Assembly (NCBI RefSeq): GCF_030846775.1
Contig: NZ_CP132910.1
Location: 3,010,001-3,074,000 of the forward strand
Direction of reading: 5' to 3'
Source of the DNA: Geothrix sp. 21YS21S-2
GTDB taxonomy: Bacteria; Acidobacteriota; Holophagae; Holophagales; Holophagaceae
DNA length: 64,000 bases
Shown here: positions 1 through 64,000 of the stretch, in pieces
How the letters are laid out: each line of letters starts with the position of its first letter
How positions within the stretch are numbered: position 1 is the first letter of the stretch
Made by a program: the position numbers and the translations under genes
The notes under the pieces: generated by a model
The model's input: the letters and a program-made list of their open reading frames with translations, nothing else
Told to the model about the DNA's origin: nothing
Databases searched by the model: none

Positions 1-859
1 TCGTCGCCTGGACAGCCATGCCGAACCGGCCGGCCGCCACCGCGCCGTTGAACGCGAACACTGTTGGGGTGAGGAGCTGGAAGATGGCGTAGCCGGCCAT
101 CCAGCTAACGGCAATCCGCCACTGGAAGGGCAGCAGGTCCTTGGCCCAATCGATCCGCGCCCCCACGGGGCTGTGAAGGGCGTTAACCATGCGGGGGCCA
201 CACTTGAGGTAGAGCAGGCTGGCGTTGACCACCACCCCGGAGCCGACCATGACCGAGGCGGACCAGAGCCCCGCCCCCAGCTTCAGGGCCAGGGAGAACG
301 AGACGATGGCAACCGTGGACTGGAACAGACGCGTCAGCGCCAATTCCCGCACGGCCCCCATGCCCTCGGCCATGGCGTTCATCCCCACCATGAACACGGA
401 TGCGGCGGTGGCAAGGCCCAGACCGATCCACGGCCCCAGCCAGACCACGCCGGTGTCCGCAGGGTGGGTGCGGCTGAAGAAGACCACGCCGAAGGGGACG
501 ATGATGAAGACCACCGCGAGCCCCGCGATCCCATACCACTTCATGGCTAGGCGCATCAGCGACCCCAGACGCTGGATGTGGAAATCCTCCCCGCGCCAGA
601 ATTCGCCACTCCAGGCTAGTAGGGCCACTTCGTGCCCGGCCGTCGTCAGGATCACGGTGGACATGCCCATTTCCATCAGGATCTGGAGCGCAATGAGGCT
701 CTGGAAGGCGTAATGGAACCCCTGCTGTGCCGGACTGAGATTGGCAACCACCATGGCCATGGCGACCAGCCACCCCCCCGCGGCCACAAACCGGGCAGAC
801 ATGGCCAGCAAGGCCGTACCGTGGCCCGCCGTCAGCCTTCCCACTCGCTGTATCGTCAT
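1..859 (-). CDS. Polysaccharide flippase-like membrane protein (partial, 3' end outside window)
   Basis: The 286 codons visible are strongly hydrophobic, with about six membrane-spanning stretches. Examples are the segments around VVFIIVPFGVVFF and SVMVGSGVVVNASLLYL. This fits a Wzx/MATE-like oligosaccharide flippase, a family of about 400-480 residues, so roughly a third of the protein lies beyond the left edge. The start at 859 (MTIQRVGRL) is preceded by GGGGAG at a good distance. A run of seven C at 773-779 keeps the frame, so there is no frameshift. It is the last visible gene of the sugar cluster, 58 bp after the epimerase. A role moving lipid-linked repeat units across the inner membrane is inferred from topology and context; no diagnostic motif exists for this family. 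Confidence 0.6.
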   Translation of the reverse strand, partial: MTIQRVGRLTAGHGTALLAMSARFVAAGGWLVAMAMVVANLSPAQQGFHYAFQSLIALQILMEMGMSTVILTTAGHEVALLAWSGEFWRGEDFHIQRLGSLMRLAMKWYGIAGLAVVFIIVPFGVVFFSRTHPADTGVVWLGPWIGLGLATAASVFMVGMNAMAEGMGAVRELALTRLFQSTVAIVSFSLALKLGAGLWSASVMVGSGVVVNASLLYLKCGPRMVNALHSPVGARIDWAKDLLPFQWRIAVSWMAGYAIFQLLTPTVFAFNGAVAAGRFGMAVQAT

Positions 860-917
860 CCGGAAGCTCCCCAATGGCAGTATGAAGGCGCCCCCATACC
901 CTTTTCGTCCAAACGTA

Positions 918-2018
918 TCATGTGGCCTGATTCGAAGGATTTAAAAAGGAATTCACAGTCCGCGTGAAGCCATCCACCAGGCCTGTCGTGGGGTTCCAGC
1001 CTAGTGCCCGCAGTTTCCTGATATCCGGAGAGTTGCGGACGATCGGACTTTCGAGATAGCCATGGGAGTGCGGTTGGACCGATACAACAACTCGCTTTTG
1101 GGGTTCAGGGAAAACCCGGACCAAGAGGGCCGCGAGGTCCCGAATGCTGATCTCAGTGTCGGGGTTGCCCACATTGTATGCGGCCCCGGTCGATCCTTTC
1201 AGGAGTACCGTGAAGAAGCCCACCGTGGCATCCGCCAAGTAGCAGAACGGACGAACGGCCAAACCTTCACTCTTCAGCACAAGGTCCTGACCCAGGACGA
1301 TGTTGGAGACGAAATCCGCGAAGACCCGCCCATCGTCCAAGGCCATACCCGGCCCATAGGTATGGAATGGCCTTGCGATCCGGGCGGGGATGCCGAACTG
1401 GTGGGCATAGGCCACACAAAGGGCTTCGCCGGCCCGTTTGCCTTCTCCATAGCAGGCCCGAACGTTCGTGGGGTCCAGATACCCGTAGGCATCCTCGAGG
1501 ATGGGGATCCTGGCGGGGTCCACCTGACCATAAACTTCCCCGGAACTGAAGTAGAGGAAGCCTTCGGTTCTGTCCTCCCTGGCACGCAGCAGCGCGCGGC
1601 GGGTTCCCAGGAGGTTCGCCTCCAGGGTGCCCACCGGGTCACTGCCAAAGAACTTCGGACTGGCTTGGCTGGCGGCATGGATGATGAAATCCATGCGTCC
1701 TTCCAAATTCCAGGGTTCGATGACGTCCTGGCACACCAAGTCCAGGTCGCTCCGTCCGGCGTGATGCCGGAAACGCTCCTGGGCTTTCTTCAGGTTGCGA
1801 ACCAGGCCCACCACACGGACCTTCGCCAGGGTGCGGGTCTCATTAAGCCGCAGAAGCGTTTCCACCAGGTAGGCAGGCAGGAAGCCTCCAGCCCCCGTGA
1901 CAAGGACCGTCTTGCCTGCGAACTGCTCCCAGGGCAGGGAGTTAGCCAGGATCCGGTCCAGGTCCCCCTCCAGGATGGGGTGGCGTGAACCCCGGTTCGG
2001 ATCAGCGCAAGGCGTCAT
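918..2018 (-). CDS. NAD-dependent sugar epimerase/dehydratase (extended SDR)
   Basis: This 366-residue extended short-chain dehydrogenase has an N-terminal Rossmann motif TGAGGFLPAYL. That is a slightly altered GxxGxxG, with Leu-Pro where Ile-Gly is usual. It also has the catalytic Ser region YFSSGEVYG and a Tyr-x3-Lys pair in CYGEGKRAGE. The family acts on NDP-sugars (4,6-dehydratases, 4-epimerases, UDP-xylose synthases). The exact substrate cannot be read from the sequence. The start at 2018 overlaps the end of the aldolase gene by 17 bp; an in-frame start further upstream at 2081 would lie deep inside that gene. It is the penultimate gene of the coupled sugar-acid set and may reduce or epimerise the product of the preceding enzymes, or act in a separate NDP-sugar branch. 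Confidence 0.75.
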   Translation of the reverse strand: MTPCADPNRGSRHPILEGDLDRILANSLPWEQFAGKTVLVTGAGGFLPAYLVETLLRLNETRTLAKVRVVGLVRNLKKAQERFRHHAGRSDLDLVCQDVIEPWNLEGRMDFIIHAASQASPKFFGSDPVGTLEANLLGTRRALLRAREDRTEGFLYFSSGEVYGQVDPARIPILEDAYGYLDPTNVRACYGEGKRAGEALCVAYAHQFGIPARIARPFHTYGPGMALDDGRVFADFVSNIVLGQDLVLKSEGLAVRPFCYLADATVGFFTVLLKGSTGAAYNVGNPDTEISIRDLAALLVRVFPEPQKRVVVSVQPHSHGYLESPIVRNSPDIRKLRALGWNPTTGLVDGFTRTVNSFLNPSNQAT

Positions 2019-2769
2019 GGGCGTCGGTAAGGGTGCTCTTGAATGCGTTGAGGAGGATCTCGGTCTCCACCCGGTAGGCAAGGTATTTCACGCCCAGTTT
2101 CTTCCAATGGGCCAGCCCTTCCGGGGTATCGGTGAAGACACCGACCTCGACGCCCTTGTTGCCACAAAGGGTGATGACCTCCTCCACCGCCTTGACCACC
2201 TCGGGGTGCCAAATCTGGCCGATCAGGCCGAGCGACTGGCTGAGGTCATAGGGACCCACGAAGATCACATCGATTCCCGGCACCTCGATGATCTCGGTCA
2301 GGTGGTCGAGCCCCTCCTTCCCTTCGATCTGGAGGACGAGCAACCGGTTTCGATTGGCCTCGGCGATGTAGTCCTCCTTGGGGATATTGGAGAACTCGGC
2401 GGCCCTCACGAACCGGCACATACCCCGCTCGCCGCCCGGTGCGAACATGCCGTAGGCCACGGCCCGTTCCGCATCTTCCCGACACTTGACATGCGGAACC
2501 TGAATGCCGCCGACGCCCAGATCCAACAGCCACTTGAAATAGGATTCCTGAAGGGCTGGGATTCGGGCGAGGAGCCTTAACCCTCGCCGCTCGGCGGCCA
2601 GGATCAGGGGATAAACGTCCGCGGGAGCGGTAGGGCCGTGTTCCAGATCCAGGATTGCGAAATCGAAACCGGCCATACCCAGCATTTCCACCAACTCGGG
2701 GCGCGGGATGCGCAGGAAGGGGCCAATTCGGTGCGGTTTGGCGGCCAGCCAGGTCTTTGCTTCTTCCAT
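2002..2769 (-). CDS. HpcH/HpaI-family aldolase
   Basis: A 255-residue TIM-barrel aldolase of the HpcH/HpaI (2-keto-3-deoxy acid) family. The N-terminal motif FAILDLEHGP and the later metal-binding segments LQIEGKEGLD and DVIFVGPYDLSQSLG supply the acidic residues used by the class II pyruvate aldolases. Members reversibly join pyruvate to an aldehyde, giving 4-hydroxy-2-keto acids. I chose the start at 2769 because GGAG lies five bases upstream; the ATG at 2787 has no ribosome site. It lies 28 bp after the ThDP enzyme gene and overlaps the epimerase gene. Beside a UxaA-type dehydratase, which also yields 2-keto-3-deoxy acids, it could either make or split such a sugar acid. The direction is not decidable here. 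Confidence 0.8.
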   Translation of the reverse strand: MEEAKTWLAAKPHRIGPFLRIPRPELVEMLGMAGFDFAILDLEHGPTAPADVYPLILAAERRGLRLLARIPALQESYFKWLLDLGVGGIQVPHVKCREDAERAVAYGMFAPGGERGMCRFVRAAEFSNIPKEDYIAEANRNRLLVLQIEGKEGLDHLTEIIEVPGIDVIFVGPYDLSQSLGLIGQIWHPEVVKAVEEVITLCGNKGVEVGVFTDTPEGLAHWKKLGVKYLAYRVETEILLNAFKSTLTDAHDALR

Positions 2770-2797
2770 GGTCACTCCAGGAATCATGAAATCGGGT

Positions 2798-4600
2798 TCA
2801 ATCCAGGGCCTGGCTCTTGGGATGCAGTCCGACCAGCATTTCCTTCCGGAGGACTGCCCTGGGCAGGAAGGGTGCCAGATCCTCGAGCGGGGGTGAGACC
2901 AGGGTTCCGTCGGGCCGAACGGCCAGGGAGAGCTTGGGCCCGAGAATCTGCTCGGGGTCGAGGGAGACTTGGCAGAGTACAGGCCCGGGCGTCGCGAGGG
3001 TCCGGGCGATCATTGCCGACACCTCGGCGGGGTCCGACAGGCGGAGGCTCGGGATCCCGAAAGCTTCCGCCACCTTCGCGAAATCAGGGCAGGTCACGCC
3101 ACTGGCCGAGCCGCTCGCCACCAGATGCTCGCCGAACAGGGCCCGCTGGGTCTGCCGGATCGTCAGGTAGCCGTCGTTGGCGTACAGGAAGATCTTGATG
3201 GGGAGCTGGTGGTGGAAGATGGTCTGGAGTTCCTGGACATTCATCATGGTCGAACCGTCCCCGGCCAGGAGGATCACGCGGCCCCCTTTGCCGAAGGCCG
3301 CACCAATGGCGCCTGGAAGGCCGAACCCCATTTCGCCCAGGCCGGTGGAGGTGACCAGCCGTTGACCGGCTTTGAGGGTGATGGCCTGATGGGTGGTGGT
3401 GAGGGCGGCCCCCATGTCCGTGACGACAACATCGTCTTCGGCCAGCTCTTCGACCAGCGCTTGCGCGAACCGGTAGGAATTGAGACGCCCGGTCGACTGC
3501 ACATGGAGTTCCGGTTCCACAAGGGGGTAGCGCCCCTCCCAGTCGCAGCACTGGGCCAACCAGGAGGCCGGCTCCGGCTGGGCGGGGATGGACTCCCGGA
3601 TCGCATCCAGGAACTGCCCGGCATCCGCGTGGATCTTGAGGAACCGGTCGCTCTCGGGCAGTTTGCCGAGTTCCGTGCCATCGATGTCCACCACGGCGAC
3701 CTGGGCCCCGCGCGCGAACTCGCTCCATTCATAGCCAACCTGGGGAATGGCCAGCCGGGTGCCGATGGCGATCACCAGATCCGAATTCTGCAGGACGAAG
3801 TTCCCGCAGCGCTGCCCATAGACACCGGCATGGCCGAAGTGGCGGGGATGGGAGGAAGGCACCATGTCCGCCCCGTTCCAGGAGGTCAGGAAGGGGAAGG
3901 GCAGATGGTCAAGGAACGCGTCCAGCTTCCCCAGGGCGCCCGCCAGCCGGATCCCGTGACCCAGCCAAAGGACCGGCCGCTTTGCGTTGCCGATGAGTTC
4001 CCGCACCCGCGCCATGTGCGGGCCGAAATCCACCGCCTCGGCAACGGGACGGGCATACCCCTCCAGGAGGTTCTCGTCGACCTGCGCAGCCTGGATATCC
4101 GTGGGGATGTCCAGCCACACGGGGCCGGGGCGACCCGAACTGGCCAGATGCCAAGCCTTTTCCAGGTGCCACCGGATCGTGGACGGGTCGGTGATCATTG
4201 CGCTGTATTTGGTGATACCCGAAACCATCTTCGCAATGTTCGTGCCCTGCACGCCCCACATCCGCAGCGGGTTGTCCTCACGGGCCCAGGCACTCTTCTC
4301 CTGGCCCGAGATTATCAAGCAGGGAAAGGAATCCGCCCAGGCGTCCAGGACGCCAGAAATGGCATTCACGGCACCGGGACCGCCGGTGGTCATCATCACC
4401 CCCATCCGGTCCGAAAGCCGGTGGTAGGCGATGGCGGCCATAACCCCCGCCTGTTCGTGGTGGGGGCATACGTAGGTAAGGTCCGGATGGTCATCCACCC
4501 CCTCCAGAAGGTGGACGTTGCCCGCTCCCGAAATGGCGAAGATATGCCGCGCCCCGTGGGCGGCGAGAAACGAGGCCACGTAGCTGCTGAGTTTCATCAT
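2798..4600 (-). CDS. ThDP-dependent acetolactate-synthase-like enzyme
   Basis: A 600-residue enzyme with the three-domain layout of acetolactate synthase/pyruvate decarboxylase. The N-terminal PYR domain has the catalytic Glu in CPHHEQAGVMA. The central domain contains LIISGQEKSAW and PVWLDIPTD. The C-terminal PP domain has the ThDP/Mg motif GDGSTMMN followed by YANDGYLTIRQTQ. The start is within ATGATGA at the end of the nucleotidyltransferase gene, with AAGGA upstream, so translation is coupled. Relatives in polysaccharide loci include YerE, which adds a two-carbon unit from pyruvate to a CDP-4-keto-3,6-dideoxyhexose to make yersiniose. Because rfbFGH lie upstream, that role is possible. 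Decarboxylation or carboligation of a 2-keto acid made by neighbouring enzymes is equally possible. It is unlikely to be the housekeeping IlvB, given the context. Confidence 0.8.
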   Translation of the reverse strand: MMKLSSYVASFLAAHGARHIFAISGAGNVHLLEGVDDHPDLTYVCPHHEQAGVMAAIAYHRLSDRMGVMMTTGGPGAVNAISGVLDAWADSFPCLIISGQEKSAWAREDNPLRMWGVQGTNIAKMVSGITKYSAMITDPSTIRWHLEKAWHLASSGRPGPVWLDIPTDIQAAQVDENLLEGYARPVAEAVDFGPHMARVRELIGNAKRPVLWLGHGIRLAGALGKLDAFLDHLPFPFLTSWNGADMVPSSHPRHFGHAGVYGQRCGNFVLQNSDLVIAIGTRLAIPQVGYEWSEFARGAQVAVVDIDGTELGKLPESDRFLKIHADAGQFLDAIRESIPAQPEPASWLAQCCDWEGRYPLVEPELHVQSTGRLNSYRFAQALVEELAEDDVVVTDMGAALTTTHQAITLKAGQRLVTSTGLGEMGFGLPGAIGAAFGKGGRVILLAGDGSTMMNVQELQTIFHHQLPIKIFLYANDGYLTIRQTQRALFGEHLVASGSASGVTCPDFAKVAEAFGIPSLRLSDPAEVSAMIARTLATPGPVLCQVSLDPEQILGPKLSLAVRPDGTLVSPPLEDLAPFLPRAVLRKEMLVGLHPKSQALD

Positions 4601-5358
4601 CCGTTGTCCTTGGCGGCGAGCAGCGCCTCCAGATAGCCGAGGTCCCTTTCGCAATCCAGATAGTGCCACGGCCCTTCATAGGGGAAGGCCATCATCTGGC
4701 CATCCTTGACCAGCTCCCCGAGGACCGCATCCTCAAGCACCTTGCTGGCGGGGTTGCCCAGATAGGCTGGATTGAAGAGCTCCTGGCGGAATGCGTAGAA
4801 ACCACCATTGATGTAATCATTCTGGATGACGGGGTTGTCTGAGAACCCACGCAGGAGATTCTCCCCCCGCTTCATCCCCAGGATCCGGAACCGGGTCGGG
4901 AGCCGCGCCGCCAGGCACGTCGCGATGAGCCCATGGTCCAGGTGGAACCGGGCAAGTTCACCCAGCTTGACGTGGCTGAGCGTATCGCTGTAAGTGACCC
5001 AGAACCAGGGCACGTCCCGAAGGAGAGGCTGAACCTGCTTCACCCGTTCCGCGGTTGGCGTGGCAAGTCCGGTATCCACCAGGTCCACCGTCCCCTCGAG
5101 GCCCGGCCCGGCAAGCTCGAAGTGGAGGCCGTCCCCCTTGCCGACTGTGGCGAAAAGGGTTGAATAGAGATCCATCTGGTAGCCACAGCATAGGATGAAG
5201 TGCCTGGACCCGGCCTGGACGAACGTGCGGATCAAGTGGAGGATCATGGCCTCCCCTCTGACTTCAACCAGCCCTTTGGACCGCCGCGTGATACTCCCAT
5301 CCACGAAGACGCCGTTGCCCCCGCACAGGATGACGACAGGAATTCCACTCAGGTTCAT
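4597..5358 (-). CDS. Divergent sugar-1-phosphate nucleotidyltransferase
   Basis: A 253-residue protein that aligns end to end with glucose-1-phosphate cytidylyltransferases such as the RfbF encoded at 11370-12134. Matching blocks are VVILCGGNG, FILCCGYQMDLY, VDTGLATPT, YINGGFYAF and GPWHYLDCERDLGYLE. Key residues differ. The GxGTRL loop is replaced by GNGVFV, so the usual catalytic Arg is missing. The TYGDGVxD block reads TYSDTLSHV, keeping one Asp and losing the second acidic position. A Lys is retained in RRSKGLVEV. The start at 5358 has GGGAG seven bases upstream and overlaps the phosphatase stop in an ATGA. It probably activates an unusual sugar or alditol phosphate; changed nucleotide preference or reduced activity cannot be excluded. 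Confidence 0.7.
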   Translation of the reverse strand: MNLSGIPVVILCGGNGVFVDGSITRRSKGLVEVRGEAMILHLIRTFVQAGSRHFILCCGYQMDLYSTLFATVGKGDGLHFELAGPGLEGTVDLVDTGLATPTAERVKQVQPLLRDVPWFWVTYSDTLSHVKLGELARFHLDHGLIATCLAARLPTRFRILGMKRGENLLRGFSDNPVIQNDYINGGFYAFRQELFNPAYLGNPASKVLEDAVLGELVKDGQMMAFPYEGPWHYLDCERDLGYLEALLAAKDNG

Positions 5359-6161
5359 GATTTCGCTCCCAAGGTAGAAGGATCCGGTAGAACAAGTGCC
5401 ATCAGTGGTTCCAGGACACCTGGCGCAGTGACAAGGTAGTCGAGGGTGGCATGCCCGGGGTGGAACCGCGTCCAGACTTCGCAGCCGGCGCGGGAAGCGA
5501 TGGCCAAGCCGCCACCCACGTCCCAAAGTTTTGCGTTGAATCCGTAGGCACCCTGGAGCCGGCCACATGCGGTAAGGCAGAGCAGTGCCGCGGCGGAACC
5601 CAGGCGCAGGCACCCGCGACTGCTCTCGTTGACCCGGGCGAAGATCTCGTAATGGGGGGGGCCGCCCGGCTGCATTCGACCTGGCAGGCTCACGCCGATC
5701 AGGGCATCCTGCAGGGTGCTGGGCTGGGCCTTCAGGTGCTTACCGTTGAGGAAGGCCGCCTCGTTGCCGTGAGTGAAGAAGATTTCCTTGAAGGCCGGCA
5801 TGGAGACCGCGCCCACGCCGAAGCCGGTGCCGTCCCAGAGCCCCACGGAAACGGCGTAGTAGGGCATGCCGCTGGCGAAGTTCACCGTGCCGTCGATGGG
5901 GTCCACCACCCAGAAGGGCGCGTCCATGGGGGGAAGTTCAGCATCTGGCGTGTAGGCCTCCTCGCTGAGGATCGGGTAGGCCGTTTCCATCAGGACTGCA
6001 CAGATATGCTTTTCGATCATCGTGTCGAGGTTGGTGACGATATCCCGCATGGAGCCCTTGGTGCCGGTCACCACGCGCTCGATGGGCTCCTCCATGAGTT
6101 CCTCGCTGGAGGCCACCGACCGGAGAGCGGCCAGGGACTCCCTTTCAAACTGGATGGTCAT
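5355..6161 (-). CDS. Inositol-monophosphatase-family sugar phosphatase
   Basis: A 268-residue member of the Mg-dependent IMPase/FBPase/CysQ superfamily. The metal-binding residues are visible: Glu pair in ILSEEAYTPD, the signature DPIDGTVNFASG, and the C-terminal WDVGGGLAIASRAG. Family members remove phosphate from inositol, sugar or nucleoside phosphates. The start at 6161 has AAAGGAG upstream and overlaps the dehydrogenase stop as ATGA. The gene in turn overlaps the nucleotidyltransferase gene. In a pathway with a dehydrogenase upstream and a nucleotidyltransferase downstream, a role as sugar-phosphate phosphatase is likely (compare the phosphatase steps in Kdo or heptose synthesis), but the substrate is not evident. 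Confidence 0.8.
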   Translation of the reverse strand: MTIQFERESLAALRSVASSEELMEEPIERVVTGTKGSMRDIVTNLDTMIEKHICAVLMETAYPILSEEAYTPDAELPPMDAPFWVVDPIDGTVNFASGMPYYAVSVGLWDGTGFGVGAVSMPAFKEIFFTHGNEAAFLNGKHLKAQPSTLQDALIGVSLPGRMQPGGPPHYEIFARVNESSRGCLRLGSAAALLCLTACGRLQGAYGFNAKLWDVGGGLAIASRAGCEVWTRFHPGHATLDYLVTAPGVLEPLMALVLPDPSTLGAKS

Positions 6162-7291
6162 GCGAGCTCTCCTTTGGGGACATTCAAATTCTCGAGGCGC
6201 GGGAGGATGATGGGCAGCTGCTCGCGCAAGATGACCTCCAGGGCCTCCCCTGGCCTCAGGCTCAGGATGTGGGAGATGAAGGTCGCCGGGGAAAGGGCCT
6301 TCCTCATGAACCCCAGGTGTCGGTCGGCGTCCGCGTCGTCGGCGAACAGGAGGGCGCTGGCAATGCCGGCCAAGAGATTGTGGGGGATGAAGCCGCTCGC
6401 GAGGCAGATCTGGGCCGCTCCAAGCAGGCGCCCATCCGACTCCAGTTTGCGGAGCGGCTCGCGGGCGACCCGGCTGATGGGGTCGCACAGCAGCTCGTTG
6501 CGGAAACGGGCCAGTTCCTTGGCCGCGTACCATTCGAGGAAGGGGTGGGGAATCTCCCAGCGGAGCTTGAGGCTGTTGAGCATTTCCATCATCGCTCCGG
6601 CGACGATGGCGTCGATTCGGGGGATGGCCATGGACTCGTGGACATAGCGCACCCCGGCCAGGGCGCCCAGGTAGGCGGCGACGCAGTGGGGCGTATTGTG
6701 CAGAAAGAGTTTCGCCGTCCACTGGGTGTGGAGCAGCTCATGGGTTGACAGGGTCTTGAAGTCGCCGGGGAGATCCCCCACGGCCTCATCGACGAACAGG
6801 ACCCCGTCTTCGGAAATGACGGACAGGGAGTCCTTGGCCAGCAGGTGGTCGGGAGCAGAATTGGACGTGATGACATCCGGAACCGCGAAATAGACTTTGG
6901 CCAGACCGGAGGAGGCCTTGACCGCGTTAACGGTGGCCGGGTCGTTCTCGCACAGGATTATTGGGCAGTCGTAGCCCTTGACTAGGCTGGCGACCATCGC
7001 GGCGTGCCTCGGACCGACATTGATGAAAACGGCCAAGGGGTCGGGGTGACGAGCAGCGTCGAAGGTGTCAGGGTAGTAGGCCGCCTCAACAGGCACGGTC
7101 ATGGCTTCGAGCTTCCCGTTGCGCGCCCGGTACGTCTCGTACCTGCCGCGATCCTGCATCGCCTGGATGATGGCCGGGGCCTTGTCCACGAATACGAACC
7201 GGCACCCGGGGAAGCACCAGGGCAGGTATCCCCGCCCGATGGCCCCAGCTCCAATGATTAAGATCTCCCGTGTCGAGGATCCAATGGTCAT
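6158..7291 (-). CDS. Mannitol-1-phosphate/altronate-type polyol dehydrogenase
   Basis: A 377-residue member of the mannitol dehydrogenase (long-chain polyol) family. It has an N-terminal Rossmann motif IIGAGAIGRGYL, the family-typical central ILCENDPATVNAV, and the C-terminal catalytic helix region AKLFLHNTPHCVAAYLGALAG. The length matches MtlD (about 380) better than UxaB (about 480). The family includes UxaB (tagaturonate reductase), which acts immediately before altronate dehydratase in hexuronate catabolism, and a UxaA-type gene precedes this one here. The start at 7291 has GGAGAG five bases upstream and overlaps the UxaA stop as ATGA. It is likely a keto-sugar (acid or phosphate) reductase feeding or using the neighbouring dehydratase. 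Confidence 0.75.
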   Translation of the reverse strand: MTIGSSTREILIIGAGAIGRGYLPWCFPGCRFVFVDKAPAIIQAMQDRGRYETYRARNGKLEAMTVPVEAAYYPDTFDAARHPDPLAVFINVGPRHAAMVASLVKGYDCPIILCENDPATVNAVKASSGLAKVYFAVPDVITSNSAPDHLLAKDSLSVISEDGVLFVDEAVGDLPGDFKTLSTHELLHTQWTAKLFLHNTPHCVAAYLGALAGVRYVHESMAIPRIDAIVAGAMMEMLNSLKLRWEIPHPFLEWYAAKELARFRNELLCDPISRVAREPLRKLESDGRLLGAAQICLASGFIPHNLLAGIASALLFADDADADRHLGFMRKALSPATFISHILSLRPGEALEVILREQLPIILPRLENLNVPKGELA

Positions 7292-8832
7292 AAGGTCTCT
7301 CCGATCGCCCATGGCACAAATTCTTCCCAACCGAGGCCCAGCCGTTCGCTGGAGGTGGTCTCCCCGCTCGCGACCCGGATGAGTTGGTGATAGATCTCCG
7401 CACCCACCTGGGCCGTCTCCCCATGCTCCACCACCCGGCCGGCATCAAAATCGATATCCCCCGCCAGACGCGCTGCCAGGGAGCTATTAGTCGCGATCTT
7501 CAGGGTCGGCGCCTGGGCGCACCCATAGACGGATCCCCTCCCCGTGGTGAAGGCCACAAGATTGCAACCGCCTGCGACCAGACCGGTCACGGAAACGGGG
7601 TCAAAACCCGGCGTGTTCATCAGGACGAACCCAGGCCCCATCACGGGCAGGGCGTAATCCACCACCTGCGTCAGGGGGCTGGACCCGGACTTGGCAACCG
7701 CGCCCAGGCTCTTCTCGACGATCGTCGTGATGCCCCCACGGATATTTCCGGGGGAGAGGTTGTCGTTCAGGGTGACGCCGTGGCGCTGGGAGTAGGCCCG
7801 CCACCAGTCGAAGACCCGGAGCAGGTCCTCCCGGACCTGGGGGCTGGCTGCCCGCTGAATGAGCAGGCCTTCCGCTCCGTGGCACTCCGGAATTTCCGCC
7901 AGGGCGACTGTGCCTCCCTTGAAGGCCAGGATATCGCTGACCACCCCGAGGGCCGGGTTGGCGGTAAGACCGCTGAACGCGTCACTGCCGCCGCAATTGA
8001 GCGCAAGCCTCAGATCGCTGACGGGCAGTTCCTCCCGTTCGAGAACCGGCAGATGGTCCAGCATTTCCGCCACCAGCTCGATCCCCTTCGCCACCGCGGG
8101 CCCGGTTCCGCCACACTCCTGGATGTCCATGCGTTCCAGTGGAAAATCTTCCCAGGATGCATCGCCGCTCCTGGACGCGCAGATGCTCTGGAAGGTCGTT
8201 CCCTCGCAACCCAGGCCGATTACGACCGCTCCGACCACGTTGGGGTGGAAGATGGAACCTGCGAGGGTGCGGTTGAGAGTTTGGTAAGCACCACCACCGA
8301 TTGTCTGTGCGCAGCCGCTGCCATGGGTCAAGGGAATGATCCCGTGGATACCCCGGGCCCGGAGATCCTGACCCTGGAAATGGCGGCAGACCAGTTTGAC
8401 CACCGTGGCCGAGCAATTGACCGTGGCCGCAACTACGATGTAGTTCCTCGTGCCGTTGGGCCTCCCCTTTCGCCGGTATCCAAGGTAGGTTCCCGGGAGG
8501 TCGGCCCAGCCGGACTCCTTGGCGGATGTGATTGGCACCGAGGTTTCCCGGAAATGATCCTCGGGCATGGCGGCGTTGTGCACATGAACATGCTCGCCGG
8601 CCTGGATCGGCCTGGTGGCAACGGCGATGGGCATTCCATATTTCAGGATGGGTTCCCCCACCCCGACGGCGCGCACGGCTATTTTGTGGCCGGACGGGAT
8701 GGCCATGGCAACAACGCCCCTGAGGTCCCCGCTGGTCCAAGGGTCCCCCGTTTCCAGCCCCTCGGGGCGGATCACGACGGCAACATTATCGAGTGGATTC
8801 AGTTGAACCAAATCCGAAATTTCATTGAGCAT
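7288..8832 (-). CDS. UxaA-family altronate/galactarate-type dehydratase
   Basis: A 514-residue protein with an N-terminal SAF-type domain (about residues 10-90) and a C-terminal UxaA hydro-lyase domain. Recognisable blocks are LTHGSGCAQTIGG, VVIGLGCEGTTFQ, LNCGGSDAFSG and FTTGRGSVYGCAQAPTLKIATNS. Conserved Cys residues are those expected for the metal-dependent dehydratase. Known members convert D-altronate to 2-keto-3-deoxygluconate or dehydrate galactarate. The start at 8832 (MLNEISDL) has AGGAG five bases upstream. It lies 43 bp after rfbH and heads the ATGA-coupled subset. A catabolic enzyme inside a polysaccharide cluster is unusual and suggests a 2-keto-3-deoxy sugar acid is made here. 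Confidence 0.85.
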   Translation of the reverse strand: MLNEISDLVQLNPLDNVAVVIRPEGLETGDPWTSGDLRGVVAMAIPSGHKIAVRAVGVGEPILKYGMPIAVATRPIQAGEHVHVHNAAMPEDHFRETSVPITSAKESGWADLPGTYLGYRRKGRPNGTRNYIVVAATVNCSATVVKLVCRHFQGQDLRARGIHGIIPLTHGSGCAQTIGGGAYQTLNRTLAGSIFHPNVVGAVVIGLGCEGTTFQSICASRSGDASWEDFPLERMDIQECGGTGPAVAKGIELVAEMLDHLPVLEREELPVSDLRLALNCGGSDAFSGLTANPALGVVSDILAFKGGTVALAEIPECHGAEGLLIQRAASPQVREDLLRVFDWWRAYSQRHGVTLNDNLSPGNIRGGITTIVEKSLGAVAKSGSSPLTQVVDYALPVMGPGFVLMNTPGFDPVSVTGLVAGGCNLVAFTTGRGSVYGCAQAPTLKIATNSSLAARLAGDIDFDAGRVVEHGETAQVGAEIYHQLIRVASGETTSSERLGLGWEEFVPWAIGETL

Positions 8833-8875
8833 AATCACTCCTGGCCCAGTGCTCGGACGTGCTTGGATGGCCTGC

Positions 8876-10285
8876 CTAGATTCGCCCAAAAGCCCTTCGG
8901 ACAGTCGCAATGATATGGTCAAGGTGTTCCCGCCGCAAACCGGGGTAGGTACCCACGAAAATCGAATCGTTCATGATCCGATCCGCTCCAGCCAAGTCGC
9001 CTACAACCCTGAAGGCGCGGCCACCGCTGTCGCTGGCAAGCTGTACGAAGGCGGGCTGCCTGACCAGATTCCCTCCGAAAAGCATGCGATTGCCGATCCT
9101 GGCCTGGTCGAGGGCGCAGGCCAGGCCCGTCCGGGTGACAGGGCTGCCGGGACGCACCAGCATCATGAAGCCGAACCAGCTGGGGGCGGTCACGGGCTTC
9201 CCGGGGGTCCACTGGAAGCCGCTTTCGCTCCATCCGTTCGCATGGGTGGGCAGGGTGAAATCAATGACATCATCAAGGTCCATCAGCCCGTGCCGCAGGT
9301 AGGCCCAGTTGTCGATCCGGCTCTGGATGAAGGCCGGCAGCTTCTTGAGCTGCTGGCGACCGATGGCGGCCTGGGGATCGAGGGGTTTCAGGTTGTACCC
9401 GAGGTGGCTGTATATATATTTGTGATCGTAGCCCTGGGGGAGATCTCCCAGCTGCCATTCGAAGCGGCGCTTGCAGGTGTTGTCCTTGCCGGAAGGACAC
9501 CAGCAGTCCCGTCCCCAGTCGCGGATGCTCTCGGCCACCAGCTTGAGCAGGGGTTCAGTCCTGACGTTCACGGCCCCCCCTTCGCCAAGCGTTAGGTGGT
9601 GGGGCGGATAGAAGCTCTGGGTCGAGAGATCGCCAAAGGTGCCCGTCAGGGCCTCCCCGTAGCGGCTGCCCAGGCTGTCGCAATTGTCCTCGATGAGCCA
9701 GAGGCCCTTCTCCTTGCAGAACCGGACAACTTCACCCAGATCGAAGGGGTTGCCCAGGGTATGGGCGATCATCACGGCCTTGGTCTTTCCTGGGACGTAG
9801 GCGTCCTCGAGGCACTCCACCCGGACATTGCCCGTAAGGGGATCGTTGTCCACGAAGACAGGGATCGTCTGGCACTGGATCATCGGTGCGACGGTGGTTG
9901 GGAATCCTGCGGCCACGGTGATGACCTCGTCCCCCGGCTGGATCCGGCGCTCCCCCAGCTTGTGGCTGGTCAGGGCCGACAGGGCCACCAGATTGGCGGA
10001 GCTTCCGGAATTCACGAGCAGGGTCCTGGAGACCCCGAGCATCTGCGCGAATTCATTCTCGAAGGCCGCCCCTTCCGGACCGAGGGTAAGCCAGAAATCG
10101 AGCATCGAGGATACGCCGGCGGCGACCTCCTCCTCGTCGAATACCCGGCCGGCATAGGGGACGGTGGTTTCGCCAGGGACGAAGGGCTTTGGGGCTTCGC
10201 GAAGACGGATGAGTTCCCGGGTGCGTTCCAGGATTTCCTGTCGGAGTTGGGCAAGTCGTTCGGTCATAAATTCATCCCTGTTCAT
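8876..10285 (-). CDS. rfbH: CDP-4-keto-6-deoxyglucose 3-dehydrase (E1, RfbH/AscC-type)
   Basis: A 469-residue DegT/DnrJ/EryC1-fold protein. The segment SFYPPHHLTLGEGGA has His where sugar aminotransferases have the PLP-binding Lys. That is the hallmark of the E1 3-dehydrase, which uses PMP rather than an internal aldimine. The following DWGRDCWCPSGKDNTCKRRF supplies the cysteines of the [2Fe-2S] cluster. The reaction removes the C3 hydroxyl of CDP-4-keto-6-deoxyglucose, with electrons from a partner reductase (E3, AscD/DdhD). No such reductase is visible in the cluster. The start at 10285 overlaps the rfbG stop as ATGA; an internal ATG at 10267 is an alternative. Confidence 0.92.
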   Translation of the reverse strand: MNRDEFMTERLAQLRQEILERTRELIRLREAPKPFVPGETTVPYAGRVFDEEEVAAGVSSMLDFWLTLGPEGAAFENEFAQMLGVSRTLLVNSGSSANLVALSALTSHKLGERRIQPGDEVITVAAGFPTTVAPMIQCQTIPVFVDNDPLTGNVRVECLEDAYVPGKTKAVMIAHTLGNPFDLGEVVRFCKEKGLWLIEDNCDSLGSRYGEALTGTFGDLSTQSFYPPHHLTLGEGGAVNVRTEPLLKLVAESIRDWGRDCWCPSGKDNTCKRRFEWQLGDLPQGYDHKYIYSHLGYNLKPLDPQAAIGRQQLKKLPAFIQSRIDNWAYLRHGLMDLDDVIDFTLPTHANGWSESGFQWTPGKPVTAPSWFGFMMLVRPGSPVTRTGLACALDQARIGNRMLFGGNLVRQPAFVQLASDSGGRAFRVVGDLAGADRIMNDSIFVGTYPGLRREHLDHIIATVRRAFGRI

Positions 10286-11370
10286 CGGGTCCAAGGCAGC
10301 CCGAGGGAGGCGGCCGCTGCCTCGAAGGCATCGATTTGTTGCAGAGTCAATTCCTGGGCCACAAGACCCTCGTGATGCCCCCGGTACCAGGCCACGACCT
10401 GGCGCACGGTCTCGGAGAAGTCCCAGGTCCCATGCCATTGAAGAAGGGCATGGGCCTTGGAGCAGTCGAGTTTCAGGAGGCCGGCTTCGTGAGGCTGGTT
10501 GGCCTCCTGCTGTACCTGGACCTCCCCGGCGCCCCAACTCGCCACCAGCGCGTCAGCCAAGGCAAGGACGGTGACGACCGATGCCTCGCTGGGGCCAAAG
10601 TTCCAGCTTTCCGCAAAACGCCAGCCGTCCTCTCCGAACAGGCGGGCGCCCAAATCCAAGTAGCCGGAAAGGGGTTCGAGCACATGCTGCCAGGGCCGGG
10701 TCGCCCCCGGGTTACGCAAGGTCAGGGGTCTGCCGGCCCGGATGGCGCGAACGAAATCGACCACGATCCGTTCAGGGGCCCAGTCGCCTCCCCCGATCAC
10801 ATTGCCGGCCCGAGCGGAGGCCAGGCGGAGGCCTCCACGATTCTGGAAAAAGCTCTTGCGCCAGCTGGCCACGGCCAGTTCCACGGCGCCCTTGCTCGAA
10901 CTGTAGGGGTCGTGACCCCCCAGGGGGTCCGATTCCCGGTACCCCCAAAATTGTTCAACGTTTTCATAGCATTTGTCGGAGGTGACGACCACGCACGCTC
11001 GTACCCCCGGGGTCAGGCGTATGGCCTCCAGCAGGTTGACCGTGCCTCCCACGTTGGTATCCCAGGTGCACTTGGGATCCTGGTAGCTGGGTCGCACCAG
11101 GGCCTGGGCAGCGAGGTGGAAGACGATCTCGGGCCGGGCCTCTTCCACGATCAGGCGAACCGCCTGTACGTCCCGGATATCGGCGACGTGGTGCCGGATC
11201 TGGTCCTCCAGGCCCAACAGATCGAAAAGGCTTGGGGTGGTCTCTGGGGCGAGGGCCAGGCCCGTGACTTCGGCCCCGAGGCTCAACAGCCACCGGGTCA
11301 GCCAGGCGCCTTTGAACCCGGTGTGCCCGGTGATGAGCACGCGTCGTCCCTGATAGATATTCTGAAACAT
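10282..11370 (-). CDS. rfbG: CDP-glucose 4,6-dehydratase
   Basis: A 362-residue extended SDR. The N-terminal motif GHTGFKGAWLTRWL is characteristic of CDP-glucose 4,6-dehydratases. The catalytic region DPYSSSKGAVELAVASW gives Tyr-x3-Lys. The enzyme converts CDP-D-glucose to CDP-4-keto-6-deoxy-D-glucose, the substrate of RfbH downstream. The start at 11370 ([11 protein letters not shown]) overlaps the rfbF stop as ATGA. Upstream in-frame Met codons are inside rfbF and less likely. It forms a coupled rfbF-rfbG-rfbH block. Confidence 0.92.
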   Translation of the reverse strand: MFQNIYQGRRVLITGHTGFKGAWLTRWLLSLGAEVTGLALAPETTPSLFDLLGLEDQIRHHVADIRDVQAVRLIVEEARPEIVFHLAAQALVRPSYQDPKCTWDTNVGGTVNLLEAIRLTPGVRACVVVTSDKCYENVEQFWGYRESDPLGGHDPYSSSKGAVELAVASWRKSFFQNRGGLRLASARAGNVIGGGDWAPERIVVDFVRAIRAGRPLTLRNPGATRPWQHVLEPLSGYLDLGARLFGEDGWRFAESWNFGPSEASVVTVLALADALVASWGAGEVQVQQEANQPHEAGLLKLDCSKAHALLQWHGTWDFSETVRQVVAWYRGHHEGLVAQELTLQQIDAFEAAAASLGLPWTR

Positions 11371-12134
11371 CACCACACCTTCCATGGGGCCTTGCCTGAG
11401 GCCCACAGTTCCTCTAGGAGAATTTTGTCACGAAGGGTATCCATCGGTTGCCAGAAACCTCGGTGCTTGAACGCGGAGAGCTGGTTCTGGCGGGACAGTT
11501 CCTCCAAGGGCTTGCGCTCCCATATGGTGGCGTCCCCTTCGATGAGGTCCAGTACCTTGGGCGAGCAGACGAAGAAACCGCCATTGATCCAGGCGCTGTC
11601 TCCCTTGGGCTTTTCCTGGAATGCCGCGATGCGGGAGCCGTTGAGGTCCAAGGCCCCAAAGCGGCCCGGCGGCTGGACTGCGGTCAACGTGCAAAGGGTC
11701 TTCTCTTCCGCGTGAAAGGCCAAGAGGGCCTTGATGTCCACATCCGCGACCCCGTCCCCGTAGGTCAGGCAGAAGTCCTCATCGAGGTACGGGGCGATCC
11801 GCTTGATCCGGCCGCCGGTCATGGTCGCCTCGCCGGTATCCACAAGAGTCACTCGCCAGGGCTCGGCGGACTGGTGGTGCACCTCCATCTTGTTGTCCCG
11901 CATGTTGAACGTGACGTCGGACGTGTGCAGGAAATAGTTGGAAAAATATTCCTTGATCACATAGCCCTTGAAGCCGCAGCAGACGATGAAATCGTTGATC
12001 CCGTGGGCAGAATAGGTCTTCATGATGTGCCAGAGGATGGGCTTGCCCCCGATCTCGATCATGGGTTTTGGCCTGATCTGGGTTTCCTCACTTATCCTGG
12101 TGCCCATGCCGCCCGCAAGGATGACCGCCTTCAT
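11370..12134 (-). CDS. rfbF: Glucose-1-phosphate cytidylyltransferase
   Basis: A 254-residue nucleotidyltransferase of the RfbF type. It shows the complete [19 protein letters not shown] signature, the [16 protein letters not shown] block, [10 protein letters not shown] for metal binding, and WINGGFFV plus [12 protein letters not shown] near the C-terminus. It makes CDP-glucose from CTP and glucose-1-phosphate, the first step of the CDP-dideoxyhexose route completed by the next two genes. The start at 12134 has GGAGAAA upstream and overlaps the rfbB stop as ATGA. The protein is a useful intact reference for the divergent paralogue at 4597-5358. Confidence 0.93.
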
Positions 12135-13138
12135 AGGGTTTCTCCGTAAGCTTCCAAATGCCCCTGGCCGCGAAGGTACCAGGCGACCGTAGCCTTGAGC
12201 CCGTCCTGGAATGAATGCTCCGGCCTCCATCCCAGTTCGGTCTGGATCTTGGTGGAATCAATTGCGTACCGGCGATCGTGCCCGGCCCGGTCCTGCACGA
12301 ACGTCTTCAAACCGCGGCTGGTGCCCTGGGAACGGCCAAGCTGCAGGTCCACCGTGTCGCAAAGGATATCGATCAGATCGAGGTTCTTCTGCTCGTTCTC
12401 GCCACCGACACAGTACGTCTCCCCGGCCACACCGGAAAGCATCGCCGTTTCCAGGGCCGAGCAGTGGTCCTCCACGAACAGCCAGTCCCGGATGTTCTGG
12501 CCATCACCGTAGATCGGGATCGGCTCGTTGGCGACCATCCGGGCAATAACCAGGGGGATCAGTTTTTCCGGGTGCTGTCTGGGGCCATAATTGTTGGAAC
12601 AATTTGTTGTTATCACGTCCATAGCATAGGTGTGGTGGTAGGCGCGCACCAGGTGGTCACTGCCGGCCTTGCTGGCACTGTACGGACTGTTCGGGGCATA
12701 GGCCATCGTTTCGTGGAATTTCCCTATCTCACCAAGGGAACCATAAACTTCGTCGGTGCTTACATGCAGGAAACGGCAGCCCTTCTGCCCCGCCCACGCC
12801 TGTCGGGCCGCCTCCAGCATGCTGAAGGTGCCAACCATGTTGGTCCGGATGAACTCGGCTGGGCCGGAAATGCTTCGATCCACATGGCTTTCTGCTGCCA
12901 AATGGAAAATCCTGACCACGGCGTTCCGTTCGATCACGTGGCGGACAAGTTCCAGGTTGGTGATGTCGCCCTGGATCAGGTCCACGCCGGACAGGCCCTC
13001 GATCTGGGAACGATCGGAAGCGTAGGTCAGCTTGTCCAAAACCACGACCCGGTCGCCGGGGTGGTTCCGGACCCAGCGATGGACGAGGTTGCTGCCGATG
13101 AAGCCAGCACCGCCGGTAATGAGGATGGTCTCGGTCAA
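12131..13138 (-). CDS. rfbB: dTDP-glucose 4,6-dehydratase (TTG start)
   Basis: A 335-residue extended SDR with [15 protein letters not shown] at the N-terminus, [23 protein letters not shown] and [14 protein letters not shown] (Tyr-x3-Lys), all typical of RmlB. It turns dTDP-glucose into dTDP-4-keto-6-deoxyglucose for L-rhamnose synthesis. No ATG fits the N-terminus. A TTG at 13138 is preceded by AAAAGGAG at the right distance and places [12 protein letters not shown] at the start, so TTG is the likely initiation codon. It lies 11 bp after rfbD. Confidence 0.93.
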
Positions 13139-13149
13139 TGCCTCTCCTT

Positions 13150-13986
13150 TTAGATCTCTGGAAATTGGATAACTTCGCCCAGCGCATCCGCCCAGGCCGG
13201 CATGAGGTCCGTGCCCAGGGTGCCCCGGCGAGTTCCATCCAGCACGGAGTAAGCCGGGCGCGGCGCGGGTAGGGGATAGTCCCGGGTCCCGCATGGTTTC
13301 AGGTCCACTTGAAGGCCCGACTGGCGGAAGATTTCCGCAGCGAACCCGTGCCAGGAGGTTTTCCCTGTGCAGGTGGCGTGAACCAGGCCTTCCCAGCCCT
13401 CCTCGACCGCGACCCTCATCTGACGGGCCAGGGCCCGGCAGGAGGTAGGGGAGCCGAACTGGTCATCCACCACCCGAAGGCTGCGCCCCTGGGCCGCGCA
13501 GGCCAGCATTGTGCGGAGGAAGTTCTTGCCCCAGGCATCGTAAAGCCAGGCCGTGCGCAGAATGAGGTGCCTGGGGGCCAGGGCTGCCTTCTGTTCACCA
13601 AGCAGCTTGGACTTTCCGTATTCCGACCGGGGACCCGTGGGGTCGTCCTCCCGGTACGGGCGGTCCCCCGTGCCATCGAAGACATAGTCGGTGCTGATCT
13701 GCACGAGAAGGGCGTTCACCTCACCGCACCCCCTGGCGAGCCAGCCGACGGCTTCGCCATTTACCAGTCGGGCCAGCCCAGGTTCCGTCTCGCACCGGTC
13801 CACCTGCGTGAAAGCGGCGCAATTGACGACGACATCGGGACGGAAGCCTCGCAGCGCCTTCAGAACGGAGGCCTCGGAACACAGATCCAGGCTGGATTCC
13901 TCGGGAAGGATGAGATCATGGCCCGACCAGGTCTTCTGGATGGCATACGCCAGTTGGCCCGCGGCCCCAGTCACCAGGATGTTCAT
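13150..13986 (-). CDS. rfbD: dTDP-4-dehydrorhamnose reductase
   Basis: A 278-residue SDR matching RmlD. Motifs are the N-terminal ILVTGAAGQLAYA, then VVNCAAFTQVDRCE, QISTDYVFDGT and SEYGKSKLLGE (Tyr-x3-Lys). It performs the last step of dTDP-L-rhamnose synthesis, the NAD(P)H-dependent reduction at C4. Its start overlaps the rfbC stop as ATGA and its stop lies 11 bp before rfbB, in the order rfbA-rfbC-rfbD-rfbB. Length and motifs are normal for the family. Confidence 0.93.
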   Translation of the reverse strand: MNILVTGAAGQLAYAIQKTWSGHDLILPEESSLDLCSEASVLKALRGFRPDVVVNCAAFTQVDRCETEPGLARLVNGEAVGWLARGCGEVNALLVQISTDYVFDGTGDRPYREDDPTGPRSEYGKSKLLGEQKAALAPRHLILRTAWLYDAWGKNFLRTMLACAAQGRSLRVVDDQFGSPTSCRALARQMRVAVEEGWEGLVHATCTGKTSWHGFAAEIFRQSGLQVDLKPCGTRDYPLPAPRPAYSVLDGTRRGTLGTDLMPAWADALGEVIQFPEI

Positions 13987-14486
13987 CAGAGCTGCGCCCT
14001 TCGGGCCCGCTCATCCAGTACGAAGGGGCTGGCCGGGTCATCCTCGTGCCGGATCTCATCCACGGGCGCCTTCTTTCCGTCTCCCATGAACAGCCTGTCC
14101 GGACAGTTGATGACGAGGCCCGGTTCGTGGCTGATGCACCGGTAGCAGTGGACGACCCCTTTGGGGATGATCGCCGAACCTGGATTGTTGAGGCCCATAG
14201 CCACTTCCATCCGGTTGCCGAAGGTGGGAGATGAGGGCCGGTTGTCCCAAAGGGTGAGCTTGAAATCGCCAGGCCCGACCCAGCAGAACAGGTCCGCCTG
14301 GTCAACATGCTCATGGGGGCCGCGCAGCACACCCGGATGCGTGACGCTCACGTAGCACATCTCGGGGCGGAACCAGGCGGGCAGTTCGTCGTGCCTGAAG
14401 ATCTCGGCCAGCCAGCCGCGCTCGTCGATGAATTTGCGGAATGGGGTAATCACGACACCTTCGATGATTCCCCGGGTGAAGGTCAT
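13986..14486 (-). CDS. rfbC: dTDP-4-dehydrorhamnose 3,5-epimerase family protein
   Basis: A 166-residue cupin of the RmlC family. The N-terminal block GVVITPFRKFIDERGWLAEI, the central VLRGPHEHVDQADLF with the catalytic-type His, and DEIRHEDDPASPF near the C-terminus align with RmlC. The sequence is divergent: the family more often reads RGLHYQ in the central block. Its place between rfbA and rfbD supports the 3,5-epimerase role in dTDP-L-rhamnose synthesis. The start at 14486 has GAGGAGG immediately upstream and overlaps the rfbA stop by one base. Confidence 0.85.
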   Translation of the reverse strand: MTFTRGIIEGVVITPFRKFIDERGWLAEIFRHDELPAWFRPEMCYVSVTHPGVLRGPHEHVDQADLFCWVGPGDFKLTLWDNRPSSPTFGNRMEVAMGLNNPGSAIIPKGVVHCYRCISHEPGLVINCPDRLFMGDGKKAPVDEIRHEDDPASPFVLDERARRAQL

Positions 14487-15235
14487 TAGAGCCTCCTCGC
14501 GATGTCCGGGAAGGCCATGGCTTCCTTGAGCGCCAGTTCGTTGGCGTGGGCCAGGCTGGGGAACGTCCCTGCGTCCGTCCACCATCCCTCCAACACCCCA
14601 AACGTCAACTCCTTTCGCCGGATGTACTCATTGTTCACGTCCGTGATTTCCATCTCGCCGCGACCGGACGGCTTGACCGTGCGAATGATGTCGAAGACGG
14701 AGCCGTCGTAGAAGTAGATGCCGGTGACGGAGAGGTTCGATTTGGGGGTCGAGGGCTTCTCCTGGATACCGACGATGGAACCGTCCAGGACCTCGGCAAC
14801 GCCGTAGCGCTGGGGGTCGGGAACGGGCTTCAGAAGGAGCCGCGCGCCCTTGCCCTGGGCAACATAGGCCCGCACTTCGGCCGTTAGGTCATCCTGGAAA
14901 ATGTTGTCACCGAGAATTACGCACACCGGCATGCCCGCGGCGAAGTTCTCGCCCAACCCGAGGGCCTGTGCGATTCCGCCCGCCTCGTCCTGGACCTTGT
15001 AGGTGAACCGGCAACCGAAATCCTTTCCACTGCCAAGGCATCCGACCACGTCGCCCATGTGCTCGGTGCCTGTGACGATCAGGATCTCCTCAATGCCAGC
15101 CTGCTTCAGCTTCCAGACCGGGTGCCAGAGCATGGGCGCATAGCCTACCGGCAGGAGATGCTTGTTCGTGACTTTCGTGAGCGGATACAAGCGCGATCCG
15201 GTCCCACCTGCGAGAACAATTCCCTTGATTGGCAT
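14486..15235 (-). CDS. rfbA: Glucose-1-phosphate thymidylyltransferase
   Basis: A 249-residue nucleotidyltransferase with the RmlA signature GIVLAGGTGSRLYPLTKVTNK, then VILGDNIFQDDL (metal-binding Asp), GIQEKPSTPKSN and FGVLEGWWTDAGTF. It is of the short type (about 250 residues), lacking the longer C-terminal segment of enterobacterial RmlA. It forms dTDP-glucose, the entry to rhamnose. The start at 15235 follows the wzz-like stop by two bases, with CGGAG upstream. Confidence 0.93.
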   Translation of the reverse strand: MPIKGIVLAGGTGSRLYPLTKVTNKHLLPVGYAPMLWHPVWKLKQAGIEEILIVTGTEHMGDVVGCLGSGKDFGCRFTYKVQDEAGGIAQALGLGENFAAGMPVCVILGDNIFQDDLTAEVRAYVAQGKGARLLLKPVPDPQRYGVAEVLDGSIVGIQEKPSTPKSNLSVTGIYFYDGSVFDIIRTVKPSGRGEMEITDVNNEYIRRKELTFGVLEGWWTDAGTFPSLAHANELALKEAMAFPDIARRL

Positions 15236-15237
15236 TT

Positions 15238-16194
15238 TCACTCCGACTCTGGAACGGGCGCTGTGGAGCCATACTCCTGAAGGACCAGCTTCAGCCATTT
15301 ACGGTTCAGCCATGCCCAGCAGCCCAGGGTGGCCAGAAAGAATCCCGTAAGCGTAATGGCCTTCCTGGATGGACGACTTTTTTCGACTGGCAAGTTGGCC
15401 GGATCCATGACGGAGAGAATCGGTAGGTCATTCTTCTCTTCCATCAGGGCCTGCTCCCGGTTCAGGGCCAGGGTCGAAAGGAGTTGCTGTCTGAGCTTAA
15501 CATTGGCTTCCAGCCGAGCGCCCTGGAGCCTGACCCCGGGATCTTGGCTGGTCAAATAATTACGATTGCCTTCCATGAACCGCCGGAAAACATCCTCTGC
15601 CTGAAGATACTCGCCTTCGGCTTCCTTGAGGCGCTGCTCGGCGAACACCGCCTTACTACCGCCCCGGGTCCGTCCCTTGGCCTGGACGAAGGCTTCCAGC
15701 AAACTGGCCGTCCGCTGGACGATCGCCATCGACAGTTCCGGGGACCGCGTCTCGGCGGTGATTGTGAGAATCTTGGTCTTCGTGTCCCGGCCGCTCTTCA
15801 CCAGTTCAGCCATCACGGCGACACCCCGATCCGGGTTCGTCACATGGAAGAATTCCGCCAGGGTCGTCCGGTATTCCCGGTCCTCTCCAAACCGCCAGGC
15901 CCGGTAGTGGAACCGGAACTCGGTGGCGAGCAACCGCTCCCGCATCCAGCGGCTGTTAATGATATCTACGAAATTGCTCTCGCCTCCATCGTTGCTTGGC
16001 AGGCCCACTCCGAAGGCGGCGGCGGCGGCGGCCAAATTACCCAGGCCCCCGCCGGCTCCCTTGGCGTCCACCGGCAGGATACGCGTTTCGGACGTGTAGT
16101 AATTCGGCAGGAAGACGGAAATGACCGCTGAAATCAAACCGACAACACAACCGGCCAGCAAGGACTTCTTGACCCCCAGGACCCCGTTGACCAT
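15238..16194 (-). CDS. Wzz-type polysaccharide chain-length determinant protein
   Basis: A 318-residue inner-membrane protein with two predicted membrane helices. One is near the N-terminus (LLAGCVVGLISAVISVFL, about residues 12-30) and one near the C-terminus (ITLTGFFLATLGCWAWL, about 285-302). They flank a periplasmic domain rich in charged helices with likely coiled coil (about residues 190-250). This is the topology of Wzz/PCP proteins that set O-antigen or capsule chain length. A Gly/Ala-rich stretch follows the first helix. It is the first gene of the polysaccharide cluster, with GAGGG upstream of the start, and is separated from rpoC by a strong hairpin. Confidence 0.8.
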   Translation of the reverse strand: MVNGVLGVKKSLLAGCVVGLISAVISVFLPNYYTSETRILPVDAKGAGGGLGNLAAAAAAFGVGLPSNDGGESNFVDIINSRWMRERLLATEFRFHYRAWRFGEDREYRTTLAEFFHVTNPDRGVAVMAELVKSGRDTKTKILTITAETRSPELSMAIVQRTASLLEAFVQAKGRTRGGSKAVFAEQRLKEAEGEYLQAEDVFRRFMEGNRNYLTSQDPGVRLQGARLEANVKLRQQLLSTLALNREQALMEEKNDLPILSVMDPANLPVEKSRPSRKAITLTGFFLATLGCWAWLNRKWLKLVLQEYGSTAPVPESE

Positions 16195-16310
16195 TCAAGT
16201 CCCTCGCTTACGGACAGTACATTCGACTTCGCAGTTAACGTCCTGCACAGGAATTCCCATAGTTAATCTAAATCCACGCCCCTTACAACCGATATAACCA
16301 TCCAGACAAT

Positions 16311-16358
16311 GGAATAGGTGGTAAGAAGGGGGACTGCTTCCCTTTTACCACCTATTCC
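16311..16358 (-). terminator. Long inverted repeat between rpoC and the polysaccharide cluster
   Basis: A 19-bp stem pairs 16311-16330 with 16340-16358, broken only by one bulged G at 16325, around a nine-base loop. The outer 14 bp are perfect. It begins about 10 bp past the rpoC stop codon, so it most likely ends rpoBC transcription. The bases following it on the minus strand are not a clean T run, so a mode other than classical intrinsic termination, or a processing site, is possible. Confidence 0.55.
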
Positions 16359-16367
16359 ATAGTAGGG

Positions 16368-20609
<4,242 letters not shown>

Positions 20610-20655
20610 TTCAGACCTCTCAAAATCGTTGTGGATTCACCAGAAAGTCGCGAAC

Positions 20656-25047
<4,392 letters not shown>

Positions 25048-25300
25048 GGTTCACTCCGGAAGACACCCGCGCAGGCCTTGAGGGACCGTCGGGAAAACAT
25101 GGAGAGGTCGGACGAGAAGTCTCGATCCAGGCCCACCGAACACGCGACATGCGACGGACCTGGGGTCAGCCACCCGCCGTCACCGGCGGAAGCTGACCCT
25201 GAGGATCGCGATGTTCTGGCACACGGAAAATGAGGCAACCGGGGCCCTTTGTGGTGGCTGGGATCGAAATGCCCGGACGCGGGTCCGGGGGCAAGAAATA

Positions 25301-25309
25301 AGCATACCA
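25301..25309 (-). promoter_or_regulatory. Possible extended -10 promoter for rpoBC
   Basis: On the minus strand the sequence reads TGG-TATGCT, an extended -10-like element in an AT-rich patch within otherwise GC-rich DNA, about 255 bp before rpoB. A weak -35-like TTGTGG lies 15-16 bases upstream. A secondary promoter for rpoBC would separate polymerase from ribosomal protein expression. Only the pattern supports it. Confidence 0.3.
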
Positions 25310-25328
25310 CTTTTTCACAAACCACAAA

Positions 25329-25356
25329 GCGCAAGGTGTACAAAGACACCTCGCGC
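25329..25356 (-). terminator. Attenuator-like hairpin after rplL
   Basis: The arms 25329-25339 and 25346-25356 pair over 11 positions with one mismatch around a six-base loop. On the minus strand a T-rich but interrupted stretch (TTTGTGGTTTGTG) follows. It lies 29 bp beyond the rplL stop and could partly terminate transcription before rpoB, as the rplL-rpoB attenuator does in enterobacteria. Confidence 0.45.
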
Positions 25357-25384
25357 TTCGGGTTTGACGCGGCCGGTCGGCTTT

Positions 25385-25762
25385 TTACTTGATCGCGACC
25401 TTGGCGCCGGCGGCTTCGAGCTTTTCCTTGATCTTGGCGGCTTCGTCCTTGGACACGCCTTCCTTGACGACCTTGGGAGCGCCGTCGACCATGTCCTTGG
25501 CTTCCTTGAGGCCCAGGCCGGTCACGATCTCGCGGACCGCCTTGATGACGTTCAGCTTCTGGGCGCCGGCTTCGAGCAGCTCGACATTGAACTCGGTCTG
25601 CTCTTCGACGGGGGCCGCAGCGGCGGCGCCACCGCCCGCGGGGGCGGCGACAGCGGCGGCGGAAACGCCGAAGCGCTCCTCGAGGGCCTTGACCAGGTTG
25701 GCCAGGTCGAGGACGGTCATGGTTTCGATTTCCTTGATCAACATATCAGCGGTGAGAGCCAT
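25385..25762 (-). CDS. rplL: 50S ribosomal protein L7/L12
   Basis: A 125-residue L7/L12. It has an N-terminal dimerisation helix region ([20 protein letters not shown]), an Ala/Gly/Pro-rich hinge at about residues 36-55, and the globular C-terminal domain with [21 protein letters not shown] and [19 protein letters not shown]. It forms the ribosomal stalk on L10 and recruits translation factors. The gene follows rplJ by 59 bp, the standard order. Confidence 0.98.
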
Positions 25763-25821
25763 GTAGTTCTCCTCTCAAATGATTGGTTTCGGGGTGGGTG
25801 GAGACGGGATCTGGCAGGAGC

Positions 25822-26325
25822 CTATTCGGCCGCAGGCGCCACGTCTTCCTTCTGCTTGCGGATCGCCTCCAGAGCCACTGCGATGCCGGAGATGGGGTAC
25901 ATCATGAGGTAGAGCAGCTTGCCAATGAGGACGTCGCGGGACGGGAGCTCGGCGATGATCTTGAATTCCGCCGGGGTCACGGCCTTGCCGTCAAGGATCG
26001 CGCCCTTGAGGTTGGCTGCGGGGTTGTCCTTCAGGAAGTTATGGACGGCCTTGGCCAGGGCGACCACGTCATTTTCCGTGGTGGCGACGGCGGTGGCGCC
26101 CTTGAAGTGTTCGGACAGGCTATCGAACTGGGTTTCCTTCACCGCCAGCTTGAGCAGCGTGTTCTTGGAAACCCGGTACTGGGCCTTGCTCTCCCGGATG
26201 GACTTCCGGAAGGTGGTGTCCTTGACGACGGTAAGGCCTTTGAACCCAAGGACGACGGCGGACTTGGCCGTGGAGAACGTCCCCTTGAGCTGGGCCACTT
26301 CGGTGCGTTTCTGTTCGCGTTCCAT
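25822..26325 (-). CDS. rplJ: 50S ribosomal protein L10
   Basis: A 167-residue L10 with the N-terminal rRNA/L11-binding domain ([34 protein letters not shown]) and a C-terminal helical tail that binds L12 dimers. It anchors the stalk. It lies nine bp after rplA, so the two are one transcript. L10 commonly represses its own operon; I did not identify a clear L10 leader structure here. Confidence 0.97.
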
Positions 26326-26334
26326 GGTCCGCTC

Positions 26335-27024
26335 CTACTTTTCCACAACGTGGGCGACGGAGATGCTGGGGCCCATGGTGGAGGCCATGTGGATAGCCTT
26401 CACATATTTGCCCTTCGCAGCGGACGGCTTGGCCTTGTGGACGGCATCGATGAGGGCCTTGGCGTTCTCCTTGAGCTTTTCAACTCCGAAGGAGACCTTG
26501 CCGACGCCCGCATGGATGATGCCCGTCTTGTCGACACGATACTCGACCTTGCCGGCCTTGATCTCCTTGATGGCCTTGGCCACGTCGAAGGTCACAGTGC
26601 CCGTCTTGGGGTTGGGCATGAGGCCGCGGGGACCCAGCACCTTGCCGAGACGTCCCACGCCCTTCATCATGTCCGGGGTGGCGACGAGGGCGTCGAATTC
26701 CAGGAAACCCCCCGCGATGCGCTCCACGAGATCGTCCCCGCCCACGATATCCGCACCGGCGGCTTCCGCATCCTTGATCTTTTCGCCCGTGGCGATGACG
26801 GCCACCCGCATGGTCTTGCCCGTGCCGTGGGGCAGGACAATCGTTCCACGGACCATCTGGTCCGCGTGACGGGGGTCGACGCCGAGCCTCATGTGCACTT
26901 CCACGGTCTCATCGAACTTGGCGAACGCCAGGTCCGTGATCACGCCGAGGGCCTCAACGAGGTCGTAGGGGCGATCTTCGATCTTGGAGGCGGCAGCCTG
27001 GTACTTCTTTCCAGGTTTTGCCAT
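26335..27024 (-). CDS. rplA: 50S ribosomal protein L1
   Basis: A 229-residue L1 with the family blocks [36 protein letters not shown] and [17 protein letters not shown]. It binds 23S rRNA at the L1 stalk and typically represses the L11-L1 mRNA. The gene lies 86 bp after rplK in conserved order. Length is normal and no anomalies are visible. Confidence 0.97.
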
Positions 27025-27110
27025 ATTAACTCCTGCTCAAAAGATCTTCCGCGATGACGGTCGCGGTTGCCGGGTTTCCCGCACGATGCGGGACTCCGTT
27101 GAAGGGATTC

Positions 27111-27542
27111 CTAGTCGACGACTTCGACGCCCATGGAGCGCGCGGAACCGGCGATGGAACGCATGGCGGCCTCGAGGCTGCCGGCGTTGAGATCGGGCAT
27201 CTTGACCTTGGCGATCTCCTCAAGCTGGGCCTGGGTGATCTTGCCGACCTTGGTCTTGTTGGGAATGGCGCTGCCCTTGTCCAGGCCGAGCTTCTTCTTG
27301 ATGAGCACGGCGGCGGGGGGGGTCTTGAGGATGAAGCTGAAGCTGCGGTCGCCGAAGACGGTGATGACGACGGGCAGGATCGTGCCCTTCTCCACCTGGG
27401 TCACGGACTTCGCGTTGAACTGCTTCACGAACTCCATGATGTTCACGCCGTGCTGGCCGAGGGCGGGGCCCACGGGAGGCGCAGGGGTGGCTTCCCCGGC
27501 GGGGAGCTGCAGCTTGATGTATCCGGTGATCTTCTTGGCCAT
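27111..27542 (-). CDS. rplK: 50S ribosomal protein L11
   Basis: A 143-residue L11 with the N-terminal Pro-rich domain [21 protein letters not shown] and the C-terminal 23S rRNA-binding domain (KIGKVT-type helices; here [19 protein letters not shown]). It is part of the GTPase-associated centre. It follows nusG by 65 bp, the common arrangement. Confidence 0.98.
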
Positions 27543-27607
27543 GTCTTATGATCTCCCGCGACGGATTCCGGCACATGCCGGCGACTGTCGCCTTGTAGGG
27601 CGGGAAG

Positions 27608-28240
27608 CTAGCGCTTCTCCACCTGGATGAAGTCGAGCTCCACGGGGGTGCTGCGACCGAACACCGTCACCATCACCTTGATGGTGGAGCGCTCTTCGTG
27701 GATTTCCTCCACATCCCCTTCGAAGTTGGCGAACGGGCCGTCTATGATACGGACCTTTTCGCCCTTTTCAAAGTGGTATTTGGGCTTGGGCTTCTCCTGG
27801 GTCTCTTCGGTGTGGTTCATGATCTGCCGCACCTCGTCGTCCGTGAGGGGCGTGGGGCGCTTCTTGTTGGCGCCCACGAAGCTGGTGACCTTCGGGGTGT
27901 TGCGGACGAGGTGCCAATCGGCATCCTCCATCTCGTAGTTCGCACCCTTCTTGGTGACCGCGATCTGAACCAGCAGGTAGCCGGGGAAGGACTTGCGCTT
28001 TTTCAGCACCCGCTCCTTGCGTCCCGACTTGGCGTCGACCTTCATCTCCTCGTAGGTTTCCTCGGGGATCTGGATGTCGCCGAAATGCTCGTCCCGCTCT
28101 TCCATCTTGATGCGCTGGCGGAGGCTCTCCATCACCTTGGCCTCGTAGCCGGAATAGGTGTGGATGATGAACCAGGCCATCTTCCGTTCGTTGGTCGGGG
28201 GTGCCAAGGTTTCTCCGGGCATACCCAGCAGATCTGTCAT
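27608..28240 (-). CDS. nusG: Transcription termination/antitermination factor NusG
   Basis: A 210-residue NusG. The NGN domain starts at MAWFIIHTYSGYEAKVMESL, and the C-terminal KOW domain contains FEKGEKVRIIDGPFANFEG. A 20-residue N-terminal extension precedes the NGN domain if translation starts at 28240. That start has GGAGG five bases upstream, better than the internal Met at 28180. It links RNA polymerase to Rho or the ribosome. It lies 13 bp downstream of secE. Confidence 0.97.
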   Translation of the reverse strand: MTDLLGMPGETLAPPTNERKMAWFIIHTYSGYEAKVMESLRQRIKMEERDEHFGDIQIPEETYEEMKVDAKSGRKERVLKKRKSFPGYLLVQIAVTKKGANYEMEDADWHLVRNTPKVTSFVGANKKRPTPLTDDEVRQIMNHTEETQEKPKPKYHFEKGEKVRIIDGPFANFEGDVEEIHEERSTIKVMVTVFGRSTPVELDFIQVEKR

Positions 28241-28253
28241 CGGGTCCTCCGGA

Positions 28254-28445
28254 CTAGTGGTGAGGAAGGATGAAGGCCATCCCCCAGGTGATGACTTTGT
28301 CGCACGCCCACAGGAACAGGCCCACGAAGGCCGATACGATCACCACCGAATAGGCGGCGCTCAGTACTTTCGGCTTCCCGGGCCAATCAACGCGCTTGAG
28401 CTCCGCGAGAAGCTCCTTGGCCTGATGTTTGATGGCTGAAATCAA
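28254..28445 (-). CDS. secE: Preprotein translocase subunit SecE
   Basis: A 63-residue protein with an amphipathic N-terminal segment (AKELLAELKRVDWPGKPKVL) containing the SecE-typical RVxWP motif. One membrane helix follows (VVIVSAFVGLFLWACDKVI). This is the short, single-helix SecE found in most bacteria, a subunit of the SecYEG channel. It lies between tRNA-Trp and nusG, the conserved location. Confidence 0.95.
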   Translation of the reverse strand: MISAIKHQAKELLAELKRVDWPGKPKVLSAAYSVVIVSAFVGLFLWACDKVITWGMAFILPHH

Positions 28446-28517
28446 CGGGATCTCCCGGCTTTCAAAGGTCTTTTAAGCAATTGGCCCCAGCTGTCGTTGG
28501 CTGGGGCCGAGCAAGAT

Positions 28518-28593
28518 TGGCAGGGGAGACAGGTTTCGAACCCGCGACCTGCGGATTTGGAGTCCGCTGCTCTACCAGCTGAGCTACTCCCCT
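28518..28593 (-). tRNA. tRNA-Trp (CCA)
   Basis: The cloverleaf is read on the minus strand. Acceptor arm AGGGGAG pairs with CTCCCCT and the discriminator is G. The anticodon stem GCGGA/TCCGC encloses loop CTCCAAA with anticodon CCA. The T arm has GGTTCGAAAC. The 3' CCA is encoded (28518-28520). It sits between rpmG and secE. Confidence 0.97.
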
Positions 28594-28648
28594 CTGGGCT
28601 TCCAAGGAAAGCAGGATCCCGCTGTCGCGGGACCCTGTTCGACCCTTC

Positions 28649-28798
28649 CTACTTGCCTTCCCGGTGGAGCTTGTGGCCCCCGCAGGATCGGCAGTGCTTC
28701 TTGAACTCGAGCTTGCCCGTGGTGGTGCGCTTGTTCTTCGTGGTGGTGTAGTTCTTGCGCTTGCACTCGGTGCAGAGAAGCTGAACGATGTCACGCAT
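28649..28798 (-). CDS. rpmG: 50S ribosomal protein L33
   Basis: A 49-residue protein beginning MRDIVQLLCTECKRKNYTTT and ending KLHREGK. It has two Cys-x2-Cys pairs (CTEC and CRSC), so it is the zinc-binding (C+) form of L33. It lies 11 bp after tuf and before tRNA-Trp, the common tuf-rpmG-trpT-secE order. Its small size makes it easy to miss in automatic calling. Confidence 0.95.
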   Translation of the reverse strand: MRDIVQLLCTECKRKNYTTTKNKRTTTGKLEFKKHCRSCGGHKLHREGK

Positions 28799-28809
28799 GG
28801 CGTGGTCCT

Positions 28810-30003
<1,194 letters not shown>

Positions 30004-30067
30004 AGGTGCCTCCTGGAGGTGGTGGGGATTGTGAAGTTGCTTAGTTGGGTGGTGCGCGGATGAAAAG

Positions 30068-30142
30068 TGGAGCCCACAGGCGGGATTGAACCGCCGACCT
30101 CGTCCTTACCAAGGACGCGCTCTGCCACTGAGCTATGTGGGC
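30068..30142 (-). tRNA. tRNA-Thr (GGT)
   Basis: Minus-strand cloverleaf. Acceptor GCCCACA pairs with TGTGGGC and the discriminator is T. The anticodon stem CGTCC/GGACG surrounds TTGGTAA with anticodon GGT. The CCA end is encoded at 30068-30070. It is the third of three tRNAs leading into tuf. Confidence 0.97.
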
Positions 30143-30152
30143 CATGCTTTTC

Positions 30153-30228
<76 letters not shown>

Positions 30229-30255
30229 AAAACAACCAGTCTTCCGCGAAAGAAC

Positions 30256-30342
30256 TGGTGCCTAGAGAAGGATTCGAACCTCCGTAGGGCGGAGCCCGGC
30301 AGATTTACAGTCTGCTGCCATTAACCACTCGGCCATCTAGGC
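30256..30342 (-). tRNA. tRNA-Tyr (GTA)
   Basis: An 87-base class II tRNA on the minus strand with a long variable arm. Acceptor GCCTAGA pairs with TCTAGGC. The anticodon loop CTGTAAA has anticodon GTA in stem GCAGA/TCTGC, and CCA is encoded at 30256-30258. It is the first RNA gene of the tRNA-tuf transcript. Confidence 0.97.
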
Positions 30343-30404
30343 AATGTCAAAGGAACCCTGTTTCGGCGCTCTGTGAGGCAAAGCTTTCCTGACAGGGAAT
30401 TGCA

Positions 30405-30433
30405 AAGGTAACACGCCCGCAGGAAGGGCACAA
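30405..30433 (-). promoter_or_regulatory. Probable promoter of the tRNA-tuf-rpoC cluster
   Basis: On the minus strand TTGTGC (30428-30433) and TACCTT (30405-30410) are spaced by exactly 17 bp and lie about 65 bp before tRNA-Tyr, with no gene in between. The match to the sigma-70 consensus is moderate (4/6 and 3-4/6). Position between rlmB and the cluster makes it the natural promoter site. Confidence 0.45.
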
Positions 30434-30443
30434 CAAAAAAGAT

Positions 30444-31178
30444 TCACCCTGGGTGGACGCCGCGCTGAGCGAGGACACGGAAAACCATGACCGCCGCTGC
30501 GCTTGAGACATTCAGGCTTTCGACGCCCCCGGGCATGCCGATGGCCAGCAGTCCGTCGCAGTGCTCCTGGATCTTCTTGTGGAGGCCCTCCCCTTCCGAG
30601 CCCAGCACCAGCACGGTGGCGCAGTCGAAGGTCTCGGCGAGGTAGTCGGTGCTGCCGGGCCCCGCGGCCAGGCCGTAGACCCAGGCCCCGGCCTCCTTGA
30701 GGTCCTCCAGGGCGCGGGCGAGGTTCACCACCCGCACCAGGGGTACGCGGCCCACCGTGCCCGCGCTGGCGCGCACCACGGTCTCGTTCACCTGCGCGGA
30801 CCTGCGCTCGGGGAAGACCACGCCGTCCACCCCCGCGGCCGCCGCGGACCGCAGGATGGCGCCGAAGTTGTGGGGGTCCGTCACCCCGTCCAGGGCCAGC
30901 ACCAGGGCCGCGGAGCCGCGCTCCCGGACCTTTTCCGCCAGCTCGGCCAGGGACCCCAGGACGATGGCCTCGCCCTCGCCCAGGACGCCCTGGTGGCGCT
31001 GCCCCTGGGCCCTGCGGTCCAGGCTGTCCATGGGCTCGCGGTGGATGACGACGCCCTGCTCCCGGGCGTCGGTTCGCAGCTTGGCGCTGCGCTCCCAGGC
31101 CGTGGGCGCGACGCGGAGCGTCTGGAGCTCGCCCCTGAGCAGGGCCTCCTCGCAGGCGTGGGGACCCAGGAAGCGCAT
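30444..31178 (-). CDS. rlmB: SpoU/TrmH-family 2'-O-ribose rRNA methyltransferase (RlmB-like)
   Basis: A 244-residue SPOUT methyltransferase. An N-terminal substrate-binding domain (about residues 1-75, beginning GPHACEEALLRGEL) is followed by the knotted catalytic domain. Motif 1 is LDGVTDPHNFGAILRSA, motif 2 VLGSEGEGL and motif 3 IGMPGGVESLNVSSAAAV. RlmB methylates G2251 of 23S rRNA; related TrmH acts on tRNA, and the two-domain layout favours RlmB. The start codon lies one base after the stop of the outer-membrane protein gene. A short hairpin followed by six T residues overlaps the stop and may terminate the transcript. Confidence 0.88.
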   Translation of the reverse strand: MRFLGPHACEEALLRGELQTLRVAPTAWERSAKLRTDAREQGVVIHREPMDSLDRRAQGQRHQGVLGEGEAIVLGSLAELAEKVRERGSAALVLALDGVTDPHNFGAILRSAAAAGVDGVVFPERRSAQVNETVVRASAGTVGRVPLVRVVNLARALEDLKEAGAWVYGLAAGPGSTDYLAETFDCATVLVLGSEGEGLHKKIQEHCDGLLAIGMPGGVESLNVSSAAAVMVFRVLAQRGVHPG

Positions 31179-31179
31179 G

Positions 31180-32553
31180 CTAGAAGGCCTTCTTGTAGCC
31201 GACGGACCAGAGGTGCCCCATGCCCTCCACCCGGGTGAGGGTGCCGGTGGTGCCCTGTCCGGCGAGGCCCCAGGTGCCGTCCAGGTTCTTGACTTCGCGG
31301 TCCTGGGACTGGCGGATCTGCCAGCCGAGGTTCACTTCGCCCTTGAGGACCCTCCAGCCCAAACCGGCCGAGAAGCCAGCCGTCCTGGAACCGCCCAGGA
31401 CCGGCTCCAGGGATGGATCCTTCCGGAGGCCGGGGTCCGAGGAGAGCCCGATGCGTCCGGTGACGTTCTTGGAAAAGGCGAATTCGCCGGCGAGGCTCAT
31501 GCCGAAGCCGCTGTGGAGGTCGCCCTGGAAGCCCTGCCCGCTCACGGATCCGCTGGGGCCCGTCACGGTGGCGTACCCGGGCAGCTTCATGCCGTTGCCC
31601 AGGATGTAGCGGAGATCGGCTTCCCAGGTGAAGGTCTGGGTCATCCGCTGGCGCACGCCGACGGTGAAACGGCCGGGGAGGGTGATCTTGCCGACGCCGG
31701 GATTGACGGTGAGGGCGCCCTGGAGCGTCTGGGCCGCGGGCACGGCGATGGCGTTGGGGGTCCCGAATCCGCTTATCCCGACCAGCTGGCGGTGGCTGGC
31801 GTCGACCCTGGCCGTCAGGGGCAGGGTTCCCTGGATGGCGCCCTGGTAGGCTCCCGCGATCGTCCATCGGGGATTCATGGCCCACCGGAACCCGAGGGCG
31901 TAGCTGGGGAGATACTTGGAGCCCTTCTCCTCGGCGTTCACTTCGAGGATTCCCTGGGCGGGGTTGGTCCCGGAGACCGGGGCTCCCGGCACGCCCGGCA
32001 CCGGCACCCGAACGGAATTCGTGAAGGAATACGAGACGTGCGTCATGCCCAGGCTGGCCCCGAAGGACAGGCCGGGGGTGGCCGCATACGAGACCTGGGC
32101 CTCCATGCGGCGGGTGGAGAGATCCATGCCCTGGGCTTCGAACCGGCCCGTGTAGGTGTTGGGCATCAGGGTATGGCGCATGAACGGATTATCGAACTTG
32201 AGGCCAAGGTACAGGTTCGGCTTGAGCTTCCAGGCGGCCCCGAAGGCGGGCAGGAAGCGGTTCCGGTCGGAGCTGTACTGGACGTTGGAATTGGACTGCA
32301 GGGTGGCCTGGGAGGAATGCAGCTCCATGCCGGCGGCCACGAAGGCGCTGGCGTCGTCCCGCAGGGTGACCAGGAGGGCGGGGTTCAGGGCAGCCGCCTC
32401 CAGGCTCTGGCCGAAGGCCACCCCCGCCCCGCCCCGGGCGATTCCCACCGGATCGGAAGCAGGGAGCCAAAGGGTCTGGGCCGCCAGCGGCGTCCCCAGG
32501 CCCGCCAGGAGCCCAAGCGCACCCAGTCCGGTCCTCACAGTCGTCCTCGCCAT
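31180..32553 (-). CDS. OmpP1/FadL-type outer-membrane porin
   Basis: A 457-residue exported protein. It has a signal peptide (MARTTVRTGLGALGLLAGLG, cleavage likely after LAAQ) and the FadL N-terminal hatch pattern DPVGIARGGAGVAFGQSLEAAALNPALL, with the typical NPA motif. Alternating beta strands follow to a C-terminal aromatic residue (GYKKAF), the signal for outer-membrane insertion. FadL proteins pass hydrophobic molecules through a lateral opening. The start at 32553 has GGGAGG seven bases upstream. It is co-transcribed with rlmB, one base apart. The substrate is not evident. Confidence 0.85.
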   Translation of the reverse strand: MARTTVRTGLGALGLLAGLGTPLAAQTLWLPASDPVGIARGGAGVAFGQSLEAAALNPALLVTLRDDASAFVAAGMELHSSQATLQSNSNVQYSSDRNRFLPAFGAAWKLKPNLYLGLKFDNPFMRHTLMPNTYTGRFEAQGMDLSTRRMEAQVSYAATPGLSFGASLGMTHVSYSFTNSVRVPVPGVPGAPVSGTNPAQGILEVNAEEKGSKYLPSYALGFRWAMNPRWTIAGAYQGAIQGTLPLTARVDASHRQLVGISGFGTPNAIAVPAAQTLQGALTVNPGVGKITLPGRFTVGVRQRMTQTFTWEADLRYILGNGMKLPGYATVTGPSGSVSGQGFQGDLHSGFGMSLAGEFAFSKNVTGRIGLSSDPGLRKDPSLEPVLGGSRTAGFSAGLGWRVLKGEVNLGWQIRQSQDREVKNLDGTWGLAGQGTTGTLTRVEGMGHLWSVGYKKAF

Positions 32554-32672
32554 ACCCAAACCTCCCAGATGGTGTCCATGTCAACGAAGTGGCGCGGACA
32601 ACCCATAAGTTCAACAACGAACCTTCAGGATGGCCTGAAGACCGCCCAAGACCAAGAGGCTATTCTCTCTCC

Positions 32673-33875
32673 ATGCCTCCCCAGGCCCCATCCTCGTCTT
32701 CTGTGAGCATTTCCACCCGCCTCGGCTGGGTGGCCTTCCTCAACGACTGCGCGGGGGAGGTTCTGGCCCGCATGCTGCCCCTGTACCTGACGGTGGCCCT
32801 CGGCTCCTCGCCGGCCCTGGTGGGCCTGGTGGAGGGGGTGGCCGAAAGCGCGGCGGTCTTCCTCAAGGGCATCAGCGGGTGGCTCTCGGACCGCATGCCC
32901 AGCCGGAAGGGGTTCGTGGTGGGGGGCTACGCGGTCACCGTCGTGGCGCGGGCGCTGTACCTCCTCACCTTCACGCCGGCCCTGGTGGGCCTTAGCCGCG
33001 TCCTGGAGCGGGTCGGCAAGGGCCTGCGCACGGCGCCCCGGGACGCCATGATCGCGGATGCCGCCGCTGCCGGGAGGTCCGGGCGGGACTTCGGGGTGAC
33101 GCGGTTCCTGGACACCCTGGGGGCCATGGCCGGCATCGGCCTGGCCCTGGCCCTGGGGGTCGGCCGGGGCCCCATGACCGCAGAGCTGTTCCGCACCTGC
33201 GTGTGGCTGGCCCTGCCCCTGGGCCTGGCGACCTTGGGCCTGCTGGTCTTCTGGGTGCCCACCATCCCGAGGGCCACCACCTCCTCGCGCCGGCTCTCGT
33301 GGCATGTGCCCCGGGAGGCCCGGACCTACCTGGCCCTCGTCTTCGTGTTCGCCCTGGCCAACTCCAGCGATGCCTTCCTGGTGCTGCGCGCCCGGGAGGC
33401 GGGCTTCTCCATCCGGGCGATCCTGGGGATCTTCCTGGTGTTCAACCTGCTGGCCGCGGCCCTCGCCCTGCCCGTGGGCAGGCTCTCGGACCGGTTCGGC
33501 CGCGTGCCCTTCCTGGCCCTGGGGTGGGCCGTGTACGCCGCGGCCTATGCGGCCATGGGCACCGCCACGACCCCCCTCCTGTTCGCCGGGGCCCTCCTGG
33601 GGTACGGCGCCTTCTACGGATTCACCGAAGGCGTGGAGAAGGCCCTCCTGGCCGACCTGCTCCCGGCCGCGTCCCGGGGCACCGGGTTCGGCGCCCTCCA
33701 GTCCGTCCTGGGCCTCGGGGCCCTGGTCTCCAGCCCGCTCATGGGTCTGCTCATGGCCGCGGCCGGAGCCCGGGCCGCCTTCCTTGCGGAAAGCGGGCTG
33801 GCCCTGGCGGCCCTGGCTGGCCTCCTGGTCTGGTCGGCCGTACAGGGGAAAGCCCCCCGGAGGGGGCCTTCCTAG
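32673..33875 (+). CDS. MFS transporter
   Basis: A 400-residue protein with about 11-12 hydrophobic segments. It has MFS loop motifs after TM2 (GWLSDRMPSRKG) and in the second half (GRLSDRFGRVPFLALGW), each a version of the G-x3-D-R-x-G-R motif. ERVGKGLRTAPRDAMIADA in the first half is typical of a subfamily of drug- or sugar-type MFS proteins. The substrate is unknown. The start at 32673 lacks a strong ribosome site, so initiation slightly downstream is possible. It is divergent from the FadL gene (119 bp apart) and convergent with the TonB receptor gene. Confidence 0.85.
   Translation: MPPQAPSSSSVSISTRLGWVAFLNDCAGEVLARMLPLYLTVALGSSPALVGLVEGVAESAAVFLKGISGWLSDRMPSRKGFVVGGYAVTVVARALYLLTFTPALVGLSRVLERVGKGLRTAPRDAMIADAAAAGRSGRDFGVTRFLDTLGAMAGIGLALALGVGRGPMTAELFRTCVWLALPLGLATLGLLVFWVPTIPRATTSSRRLSWHVPREARTYLALVFVFALANSSDAFLVLRAREAGFSIRAILGIFLVFNLLAAALALPVGRLSDRFGRVPFLALGWAVYAAAYAAMGTATTPLLFAGALLGYGAFYGFTEGVEKALLADLLPAASRGTGFGALQSVLGLGALVSSPLMGLLMAAAGARAAFLAESGLALAALAGLLVWSAVQGKAPRRGPS
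33847..33872. terminator. Shared hairpin between convergent genes
   Basis: Arms 33847-33857 and 33862-33872 pair over 11 positions with one mismatch and a four-base loop. The hairpin overlaps the last codons of the MFS gene and lies 18 bp from the stop of the convergent TonB-receptor gene, so it could end both transcripts. The T tracts are short. Confidence 0.45.
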
Positions 33876-33889
33876 CGGACGCGGGCAGG

Positions 33890-36800
33890 TTACCAGATCG
33901 CCTTGATGCCGATCTGCATTTCGCGGGTGCGGTTCTTGTCCACGGTGGCCAGCTGGCCGAAGGCCAGGCTGGGAGCGCCGGTGGAGGTGTCGGCCTGGTA
34001 GTTGCCGGTCGGCACCTGGAAGTCAGCCTTGTTGAAGAGGTTGTAGACATCGACGATGCCCTGCACCCGGACCGTCTTGTAGACCTGGAACGTGCGGGTG
34101 AGGCGGATGTCGAACTGGGTGTAGTTGGGCTGGCGCATGTCGTTGCGGACGTGCCCGGCGTAGATCTTGTTGATCATGCCGTCGCCGTTGAGGTTGCGGG
34201 CGTCGTAGGCGGTGAAGGGCAGCCCGGTGTTGAACAGGCCGCGTACGGAACCCTCGATGCCGAGGACGATGGGGAAGTAGGCCACGACGTTGGCCACCCA
34301 GCGGCGGTCGCTGTCGCCGTAGCCGAAGTTGGAGCCCACGTCCTGGGGATCGGGCGTGAGGGAGGCGCCCAGTTCGCTGGAGTAGTTGCCGGCGGAGGTG
34401 TAGGTGCCGCGCTCGAAGGAGCCGGTGTCCTGGGCCTTGGACCAGGTCACGTTGGCCAGCAGGCCCAGGTTCTCGGCCCAGGTCTTCTTCACGGAGGCGC
34501 TCAGGCCGCGGTAGAAGCCGTAGCCGTCGGCCTTGACCAGGTAGACGTCGCTGAAGCCGCCCACGGGGTTGCCCGGGACGACGCTGCCCTTGCCGAAGTT
34601 GACGACGCGGCCGCGGATGGTGGCGGTGCCGGGGCGGGTGGCGGTGCTCCAGGCGTTGATGCCGGGGGCGTAGCCGTCGTTGTAGGCGCTGCCGCCGGTC
34701 TGGGTCAGGTTGATGTTCTCGAAGCGCTGCAGGTTGTAGTAGTTGACGTAGCTGGCGGTGAGGCCGACCGTGAGGTTGTTGCCCAGGTCATGTTCGACGC
34801 CGATGCTGATCTTGCGGGAGCGGGACAGCTTGTTGGTGGGGTCCCACAGGGAGGTGGGGGAGGAGCCGGCGGTGAAGGCCGTGCCCGAGGCCAGGGTGGC
34901 CAGCTCCGCGTCGGAGAGCTTGCGCATGTTCGTCGTGTTGCCGATGACGTTGTTGGCGCTGAGCAGGCCGCTGTTGAACAGCGCGAGGTTGGTGGCGTTG
35001 GCGCGGTTGAGGGAGAAGCTGTAGTTGGTGATGATCTGGCCGTTGCCGGTCATGGTGTTGGAGTGCAGGAGGAGCGGGGTGGGGCTGGTGAAGTAGCCCA
35101 GGCCGCCGCGGACGACCGTCTTGCCCTTGCCGTCCACATCGAAGCTGAAGGCGAAGCGGGGGTCGATGGTGTGTCCGCCCATGCCCTGGTCCAGGCCGGC
35201 GAAGTTCGGGTTGGGGTGGGGGTTGTCGGAGAAGCTCTGGCTCAGGGTGCGGAAGCCCGCGGTGAGCAGGAGGCGGTGGTCCAGCAGGCCCGAGTACTGG
35301 CCCTGGGCGAACACGGACGCCCACTTGGTGGTCATGGGGATGCGGCCCGAGTAGGCGCTTACGGCGCCGTTGTACTGCACGGAGCCGTTGTTGGGGGAGG
35401 CGGCGAGCACGCCGTTGGCCCAGTCGGCCGCGGAGCCGTAGGTGCCGAAGTTCCAGGCGCCGGCGTTGTTCTGGAAGAACTGATTGTCCTCGTCCACCTT
35501 GGTGAGGTCGAAGCCGCCCTTCACCTGCCAGTCGCCGCGGTTCCAGGTGGTGGAGGTGTAGAACTGGGTGGTGAGCTCGTTGCTCTCCCGGGGCGTGGAG
35601 GTCTTGGTGCCGAACGCCATGAAGGAGGTGCTCTGGGGGATGGAGATGGAGGGGGTGCCGGGGTAGGCGTTGCCGGTCATGGGCCGGGCTTCCCGGGCGA
35701 ACTGGATGCGGCTCTCGGTGAAGAGCTCGGGGGTCCAGATGTCGTTGGCCTCCAGCACCCAGCTGATGGACTGCACGCGGGTGGGGATGTTGTTGGACTC
35801 CGCGTTGTTGGGCACCGCGCTGGTGTTGGTCAGCGTGTCGGTCATGTTCTGGTAGTTGGTGCGCAGCACGAAGCGGTGGTTGGCGTTGAGGCTGTAGTCC
35901 AGCCGGGCGAAGTACACCGTGTTGGTGTTCTCCATGGGATAGGGATGGGCGGAGATGCCCTGCCCGGGATTCCCGAACTCGTTGTCCAGGGTGAGGCCGC
36001 TCTTGTTGGTGACGATGTGGCCCAGCCGGGAGTTGTACATCCGGTCGAAGTCGGCCTGGGTCATGCCAGCGGCGGTGGTGATGGGCGTGGGGATGGGGTT
36101 GGAGGTGATGCTCTTGTGGAAGCGCTCGACGCCCACGAAGTAGTAGAGCTTGTCCTTGATGATCGGACCGCCCACGTTGAAGTTGATGTTCGTGGAATCG
36201 TTGAAGCGCTGGAGGTTGGTGGGGGTGTTGAAGGTCCCCGCGGGATCGTAGGGCACGCCCTTGGGCGCGGCGGACCAGCTGGTCTTGCGCATCTCGTAGA
36301 GGGCGCTGCCGGTGAACTCGTTGGTGCCGCCCTTGGTGATGGCGTTGATGGTGGCGCCGGCCTGGCCGTACTGCACGTCGAAGCCGTTGGTGACGACCTG
36401 CAGTTCCTTGATGGTGTCCGCGCCGAAGATGAAGGGCGTGTAGACGCCGCCGCGCTGCTCGTTGAAGAAGGCGGAGTTGTTGGAGGCGCCGTCGATCTGC
36501 ACGGCGTTGAAGATCTGGCGTCCGCCCTCGACGATGAGGCGGGGCGTGCCGCCCGAACCCTGGCCGGCGGTGACGCCGGGCGTCAGGCGGGCCATGTCCG
36601 TGAAGTTGCGGCTCACCAGGGGCACCTGCTCCACGAGCTTCTGGTCCACCTGGGTCATGGTGACCGTGCGGCTGGGGTCGATGTCGCTGGTGGTGGCCAC
36701 CACCGCCACCGTGGCGCTCACTTCGGCGGAGTCCATGACCGGGTTGACGGTGGTCGCGTTGCCCAGGGTGACGCGGACCTTGAGGTCCTTGAGGGTCTTC

Positions 36801-37063
36801 ATGCCCTTGGCCGAGAAGGTGATGTCGTAGGCGCCGGTGGGCAGCAGGGGCAGCTGGTAGTCGCCCTTGGCGCCGGTGACGGCCGTCTGGCTGTAACCGG
36901 TCTCGACGTTGCGCACCATGACGGTGGCGCCGGCGATGGGGGTCTTCTTCTGGCTGGTGACGGTGCCGCGGACGGCGCCGGTGGTCTGGCTCACCTGCGC
37001 CTGGGCGACGGTCATACAGGCAAGTGGGGTCAGAAGCAGAAGACCTAGTCTCTTCTTATACAT
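33890..37063 (-). CDS. Oar-like TonB-dependent receptor with carboxypeptidase-regulatory domain
   Basis: A 1057-residue outer-membrane protein. It has a signal peptide (MYKKRLGLLLLTPLACMTVAQAQ) and then a carboxypeptidase-regulatory-like beta-sandwich at about residues 25-105 (GAVRGTVTSQKKTPIAGATV). A TonB plug follows (VPLVSRNFTDMARLTPGV, GGRQIFNAVQIDGASNN), then a long beta-barrel ending IGIKAIW. This layout, without a siderophore-type Ton box near the signal, is typical of the large Oar-like receptors expanded in Acidobacteriota. They are thought to import peptides or polysaccharides. The start at 37063 has GGGGAG six bases upstream; an in-frame ATG at 37129 would place extra residues before the signal peptide. 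The prolyl oligopeptidase gene is upstream, separated by a terminator. Confidence 0.9.
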   Translation of the reverse strand: MYKKRLGLLLLTPLACMTVAQAQVSQTTGAVRGTVTSQKKTPIAGATVMVRNVETGYSQTAVTGAKGDYQLPLLPTGAYDITFSAKGMKTLKDLKVRVTLGNATTVNPVMDSAEVSATVAVVATTSDIDPSRTVTMTQVDQKLVEQVPLVSRNFTDMARLTPGVTAGQGSGGTPRLIVEGGRQIFNAVQIDGASNNSAFFNEQRGGVYTPFIFGADTIKELQVVTNGFDVQYGQAGATINAITKGGTNEFTGSALYEMRKTSWSAAPKGVPYDPAGTFNTPTNLQRFNDSTNINFNVGGPIIKDKLYYFVGVERFHKSITSNPIPTPITTAAGMTQADFDRMYNSRLGHIVTNKSGLTLDNEFGNPGQGISAHPYPMENTNTVYFARLDYSLNANHRFVLRTNYQNMTDTLTNTSAVPNNAESNNIPTRVQSISWVLEANDIWTPELFTESRIQFAREARPMTGNAYPGTPSISIPQSTSFMAFGTKTSTPRESNELTTQFYTSTTWNRGDWQVKGGFDLTKVDEDNQFFQNNAGAWNFGTYGSAADWANGVLAASPNNGSVQYNGAVSAYSGRIPMTTKWASVFAQGQYSGLLDHRLLLTAGFRTLSQSFSDNPHPNPNFAGLDQGMGGHTIDPRFAFSFDVDGKGKTVVRGGLGYFTSPTPLLLHSNTMTGNGQIITNYSFSLNRANATNLALFNSGLLSANNVIGNTTNMRKLSDAELATLASGTAFTAGSSPTSLWDPTNKLSRSRKISIGVEHDLGNNLTVGLTASYVNYYNLQRFENINLTQTGGSAYNDGYAPGINAWSTATRPGTATIRGRVVNFGKGSVVPGNPVGGFSDVYLVKADGYGFYRGLSASVKKTWAENLGLLANVTWSKAQDTGSFERGTYTSAGNYSSELGASLTPDPQDVGSNFGYGDSDRRWVANVVAYFPIVLGIEGSVRGLFNTGLPFTAYDARNLNGDGMINKIYAGHVRNDMRQPNYTQFDIRLTRTFQVYKTVRVQGIVDVYNLFNKADFQVPTGNYQADTSTGAPSLAFGQLATVDKNRTREMQIGIKAIW

Positions 37064-37170
37064 AGTGGCTCCCCTATGGAGGTTGGTAGTTTGGCTGTTG
37101 GGCCGTGGATTAGTTGAATGATTGTGCATGGAATCCCGAGAATTTGTATGTCCAAACTGTGACTTTCCAC

Positions 37171-37209
37171 AAAAAAATCAGACCGCCGGGGAACCTTTCG
37201 GCGGCCTGA
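37171..37209 (-). terminator. Intrinsic terminator of the prolyl oligopeptidase gene
   Basis: On the minus strand a GC-rich stem (37178-37188 with 37199-37209, one mismatch) is followed directly by seven T residues (37177-37171). This is a textbook rho-independent terminator 27 bp past the stop codon. It separates this gene from the TonB receptor downstream. Confidence 0.9.
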
Positions 37210-37236
37210 CTCATTTGACGGAATTTTACGCAGGTC

Positions 37237-39336
37237 TTACTTGATTTTCAGCGCCTCGAGGAGAAAAGCATAAACATCCGCCTTCTCTTCCAGGATCTTG
37301 GCGGTTGGTTTCCCCGCGCCGTGGCCCGCGTTGGTGGCGATGCGGGTGAGGATGGGGGCCGGACCCGCCTGGGCCGCCTGCAGGGTGGCCGTGAACTTGT
37401 GGCTGTGGGCGGGCACCACCCGGTCGTCATGGTCGCTGGTCAGGACCAGGGTCGGCGGGTAGGCGGTGCCGGGCTTGATGTTGTGGAGAGGGGAATAGGC
37501 GAGGAGGGTGCGGAAGCCTTCCGGGGTCTCGCTGGAACCGTAGTCCCCCTTCCAGCCCCAGCCCACGGTGAACTTGTGGAAGCGGAGCATGTCCATCACG
37601 CCCACCTCGGGCACCGCGGCGCCCCACAGGTCCGGGCGCTGGTTCAGGCAGGCCCCCACCAGGAGGCCGCCGTTGCTGCCGCCGTTGATGGCGAGGCGGG
37701 GGGTGGAGGTGTACTTGTTTTTGATAAGCCACTCGCCGGCTGCGATGAAGTCATCGAAGACGTTCTGCTTGTTCGCCAGCCGGCCCGCGTCGTGCCAGGG
37801 CTTGCCGTACTCTCCGCCGCCCCGCAGGCTTGGCTGGGCGTAGACACCTCCCCTTTCCAGCCAGGCCACCCTGACGGCTGAGAAGGAGGGCGTGAGGGAG
37901 ACGTCGAAGCCGCCGTAGCCGTACAGGAGCGTCGGGTTGTTCCCGTCCAGGGCCAGGCCCTTCTTGTGCACCAGGAACATGGGCACCTTCGTGCCGTCCT
38001 TGCTGGGATAGAAGACCTGGGTCACCACGTAGGCGGCCGGGTCGAAGGCCACCTTGGGGGCATGGAGGACCTTGGAGGTCCCGGTGGCGAAGTCGTAGCG
38101 GTAGATGGCCGGGGGGGTGTTGAAGGAGGTGTAGGTATAGAAGGCCTCCCGGTCCCCGATCCTGCCGTGGAAGCCGCCTACCGAACCGACGCCGGGGAGC
38201 GCCAGCTCGGACAGGAGGGCGCCCTTGAGGCTGTGGAAGGTGACGGCCGTGTGGGCATCCCGCATCCAGTTGGCCACGAAGCGGCCGCCCACCAGGGACA
38301 CGCCCTGCAGGACGTCCGTTCCGGCAGCCTGGGGGATGAGCTCGGTCCAGTCCTTGGGATCCGCGTGGTTGACGCGGATGGCCACCAGGCGTCCGCGGGG
38401 GGCGCCCTTGTCGGTCTTGAAGAAGAAGGTGTCGCCCTTGGAACCCACCGGGGCATAGCGGGCGTCGAACCGGTCCAGGAAGGGCACCACCGGGGCGCCG
38501 GGTTTGCGCAGGTCCTTGAGGAGGACCGAATGCTCGGGGGCGTCGCCCTTGGAGACGTGGATGGTCAGCCAGCGTCCGTCGTCGGTGACGTCCGGCGCCA
38601 GGTACCACTCGGGCTGGTCGGGCCGCTCGTACACCAAGGCGTCGTCGGCCTGGGGGGTGCCCATGGCGTGGAAGCGCACCTTGGGGCTCTTCGTCACGCC
38701 CTTGAGCGCCTCGCCCTGCCCGGGGGCGGCGTAGGCCACATAGAAGAACCCGGTGCCTTTGCGGTTCCAGGCCACGTTGGCGAACTTGGTCCACTGGAGC
38801 TCGTCGGGCAGGTCCCGGCCCGTGGCGACGTCCCGCACCTTCCAGGTCTTCCAGTCGCTGCCCGCGGCGGCCACGGCGTAGGCCACGAGCCGGCCGTCGG
38901 GGCTGGGGCTCATGCCCGAGAGGGCCATGGTGCCCTCCTTGCTGAGGCCGTTGGGGTCCAGGAGGACCCGGCCTTCCTTGGCGGGGTCGGCGGTCACGAA
39001 TACCACGGCCTGGTTCTGGAGGCCCGTGTTGTGGGAATAGAAGTAGTTCCGGCCCTCCTTCCGGGGCGCCGTGAACTTCTCGTAGTCCTGCAGGGCCCGC
39101 AGCCGCTCCAGGATGGCCTGCCGCTGGGGGATGGCCGCCAGGTGGGCGGAGGTGGCCTGGTTCTGGGCCGCGACCCAGGCCTTGGTCTCGGGGGCGTTGT
39201 CGTCCTCCAGCCACCGGTAGGGGTCGGCGATCTTCGTGCCGAAGTAGTCGTCGACCTGGTCGACCTTGCGCGTGGCGGGCGCCGGCGCGGCTGCGACCAG
39301 GGTCGTCGCGACGAGACAGGAAAGGAGCGTTCGCAT
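37237..39336 (-). CDS. Secreted prolyl oligopeptidase (S9A)
   Basis: A 699-residue serine peptidase. It has an N-terminal signal peptide (MRTLLSCLVATTLVAAAPAPA), then DDYFGTKIADPYRWLED, which opens the prolyl oligopeptidase family, a beta-propeller, and a C-terminal alpha/beta hydrolase domain. The catalytic triad is visible: Ser in NGGSNGGLL (about residue 554), Asp in SDHDDRVVP and His in NAGHGAGKP. It cleaves short proline-containing peptides, here in the periplasm or outside. The start at 39336 has GGAGG four bases upstream. The neighbouring Oar-like receptor suggests a role in peptide use, which is inferred. Confidence 0.94.
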   Translation of the reverse strand: MRTLLSCLVATTLVAAAPAPATRKVDQVDDYFGTKIADPYRWLEDDNAPETKAWVAAQNQATSAHLAAIPQRQAILERLRALQDYEKFTAPRKEGRNYFYSHNTGLQNQAVVFVTADPAKEGRVLLDPNGLSKEGTMALSGMSPSPDGRLVAYAVAAAGSDWKTWKVRDVATGRDLPDELQWTKFANVAWNRKGTGFFYVAYAAPGQGEALKGVTKSPKVRFHAMGTPQADDALVYERPDQPEWYLAPDVTDDGRWLTIHVSKGDAPEHSVLLKDLRKPGAPVVPFLDRFDARYAPVGSKGDTFFFKTDKGAPRGRLVAIRVNHADPKDWTELIPQAAGTDVLQGVSLVGGRFVANWMRDAHTAVTFHSLKGALLSELALPGVGSVGGFHGRIGDREAFYTYTSFNTPPAIYRYDFATGTSKVLHAPKVAFDPAAYVVTQVFYPSKDGTKVPMFLVHKKGLALDGNNPTLLYGYGGFDVSLTPSFSAVRVAWLERGGVYAQPSLRGGGEYGKPWHDAGRLANKQNVFDDFIAAGEWLIKNKYTSTPRLAINGGSNGGLLVGACLNQRPDLWGAAVPEVGVMDMLRFHKFTVGWGWKGDYGSSETPEGFRTLLAYSPLHNIKPGTAYPPTLVLTSDHDDRVVPAHSHKFTATLQAAQAGPAPILTRIATNAGHGAGKPTAKILEEKADVYAFLLEALKIK

Positions 39337-39412
39337 CGGGCCTCCGGGAATCGGCTTTAGCCTATCATTACGAGGCATGTTTGGGTACCCGTCAGATGCG
39401 CCGGGCCGAAGG

Positions 39413-39452
39413 AAAAGGACCAGCCGCGGGAGCACCCCTGCGGCTGGTCCTC
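39413..39452 (-). terminator. Intrinsic terminator of the leuC/leuD-type operon
   Basis: On the minus strand a perfect 11-bp stem (39417-39427 with 39440-39450) is followed by TTTTCC. It lies 25 bp after the stop of the small dehydratase subunit gene and closes the five-gene operon. Confidence 0.8.
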
Positions 39453-39476
39453 TTCTATACTGTTTTCAGCACTTGT

Positions 39477-39971
39477 CTAGCGGACCGACTCCATCAGCCG
39501 CTTGCGGGTGTAGGGCACCAGCCCGCCCGCGTCGATGATGGCCTGCCGGGCCTCAGGGAGCCTGACCGTCTCGAAGGTCTTCCCGGTGGTGAGGTTGGTG
39601 ACCTTGTCCACCTGGATGTCCAGGTCGTGGCCCTCTTCGGCCTCGATTCCGGGGCAGAGCACGACGTTCAGCCCCAGGTTGATGGAGTTCTGCAGGAAGA
39701 TCCGGCTCATGCTCTTGGCGACGATGTTGAGCTCGAAGCCCTTGAGGGCGGAGGCGGCCTGCTCGCGGGAGGAGCCGCAGCCGAAGTTGTGGTCGGCGAC
39801 GATGGCCGAGCCCTTGGGGAACTGGCCGCCCCTCAGCTTCTCGTTCAGTTCGATGCGGTTGGCGAAGCAGAACTGGGGGGTCTCGGTGGGCAGGACCGTG
39901 GCCATGTAGCGGCCGGGGTAGATGTCGTCGGTGGAGATGTCGGCTTCCAGCTTGATGATGACTTTGCTCAT
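39477..39971 (-). CDS. leuD: Isopropylmalate/citramalate-type dehydratase, small subunit
   Basis: A 164-residue swivel-domain protein of the LeuD family. It contains ADHNFGCGSSREQAASALKG (the GCGSSREQA motif around the substrate-binding loop) and SRIFLQNSINLGLNVVLC. With the large subunit it forms an aconitase-type isomerase. At about 165 residues it is the short LeuD2/HacB type rather than the 200-residue enterobacterial form; this type includes isopropylmalate, citraconate/methylmalate and homoaconitate enzymes. It lies ten bp after the large subunit gene and is the last gene of the operon. Confidence 0.9.
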   Translation of the reverse strand: MSKVIIKLEADISTDDIYPGRYMATVLPTETPQFCFANRIELNEKLRGGQFPKGSAIVADHNFGCGSSREQAASALKGFELNIVAKSMSRIFLQNSINLGLNVVLCPGIEAEEGHDLDIQVDKVTNLTTGKTFETVRLPEARQAIIDAGGLVPYTRKRLMESVR

Positions 39972-39981
39972 GGGCTTCTCC

Positions 39982-41268
39982 TCAGGCTTCGCGGGGATCG
40001 GTGATGACGCCGGTGATGGCCGAGGCCGCGGCCACGGCGGGGCTGCAGAGGTAGACCTCCGACTTGGGGTTGCCCATGCGGCCCTTGAAGTTCCGGTTGG
40101 TGGTGGAGAGCGCGGTCTCGTCGTCGCCCAGGGCGCCTTCGTGCACGCCCAGGCAGGGGCCGCAGCCCGAGTTCATGACCACGGCGCCGGCCTTCATGAA
40201 GTCCTGGATGTAGCCCTTGTCCATGGCCTGCCCGAAGATCTTGCCGGATGCCGGGAACACCAGCATGCGGGTGCCCGCGGCCACCTTCTTGCCGCGCAGG
40301 ATGCCGGCGGCGATGGCCAGGTCGTCGAGGCGGCCGTTGGTGCAGGAGCCGATGACGATCTGCTGCACGGGCTTGCCGGCCACGAGGCCGATGTCCTTGA
40401 CGTTGTCCACGGTGTGGGGGCAGGCGATCTGGGGCGCCAGGGCGCTCACGTCGATCTCCACCACGCGCTCGTAGACCGCGTCGGCGTCGGGGGCGACGGG
40501 GGTGATGGCGTCTGTGACGCCGGCCTCCTCGCGCAGGTAGCGCATGGTCTCGGCGTCGGCGGGGACGATGCCGCTGGTGGCGCCGGCTTCCACGCTCATG
40601 TTGCAGATGGCGAGGCGCCCGGAGGTGCTCATCTTCCGGATGGTCTCCCCGTGGAATTCCAGCACGCGGAAGTTGGCGCCCTGGGCGGTGAGCACGCCGA
40701 TGAGGTGGAGGATCAGGTCCTTGGGGCTCACCATGGGGGCGAACTCGCCCTTGACCACGACCTTGATGGTGGCGGGCACTTCGATGTTGACGGCGTAGCC
40801 CAGGGTCCAGGCGGAGGCCATCTCGGTTGCGCCCACGCCGAAGGAGAAGGCTCCCAGGGCGCCGTGGCTGGTGGTGTGGCTGTCGGTGCCCACCACCACG
40901 AAGCCGGGGCGCACGTAGCCGTACTCCGGCAGGATCTGGTGGCAGATGCCGCCCACGTCGCCGCGCACGTCATGGAACTTGGCGATGCCGTGCTTGCCCA
41001 CGAAGCCGCGGATCTTCTTGTGGTTGGTGGCGGTCTTCGGGCTCTCCGCGGGGATGCGGTGGTCGAAGATGATGGCGATGCGGCTGGGATCCCAGGGCTT
41101 CGCCTCGATGCCGGTGCCCTCGTGGATGGCCTCGAACTGGTTGATCACCAGGGCGGCGTTCTCGTGGGACATGGCCAGGTCCACCCGGGGCTCCAGCACG
41201 TCACCGGCCTTGACCGCCTCGCGCCCGGCGGCGCGGGCGAGGATCTTCTCAACAACTGTCATACCCAT
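39982..41268 (-). CDS. leuC: Isopropylmalate/citramalate-type dehydratase, large subunit
   Basis: A 428-residue aconitase-family subunit. The three [4Fe-4S] cysteines are in IGSCTNGRLDDL and NSGCGPCLGVHEG. The substrate loop GTDSHTTSHGALGAFSFGVG and the C-terminal NRNFKGRMGNPKSEVYL are conserved. The length fits the LeuC2/HacA type (about 420) seen with short LeuD partners. Such enzymes isomerise 2- and 3-hydroxy dicarboxylates through an alkene (isopropylmalate, citramalate to 3-methylmalate, homocitrate). The start at 41268 has GGAGG seven bases upstream. Its neighbours, a CoA-transferase and an HMG-CoA-lyase-like enzyme, hint at citramalate rather than plain leucine synthesis. Confidence 0.9.
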   Translation of the reverse strand: MGMTVVEKILARAAGREAVKAGDVLEPRVDLAMSHENAALVINQFEAIHEGTGIEAKPWDPSRIAIIFDHRIPAESPKTATNHKKIRGFVGKHGIAKFHDVRGDVGGICHQILPEYGYVRPGFVVVGTDSHTTSHGALGAFSFGVGATEMASAWTLGYAVNIEVPATIKVVVKGEFAPMVSPKDLILHLIGVLTAQGANFRVLEFHGETIRKMSTSGRLAICNMSVEAGATSGIVPADAETMRYLREEAGVTDAITPVAPDADAVYERVVEIDVSALAPQIACPHTVDNVKDIGLVAGKPVQQIVIGSCTNGRLDDLAIAAGILRGKKVAAGTRMLVFPASGKIFGQAMDKGYIQDFMKAGAVVMNSGCGPCLGVHEGALGDDETALSTTNRNFKGRMGNPKSEVYLCSPAVAAASAITGVITDPREA

Positions 41269-41289
41269 GGGGGTTCCTCCGTTTCGGTT

Positions 41290-42492
41290 CTAGATGACGC
41301 CCTTGGACTTGAGCTCAGCGCGGGCGGCCTCGTCCAGGCCGGCGCGTTCGTAGATCTCGGCGTTGTGCTGGCCCAGGGTGGGCGGCGGGGCCGCCACGTC
41401 CCCGGAGCAGGTGTCGAACAGGGCGGTGAGGCCGAACACCTCGATCTCGCCCACGCCGGGCACCTCGGTCTTCTGGAGCACGCCCCGGTGCTGGACCTGG
41501 GGCTGGCGCAGGGCCTCCTTGAGGCTGAGGATGGCGCCGCTGGGGACGTCGTTGGCGTTGAGCGCCTCCACCCAGACGTCCGTCTCCTTCTCCAGGAGCC
41601 TGGCTTCCAGGAGGGGCGTCAGGTCCTTGCGGTTCTTCTTGCGGGTGTCGCGCTCCTGGAAGCGGGGGTCGGCCTTGAGTTCGGCCACGCCCAGCACGTC
41701 GCACACGGCTTCCCACTGCTCCTGCTTGTTGGCGGCGATGTTGATGAAGCCGTCCTTCGTACGGAAGGTTCCGCTGGGCGCCGCGGTGAAGTTGTCGTTG
41801 CCCATGAGGACGGGCTCCTGGCCGGCGATGAGGAGGTTGGCCGCCACCCAGCCCATGAGGGGCATGATGGAATCCAGGAGGGAGATGTCGATGAACTGGC
41901 CTTCCCCGGTGCGCTCCCGGTGGTAGAGCGCGGCCATGAGGGCGAAGGCGGCGTTGAGGCCGCCCACGGTGTCGCACACGGGAAAGCCCGTGCGCAGGGG
42001 GTTCAGGCGCTCGTCGCCGTTCACGGCCATCTCGCCCGACAGGCCCTGGATGATCTGGTCGTACGCGGGCTTGAGGGCGTCGGGGCCGGTCTGGCCGAAG
42101 CCGGAGATGGCGCAGTAGATGAGCTTGGGGTTGATGGCCTTCAGGGACGCGTACCCCAGGCCCAGGCGGTCCATGACGCCGGGGCGGAAGTTCTCCACCA
42201 GGACGTCGGCGTCCTTGACCAGCCTGCGGAAGATCTCCTTGCCCTCGGGGCTCTTGGTATTGAGGGTGATGGACTTCTTGTTGGCGTTCTGGGCGAGGAA
42301 GCTGGTGCCCATCAGGGCCTTGTTGAAGGCCGGGACGATGCCCAGCTTGCGGGCCAGGTCGCCGTCCTTGGGGTTCTCCACCTTGATGACGTCCGCGCCC
42401 AGGAGGGCGAGATGAAGGGTGGCGAAGGGTCCGGAGAGGACGTTGGTGAGGTCGAGTACCTTGACGCCTTCGAGCATGCGTTGCTTGGTCAT
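41290..42492 (-). CDS. CaiB/BaiF-family (class III) CoA-transferase
   Basis: A 400-residue family III CoA-transferase. It shows the N-terminal VLDLTNVLSGPFATLHLALLG, KSITLNTKSPEGKEI, and the catalytic Asp (about residue 174) in FPVCDTVGGLNAA. Family members move CoA between carboxylic acids through an aspartyl-CoA thioester. Succinyl-CoA:(R)-citramalate and succinyl-CoA:itaconate CoA-transferases belong here. The start follows the lyase stop by one base and the gene precedes leuC by 21 bp. Context favours a branched dicarboxylate such as citramalate as substrate; this is inferred. Confidence 0.9.
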   Translation of the reverse strand: MTKQRMLEGVKVLDLTNVLSGPFATLHLALLGADVIKVENPKDGDLARKLGIVPAFNKALMGTSFLAQNANKKSITLNTKSPEGKEIFRRLVKDADVLVENFRPGVMDRLGLGYASLKAINPKLIYCAISGFGQTGPDALKPAYDQIIQGLSGEMAVNGDERLNPLRTGFPVCDTVGGLNAAFALMAALYHRERTGEGQFIDISLLDSIMPLMGWVAANLLIAGQEPVLMGNDNFTAAPSGTFRTKDGFINIAANKQEQWEAVCDVLGVAELKADPRFQERDTRKKNRKDLTPLLEARLLEKETDVWVEALNANDVPSGAILSLKEALRQPQVQHRGVLQKTEVPGVGEIEVFGLTALFDTCSGDVAAPPPTLGQHNAEIYERAGLDEAARAELKSKGVI

Positions 42493-42493
42493 G

Positions 42494-43381
42494 TCAGTAT
42501 CCCAGCGGGCCGGTGCGGTGCACGCGGCCGGTCATTTCGCGGCCGAAGAAGGCCGCGACGTCCTTGGCGATCTCCACGAGCCGGGGCACGTCGATGTCCC
42601 GGCGCTGGCCCACGCGGTTCAGGCCGTGCACCAGGTCCTCGGTGGCCACGTTGCCGGCGGCCACCTTCGTGAAGGGGCAGCCCCCGAGGCCCGCGAAGCT
42701 GGTCTCGAAGACCTGCACCCCGGCCTCCATGGCGGCGTAGACGTTGGCCATGCCCAGGCCGTAGGTGTCGTGGAAGTGCCCCGTGGCCTGGATGGGCCCC
42801 AGGGCGAGGATCTGGCCGAACAGGCGCTTGACCTGCTCCGGGTGGGCGTGGCCCGCCGTGTCGGCCAGGCTGATGTTCACGAGCCCGGCATCCACGTAGG
42901 CGCGGACGATCTCCAGAACGCGCTCGTCGGGGATCTTCCCTTCGAAGCCGCACCCGAAAGCGCTCTGGACGCTCACCTGCACCTTCTTGCCGGCGGCCAG
43001 GGCGGCGCGCCCCATGGCGATGATGCGCGCCTGGGCCTCCAGGCTGCCCATTCCGGTGTTCTTGCGGGAGTGGGTCTCGGAGGCCGAGACCCCCATGCAG
43101 AACATCCCCACGCCGCAGGCGTCGCCGCGCTCCAGGCCCTTCTCGTTGAGCACGAGGCCGGAGAGCAGGGCGCCCTTGGCGCCGGAGAGGCGCCGGAACA
43201 GCTCGTCCGTGTCGGCCATCTGGGGGACCTTCTCGGGGTGCACGAACGAGCCCACCTGGACGATGTCCACGCCCGAGCCCATGAGGGCGCGGATCCAGCC
43301 CTCCTTGACCTCGGTGGGCACCACCTGGCGCTCGACCTGGAGCCCGTCGCGCGGGCCGACCTCGTGGATGACGATGGCCAT
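42494..43381 (-). CDS. HMG-CoA-lyase-like (citramalyl-CoA lyase candidate)
   Basis: A 295-residue DRE-TIM metallolyase. The N-terminal HEVGPRDGLQVER matches the HMG-CoA lyase catalytic Arg-Asp motif. VSVQSAFGCGFEGKIPDE includes the conserved metal-loop region. GHFHDTYGLGMANVYAAMEAG supplies His ligands, and FAGLGGCPFTKVAAGNVATEDL carries the catalytic Cys loop. HMG-CoA lyase itself splits HMG-CoA. The (R)-citramalyl-CoA lyase of Chloroflexus belongs to this same family and works with a CaiB-type CoA-transferase, as encoded next here. The start at 43381 is two bases after the dehydrogenase stop, so translation is coupled. Confidence 0.85.
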   Translation of the reverse strand: MAIVIHEVGPRDGLQVERQVVPTEVKEGWIRALMGSGVDIVQVGSFVHPEKVPQMADTDELFRRLSGAKGALLSGLVLNEKGLERGDACGVGMFCMGVSASETHSRKNTGMGSLEAQARIIAMGRAALAAGKKVQVSVQSAFGCGFEGKIPDERVLEIVRAYVDAGLVNISLADTAGHAHPEQVKRLFGQILALGPIQATGHFHDTYGLGMANVYAAMEAGVQVFETSFAGLGGCPFTKVAAGNVATEDLVHGLNRVGQRRDIDVPRLVEIAKDVAAFFGREMTGRVHRTGPLGY

Positions 43382-43383
43382 GG

Positions 43384-44499
43384 CTACAGCTTCCGGGCGA
43401 TGGCTTCGCCCATCTCCAGCGTGGTGGAGGTGCCGCCCATGTCGTAGGTGCGGACCTTGCCCTCGGCGATGACGGCGGCGGTGGCGGCCTCCAGGCGGGA
43501 GCCCATGGCGGTCTCGCCCAGCCAGTCCAGCATCATCTTGGCGGCCAGGATGGTGGCGATGGGGTTGACCTTGTACTGGCCCGCGTACTTGGGCGCGGAG
43601 CCGTGGCTGGGCTCGAAGACGGCCAGCTTCTGGCCCATGTTCCCCGAGCAGCCGAAGCCCAGGCCGCCCACCAGCTGGGCGCTGAGGTCGCTGATGATGT
43701 CGCCGAAGAGGTTGGTGGCCACCATGACGCCGTAGCTCTTGGGGTTCTTCAGGAGCCACATGCAGATGGCGTCGACGTTGGCGTCGTCCATCTGGATGCC
43801 GGGGTAGTCCTTGGCCACCTGCTTGGCGATCTCCAGGAACATGCCCTCGGTGGCGCGCACGACGTTGGCCTTGTGGATGGCCGTGACCTTGGGGTAGCCG
43901 AACTTCTTGGCATACTCGAAGGCCGCGCGGATGATGCGTTCACAGCCCTTGCGCGTGTTGATCTTGCAGGTGATGGCGTAGTCCTCGGGGGCCAGCTCCG
44001 CGAAATGGCCGAAGGGCTTGGAGTTGTGCTTGAGGGCGTTGGAGATCTCGGCGGGAACGGGGCTGAACTCCACGCCGGAGTAGAGGCCCTCGGTGTTCTC
44101 GCGGAACACCACCAGGTCGATGCCCTCCTTGAAGTTCAGGGGGTTGCCGGGGTAGGCCTTGCAGGGGCGCAGGCAGGTGTAGAGGTCGAACATCTGGCGC
44201 ATGCGCACGATGGGGCTGCGGTACACCAGGCCCTTGCCCTGGAGCTCGGGGATCAGCTCCCGCTCGGCGTCCTTGGCGGGCTTGGACGTGATGGCGCCGA
44301 ACATGGCGGCGTCCGAGCTGCCCAGCAGGTCGATGGTGCGCTGGGGGAAGGACTCGCCCTCCTTGCACCAGAATTCCCAGCCGATGTCGCCGTGGGTGTA
44401 GGTCGCGTCGAACTTGAGGGCGTCCAGGCAGATGCGGGTCGCTTCCATGACTTCGACGCCCACGCCGTCACCGGGGAGCCACGCGATCTTGTAGGTCAT
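43384..44499 (-). CDS. Isopropylmalate/isocitrate-type decarboxylating dehydrogenase
   Basis: A 371-residue beta-decarboxylating dehydrogenase. Conserved blocks are IAWLPGDGVGVEV, RSPIVRMRQMFDLYTCLRP, the FRENTEGLYSGVEF block, the catalytic Lys region KANVVRATEGMFLEI and GDIISDLSAQLVGGLGF. EPSHGSAPKYAGQ forms the coenzyme loop. The family contains LeuB, isocitrate, homoisocitrate, tartrate and 3-methylmalate dehydrogenases. The FRENTEGLYSG signature is closer to isocitrate/homoisocitrate-like members than to classical LeuB. The start at 44499 has GGAGG six bases upstream. It opens a five-gene operon with a lyase, a CoA-transferase and LeuCD, so 3-methylmalate is an attractive substrate. Confidence 0.85.
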   Translation of the reverse strand: MTYKIAWLPGDGVGVEVMEATRICLDALKFDATYTHGDIGWEFWCKEGESFPQRTIDLLGSSDAAMFGAITSKPAKDAERELIPELQGKGLVYRSPIVRMRQMFDLYTCLRPCKAYPGNPLNFKEGIDLVVFRENTEGLYSGVEFSPVPAEISNALKHNSKPFGHFAELAPEDYAITCKINTRKGCERIIRAAFEYAKKFGYPKVTAIHKANVVRATEGMFLEIAKQVAKDYPGIQMDDANVDAICMWLLKNPKSYGVMVATNLFGDIISDLSAQLVGGLGFGCSGNMGQKLAVFEPSHGSAPKYAGQYKVNPIATILAAKMMLDWLGETAMGSRLEAATAAVIAEGKVRTYDMGGTSTTLEMGEAIARKL

Positions 44500-44987
44500 T
44501 TGATACCTCCGAGTCAGGATTTCCGTCGTGAACAAAAATGCTACCAAACCAGCATCCGCCTATTGGCGGCGGATGCTGTGACGGGGGTCCCAAATCAAGG
44601 GAAATGCTGGGTCCACGAGGGTCCGGGTGCTGGATCGAATGGCTTTAAGCCAAATTAATTTAATTATTAGACGTGGCCCGGAGGATCCGGAGCCGGGGAC
44701 GCGAAATCTGCCCAGCCCGGGGAGTTTTCTTTACAAAGTGACAAGCCTTTGTGTGACCTACACGCTTTATGTAAAGCAGCTTGCCTCAAGTCGCTGATGC
44801 CGAGATTCCGGGCTTCGACCCGCCGTGAGCGCTCGCAGGCAAATGGCGGGCCCTTGCCGTGCCTCGGCCCGGATCCGCAGTCCCGCGGCCGTGACGGGGA
44901 TTCGCCTGGGCAGGCCCGCGGGGTCCTGGCCCACCACGATCTTCCGCTGGCCCCGCAGGTGGGGGACCGCGGAGATTTCTGAAGGCT
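44500..44987. other. Intergenic region upstream of the leu/citramalate-type operon
   Basis: This 488-bp gap between the dehydrogenase and ATPase genes shows no convincing gene. It contains a perfect 11-bp hairpin at 44550-44578, a very AT-rich patch around 44640-44670, and nested inverted repeats at 44729-44776 (CTTTACA with TGTAAAG, ACAAAG with CTTTGT). These are probably promoter and regulatory elements of the operon. Open frames on both strands here look like compositional noise. Confidence 0.5.
44550..44578. promoter_or_regulatory. Perfect hairpin in the leader of the five-gene operon
   Basis: Arms 44550-44560 and 44568-44578 are perfectly complementary (11 bp, seven-base loop), 51 bp before the dehydrogenase start. 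On the minus strand it is followed by GGTTTGGTAGCATTTTTG, so it could act as an attenuator or protect the mRNA 5' end. No T-box or leader-peptide signature was seen. Confidence 0.4.
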
Positions 44988-46229
44988 TCAAGCCAGTCCT
45001 TGCCACAGGGCCGAAACCGGCACCGCATGGAGCTTCGGACCGAAAGGAAGGACTTCCCGGCCGGTGTACAGGACGATCCCTCCGTGGAAGGCCTCGCCCA
45101 GCGAGCCGGCCAGGCCTTTCAGCCCCCTGAAGTCCTTGGCCTGAAGGGCCCCGCTGGCCTTCACCTCGACACCCAGGACCCGGCCGTCGGCGTGCTCCAG
45201 GAGCAGGTCCACCTCCGCGCCCGGCAGGGTCCGGTAGTGGAACAGCCTTGCCCTGCACTCAGCCCATCCCAGCAGCTTACGCAGTTCACCCGCCACGAAG
45301 GTCTCCAGGGGGCCCCCCAGGAGGTCCGGATCGCGGGCCAGCCGCCCGGCATCGGCCCCCATCATGTGGGCGAGAAGGCCGGTGTCGCGAAGCATGAGCT
45401 TCGGCGCCTTCACCAGCCGCTTGCCCAGGTTGCTGCTCCAGGCCGGAACCGTGGCGAGCAGGAAGACCGCCTCCAGGAGGGCCAGGTAGCGCTTCAGGGT
45501 GTTGAGGGGGATGCCCAGGGACCTCGAAAGCTCGGCCATGTTGAGGAGGCTGGCCGAACGCACGGAAAGGAGTTCCAGGATCCGGGGCAGCTGGGTCAGT
45601 CCCTCGATCCGTGACAGGTCCCGGATATCCCTCTGCAGCAGAGTCTGGACATAGCTTTCGAACCATTGGCTGCGCCTACGCCCGGGCTCCCGTTCGCGGG
45701 CTTCCGGAAACCCCCCGGCGAGAATCGCGCCGATGAGGGCTTCCCGGTCCAGGTCCAGATTCTGCGGTTCCAGGGGCCTGTCCGAGAAGAGGCGGTCCAC
45801 CAGATTGCCGCCGGAACCCGCCACCTCGTATTGGGAAAGCCCATCCAGCGTAATCACTTCCATTCGCCCCGCCAGGGATTCGGAAACCTGGGGGAGGACG
45901 AGGACGTTCGCAGAGCCGGTGAGCAGGAAGCGGCCCGGTTTGCGTTCTGCATCCACCTCGGCCTTGATGGTCCGGAAGAGCTGGGGGGCAAGCTGGATTT
46001 CGTCCAGTACCGTCAGGCCCCGTTGCTGGGCGACAAAGCCGACCGGATCCACTTCTGCGGCCCGGCGTACGGCCGGGTCGTCCAGGGTCAGGTAGCGGCC
46101 TTGGGCCTGGTGGGCCAGGAGGGCCTTGGCCAGGGTGCTCTTCCCCACCTGCCGGGCCCCCAAAAGGAGGACCACGGGGGTGTCGAGCAGCGCTTCGGCC
46201 ACGCGTGGGGAAAGGGTGCGATCGAACAT
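44988..46229 (-). CDS. AAA ATPase with DUF4143-type C-terminus
   Basis: A 413-residue protein. The N-terminal AAA domain (AAA_14 type) has Walker A LLGARQVGKSTLA (residues about 22-34) and Walker B LTVLDEIQLAP, followed by the sensor-like FLLTGSANVLVLP. The C-terminal DUF4143 region contains GAEVDLLLEHADGRVLGVEVKAS, the acidic/Lys pattern of a PD-(D/E)xK nuclease-like fold. These proteins are widespread, often single genes subject to transfer, and their function is unclear. No ribosome site precedes the ATG at 46229. A 7-5-7 palindrome lies 9-27 bases upstream instead. The gene is monocistronic between recN and the leu-like operon. Confidence 0.9.
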   Translation of the reverse strand: MFDRTLSPRVAEALLDTPVVLLLGARQVGKSTLAKALLAHQAQGRYLTLDDPAVRRAAEVDPVGFVAQQRGLTVLDEIQLAPQLFRTIKAEVDAERKPGRFLLTGSANVLVLPQVSESLAGRMEVITLDGLSQYEVAGSGGNLVDRLFSDRPLEPQNLDLDREALIGAILAGGFPEAREREPGRRRSQWFESYVQTLLQRDIRDLSRIEGLTQLPRILELLSVRSASLLNMAELSRSLGIPLNTLKRYLALLEAVFLLATVPAWSSNLGKRLVKAPKLMLRDTGLLAHMMGADAGRLARDPDLLGGPLETFVAGELRKLLGWAECRARLFHYRTLPGAEVDLLLEHADGRVLGVEVKASGALQAKDFRGLKGLAGSLGEAFHGGIVLYTGREVLPFGPKLHAVPVSALWQGLA

Positions 46230-46237
46230 GATAAAAA

Positions 46238-46256
46238 TATGCCATCTGGTGGCATA
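46238..46256. promoter_or_regulatory. Palindrome immediately upstream of the AAA ATPase gene
   Basis: TATGCCA and TGGCATA (46238-46244 and 46250-46256) form a perfect 7-bp inverted repeat around a five-base spacer, directly before the ATPase start and in AT-rich DNA. It may be an operator or an mRNA hairpin that limits initiation. The binding protein is unknown. Confidence 0.4.
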
Positions 46257-46358
46257 ATTTCAATCTGTTAAACGGATGAATTTATTATTTTCCCGTAAAT
46301 TGAACTCAAGTATCGCCATTCCTGTTCTTGGTAAACAACGCCAGGCGCCGGCAGCCTT

Positions 46359-48110
<1,752 letters not shown>

Positions 48111-48132
48111 GGCTTCAGCCTACCCTGAGGCC

Positions 48133-48161
48133 TTGACTCCTGGGCAGCGAACACGCATCAT
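48133..48161 (+). promoter_or_regulatory. Probable promoter of the methionine operon
   Basis: TTGACT (48133-48138) and CATCAT (48156-48161) are separated by exactly 17 bp. The match to sigma-70 consensus is 5/6 and 4/6. Transcription would begin about 48168, some 25 bases before the SAM riboswitch. The site lies in the gap between recN and metY with the correct direction. Confidence 0.6.
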
Positions 48162-48192
48162 GATGGTTCTGAGTTCTTTGTCAGTTCCATAG

Positions 48193-48300
48193 TGAGCTAT
48201 CACGAAAGGTGGAGGGACGGGCCCTGTGAAACCTTGGCAACCTGCGATGAGCAAGGTGCCAATTCCTGCCGGTGGACGCATGCGTCGAGCCGGATAGATA
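48193..48300 (+). promoter_or_regulatory. SAM-I (S-box) riboswitch
   Basis: The sequence shows the ordered SAM-I core: the 5' P1 arm CTATC (48197-48201), then AGGTGGAGGGACGGGCCC, TGAAACCTTGGCAACC, GGTGCCAATTCCTGCCGG and the 3' P1 arm GATAGATA (48293-48300). These match the conserved bases of the S-box aptamer that binds S-adenosylmethionine. Binding stabilises P1 and favours the downstream terminator, switching off methionine genes when SAM is plentiful. It precedes metY by about 190 bp. Confidence 0.95.
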
Positions 48301-48327
48301 CCGAACTGATGTGACTGCCAAGACACA

Positions 48328-48366
48328 GACGGAGAGGGGCCCGAATTATTCGGGCCCCTCTCCGTC
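48328..48366 (+). terminator. Expression-platform hairpin of the SAM riboswitch
   Basis: Arms 48328-48345 and 48349-48366 form a perfect 18-bp GC-rich stem with a three-base loop, 28 bases after the aptamer. This is the natural terminator of the switch, but no T tract follows. Termination may need Rho or the hairpin may act otherwise. A second GC-rich hairpin-forming stretch lies at about 48446-48471, before the metY ribosome site. Confidence 0.7.
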
Positions 48367-48488
48367 CATGTGAAGCTCGCGAGGAACCGAAGGCTCCCTC
48401 GACCTGTCCGGAGGCCCCTAGCGGGGAGACAAGGACCCAAGCATTCCCCCCCCGCGGCGGGCGGGGGAAGATCCACCTGGAGCCGAAC

Positions 48489-49781
48489 GTGAGCCAGAAC
48501 CAGCCCCACTTCGAGACCATCGCCCTCCACGGGGGGCACAGCCCGGACCGGGACACCCGCAGCCGCGCGGTGCCCATCTACCAGACCACCAGCTACGTCT
48601 TCGACTCCACGGAGCACGGGGCGCGCCTGTTCAGCCTGGAGGAGCCGGGCAACATCTACACCCGCATCGGGAACCCCACGGTGGACGTGCTGGAAAAGCG
48701 CGTGGCCCAGCTGGAGGGCGGCGTGGCGGCGGTGGCCACGGCCTCCGGCCAGGCCGCCATCACCCTCGCGGTGGTGACCCTGGCCCAGGCCGGGGACCAC
48801 CTCATCGCCGGCACCAACCTCTACGGGGGCACCCACACCCTCTTCAGCCAGAGCTTCAAGCGCCTGGGCATCACGGTCACCTTCGTGGACAGTACCGACC
48901 CTGACGCCTTCCGCAAGGCCCTGCGCCCGGAGACCAAGGCCATCTACCTGGAGGCGCTGGGCAACCCCAAGCTGGACGTGCCCCACTTCGACGCCCTGGC
49001 GGCGGTGGCCCAGGAGGCGGGGGTGCCCCTCATCGTGGACAACACCCTGGCCTCCCCCTGGATCTGCCAGCCCCTGAAGCATGGCGCGAACCTGGTGGTG
49101 CACAGCGCGACGAAGTACCTCGGGGGCCACGGCACGAGCCTCGGCGGCGTGCTGGTCGACGGGGGCAACTTCGACTGGGCCAACGGCAGGTTCCCGGAGT
49201 TCACCCAGCCCAACCCCTCCTACCACGGGGCCGTCCTCACCCAGGTTGCGGGTCCGGCGGCCTTCGCGGCCAAGGCCCGCCTGGAGGGCCTTCGGGACTT
49301 CGGCCCCGCGCTGTCGCCCTTCAACGCCTTCCTTCTGCTCCAGGGCATCGAGACCCTCCCCATCCGCATGGACCGCCACGGCAGCAACGCCCTGGCCATC
49401 GCCCAGTGGCTGGAGGCCCACCCCCAGGTGGCCTGGGTCAACTACCCGGGCCTCCCCGGCCATCCGAGCCACGCCCTGGCCCGGCGCTACTTCCGGGAGG
49501 GCGCGGGCTTCGGCGGCATCCTCACGTTCGGCGTGAAGGGGGGGCTGGCCGCCGGGGCCAAGGTCATCAACGCGGTGGAGCTCTTCTCCCGCCTGGCCAA
49601 CGTGGGCGACGCCAAGAGCCTCATCATCCACCCGGCCACCACGACCCACCAGCAGCTCAGCGCCGAGGACCGCGCCACCAACGGCGTCACGGACGACCTC
49701 ATCCGGCTCTCCATCGGCCTCGAGAACATCGACGACCTGAAGGCGGACCTGAACCAGGCCCTGTGCGGGGGGGACGCTTGA
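48489..49781 (+). CDS. metY: O-acetylhomoserine sulfhydrylase (GTG start)
   Basis: A 430-residue Cys/Met-metabolism PLP enzyme. It contains PIYQTTSYVFDSTEHGARLF, typical of OAH sulfhydrylases, the PLP Lys in VVHSATKYLGGHGTSLGG, and the C-terminal KSLIIHPATTTHQQLS. The length fits MetY (about 430) rather than MetB/MetC (about 390). It combines O-acetylhomoserine with sulfide to give homocysteine, the substrate of the methyltransferases later in the operon. The GTG start at 48489 has GGAG seven bases upstream. It is the first gene after the SAM riboswitch and its stop overlaps the metX start. Confidence 0.95.
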   Translation: MSQNQPHFETIALHGGHSPDRDTRSRAVPIYQTTSYVFDSTEHGARLFSLEEPGNIYTRIGNPTVDVLEKRVAQLEGGVAAVATASGQAAITLAVVTLAQAGDHLIAGTNLYGGTHTLFSQSFKRLGITVTFVDSTDPDAFRKALRPETKAIYLEALGNPKLDVPHFDALAAVAQEAGVPLIVDNTLASPWICQPLKHGANLVVHSATKYLGGHGTSLGGVLVDGGNFDWANGRFPEFTQPNPSYHGAVLTQVAGPAAFAAKARLEGLRDFGPALSPFNAFLLLQGIETLPIRMDRHGSNALAIAQWLEAHPQVAWVNYPGLPGHPSHALARRYFREGAGFGGILTFGVKGGLAAGAKVINAVELFSRLANVGDAKSLIIHPATTTHQQLSAEDRATNGVTDDLIRLSIGLENIDDLKADLNQALCGGDA

Positions 49782-50692
49782 CCCAGGCCTTCCTCTCCCC
49801 GGAGGGCGTGCGCACCGCCTTCCGCGTCACCGGGCACGGGCCGGCCAGGGTCCTGCTCCTCCACGCGCTCACCGGGGGCCCCGACGCCGCCGACGCGCCG
49901 GGGGTGAAGGGCTGGTGGGGGCCCATGTTCGAGCCGGGCGCGCCCCTGGCGGCATCCGAGGCCACCGTGTGGACGCCCAACCTCGCCGGGAGCTGCTACG
50001 GCGCCGAAGGGCCGGAACCCCGGGGCGGCTGGTCCACCCGGTACCAGGCCGAGGTGCTGGCCCAGTGGATCCGCGCCGGGGACCTGTCCTTCGACGCCCT
50101 CCTGGGGGGATCCCTGGGGGGCATGGTGGCGCTGGAGCTGGCCGTCCTGGAGCCCGGGCGCTTCAAGGCCGTGGGCGTCATCGGCTGCGGGGGCCGCTCC
50201 GACGCGTGGCTCTGGGGCTCCAACGAGGCCCAGCGCGCGATCCTGGCCAGCCCCTCCCTGGGCGACGACGAGGCCATCGCCCTGGCGCGGCGCGTCGCCA
50301 TGCTCACCTTCCGGAGCCCCGCGGGTCTGGCTGGGCGCTTCACCGCTCCAAGCGAGCTGCAGGAATGGCTGGCTTTCCATGGCAGGGCCCTGGCGGCGCG
50401 GTTCACCCGGGCGGCCTACGTGGCCCTCCTGGACGCCATGGACAACCACGACCTCACCCGGGGCCGGGGCAGCCTGCCCGAGGTCCTGGCGCGCATGGGC
50501 GCCACGCTCCACGTCCTGGGCCTGGAGGGGGACATGCTCTTCTCCCAGGCCTGCCTGATTGAACTCATCGAAGCCGCCCGGAAGGCGGAGCGCCTGGGGG
50601 AGGCCCGCTGGGTGCGGAGCCCCCACGGGCACGATGCCTTCCTCATCGAGTGGGACCAGGTGAAAGCCTGGCTGAAGGAGGTACTGCCTTGA
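49778..50692 (+). CDS. metX: Homoserine O-acetyltransferase, short form (TTG start)
   Basis: A 304-residue alpha/beta hydrolase matching MetX. It has NLAGSCYG, which precedes the nucleophile elbow GGSLGGMVALELA (Ser about residue 112). The acidic residue is in GLEGDMLFS and the catalytic His in PHGHDAFL. It makes O-acetylhomoserine for MetY. MetX is usually 350-380 residues, so this form is compact, apparently in the lid region. Initiation is at a TTG that shares TTGA with the metY stop; no ATG is suitably placed. It is translationally coupled on both sides. Confidence 0.85.
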   Translation: MTQAFLSPEGVRTAFRVTGHGPARVLLLHALTGGPDAADAPGVKGWWGPMFEPGAPLAASEATVWTPNLAGSCYGAEGPEPRGGWSTRYQAEVLAQWIRAGDLSFDALLGGSLGGMVALELAVLEPGRFKAVGVIGCGGRSDAWLWGSNEAQRAILASPSLGDDEAIALARRVAMLTFRSPAGLAGRFTAPSELQEWLAFHGRALAARFTRAAYVALLDAMDNHDLTRGRGSLPEVLARMGATLHVLGLEGDMLFSQACLIELIEAARKAERLGEARWVRSPHGHDAFLIEWDQVKAWLKEVLP

Positions 50693-52041
50693 AAGTTCTC
50701 AAGTTCGGAGGAACCAGCGTCGGAACCCGGGAGGCCCTGGAACTGGCGGCGACGATCATCGGCCAGGAGCTCCCCCAGGGGGGCCTCGTGGTGGTCTCGG
50801 CCCTGTCGGGCACCACGGACCTGATCCTGAAGGCCATCAACGCCTCGGCCAAGGGGGACCTGGAGGCCGCGGGCGCGGCCCGCATCGCCCTGGAGGCCCG
50901 GCACTGGGCCACGGCCCGGGCGCTGGGCGTGGACGAGGCGGTCCGCCCCCACTGGGAGCCCCTGTTCCAGTCCCTGGCGGGCCTGCTGCAGGGCATGGGC
51001 CTCCTGTGGGAGGCCTCCCCCCGTTCCCGCGACGCCGCCCTCGCCCTGGGCGAGACCCTGTCGGCGCGGCTCCTGGAGACCCTGCTGGGGCGCCGGGGCC
51101 TGCCGGCCACGTTCCGGGACGTGCGGGAGGCGCTTCGCACCGACGCCCGCCACGGCAGGGCCCGGCCCGACCTCGAGCGCATCCGGGAGGCCGCCGGGCC
51201 CTGGCGGGAGGGCCTGGCCAAGGGCGCCCTGTGGGTCACCCAGGGCTTCCTGGGCACGGCCCCGGACGGGTCCACCACGACCCTGGGCCGGGGCGGCTCC
51301 GACACCAGCGCCACCCTGCTGGGCGAGGCCCTGGGCGCTTCCGAGGTGCAGATCTGGACGGACGTGGACGGCGTGCTCAGCGCCGACCCCAGCCTGGTGC
51401 CCGAGGCCCGGCCCATCCCGGTCATGAGCCTCCGGGAGGCCGCGGCCCTGTCGGCCTTCGGGGCCAAGGTGCTCCATGCCGACGCCCTGGCGCCGGTGAG
51501 CCGCGCGGGCTTCGGCCTGGTGGTGGCCAACACGCACCGCCCCACGGGCAGCCGCACCGAGATCCGCTCCGAGGCCCCGGCGCGCCGACCCGGGGAGATC
51601 ACCTCGGTGGCGTACAAGGAGGGGGTCTCCTGCCTGCGGGTCCCCCCCGCCCAGGACTCCGAGCTGCTCTTCCAGGCCTCCACCCGGCTGCTGGAGGCCG
51701 GGGCCTCCCTCTACGGACTGCTGGCCACCCCCGACGGGGGCCTCCTGGTCGCCAAGGGGGAGACGGCCGATTCCGAAGCCGTCCTCCGGGACCTGGCGGC
51801 CTCCGGCCTCTCCGTCCAGCGGGGCTGGGCGGCGGTGGCGCTGGTGGGCGAGGGCCTGCGGGAGGCGCCGGGGCGCGCCCTCAGCCTCCTGGGGCCCCTG
51901 GTGGATGAACCGGTGGCGGCCATCCTGGCCGGGGACACCGGGGTCTCCCTGGCCTTCCTGGTGCCGGACCACCGGCTTTCCCTGTTGATTCCCAGGCTGC
52001 ATGCGCATTGCATAGAGTCTGCACCCAGGAGCGGCGGATGA
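50689..52041 (+). CDS. Aspartate kinase (TTG start)
   Basis: A 450-residue aspartokinase. It has the N-terminal KFGGTSVGTREALELAA, the catalytic-domain TTTLGRGGSDTSATLLGEALG and WTDVDGVLSADP, and a C-terminal region of about 150 residues compatible with two ACT domains. There is no fused homoserine dehydrogenase. It phosphorylates aspartate at the head of the threonine/methionine/lysine pathway. Its place in a SAM-controlled operon suggests a methionine-dedicated isozyme. The TTG start at 50689 has AAGGAGG eight bases upstream and overlaps the metX stop as TTGA. Confidence 0.92.
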   Translation: MKVLKFGGTSVGTREALELAATIIGQELPQGGLVVVSALSGTTDLILKAINASAKGDLEAAGAARIALEARHWATARALGVDEAVRPHWEPLFQSLAGLLQGMGLLWEASPRSRDAALALGETLSARLLETLLGRRGLPATFRDVREALRTDARHGRARPDLERIREAAGPWREGLAKGALWVTQGFLGTAPDGSTTTLGRGGSDTSATLLGEALGASEVQIWTDVDGVLSADPSLVPEARPIPVMSLREAAALSAFGAKVLHADALAPVSRAGFGLVVANTHRPTGSRTEIRSEAPARRPGEITSVAYKEGVSCLRVPPAQDSELLFQASTRLLEAGASLYGLLATPDGGLLVAKGETADSEAVLRDLAASGLSVQRGWAAVALVGEGLREAPGRALSLLGPLVDEPVAAILAGDTGVSLAFLVPDHRLSLLIPRLHAHCIESAPRSGG

Positions 52042-53882
52042 CCCAGACCTTCACCGAAGCCCTGAATTCCGGGCAATGCTTCCTCTTCGACGGTTCCACG
52101 CCCACCGTGCTCTACGAGCGCGGCGTCTACATCAACCGGTCCTTCGACGAGGCCAACCTGGCCTCCCCGGAGCTGGTGGGGGCGATCCACCAGGAGTTCC
52201 GCGCCGCGGGGGCCCAGGTGGTCACCACCAACACCTGGGCGGCCAACCGCCTGAAGCTGCAGGGCTACGGCCTCGCCGAAAACCTGCGGGACATCAACCT
52301 CAAGGGGGCCCTCCTGGCGCGCGCGGCCCTGGGCGACGAGGATCCCGGCTGGGTGGCCGGGTGCATCGGCCCCCTGGGGGTGCGCATCGAGCCCTGGGGC
52401 CCAACCTCCTTCGAGGAGGCGAGGGGCTTCTTCGCGGAACAGGCCCGGGCCCTCATCGAGGGCGGCGTGGACCTCTTCGTTCTGGAGAGCTTCGCGGATC
52501 TCAACGAGATCCACCAGGCCATCCTGGCCATCAAGGAGATCTGCTCCCTGCCCGTGGTGGCCCAGATGACCCCCAACGACGAGGGCCAGACCCTCTACGG
52601 CACGGAGCCGGAGTGGTACATCGCCAAGCTGGCCGAGTGGGGCGCCGACCTCGTGGGCGTCAACGGCGGCAGCGGCCCGGCCCCCCTCCTGGACCTGCTC
52701 AAGCGGTTCCGGGCCGTGACGGACTGTCCCCTCATCCTCCAGCCCAGCGCCGGCCTTCCCCGCATGGTCGACGGGCGCCTCCTGTACATGGCCAGCCCCG
52801 AGTACCTGGGCGAGTTCGCGCGCCAGGCCTTCCAGCTGGGGGTCCGGGCCGTGGGCGGCTGCGCGGGCACGACGCCCGGGCACACCCGCTCCATGCGGGG
52901 CGCCCTGCGCCAGGAGAAGGCCTTCGTGGAGGGCGCCACCGAGCGCCCCCCCACCGAGGCCACCCACTACCCGGTGCCCCAGGCCGAGCGCAGCGCGTTC
53001 AGCCGGAAGATCGCCGACGGCGAATTCGTGGTGACCGTCGAGCTGGTCCCCCCCAAGGGCATCAGCGCCGACAAGCTGGTGGAGAAGGCCGCCTTCTGCC
53101 GGGACCGGGGCGTGGACGCCATCAACGTCCCGGACGGCCCCCGGGCCATGGCCCGCATGTCGGCCCTGGCCACCGCCGTGATCATCCAGCAGCGGGTGGG
53201 CATGGAGGCCCTCATGCACTTCGCCTGCCGGGACCGGAACCTCCTGGGCATCCAGAGCGACCTCCTGGGCGCCGCGGGGCTGGGCGTCCAGAACGTGCTG
53301 GCCATCACGGGCGATCCCCCGAAGCTCGGGCCCTACCCCAACGCCACGGCGGTCTTCGACGTGGACGCCATCGGCCTGGTGAACATCCTGCGCTGCCTGA
53401 ATTCGGGCCTGGACCTGGGCGGCAGCAACATCGGCGTGCCCACGCGGTTCAGCATCGGCGTGGGGGCCAACCCCGTGGCCGTGGACGTGGACAGGGAGCA
53501 GTCCCGGTTCCGGTACAAGGTGGACGCGGGCGCCGAATGGGCCATCACCCAGCCGGTCTTCGACGCCGACGCGCTGTTCCGCTTCCTGGAGTTCGCCGAG
53601 CCCCTCGGCATCCCGGTCATCGCGGGCATCTGGCCCCTGAAGAGCCTGCGCAACGCCGAGTTCATGGCCAACGAGGTGCCCGGCGTGACCCTGCCGGACA
53701 TCCTCCTCAAGCGCATGGCCCGGTGGCAGTCCGCCGAGGACCAGCTCAAGGAGGGCCTGGACATCGCCCGGGAGATCATCGCCAAGGTGCGCCCCGTGGT
53801 GCGCGGCCTGCAGCTCTCGGCCCCCCTGGGGCAGGTCGAGCTGCTGGAGACCTTGCTGGAAGCGGGAGTGGACCATGAGTGA
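52038..53882 (+). CDS. Bifunctional homocysteine S-methyltransferase-like / methylenetetrahydrofolate reductase
   Basis: A 614-residue YitJ-like fusion. Residues about 1-300 are a homocysteine-methyltransferase TIM barrel. Residues about 315-614 are an FAD-type MTHFR (VTVELVPPKGISADKLV, NVPDGPRA, NVLAITGDPPKLG, RYKVDAGAEWAITQPVFD). In the barrel the zinc ligands are degraded. The usual GxNC reads GVNGG, and the usual GGCCGT reads GGCAGT, so only one of three Cys remains. The methyltransferase half is therefore probably inactive or altered, while the reductase half looks intact. The start at 52038 overlaps the aspartate kinase stop as ATGA, with AGGAG upstream. It supplies methyl-THF to MetH encoded downstream. 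Confidence 0.9.
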   Translation: MTQTFTEALNSGQCFLFDGSTPTVLYERGVYINRSFDEANLASPELVGAIHQEFRAAGAQVVTTNTWAANRLKLQGYGLAENLRDINLKGALLARAALGDEDPGWVAGCIGPLGVRIEPWGPTSFEEARGFFAEQARALIEGGVDLFVLESFADLNEIHQAILAIKEICSLPVVAQMTPNDEGQTLYGTEPEWYIAKLAEWGADLVGVNGGSGPAPLLDLLKRFRAVTDCPLILQPSAGLPRMVDGRLLYMASPEYLGEFARQAFQLGVRAVGGCAGTTPGHTRSMRGALRQEKAFVEGATERPPTEATHYPVPQAERSAFSRKIADGEFVVTVELVPPKGISADKLVEKAAFCRDRGVDAINVPDGPRAMARMSALATAVIIQQRVGMEALMHFACRDRNLLGIQSDLLGAAGLGVQNVLAITGDPPKLGPYPNATAVFDVDAIGLVNILRCLNSGLDLGGSNIGVPTRFSIGVGANPVAVDVDREQSRFRYKVDAGAEWAITQPVFDADALFRFLEFAEPLGIPVIAGIWPLKSLRNAEFMANEVPGVTLPDILLKRMARWQSAEDQLKEGLDIAREIIAKVRPVVRGLQLSAPLGQVELLETLLEAGVDHE

Positions 53883-54174
53883 GCTGGCGCGGGTGCGCTT
53901 CCTTCCCGAGGACCTGCTGGTGGAGGCGCCGGCGGGCACGGCCCTGCAGGCCATCGCCGACGCCGCGGGGGCCGACATCACCTTCGGCTGCCGGAGCGGG
54001 TCCTGCGGCACCTGCCGGGTGCGGATCCTGGCCGGGCTCGAGCACTGCTCGGCCATGGGTCCCGAGGAGCGGGACTTCCTGCGGAGCATGGAGGCCCCTG
54101 CCGGCCAGAGGCTGGCCTGCCAGTTCTCCGTGGCGGGAGACGTGGTCATCGAATACCTGGGGGTGGACGCGTGA
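53875..54174 (+). CDS. [2Fe-2S] ferredoxin-like protein
   Basis: A 99-residue plant-type ferredoxin with cluster ligands C39, C44 and C47 (FGCRSGSCGTCRVRIL) and C82 in RLACQFSV. Another Cys is at 58. It overlaps the MTHFR gene by eight bp, and its stop overlaps the GTG start of metH, so its synthesis is tightly coupled to both. It may pass electrons to MTHFR or to oxidised MetH cobalamin for reactivation. A role in other redox steps of sulfur assimilation cannot be excluded. It has no signal peptide, so it is cytoplasmic. Confidence 0.9.
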   Translation: MSELARVRFLPEDLLVEAPAGTALQAIADAAGADITFGCRSGSCGTCRVRILAGLEHCSAMGPEERDFLRSMEAPAGQRLACQFSVAGDVVIEYLGVDA

Positions 54175-57100
54175 CTTCCCTTTCCTCGCTTCTCCTCGAA
54201 CGCACCCTCCTGCTGGACGGGGGCATGGGCACCCAGATCATGGCGCGCAAGCCCACGGTGGACGACTTCGGCGGCCCGGCCCTCGAAGGCTGCATGGAGC
54301 TGCTGTGCGAAAGGCGCCCGGAGTGGATCCGGGACATCCACGCCGCCTACCTGGACGCCGGCGCCGACGCGGTGGAGACCAACACCTTCGGCGCCAACGA
54401 GGTGGTGCTCGCCGAATTCGGCATCCCCGAACGGGCCGAGGAGCTCAACATCGCCGCCGCGCGGCTCGCCCTGGAGGTGGCCAGGTCCTACGACCGGCGC
54501 CGCTACGTGGTGGGCTCCGTGGGCCCCGGCACCAAGCTCATCACCCTGGGCCACATCACCTACGGGGCCCTGTACGCCAGCTACCTGGCCCAGATGCGGG
54601 GCCTGCTCCTGGGCGGGGTGGACAGCATCCTCATCGAGACCAGCCAGGACCTGGGCCAGATCAAGCTGGCGGTGCGCGCCGCCAAGGACGCCATGGCCCG
54701 GCTGGGGCGGGAATGCCCCCTGTGGGTCCAGGCCACGGTGGAGACCACGGGCACCCTGCTCCTGGGCACCGAGATCCAGGCCGTGATCACCAGCATCGAG
54801 ATGCTGGGCGTGGACGTGATCGGCCTCAACTGCGGCACCGGCCCGGACGAGATGCACGCCCCCCTGCAGGCCCTGGTGGAGCAGTCCCCCTGCCGCATCA
54901 GCTGCCTGCCCAACGCGGGCCTGCCGGTGAACCGGGACGGGGCCCTGGTGTATCCCCTGGAGCCCGAGGCCTTCGCCGGGAAGGTCGCCCATCTGGCCAA
55001 GGAGTTCAACCTGAACATCGTCGGCGGCTGCTGCGGCACCACCCCCGACCACATCCGCGCCCTCCGGGCCCAGCTGGGCACCTCGGGCGTCACCCACCGC
55101 ACGCCGGTCCTGGACCGCGCCGTCTCGAGCCTCTACCAGAGCGTCCCCCTGCGCCAGGAGCCCCGCCCCCTGATCGTGGGCGAGCGCACCAACGCCAACG
55201 GATCCAAGAAGTTCCGTGACCTGCTTGCAAAGGAGGACGTCGACGGCCTCGTGGACATCGCACGGGACCAGCAGCGGGAGGGCTCCCACATGCTGGACGT
55301 GTGCGTGGCCTATGTGGGCCGGGACGAGTCCGCGGACATGGAGGCCTTCCTGAAGAAGGCCGTGGGCCAGGTCCTCCTGCCCCTCATGATCGACTCCACG
55401 GAGGTGCCGGTCATCGAGAAGGCCCTCCAGACCGCCCCCGGCAAGTGCGTGGTCAACTCCATCAACTTCGAGGACGGCGAGGAGAAGGCCCGGAAGGTGC
55501 TGGACCTCTGCCGCACCTACGGCGCCGCCGTGGTGGGCCTGACCATCGACGAGAAGGGCATGGCCAAGACGGCCCAGGCCAAGGCCGCCATCGCCACCCG
55601 GCTCTACGACCTGGCGGTGGGCGAGTACGGCTTCAACCCCTCCGACCTGATCATCGATCCCCTGACCTTCACCCTGGGCAGCGGGGACGAGGAATTCCGC
55701 CGCTCCGCCCTGGAGACGCTGGAGGCCATCCGGCTCATCAAGGCCCGGCACCACGGGGTGCTCACGATGCTGGGGGTCAGCAACATCAGCTTCGGCCTGG
55801 CCCCCGGCGTCCGCCACGTCGTCAACGCCCTCATGCTCTACCACGCCGTGAAGGCCGGGCTGGACCTGGCCATCTTCAACTCGGCCAAGGTCATCCCCGT
55901 GGCCGAGATCGACCCGGAGCAGCGCGCGGCGGCCGAGGACCTGATCTTCGACCGGCGGCGGGAGGGCTACGATCCCCTGAAGACCGTCATGGCCCTGTTC
56001 GGCGACGGCAAGGCCGCCCCCGGCGCGGGCCCCTCGGACCGGAACCTGCCCGTGGAGGAGCGGCTGAAGCGGGACATCCTGGGCGGGGAGAAGCGCCTGA
56101 TCCTCGAGGACGTGGACGAGGCCCTGATGACGATCCCCCCCCTGGACATCATCAACCGGATCCTCCTGGACGCCATGCGGGTCGTGGGCGAGCGGTTCGG
56201 GGCGGGCGAGATGCAGCTGCCCTTCGTGCTGGAGAGCGCCGAGGCCATGAAGACCGCCGTCAAGCGCATCGAGCCCCACATCCCCAAGGAGGCCTCGGTC
56301 ACCAAGGGCAAGGTCATCCTGGCCACGGTGAAAGGCGACGTGCACGACATCGGCAAGAACCTGGTGGAGATCATCCTCTCCAACAACGGCTACGAGGTGG
56401 TCAACCTGGGCATCAAGCAGCCCGTGGAGGCGATCCTGGCCGCCCTGGAGGGCTACCCCGCCGACGCCATCGGCCTCTCGGGACTGCTGGTGAAGTCCAC
56501 CACGATCATGCGGGAGAACCTGATCTTCATGGCCGGGAAGGGCCTGGACATCCCGGTGATCCTCGGGGGCGCCGCCCTCACCCGGGACTTCGTGGCCGAG
56601 CAGTGCCAGAGCGTCTACGGGGGCCAGGTGCTCTACGCCGAGGACGCCTTCGAGGGGCTGCGCCACATGGACCGCCTCACCAGCGGGGCCGGGACGGCCC
56701 CGCCCGCGGCGGCCCCGCCGGGAACGCCCGGCATCACGGTCCTCCACCGGGGCGCGGCCCAGGTGGAGCTCACCCCCGCCGGCCAGAGCTCCTGGGTGAA
56801 GCGGAACCTCCCGGTCCCCGAGCCCCCCTTCTGGGGCGTGCGCCAGCCCGAGGTCAGCCTGGACGACCTCTTCGCCTTCCTGGATACGTTCGTGGTGATC
56901 CGCAACCGGTGGTCCTTCACCCAGGGCAGGCTCACCGACGCGGCCTTCGAGGCCGTGCTGAAGGAGAAGGCCGAGCCCCTCCTGGCGGCCTGGAAGAGCC
57001 GGATCCTCGAGGAGGGCCTGCTCGAGCCCAGGGCCCGCTACGGCTACCTGCCGGTCCAGGCCCGGGGCGACGCGCTGCGGGTCTACGCGCCGGACCGGAA

Positions 57101-57602
57101 GACCCTCCTGACCACCCTCGCCCTGCCCCGGCAGGACGCGGGCCGGCGCCTCTGCGTGGCCGACTTCTTCGAGCCGGAGGCCTCGGGCCGCTTCGACGTG
57201 CTGGCGCTCCAGGTGGTCACCCTGGGGAACCGGGCCGCGGAGCTGGCCTCGGAGCTCTACCGTTCCGACCAGTACGCCGACTACTTCCTCTTCCATGGCC
57301 TGGCCACGGAGCTCACCGAGGCCTTCGCCGAGCACCTCCACGCCCGCGTCCGCCGGGAGCTGGGCATCCACGGGAAGGACGCGGCCCAGCTGCGCCAGCT
57401 CTTCAGCCAGGGCTACCAGGGCTCCCGCTACTCCTTCGGCTACCCGGCATGCCCGGACCTGGAGGGCAACGCCACCCTCCTGGACCTCCTGGACGGCTCC
57501 CGCATCGGCGTCTCGATCACGGACCAGTTCCAGATGGACCCGGAGTACACCACCTCGGCCCTGATCGCCTGGCACCCCCAGGCCCGGTACTTCTCCGTGT
57601 AA
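54171..57602 (+). CDS. metH: Cobalamin-dependent methionine synthase
   Basis: A 1143-residue, four-module MetH. The homocysteine barrel has the full zinc site (GLNCGTGP and GGCCGTTP). The pterin domain begins RPLIVGERTNANGSKKF. The B12 cap and cobalamin domain carry KGDVHDIGKNLVEIILSNNG, with the axial His. The C-terminal AdoMet reactivation domain contains RYSFGYPACPDLE. It transfers the methyl group of 5-methyl-THF through cobalamin to homocysteine. The GTG start at 54171 overlaps the ferredoxin stop as GTGA. It is the last gene of the SAM-controlled operon. No B12 riboswitch is visible in the window. Confidence 0.96.
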   Translation: MTSLSSLLLERTLLLDGGMGTQIMARKPTVDDFGGPALEGCMELLCERRPEWIRDIHAAYLDAGADAVETNTFGANEVVLAEFGIPERAEELNIAAARLALEVARSYDRRRYVVGSVGPGTKLITLGHITYGALYASYLAQMRGLLLGGVDSILIETSQDLGQIKLAVRAAKDAMARLGRECPLWVQATVETTGTLLLGTEIQAVITSIEMLGVDVIGLNCGTGPDEMHAPLQALVEQSPCRISCLPNAGLPVNRDGALVYPLEPEAFAGKVAHLAKEFNLNIVGGCCGTTPDHIRALRAQLGTSGVTHRTPVLDRAVSSLYQSVPLRQEPRPLIVGERTNANGSKKFRDLLAKEDVDGLVDIARDQQREGSHMLDVCVAYVGRDESADMEAFLKKAVGQVLLPLMIDSTEVPVIEKALQTAPGKCVVNSINFEDGEEKARKVLDLCRTYGAAVVGLTIDEKGMAKTAQAKAAIATRLYDLAVGEYGFNPSDLIIDPLTFTLGSGDEEFRRSALETLEAIRLIKARHHGVLTMLGVSNISFGLAPGVRHVVNALMLYHAVKAGLDLAIFNSAKVIPVAEIDPEQRAAAEDLIFDRRREGYDPLKTVMALFGDGKAAPGAGPSDRNLPVEERLKRDILGGEKRLILEDVDEALMTIPPLDIINRILLDAMRVVGERFGAGEMQLPFVLESAEAMKTAVKRIEPHIPKEASVTKGKVILATVKGDVHDIGKNLVEIILSNNGYEVVNLGIKQPVEAILAALEGYPADAIGLSGLLVKSTTIMRENLIFMAGKGLDIPVILGGAALTRDFVAEQCQSVYGGQVLYAEDAFEGLRHMDRLTSGAGTAPPAAAPPGTPGITVLHRGAAQVELTPAGQSSWVKRNLPVPEPPFWGVRQPEVSLDDLFAFLDTFVVIRNRWSFTQGRLTDAAFEAVLKEKAEPLLAAWKSRILEEGLLEPRARYGYLPVQARGDALRVYAPDRKTLLTTLALPRQDAGRRLCVADFFEPEASGRFDVLALQVVTLGNRAAELASELYRSDQYADYFLFHGLATELTEAFAEHLHARVRRELGIHGKDAAQLRQLFSQGYQGSRYSFGYPACPDLEGNATLLDLLDGSRIGVSITDQFQMDPEYTTSALIAWHPQARYFSV

Positions 57603-57617
57603 AAAAACGGAACCGCG

Positions 57618-57803
57618 TCACTTCTGCTGCATGAGCCATTCAACGAGACGCACGTGGAAACGGGCAGGGTCATCCAGGTCGCTCCGCTTCAGGCGGGGCG
57701 GGCAGGAAATTTTCAGATCCTCCACCTTCCCGGTGGCGGGGATGTAAGTACCTGACTCCACCATTCTTTTTATGCCCACATCCAGGCCAGGGGTCGAATT
57801 CAT
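57618..57803 (-). CDS. Small protein of unknown function (61 aa)
   Basis: I do not recognise this protein. It begins MNSTPGLDVGIKRMV and ends VRLVEWLMQQK, with a central KISCPPRLKRSDLDDP that is basic then acidic. The start has GGGAGG seven bases upstream, a convincing ribosome site. The gene lies in the gap between metH (convergent) and the divergent glycosylase-like gene, not shadowed by another coding frame. It has no signal peptide or membrane segment. The size and charged helix-like C-terminus would suit a small regulator or partner protein, but this is not evidence of function. Confidence 0.6.
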   Translation of the reverse strand: MNSTPGLDVGIKRMVESGTYIPATGKVEDLKISCPPRLKRSDLDDPARFHVRLVEWLMQQK

Positions 57804-57863
57804 ACCCGCCTCCCGCACTTCAAATTCGCATCTTCCAAGATAAGCCTCTGGCAATCTGATGCC

Positions 57864-58466
57864 ATGGCACGGATTCTTCAAACCCAGGTCGCCCCCCTTT
57901 TTCCTCCCGAGGGACCGGTGCGGATCATGCTCTTCGGCGAGGCCCCGGGACCCCGGGGCGCCGACCAGAGCGGGATCCCCTTCTGGGGGGACCGTGCCGG
58001 CACCTGCGTGTACCGGGCCCTGGAGGCGGCAGGCCTGGCCCAGGTCCCTCCGGCGGCCTACCTGGACTGGGACGGCGCCCGCTTCCGGGAAGCCGGCCTG
58101 GCGCCGGTGCTCCGGGGGGCCGCCCTCTCCAACGCCTTTCCGGTCTGCCCCACCCGGGACTTCCGGACCTTCCGGGCCCCCACCGACAAGGAACTCCTTG
58201 CCCCCGGCAACCAGGAAAGGCTCCGGAAGGAATTGACGGAGGCCTCGGAGCGCTGCCCGGGCCGCCTCCGGGTGGTCGCCATGGGGCGCAGGGCCCAGTG
58301 GGTCTTCGCCCGCATCGAAGGGGCCCCGGACTTCCAGCTGGAGGTCCTGCCCCACCCGTCCTCCCAGGGCCTGCTCCAGGCGGCCCCCGGCAAGGGGAAG
58401 GGATTGAAATTGGATGACCTTAGACGCGAGTGGGAAACCCGGCTCGCGGCCCTGCTGGAGATCTGA
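57864..58466 (+). CDS. Uracil-DNA-glycosylase-superfamily protein
   Basis: A 200-residue protein. The N-terminal LFGEAPGPRGADQSGIPFWGDRAG resembles motif A of family 4/5 uracil-DNA glycosylases (GEAPG followed by G-x-PF-x-G-x-AG). EVLPHPSSQG resembles the C-terminal His-Pro-Ser motif. The Cys pairs that hold the [4Fe-4S] cluster in family 4 enzymes are absent. It is probably a base-excision repair enzyme or a relative with other specificity. It is followed four bases later by a membrane protein gene, so they may share a transcript without sharing a function. Confidence 0.75.
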   Translation: MARILQTQVAPLFPPEGPVRIMLFGEAPGPRGADQSGIPFWGDRAGTCVYRALEAAGLAQVPPAAYLDWDGARFREAGLAPVLRGAALSNAFPVCPTRDFRTFRAPTDKELLAPGNQERLRKELTEASERCPGRLRVVAMGRRAQWVFARIEGAPDFQLEVLPHPSSQGLLQAAPGKGKGLKLDDLRREWETRLAALLEI

Positions 58467-58470
58467 AGCG

Positions 58471-59250
58471 ATGCCCAAGGAATCCCACCCTCTCTGGCCC
58501 CGCGAACACGGCGCCTACGCCCAGCTGGGCGTGGCCCTCCTGTGCGGCGCCGCCCTGGGGCACGGCTCCCGCGGCATCTTCCAGGCCGTGCTGGCGGTGA
58601 CCCTCTTCCTGGCCAGCGAACCCGTGCTGGTCCTCCTGGGCCGCAGGGGTGAAGCCGCCCGGGGGGCCTCCCAGGTGCGGGCGGCCCTCCGCCTGGTGAT
58701 CCTGGGCTCGGTCCTCCTGCTGGCCATCTTCGGGGCCTGGATCGGCGCCCCGGCCGCCCACCTCCTGGGCCTCCTCCCGGCGGCCGCCCTGGGCGCGGTC
58801 CTCTTCTTCCTGTTCCTCATCCGGCAGGAGCGCACCGCCGCCGGCGAGCTGGTGGCGGCCTGGGCCTTCTCCGCCACGGCGGGCAGCGTGGTGCTCCTGG
58901 GCGGCGGGGGTCCCCGACGGGCGGTCCTCCTGGCCCTCCTCCTGGGCGGGATGTTCACCCTCGCCACCGCCGTGGTGCACTGCCACATCCTCGCCCTCAA
59001 GCGCGGCGGGGCCTGGCTCCCGCGCTTTTGCGCCTTCGCCCTGGGCGCGGCCCTGGCCACCTGGGCGGGCCTGGCGGCCCTGCGCGGAAGCCTGCCCCGC
59101 ACCGCCGGGGCGGCGCTGGTGCCCATGGCCCTGGCGGCGCTCTGGGTGTGGGCCGCCCCGCCCGCTCCGCGCCGGCTCAAGCAGGTGGGCTGGGCCGCCA
59201 CCGCCATGGCCCTCCTGGGCGGTGGGCTAGCCGTTTTCGGGCTCTGGTGA
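58471..59250 (+). CDS. YwiC-like family membrane protein
   Basis: A 259-residue, very hydrophobic protein with about eight membrane segments. It starts with PLWPREHGAYAQLGVALL, the WPREHGAY motif that marks the YwiC-like family. The function of the family is unknown; it is distantly reminiscent of UbiA-type prenyltransferase-like membrane proteins, but no Asp-rich motif is evident. The ribosome site is weak and the start follows the previous stop by four bases, suggesting coupling. Confidence 0.75.
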   Translation: MPKESHPLWPREHGAYAQLGVALLCGAALGHGSRGIFQAVLAVTLFLASEPVLVLLGRRGEAARGASQVRAALRLVILGSVLLLAIFGAWIGAPAAHLLGLLPAAALGAVLFFLFLIRQERTAAGELVAAWAFSATAGSVVLLGGGGPRRAVLLALLLGGMFTLATAVVHCHILALKRGGAWLPRFCAFALGAALATWAGLAALRGSLPRTAGAALVPMALAALWVWAAPPAPRRLKQVGWAATAMALLGGGLAVFGLW

Positions 59251-59340
59251 CCGTTAAGTTTGGTTAATTTCCTCGCCGTTGAATCCCTCCGCACCGCGTG
59301 AGAGGCTAGGTCATGCCTTTCATCCGCTAGGAGTTTTTCG

Positions 59341-62139
<2,799 letters not shown>

Positions 62140-62155
62140 GGTGGACCCCCCAAGG

Positions 62156-62186
62156 AGGGCGGCCCCGGGTGGGGCCGCCCTTTTTT
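62156..62186 (+). terminator. Intrinsic terminator of the M16 peptidase gene
   Basis: A perfect 11-bp GC-rich stem (62156-62166 with 62171-62181) with loop GGGT is followed by six T residues (62181-62186), 17 bp after the stop codon. It is the clearest intrinsic terminator on the plus strand in the window. Confidence 0.95.
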
Positions 62187-62264
62187 GTTGATAAATATGG
62201 GTTTTTATGGTTCCATGGTCAGGAAGCTCAGCGTTTCAACGGACGCCGGGCACTGGAGGAGCCC

Positions 62265-63530
62265 ATGGCCCGATCGAAGGAAAACTGGACCGGCGCGGTC
62301 GAAGGTACCGCCCTTGCCGCGGAGCTGCACCGCAAGCTGGAGGTCAGCCACCGCCAGGCCAAGGGCCTCATCGACGCTGGCTGCGTCAAGGTCAACGGCC
62401 TGGAGGTCCGCACCTACGGCCAGCGCCTCACGGCCGGGGACGTCATCGACGTGGTCTTCGACCCGGACATGGTCTACAGCGCCCAGCCCAAACCCAGCAG
62501 GTCCGCCGACTGCCCGTTCACGATCCTCCTGGAGGACAAGCACCTCGTCTTCGTGGACAAGCCCGCCGGCCTCCTGACGGTGCCCGCAGAGAAGAACACC
62601 GACCCCTGCCTGGCCGAGGCCCTCACCGACCTGTACCGCCGCCGCGGCTTCAAGCGCTTCCAGCTCTTCATCGCCCACCGCCTGGACCGATTCACCTCCG
62701 GCGTGCTGGTCTTCGCCAAGACCCCCGAGGCCCTCAACGGCCTCAAGCGCATCTTCGACGAGCACCACCTCCACCGCATCTACAAGGCCATCCTCGTGGG
62801 CGAGCTGCCCGAGAACGCCGGGACCCTCTCGGACAAGCTGGTGGAACGGAAGTCCCTGCGCATGCAGGTGGTGCCCGAGAACTCCAAGGCCAAGCACGAC
62901 GTCAAGGGCGCCAAGGTCGCCATCACCCACTACCGCGTGCTGGAGCGCCTCCCGGGGCACACCGTCGTGGAGGTCAAGCTGGAGACGGGCCGGCGCAACC
63001 AGATCCGCGTCCAGTTCGCCGACCGCGGGTTCCCGCTCCTGGGCGACCAGGTCTACGGCAGCCCCAGCCCCATCATCGACCGCCAGGCCCTCCACGCCGA
63101 GCTGCTGGGCTTCCGCCACCCCGTCACCGGCGAATCCGTCACCGCCTCGGCCCCGCTGCCCTCGGACATGGAGAAGGCGCTCAAGGCCCTGCGCACCGCG
63201 CGCCGGGTGGAGCGCGCCGACGCCGGCCTCAAGGGCGAGGCCGACATCTACAAGCCCAAGATCACCGCCGAGCGAAAGCTGGACCGGGTCCGGCGCGCCG
63301 AGCGCTACACCAAGGACGAGCCCCGGCGGGCCCCCTCCGGCCGCGAAGACGCCCCCCGGCCACGCCGCGCCGCGGGCCCCCGCGACGACGCCCCCAGGCC
63401 GCGCCGCGCTGCGGGCCCCGGTGACGACGCCCCCCGGCCGCGCCGGCCCGCCGATGCCCGGCCCGCGGGCGGCAGGCCCGTGGCGAAGCCCACGGGCGGC
63501 TTCCGCAAGCCCGGCCCCAAGAAGGGCTAG
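62265..63530 (+). CDS. RluA-family pseudouridine synthase with repetitive basic tail
   Basis: A 421-residue protein. An S4-type RNA-binding domain at about residues 15-65 (RQAKGLIDAGCVKVNGLEV) is followed by a pseudouridine synthase domain. The catalytic Asp is in HRLDRFTSGVLVFAKT, and later blocks are LETGRRNQIRVQFADRGFPLLGD. RluA-type enzymes modify uridines in 23S rRNA or tRNA; the specific site is not evident. The last 80 residues are Arg/Pro/Ala-rich with three near-identical 13-residue units, probably disordered and RNA-binding. The start at 62265 has GGAGGAG upstream. The stop overlaps that of the convergent MarR gene within CTAG. Confidence 0.92.
   Translation: MARSKENWTGAVEGTALAAELHRKLEVSHRQAKGLIDAGCVKVNGLEVRTYGQRLTAGDVIDVVFDPDMVYSAQPKPSRSADCPFTILLEDKHLVFVDKPAGLLTVPAEKNTDPCLAEALTDLYRRRGFKRFQLFIAHRLDRFTSGVLVFAKTPEALNGLKRIFDEHHLHRIYKAILVGELPENAGTLSDKLVERKSLRMQVVPENSKAKHDVKGAKVAITHYRVLERLPGHTVVEVKLETGRRNQIRVQFADRGFPLLGDQVYGSPSPIIDRQALHAELLGFRHPVTGESVTASAPLPSDMEKALKALRTARRVERADAGLKGEADIYKPKITAERKLDRVRRAERYTKDEPRRAPSGREDAPRPRRAAGPRDDAPRPRRAAGPGDDAPRPRRPADARPAGGRPVAKPTGGFRKPGPKKG
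63348..63464 (+). repeat. 39-bp in-frame tandem repeat in the pseudouridine synthase tail
   Basis: Three copies of a 39-bp unit begin at 63348, 63387 and 63426. They encode DAPRPRRAAGPRD, DAPRPRRAAGPGD and a decayed third copy DAPRPRRPADARP. The unit is a multiple of three, so copy number can change without loss of frame. Confidence 0.85.
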
Positions 63531-64000
63531 TCCGCGGTCTCCAGCCGTTCCTGCATCCCTTCCCGCAGCTTCTGCTGGAGGGCGATGAGGACCCGGTTGT
63601 CCTCGGGCCCCAGGAGTCCGTCGATCTCGCGGCACAGGGCCGTGTGCACCGGGGCGAGCTTGGCCTCCAGCGCACGGCCTTCCGGGGTGAGCTTCACGAG
63701 GCAGCCCCGGCGGTCGTTGGGGTCCTCCCGGCGGCACACCAGACCCGCCTTCACCATGCGGTCCACGAGCCGCGGCACGTCGGCGCTCCTGCTGATGATG
63801 CGGCGGCGCAGCTCCCGGATGAGGTAGCCGTCGTCGGGTCCCCCCTTGAGGATCCGCAGCACGTTGAACTGCTGATCCGTAATGCCGGCGGGCTTGAAGA
63901 GCCGCTCGTCGGAGAGCCGGGTGGCGTACTCCCGGCAAAGGAGGATGGACAGGAGCAGCTCCTGGCCGGGGTCCAGGGGCTTGTTGATGAGGAGCTCTTC
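63527..64000 (-). CDS. MarR-family transcriptional regulator (5' end outside window)
   Basis: The visible 157 codons include the winged-helix core. ITDQQFNVLRILKGGPDDGY leads into the recognition helix region SRSADVPRLVDRMVKAGLV. The wing CRREDPNDRRGCLVKLTPEGR has the conserved Asp-x-Arg of MarR. C-terminal dimerisation helices follow. The reading frame is open to the window edge, so the N-terminus lies outside. MarR proteins repress nearby or own genes in response to phenolic or oxidative signals; the target cannot be seen. It is convergent with the pseudouridine synthase gene, sharing the CTAG that holds both stops. Confidence 0.88.
   Translation of the reverse strand, partial: EELLINKPLDPGQELLLSILLCREYATRLSDERLFKPAGITDQQFNVLRILKGGPDDGYLIRELRRRIISRSADVPRLVDRMVKAGLVCRREDPNDRRGCLVKLTPEGRALEAKLAPVHTALCREIDGLLGPEDNRVLIALQQKLREGMQERLETAD

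Follow-up and report, generated by a model that had tools for sequence, protein, structure and literature searches.

Candidate pathway to a CDP-activated, branched, higher-carbon deoxy sugar in a Geothrix polysaccharide locus

Which product would call for a sugar-acid dehydratase, a sugar dehydrogenase, a phosphatase, a nucleotidyltransferase, a ThDP enzyme, an aldolase and a short-chain dehydrogenase/reductase (SDR) encoded side by side in a bacterial polysaccharide locus? The question is raised by seven genes on the minus strand (8832–918) of the 64,000-nucleotide stretch of Geothrix sp. 21YS21S-2 DNA analysed here, hereafter the window; all features described below lie on that strand. A reading made from the sequence alone had reported seven families in a row, overlapping four times by ATGA and once by 17 bp, and this was confirmed by inspection of the open reading frames and by Pfam and NCBIfam matches. 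ATGA overlaps join dehydratase to dehydrogenase, dehydrogenase to phosphatase, phosphatase to nucleotidyltransferase and nucleotidyltransferase to ThDP enzyme; the ThDP and aldolase genes are 10 bp apart, and the aldolase and SDR genes share 17 bp. In a rough gene call of the whole window, a weak background in which several genes of the run were mis-called, 2 of 22 same-strand pairs have possible 4-bp overlaps. The set continues a longer run that begins with RfbF, RfbG and RfbH, and it sits between RfbH and flippase genes. The flippase assignment concerns an open frame (2..859) that runs past the window edge into the piece L044, where its continuation has no Pfam match; its hydrophobic sequence and position, judged by eye, suggest a Wzx-like protein.

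The RfbF-RfbG-RfbH genes directly upstream of the set had been overlooked in the sequence-only reading. All three proteins score above their NCBIfam cut-offs in a single run, which points to a CDP-3,6-dideoxyhexose pathway: RfbF/DdhA, a glucose-1-phosphate cytidylyltransferase (11370..12134, start set at ATG 12134; TIGR02623, 465.6 bits, cut-off 300), RfbG/DdhB, a CDP-glucose 4,6-dehydratase (10282..11376, first ATG of the frame at 11370; TIGR02622, 472.9 bits, cut-off 278), and RfbH/DdhC, a PLP-dependent 3-dehydrase (8876..10285; NF011936, 637 bits, cut-off 423). A further ATGA overlap joins RfbG and RfbH if RfbH starts at 10285. By eye, RfbH contains the motif SFYPPHHLT, in which a His presumably replaces the aminotransferase Lys. 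Acting as steps one to three, these enzymes would supply an acceptor that we take to be CDP-4-keto-3,6-dideoxy-D-glucose. RfbH normally requires a reductase of the RfbI/DdhD type; none was recognised by eye at 1–16.2 kb of the window or in L044.

The use to which such an acceptor would be put is suggested by the ThDP enzyme (2798..4600). Its best PDB match is JanthE of Janthinobacterium sp. HH01 (8rph; 598 bits against 249 bits for the runner-up chain), with which it shares 48% identity across the whole protein. In a quick tree, made without bootstrap from a set that held one acetolactate-synthase-like outgroup and left out the YerE and ErwE sequences, the window enzyme, JanthE and the carboligases of two further loci, L138 and L142, form one clade (SH-aLRT 100). 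PDB scores and tree thus place the window enzyme with characterised YerE-like enzymes and not with acetolactate synthases, and the stretches GAGN, NPLRxWGVQG and SPPLEDL are common to it and the JanthE clade. The ThDP-binding motif, however, reads GDG in the window enzyme and CDG in JanthE, L138 and L142. To judge from this motif, detailed orthology with JanthE is barred and a YerE-like function is left standing; because GDG here is set against CDG in the other clade members, donor or acceptor use may differ from that of JanthE. GDG is the canonical form of the motif (PMC12247030), and JanthE is described as a YerE-like enzyme that takes 4-hydroxy-2-oxovalerate among its donors and whose physiological substrates are not yet identified (PMC12188165).

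Members of this clade add acyl groups derived from keto acids onto ketones. As the window enzyme falls in the JanthE/YerE clade, it very likely performs a carboligation onto a CDP-keto-sugar: it would decarboxylate a 2-oxo acid and place the resulting acyl group on the ketone at C-4, leaving a tertiary alcohol. The branched sugar anticipated from the sequence is supported as the product. Yersiniose loci combine RfbF/G/H, YerE and a reductase, and the window resembles the yersiniose A pathway in that a single locus unites RfbF/G/H with an oxidoreductase and a YerE-like carboligase; it differs in adding an aldolase and four further genes. Another likeness, by description, is to the erwiniose pathway, which joins a 4-hydroxy-2-oxo acid to CDP-4-keto-3,6-dideoxyglucose as we propose for the window; YerE prefers pyruvate and uses CDP-3,6-dideoxy-4-keto-glucose, and ErwE prefers 4-hydroxy-2-oxo acids (PMC12247030).

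A candidate maker of such a donor adjoins the carboligase. The aldolase (2002..2787) is an HpaI/GarL-type class II pyruvate aldolase of the HpcH/HpaI family (PF03328, 105.7 bits) with GarL as its closest solved structure (PDB 1dxe, 131 bits). When aligned to 1dxe, it retains the His, Arg, Gln-x-Glu and Asp positions, which we take to be the metal and catalytic residues, and it scores below the NCBIfam equivalog cut-offs for both HpaI (146 against 369 bits) and GarL (140 against 407 bits). From pyruvate and an aldehyde it would form a 4-hydroxy-2-oxo, that is 2-keto-3-deoxy, acid.

To place this arrangement among related loci, we surveyed 106 fetched pieces with 105 YerE-like places, which include related loci; 15 of the pieces are cut contigs shorter than 10 kb. 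At least one of RfbF, RfbG and RfbH (>100 bits) accompanies the carboligase in 68 places, and all three do so in 50. Donor-making families comprise NeuB-like (35 places), HMGL-like (18), other HpcH/HpaI-family (15) and DmpG-like proteins (6). Exactly one of these families is present in 74 of the 105 places and two in none (shuffled mean 17.5, minimum 7, in 20,000 shuffles, a count that ignores phylogeny); once three near-copies are dropped, the figures are 71/102 and 0/102 (shuffled mean 16.8, minimum 5). Donor gene and carboligase share a strand in 74 of 74 cases, and donor labels are clustered on the carboligase tree, with 26 changes, ‘none’ included, compared with an average of 57.3 over 200 shuffles, none of which is as low. 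An SDR of the same family as the window SDR (918..2018; extended type, PF01370, 136.3 bits) also lies close to the carboligase in L138 and L142, the two sister loci whose neighbours are known, and the locus L121 has a 262-bit match to it beside its ThDP gene. Carboligase, donor-making enzyme, SDR and RfbF/G/H are a recurring combination. The window SDR may act after carboligation to reduce the new ketone, or as an epimerase.

Both sister loci encode, besides this SDR, an acylating acetaldehyde dehydrogenase and a DmpG-like relative of the 4-hydroxy-2-oxovalerate aldolase of L112, which itself exceeds its cut-off; the aldolase gene, like that of the SDR, is near the carboligase. Where they have these two enzymes the window has its HpaI/GarL-type aldolase, and nothing in them matches the HpcH, GarD, dehydrogenase, IMPase or second nucleotidyltransferase proteins of the window. 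By analogy with these loci, and given that one donor enzyme per place is the pattern, the window aldolase is likely to make the donor. Other YerE loci have HpcH-family proteins to which phmmer (E 1e-5) did not join it, and by this measure it belongs to a different subfamily. The 31 places with none of the four donor families may use pyruvate, which lends something to an alternative in which the window makes two separate sugars: a yersiniose-like one from pyruvate by the ThDP enzyme, finished by the SDR, and a polyol or another sugar phosphate in CDP-activated form by dehydrogenase, phosphatase and second nucleotidyltransferase, with dehydratase and aldolase serving elsewhere. Against it, the genes are coupled as a single run and the aldolase adjoins the carboligase, like the donor-making genes of the sister loci.

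The remaining enzymes are less readily placed. The dehydratase (7288..8832) is of the GarD/UxaA type (PF20629, 303.6 bits; PF04295, 110.9 bits); its best matches are to GarD (NCBIfam, 323 bits, equivalog cut-off 731; PDB 6u7l, 242 bits), a preference that is not a fair comparison with UxaA, since altronate hydrolase was represented among the chains found by a single fragment of 105 residues. The dehydrogenase (6158..7291), at 377 aa a short protein of the mannitol dehydrogenase family, has a Mannitol_dh_C domain (PF08125, 83.5 bits) and a KLFLHNTPH stretch, presumably the Lys-Asn-His signature. Its supposed likeness to UxaB is weak: the tagaturonate reductase model gives 23 bits over residues 192–321 only (cut-off 359), compared with 109.5 bits for mannitol-1-phosphate 5-dehydrogenase (NF002652, itself below its cut-off of 356; best PDB match 3h2z, 73 bits). 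The phosphatase (5355..6161) belongs to the inositol-monophosphatase (IMPase) family (PF00459, 137.6 bits) and carries, by eye, DPIDGT, which we take to be the metal motif.

With GarD and GarL of E. coli galactarate breakdown as the closest solved relatives of dehydratase and aldolase, a catabolic hexuronate or aldarate module that reached the locus by chance might be imagined. Such an origin is most improbable: the genes are embedded with overlaps in a polysaccharide run from RfbH to the flippase, and the carboligase comes from a biosynthetic clade. Furthermore, a genome search for the dehydrogenase protein and the GD_AH_C dehydratase domain found no second match to either, and this argues against plain hexuronate catabolism. 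Dehydratase and aldolase score well under the GarD and GarL family cut-offs. The joint biosynthetic role put forward in the sequence-only reading is supported.

The second nucleotidyltransferase (NT2; 4597..5358) is a divergent RfbF paralogue that reaches 114 bits with TIGR02623 (cut-off 300) and 95 bits with PDB 1tzf and matches no Pfam family at E 1e-3. All 56 of 56 RfbF proteins in an alignment share a Glu-Lys pair where NT2 has Asp-Asn, and in the GxGTR loop NT2 has Phe in place of Arg (compared with the window's RfbF and RmlA only); a Lys and two Asp are retained. Score and residues set NT2 apart from glucose-1-phosphate cytidylyltransferases, and it probably no longer has normal sugar-1-phosphate cytidylyltransferase activity. 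Nucleotide activation by NT2 is doubtful since the Glu-Lys pair is absent.

This bears on the two-sugar alternative, to which the similarity of the dehydrogenase to mannitol-1-phosphate dehydrogenase is otherwise favourable. Mannitol-1-phosphate-type dehydrogenases paired with nucleotidyltransferases make CDP-polyols in some capsules, and a pairing of this kind would suit CDP-polyol synthesis; NT2, however, lacks the residues conserved for sugar-phosphate activation, and no polyol-phosphate transferase was recognised in eight neighbouring proteins scanned, three of which have no family match. We consider two separate sugars unlikely. Less probable again is the original proposal that a 2-keto-3-deoxy sugar acid is made, dephosphorylated, nucleotide-activated and itself incorporated into the polysaccharide like Kdo. 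The dehydratase and aldolase families do work on 2-keto-3-deoxy acids, and the set includes a phosphatase gene as well as one resembling a nucleotidyltransferase, but NT2 is a degenerate member of the RfbF family and not of the KdsB/NeuA type (no such CMP-transferase was found among ten proteins scanned at 918–12140), and the carboligase and adjacent RfbF/G/H would be left unexplained. The CDP-sugar acceptor genes directly upstream, the carboligase clade and the residue losses of NT2 speak against Kdo-style activation of the acid; a 2-keto-(3-deoxy) acid as an intermediate is supported.

The reading we prefer is that the ten genes from rfbF to the SDR gene together encode, with fair probability, a single pathway whose CDP-activated product is a branched deoxy sugar of higher carbon number for an O-antigen or capsule, with the 2-keto-3-deoxy acid as the donor consumed and not as the nucleotide-activated product. 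Dehydrogenase, phosphatase and dehydratase would derive a precursor from a sugar acid: an aldonate might be dephosphorylated and dehydrated to yield the 2-keto-3-deoxy acid directly, or the precursor might be the aldehyde supplied to the aldolase. We advance this role in donor supply tentatively. If the one-donor-enzyme pattern holds, the GarD-like dehydratase would be odd as a further possible maker of the donor, and no other locus with dehydratase, dehydrogenase and NT2 was found for comparison. The gene-neighbourhood check suggested earlier gives a mixed picture: carboligase, donor enzyme, SDR and RfbF/G/H recur, while GarD/UxaA-like dehydratase, mannitol-1-phosphate-dehydrogenase-like protein and NT2 occur in 0 of 105 places and an IMPase match in one, weak and about 6 kb away. 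A HAD phosphatase in 21 places is a plausible counterpart of the IMPase. The window's mix of helper enzymes was not met together in the other loci examined.

More speculatively, YerE-like carboligases may be modular, each with at most one dedicated maker of a 2-keto acid (sialate-synthase-like, HMGL/DmpG or HpcH aldolase), and this maker would determine which branch is added; in the window, a further kind of donor module, of dehydratase, dehydrogenase, phosphatase and HpaI-type aldolase, would then convert a sugar acid into the donor, and two sugars would thereby be joined through a C–C bond in a branched product of about 10–11 carbons, possibly with a carboxyl end. The neighbour pattern predicts donors of YerE-like carboligases from genome context and gives specific candidate substrates. 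If right, this pattern would account for the bacterial synthesis of branched and higher-carbon surface sugars and would offer new pairs of C–C bond-forming enzymes for synthesis.

By sequence, the ThDP carboligase of the window is no generic member of its family, and among PDB chains it matches 8rph with 598 bits, the next chain, an acetolactate synthase, reaching 249 bits. This entry is JanthE, a YerE-like enzyme that joins 2-oxo acids and ketones to give tertiary alcohols and takes 4-hydroxy-2-oxovalerate as a donor with benzaldehyde as the acceptor; the available sections of the source (PMC12188165) describe its physiological substrates as unidentified. According to the available part of a review (PMC12247030), YerE transfers activated acetaldehyde from pyruvate onto CDP-3,6-dideoxy-4-keto-glucose in yersiniose A synthesis, and ErwE prefers 4-hydroxy-2-oxo acids. 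A maximum-likelihood tree with 107 rows, built by a quick method without bootstrap, with near-copies included and YerE and ErwE themselves not among the rows, places the window enzyme in a clade (SH-aLRT 100) with JanthE and the carboligases of two comparison loci, L138 and L142. The canonical GDG is present in the window enzyme; JanthE and these two sister enzymes carry CDG instead. Locus L066, left out of the tree, holds a YerE-like gene at about 9974-11788 in two open frames, as from a frameshift, an internal stop or a sequencing error.

Just as the sequence-only reading had described, the seven genes of the cassette form a run on the minus strand from 8832 to 918: four successive junctions are ATGA overlaps, and the final two genes overlap by 17 bp. 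RfbH ends at 8876, 43 bp ahead of the dehydratase start, and the run thus extends upstream of the cassette; RfbF, RfbG and RfbH, the acceptor pathway to CDP-4-keto-3,6-dideoxyglucose, score 466, 473 and 637 bits, respectively, all over the curated NCBIfam cut-offs. Farther upstream are rmlABCD-like genes and rpoC, recognized by eye (the 170-aa RmlC-like product of 13986-14498 matches PF00908 with 48 bits, modest against the Pfam cut-off of 27), and a Wzz-like gene with a Pfam score of 23 bits, slightly below the cut-off. A flippase-like gene lies downstream of the cassette. The polysaccharide locus goes on to the left of the window start in an overlapping fetched stretch (genome bases 2997001-3010500), where Pfam finds a GT2 glycosyltransferase, a hexapeptide transferase and an arylsulfotransferase, and where GDP-mannose-dehydratase (GMD)-like and fucose-synthase (Fcl)-like genes were recognized by eye.

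The closest relatives with a known context are the most telling comparison. One sister locus (genome G1010, split over pieces L139 and L138) encodes RfbF, RfbG, a DegT-family enzyme in which inspection by eye shows His where Lys is usual, a GT2 glycosyltransferase, an SDR, an acylating acetaldehyde dehydrogenase scoring above its family cut-off, a DmpG-like aldolase and the carboligase. The other (genome G804, L142) encodes RfbF, RfbG, RfbH, an acetaldehyde-dehydrogenase-family protein, a DmpG-like aldolase, an SDR and the carboligase. For both aldolases the assignment rests on their similarity to the enzyme of a third locus, L112, whose score exceeds the 4-hydroxy-2-oxovalerate aldolase cut-off. 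We take it that such a dehydrogenase and aldolase pair can make 4-hydroxy-2-oxopentanoate. This compound is a donor that JanthE accepts in vitro, as given in the available sections of PMC12188165. The window has counterparts of the sister-locus genes in RfbF, RfbG, RfbH, the SDR and the HpaI/GarL-type aldolase, and by analogy the product of this aldolase would belong to the same compound class as 4-hydroxy-2-oxopentanoate.

To place these loci in a wider frame, we collected 105 places holding a YerE-like ThDP gene: 19 from the window's own phylum (19 of 396 genomes, own genome included, at E 1e-120), 80 from a species-genome scan and 6 from other sampled groups, in which the ThDP query matched 4 of 399 (E 1e-140), 2 of 274 and 3 of 240 genomes (both E 1e-145), each count including the centre genome. 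Three further matches among 257 genomes (E 1e-150) have neighbourhoods that lie outside the comparison. The scan gave at least 80 loci; one of the two patterns used agrees with the window enzyme and none with the CDG clade members, so that the scan probably passed over JanthE-like relatives. The places comprise 106 pieces of 4.2-21.9 kb, as L138 and L139 are one place, and counts were run both with and without three near-copies (102 places), namely L032 and L061 (a single contig), L035 and L037 (DNA around the gene identical) and L025 and L026 (proteins 95% alike). Of the 106 pieces, 68 hold at least one of RfbF, RfbG and RfbH at scores above 100 bits and 50 hold the whole trio; for the 67 pieces of at least 17 kb, the figures are 47 and 40.

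Neighbouring ORFs were clustered and one representative per family was checked with Pfam and NCBIfam, which yielded four families with the potential to make a 2-oxo acid donor: a NeuB-like family in 35 places, an HMGL-like aldolase in 18, a further HpcH/HpaI-family protein in 15 and a DmpG-like family in 6, each of these 6 alongside an acetaldehyde dehydrogenase. Exactly one of them is present in 74 of the 105 places and two in none, compared with a mean of 17.5 overlaps and a minimum of 7 in 20,000 trials of random placement; without near-copies, the numbers are 71 of 102 and none (random mean 16.8, minimum 5), in counts that ignore the relatedness of loci and in which contig ends may conceal genes. 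All 74 donor genes share the strand of the carboligase. The donor label clusters on the carboligase tree, with 26 changes over all labels against a shuffled mean of 57.3, and none of 200 shuffles was as low.

The NeuB-like genes could belong to a sialic-acid pathway that is near the carboligase by coincidence, a reading that we rejected: at 33 of the 35 places the distance to the carboligase is no more than 2 kb, in all 35 the two genes share a strand, and no CMP-transferase was found among the 25 commonest of 60 families formed by 104 neighbouring ORFs (at most 4 per locus). With near-copies removed, a NeuB-like gene is near the carboligase in 32 of 102 places. The 31 places that lack a donor family may use pyruvate; among 25 of their 73 families listed (86 of 110 candidate neighbours scanned) there was no aldolase, and the commonest family was an epimerase-type SDR (15 of the 86 ORFs). 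An AroB-like gene, which could serve carbocyclic sugars such as bradyrhizose, is present in 12 of the 105 places (the best model of its representative, from L109, is TIGR04425, below cut-off); in Bradyrhizobium canariense (NZ_VSST01000022.1) it lies in one run with RfbF, RfbG, an HpcH-family gene, an SDR and a YerE-like carboligase.

Beyond the shared genes, the run in the window also encodes a GarD/UxaA-like dehydratase, an enzyme resembling mannitol-1-phosphate dehydrogenase (MDH), a phosphatase of the IMPase family and a second RfbF-like protein (NT2). The sequence-only reading had looked to co-occurrence of the seven families in other polysaccharide loci, and this holds in part: the sisters share RfbF, RfbG, an aldolase, an SDR and the carboligase, but the dehydratase, MDH and NT2 had no match at any of the 105 places (window queries, E 1e-5, each ORF assigned to its best query) and the phosphatase had one, a weak one (in L088, at 59 bits and about 6 kb away from the carboligase). 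The window's own genome has no second match to the MDH protein and no second match to the GD_AH_C family. Elsewhere, the MDH query matched 3 of 60 relatives (own genome included), 1 of 18 chosen genomes (E 1.6e-4) and, at E 1e-15, 5 of 149 genomes with 31-36% identity; a result of 0 of 198 at the same threshold had no positive control and is uninformative. Six loci around these matches (five from the 149-genome set and one from the relatives, on contigs of 3.5-19.9 kb, some of them short) held no other cassette gene. Viral contigs held no relatives of MDH or NT2, the two queries used, and phage records gave seven ThDP matches of 30-31%. On plasmids, MDH matches reached at most about 40% identity and were mostly annotated as mannitol-1-phosphate dehydrogenase or carried no annotation, NT2 reached about 32% among the matches listed, and ThDP had no match at E 1e-100; four regions were inspected, and each of the three annotated ones was an ordinary cytidylyltransferase-type locus.

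The MDH protein contains KLFLHNTPH, which we take to be the Lys-Asn-His signature of its family, and the phosphatase contains DPIDGT. NT2 has Asp-Asn where all 56 aligned RfbF proteins have Glu-Lys, and Phe in place of the GxGTR Arg of the window's RfbF and RmlA, while two Asp residues and the Lys of the PKP motif are kept. These changes make it doubtful that NT2 is a normal activator of a sugar 1-phosphate.

From the gene content and the carboligase clade, which are established, we infer the donor, the sequence of reactions and the product as follows. The most probable source of a 4-hydroxy-2-oxo (2-keto-3-deoxy) acid is the aldolase, acting either by itself or together with the dehydratase, the dehydrogenase and the phosphatase; the carboligase would decarboxylate this acid and join the remainder to carbon 4 of the 4-keto-3,6-dideoxy sugar bound to CDP, and the SDR would then reduce the newly formed ketone. 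Three points speak against this mechanism: no RfbI/DdhD reductase was recognized in the locus, the window enzyme has GDG and not CDG, and the dehydratase and the aldolase, both potential donor makers, occur together in one locus. The Kdo-like scheme proposed earlier, in which the cassette makes, dephosphorylates and nucleotide-activates a 2-keto-3-deoxy or branched sugar acid, is supported in part: its 2-keto-3-deoxy acid intermediate would stay, and its activation step is doubtful, the NT2 residues being changed.

The YerE-type branched-sugar pathway is known, and the form of it found in the window is new. A genome of the same genus, G001, has a different YerE-like carboligase (L038, 41% identity) with a NeuB-like neighbour, and related strains may therefore carry different branched-sugar loci. 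In the literature searched, we found no publication on the cassette's family combination and, judging by titles and the openings of abstracts, none on the donor pattern; the original reports on JanthE, ErwE and the survey of YerE-like enzymes lay outside this search, so the pattern may already be published. In the available part of the review PMC12247030, aldolases figure solely as alternative catalysts for carboligation. We consider the presence of at most one donor enzyme per carboligase locus the most useful outcome of this analysis, because it makes the question of the natural donor directly testable.
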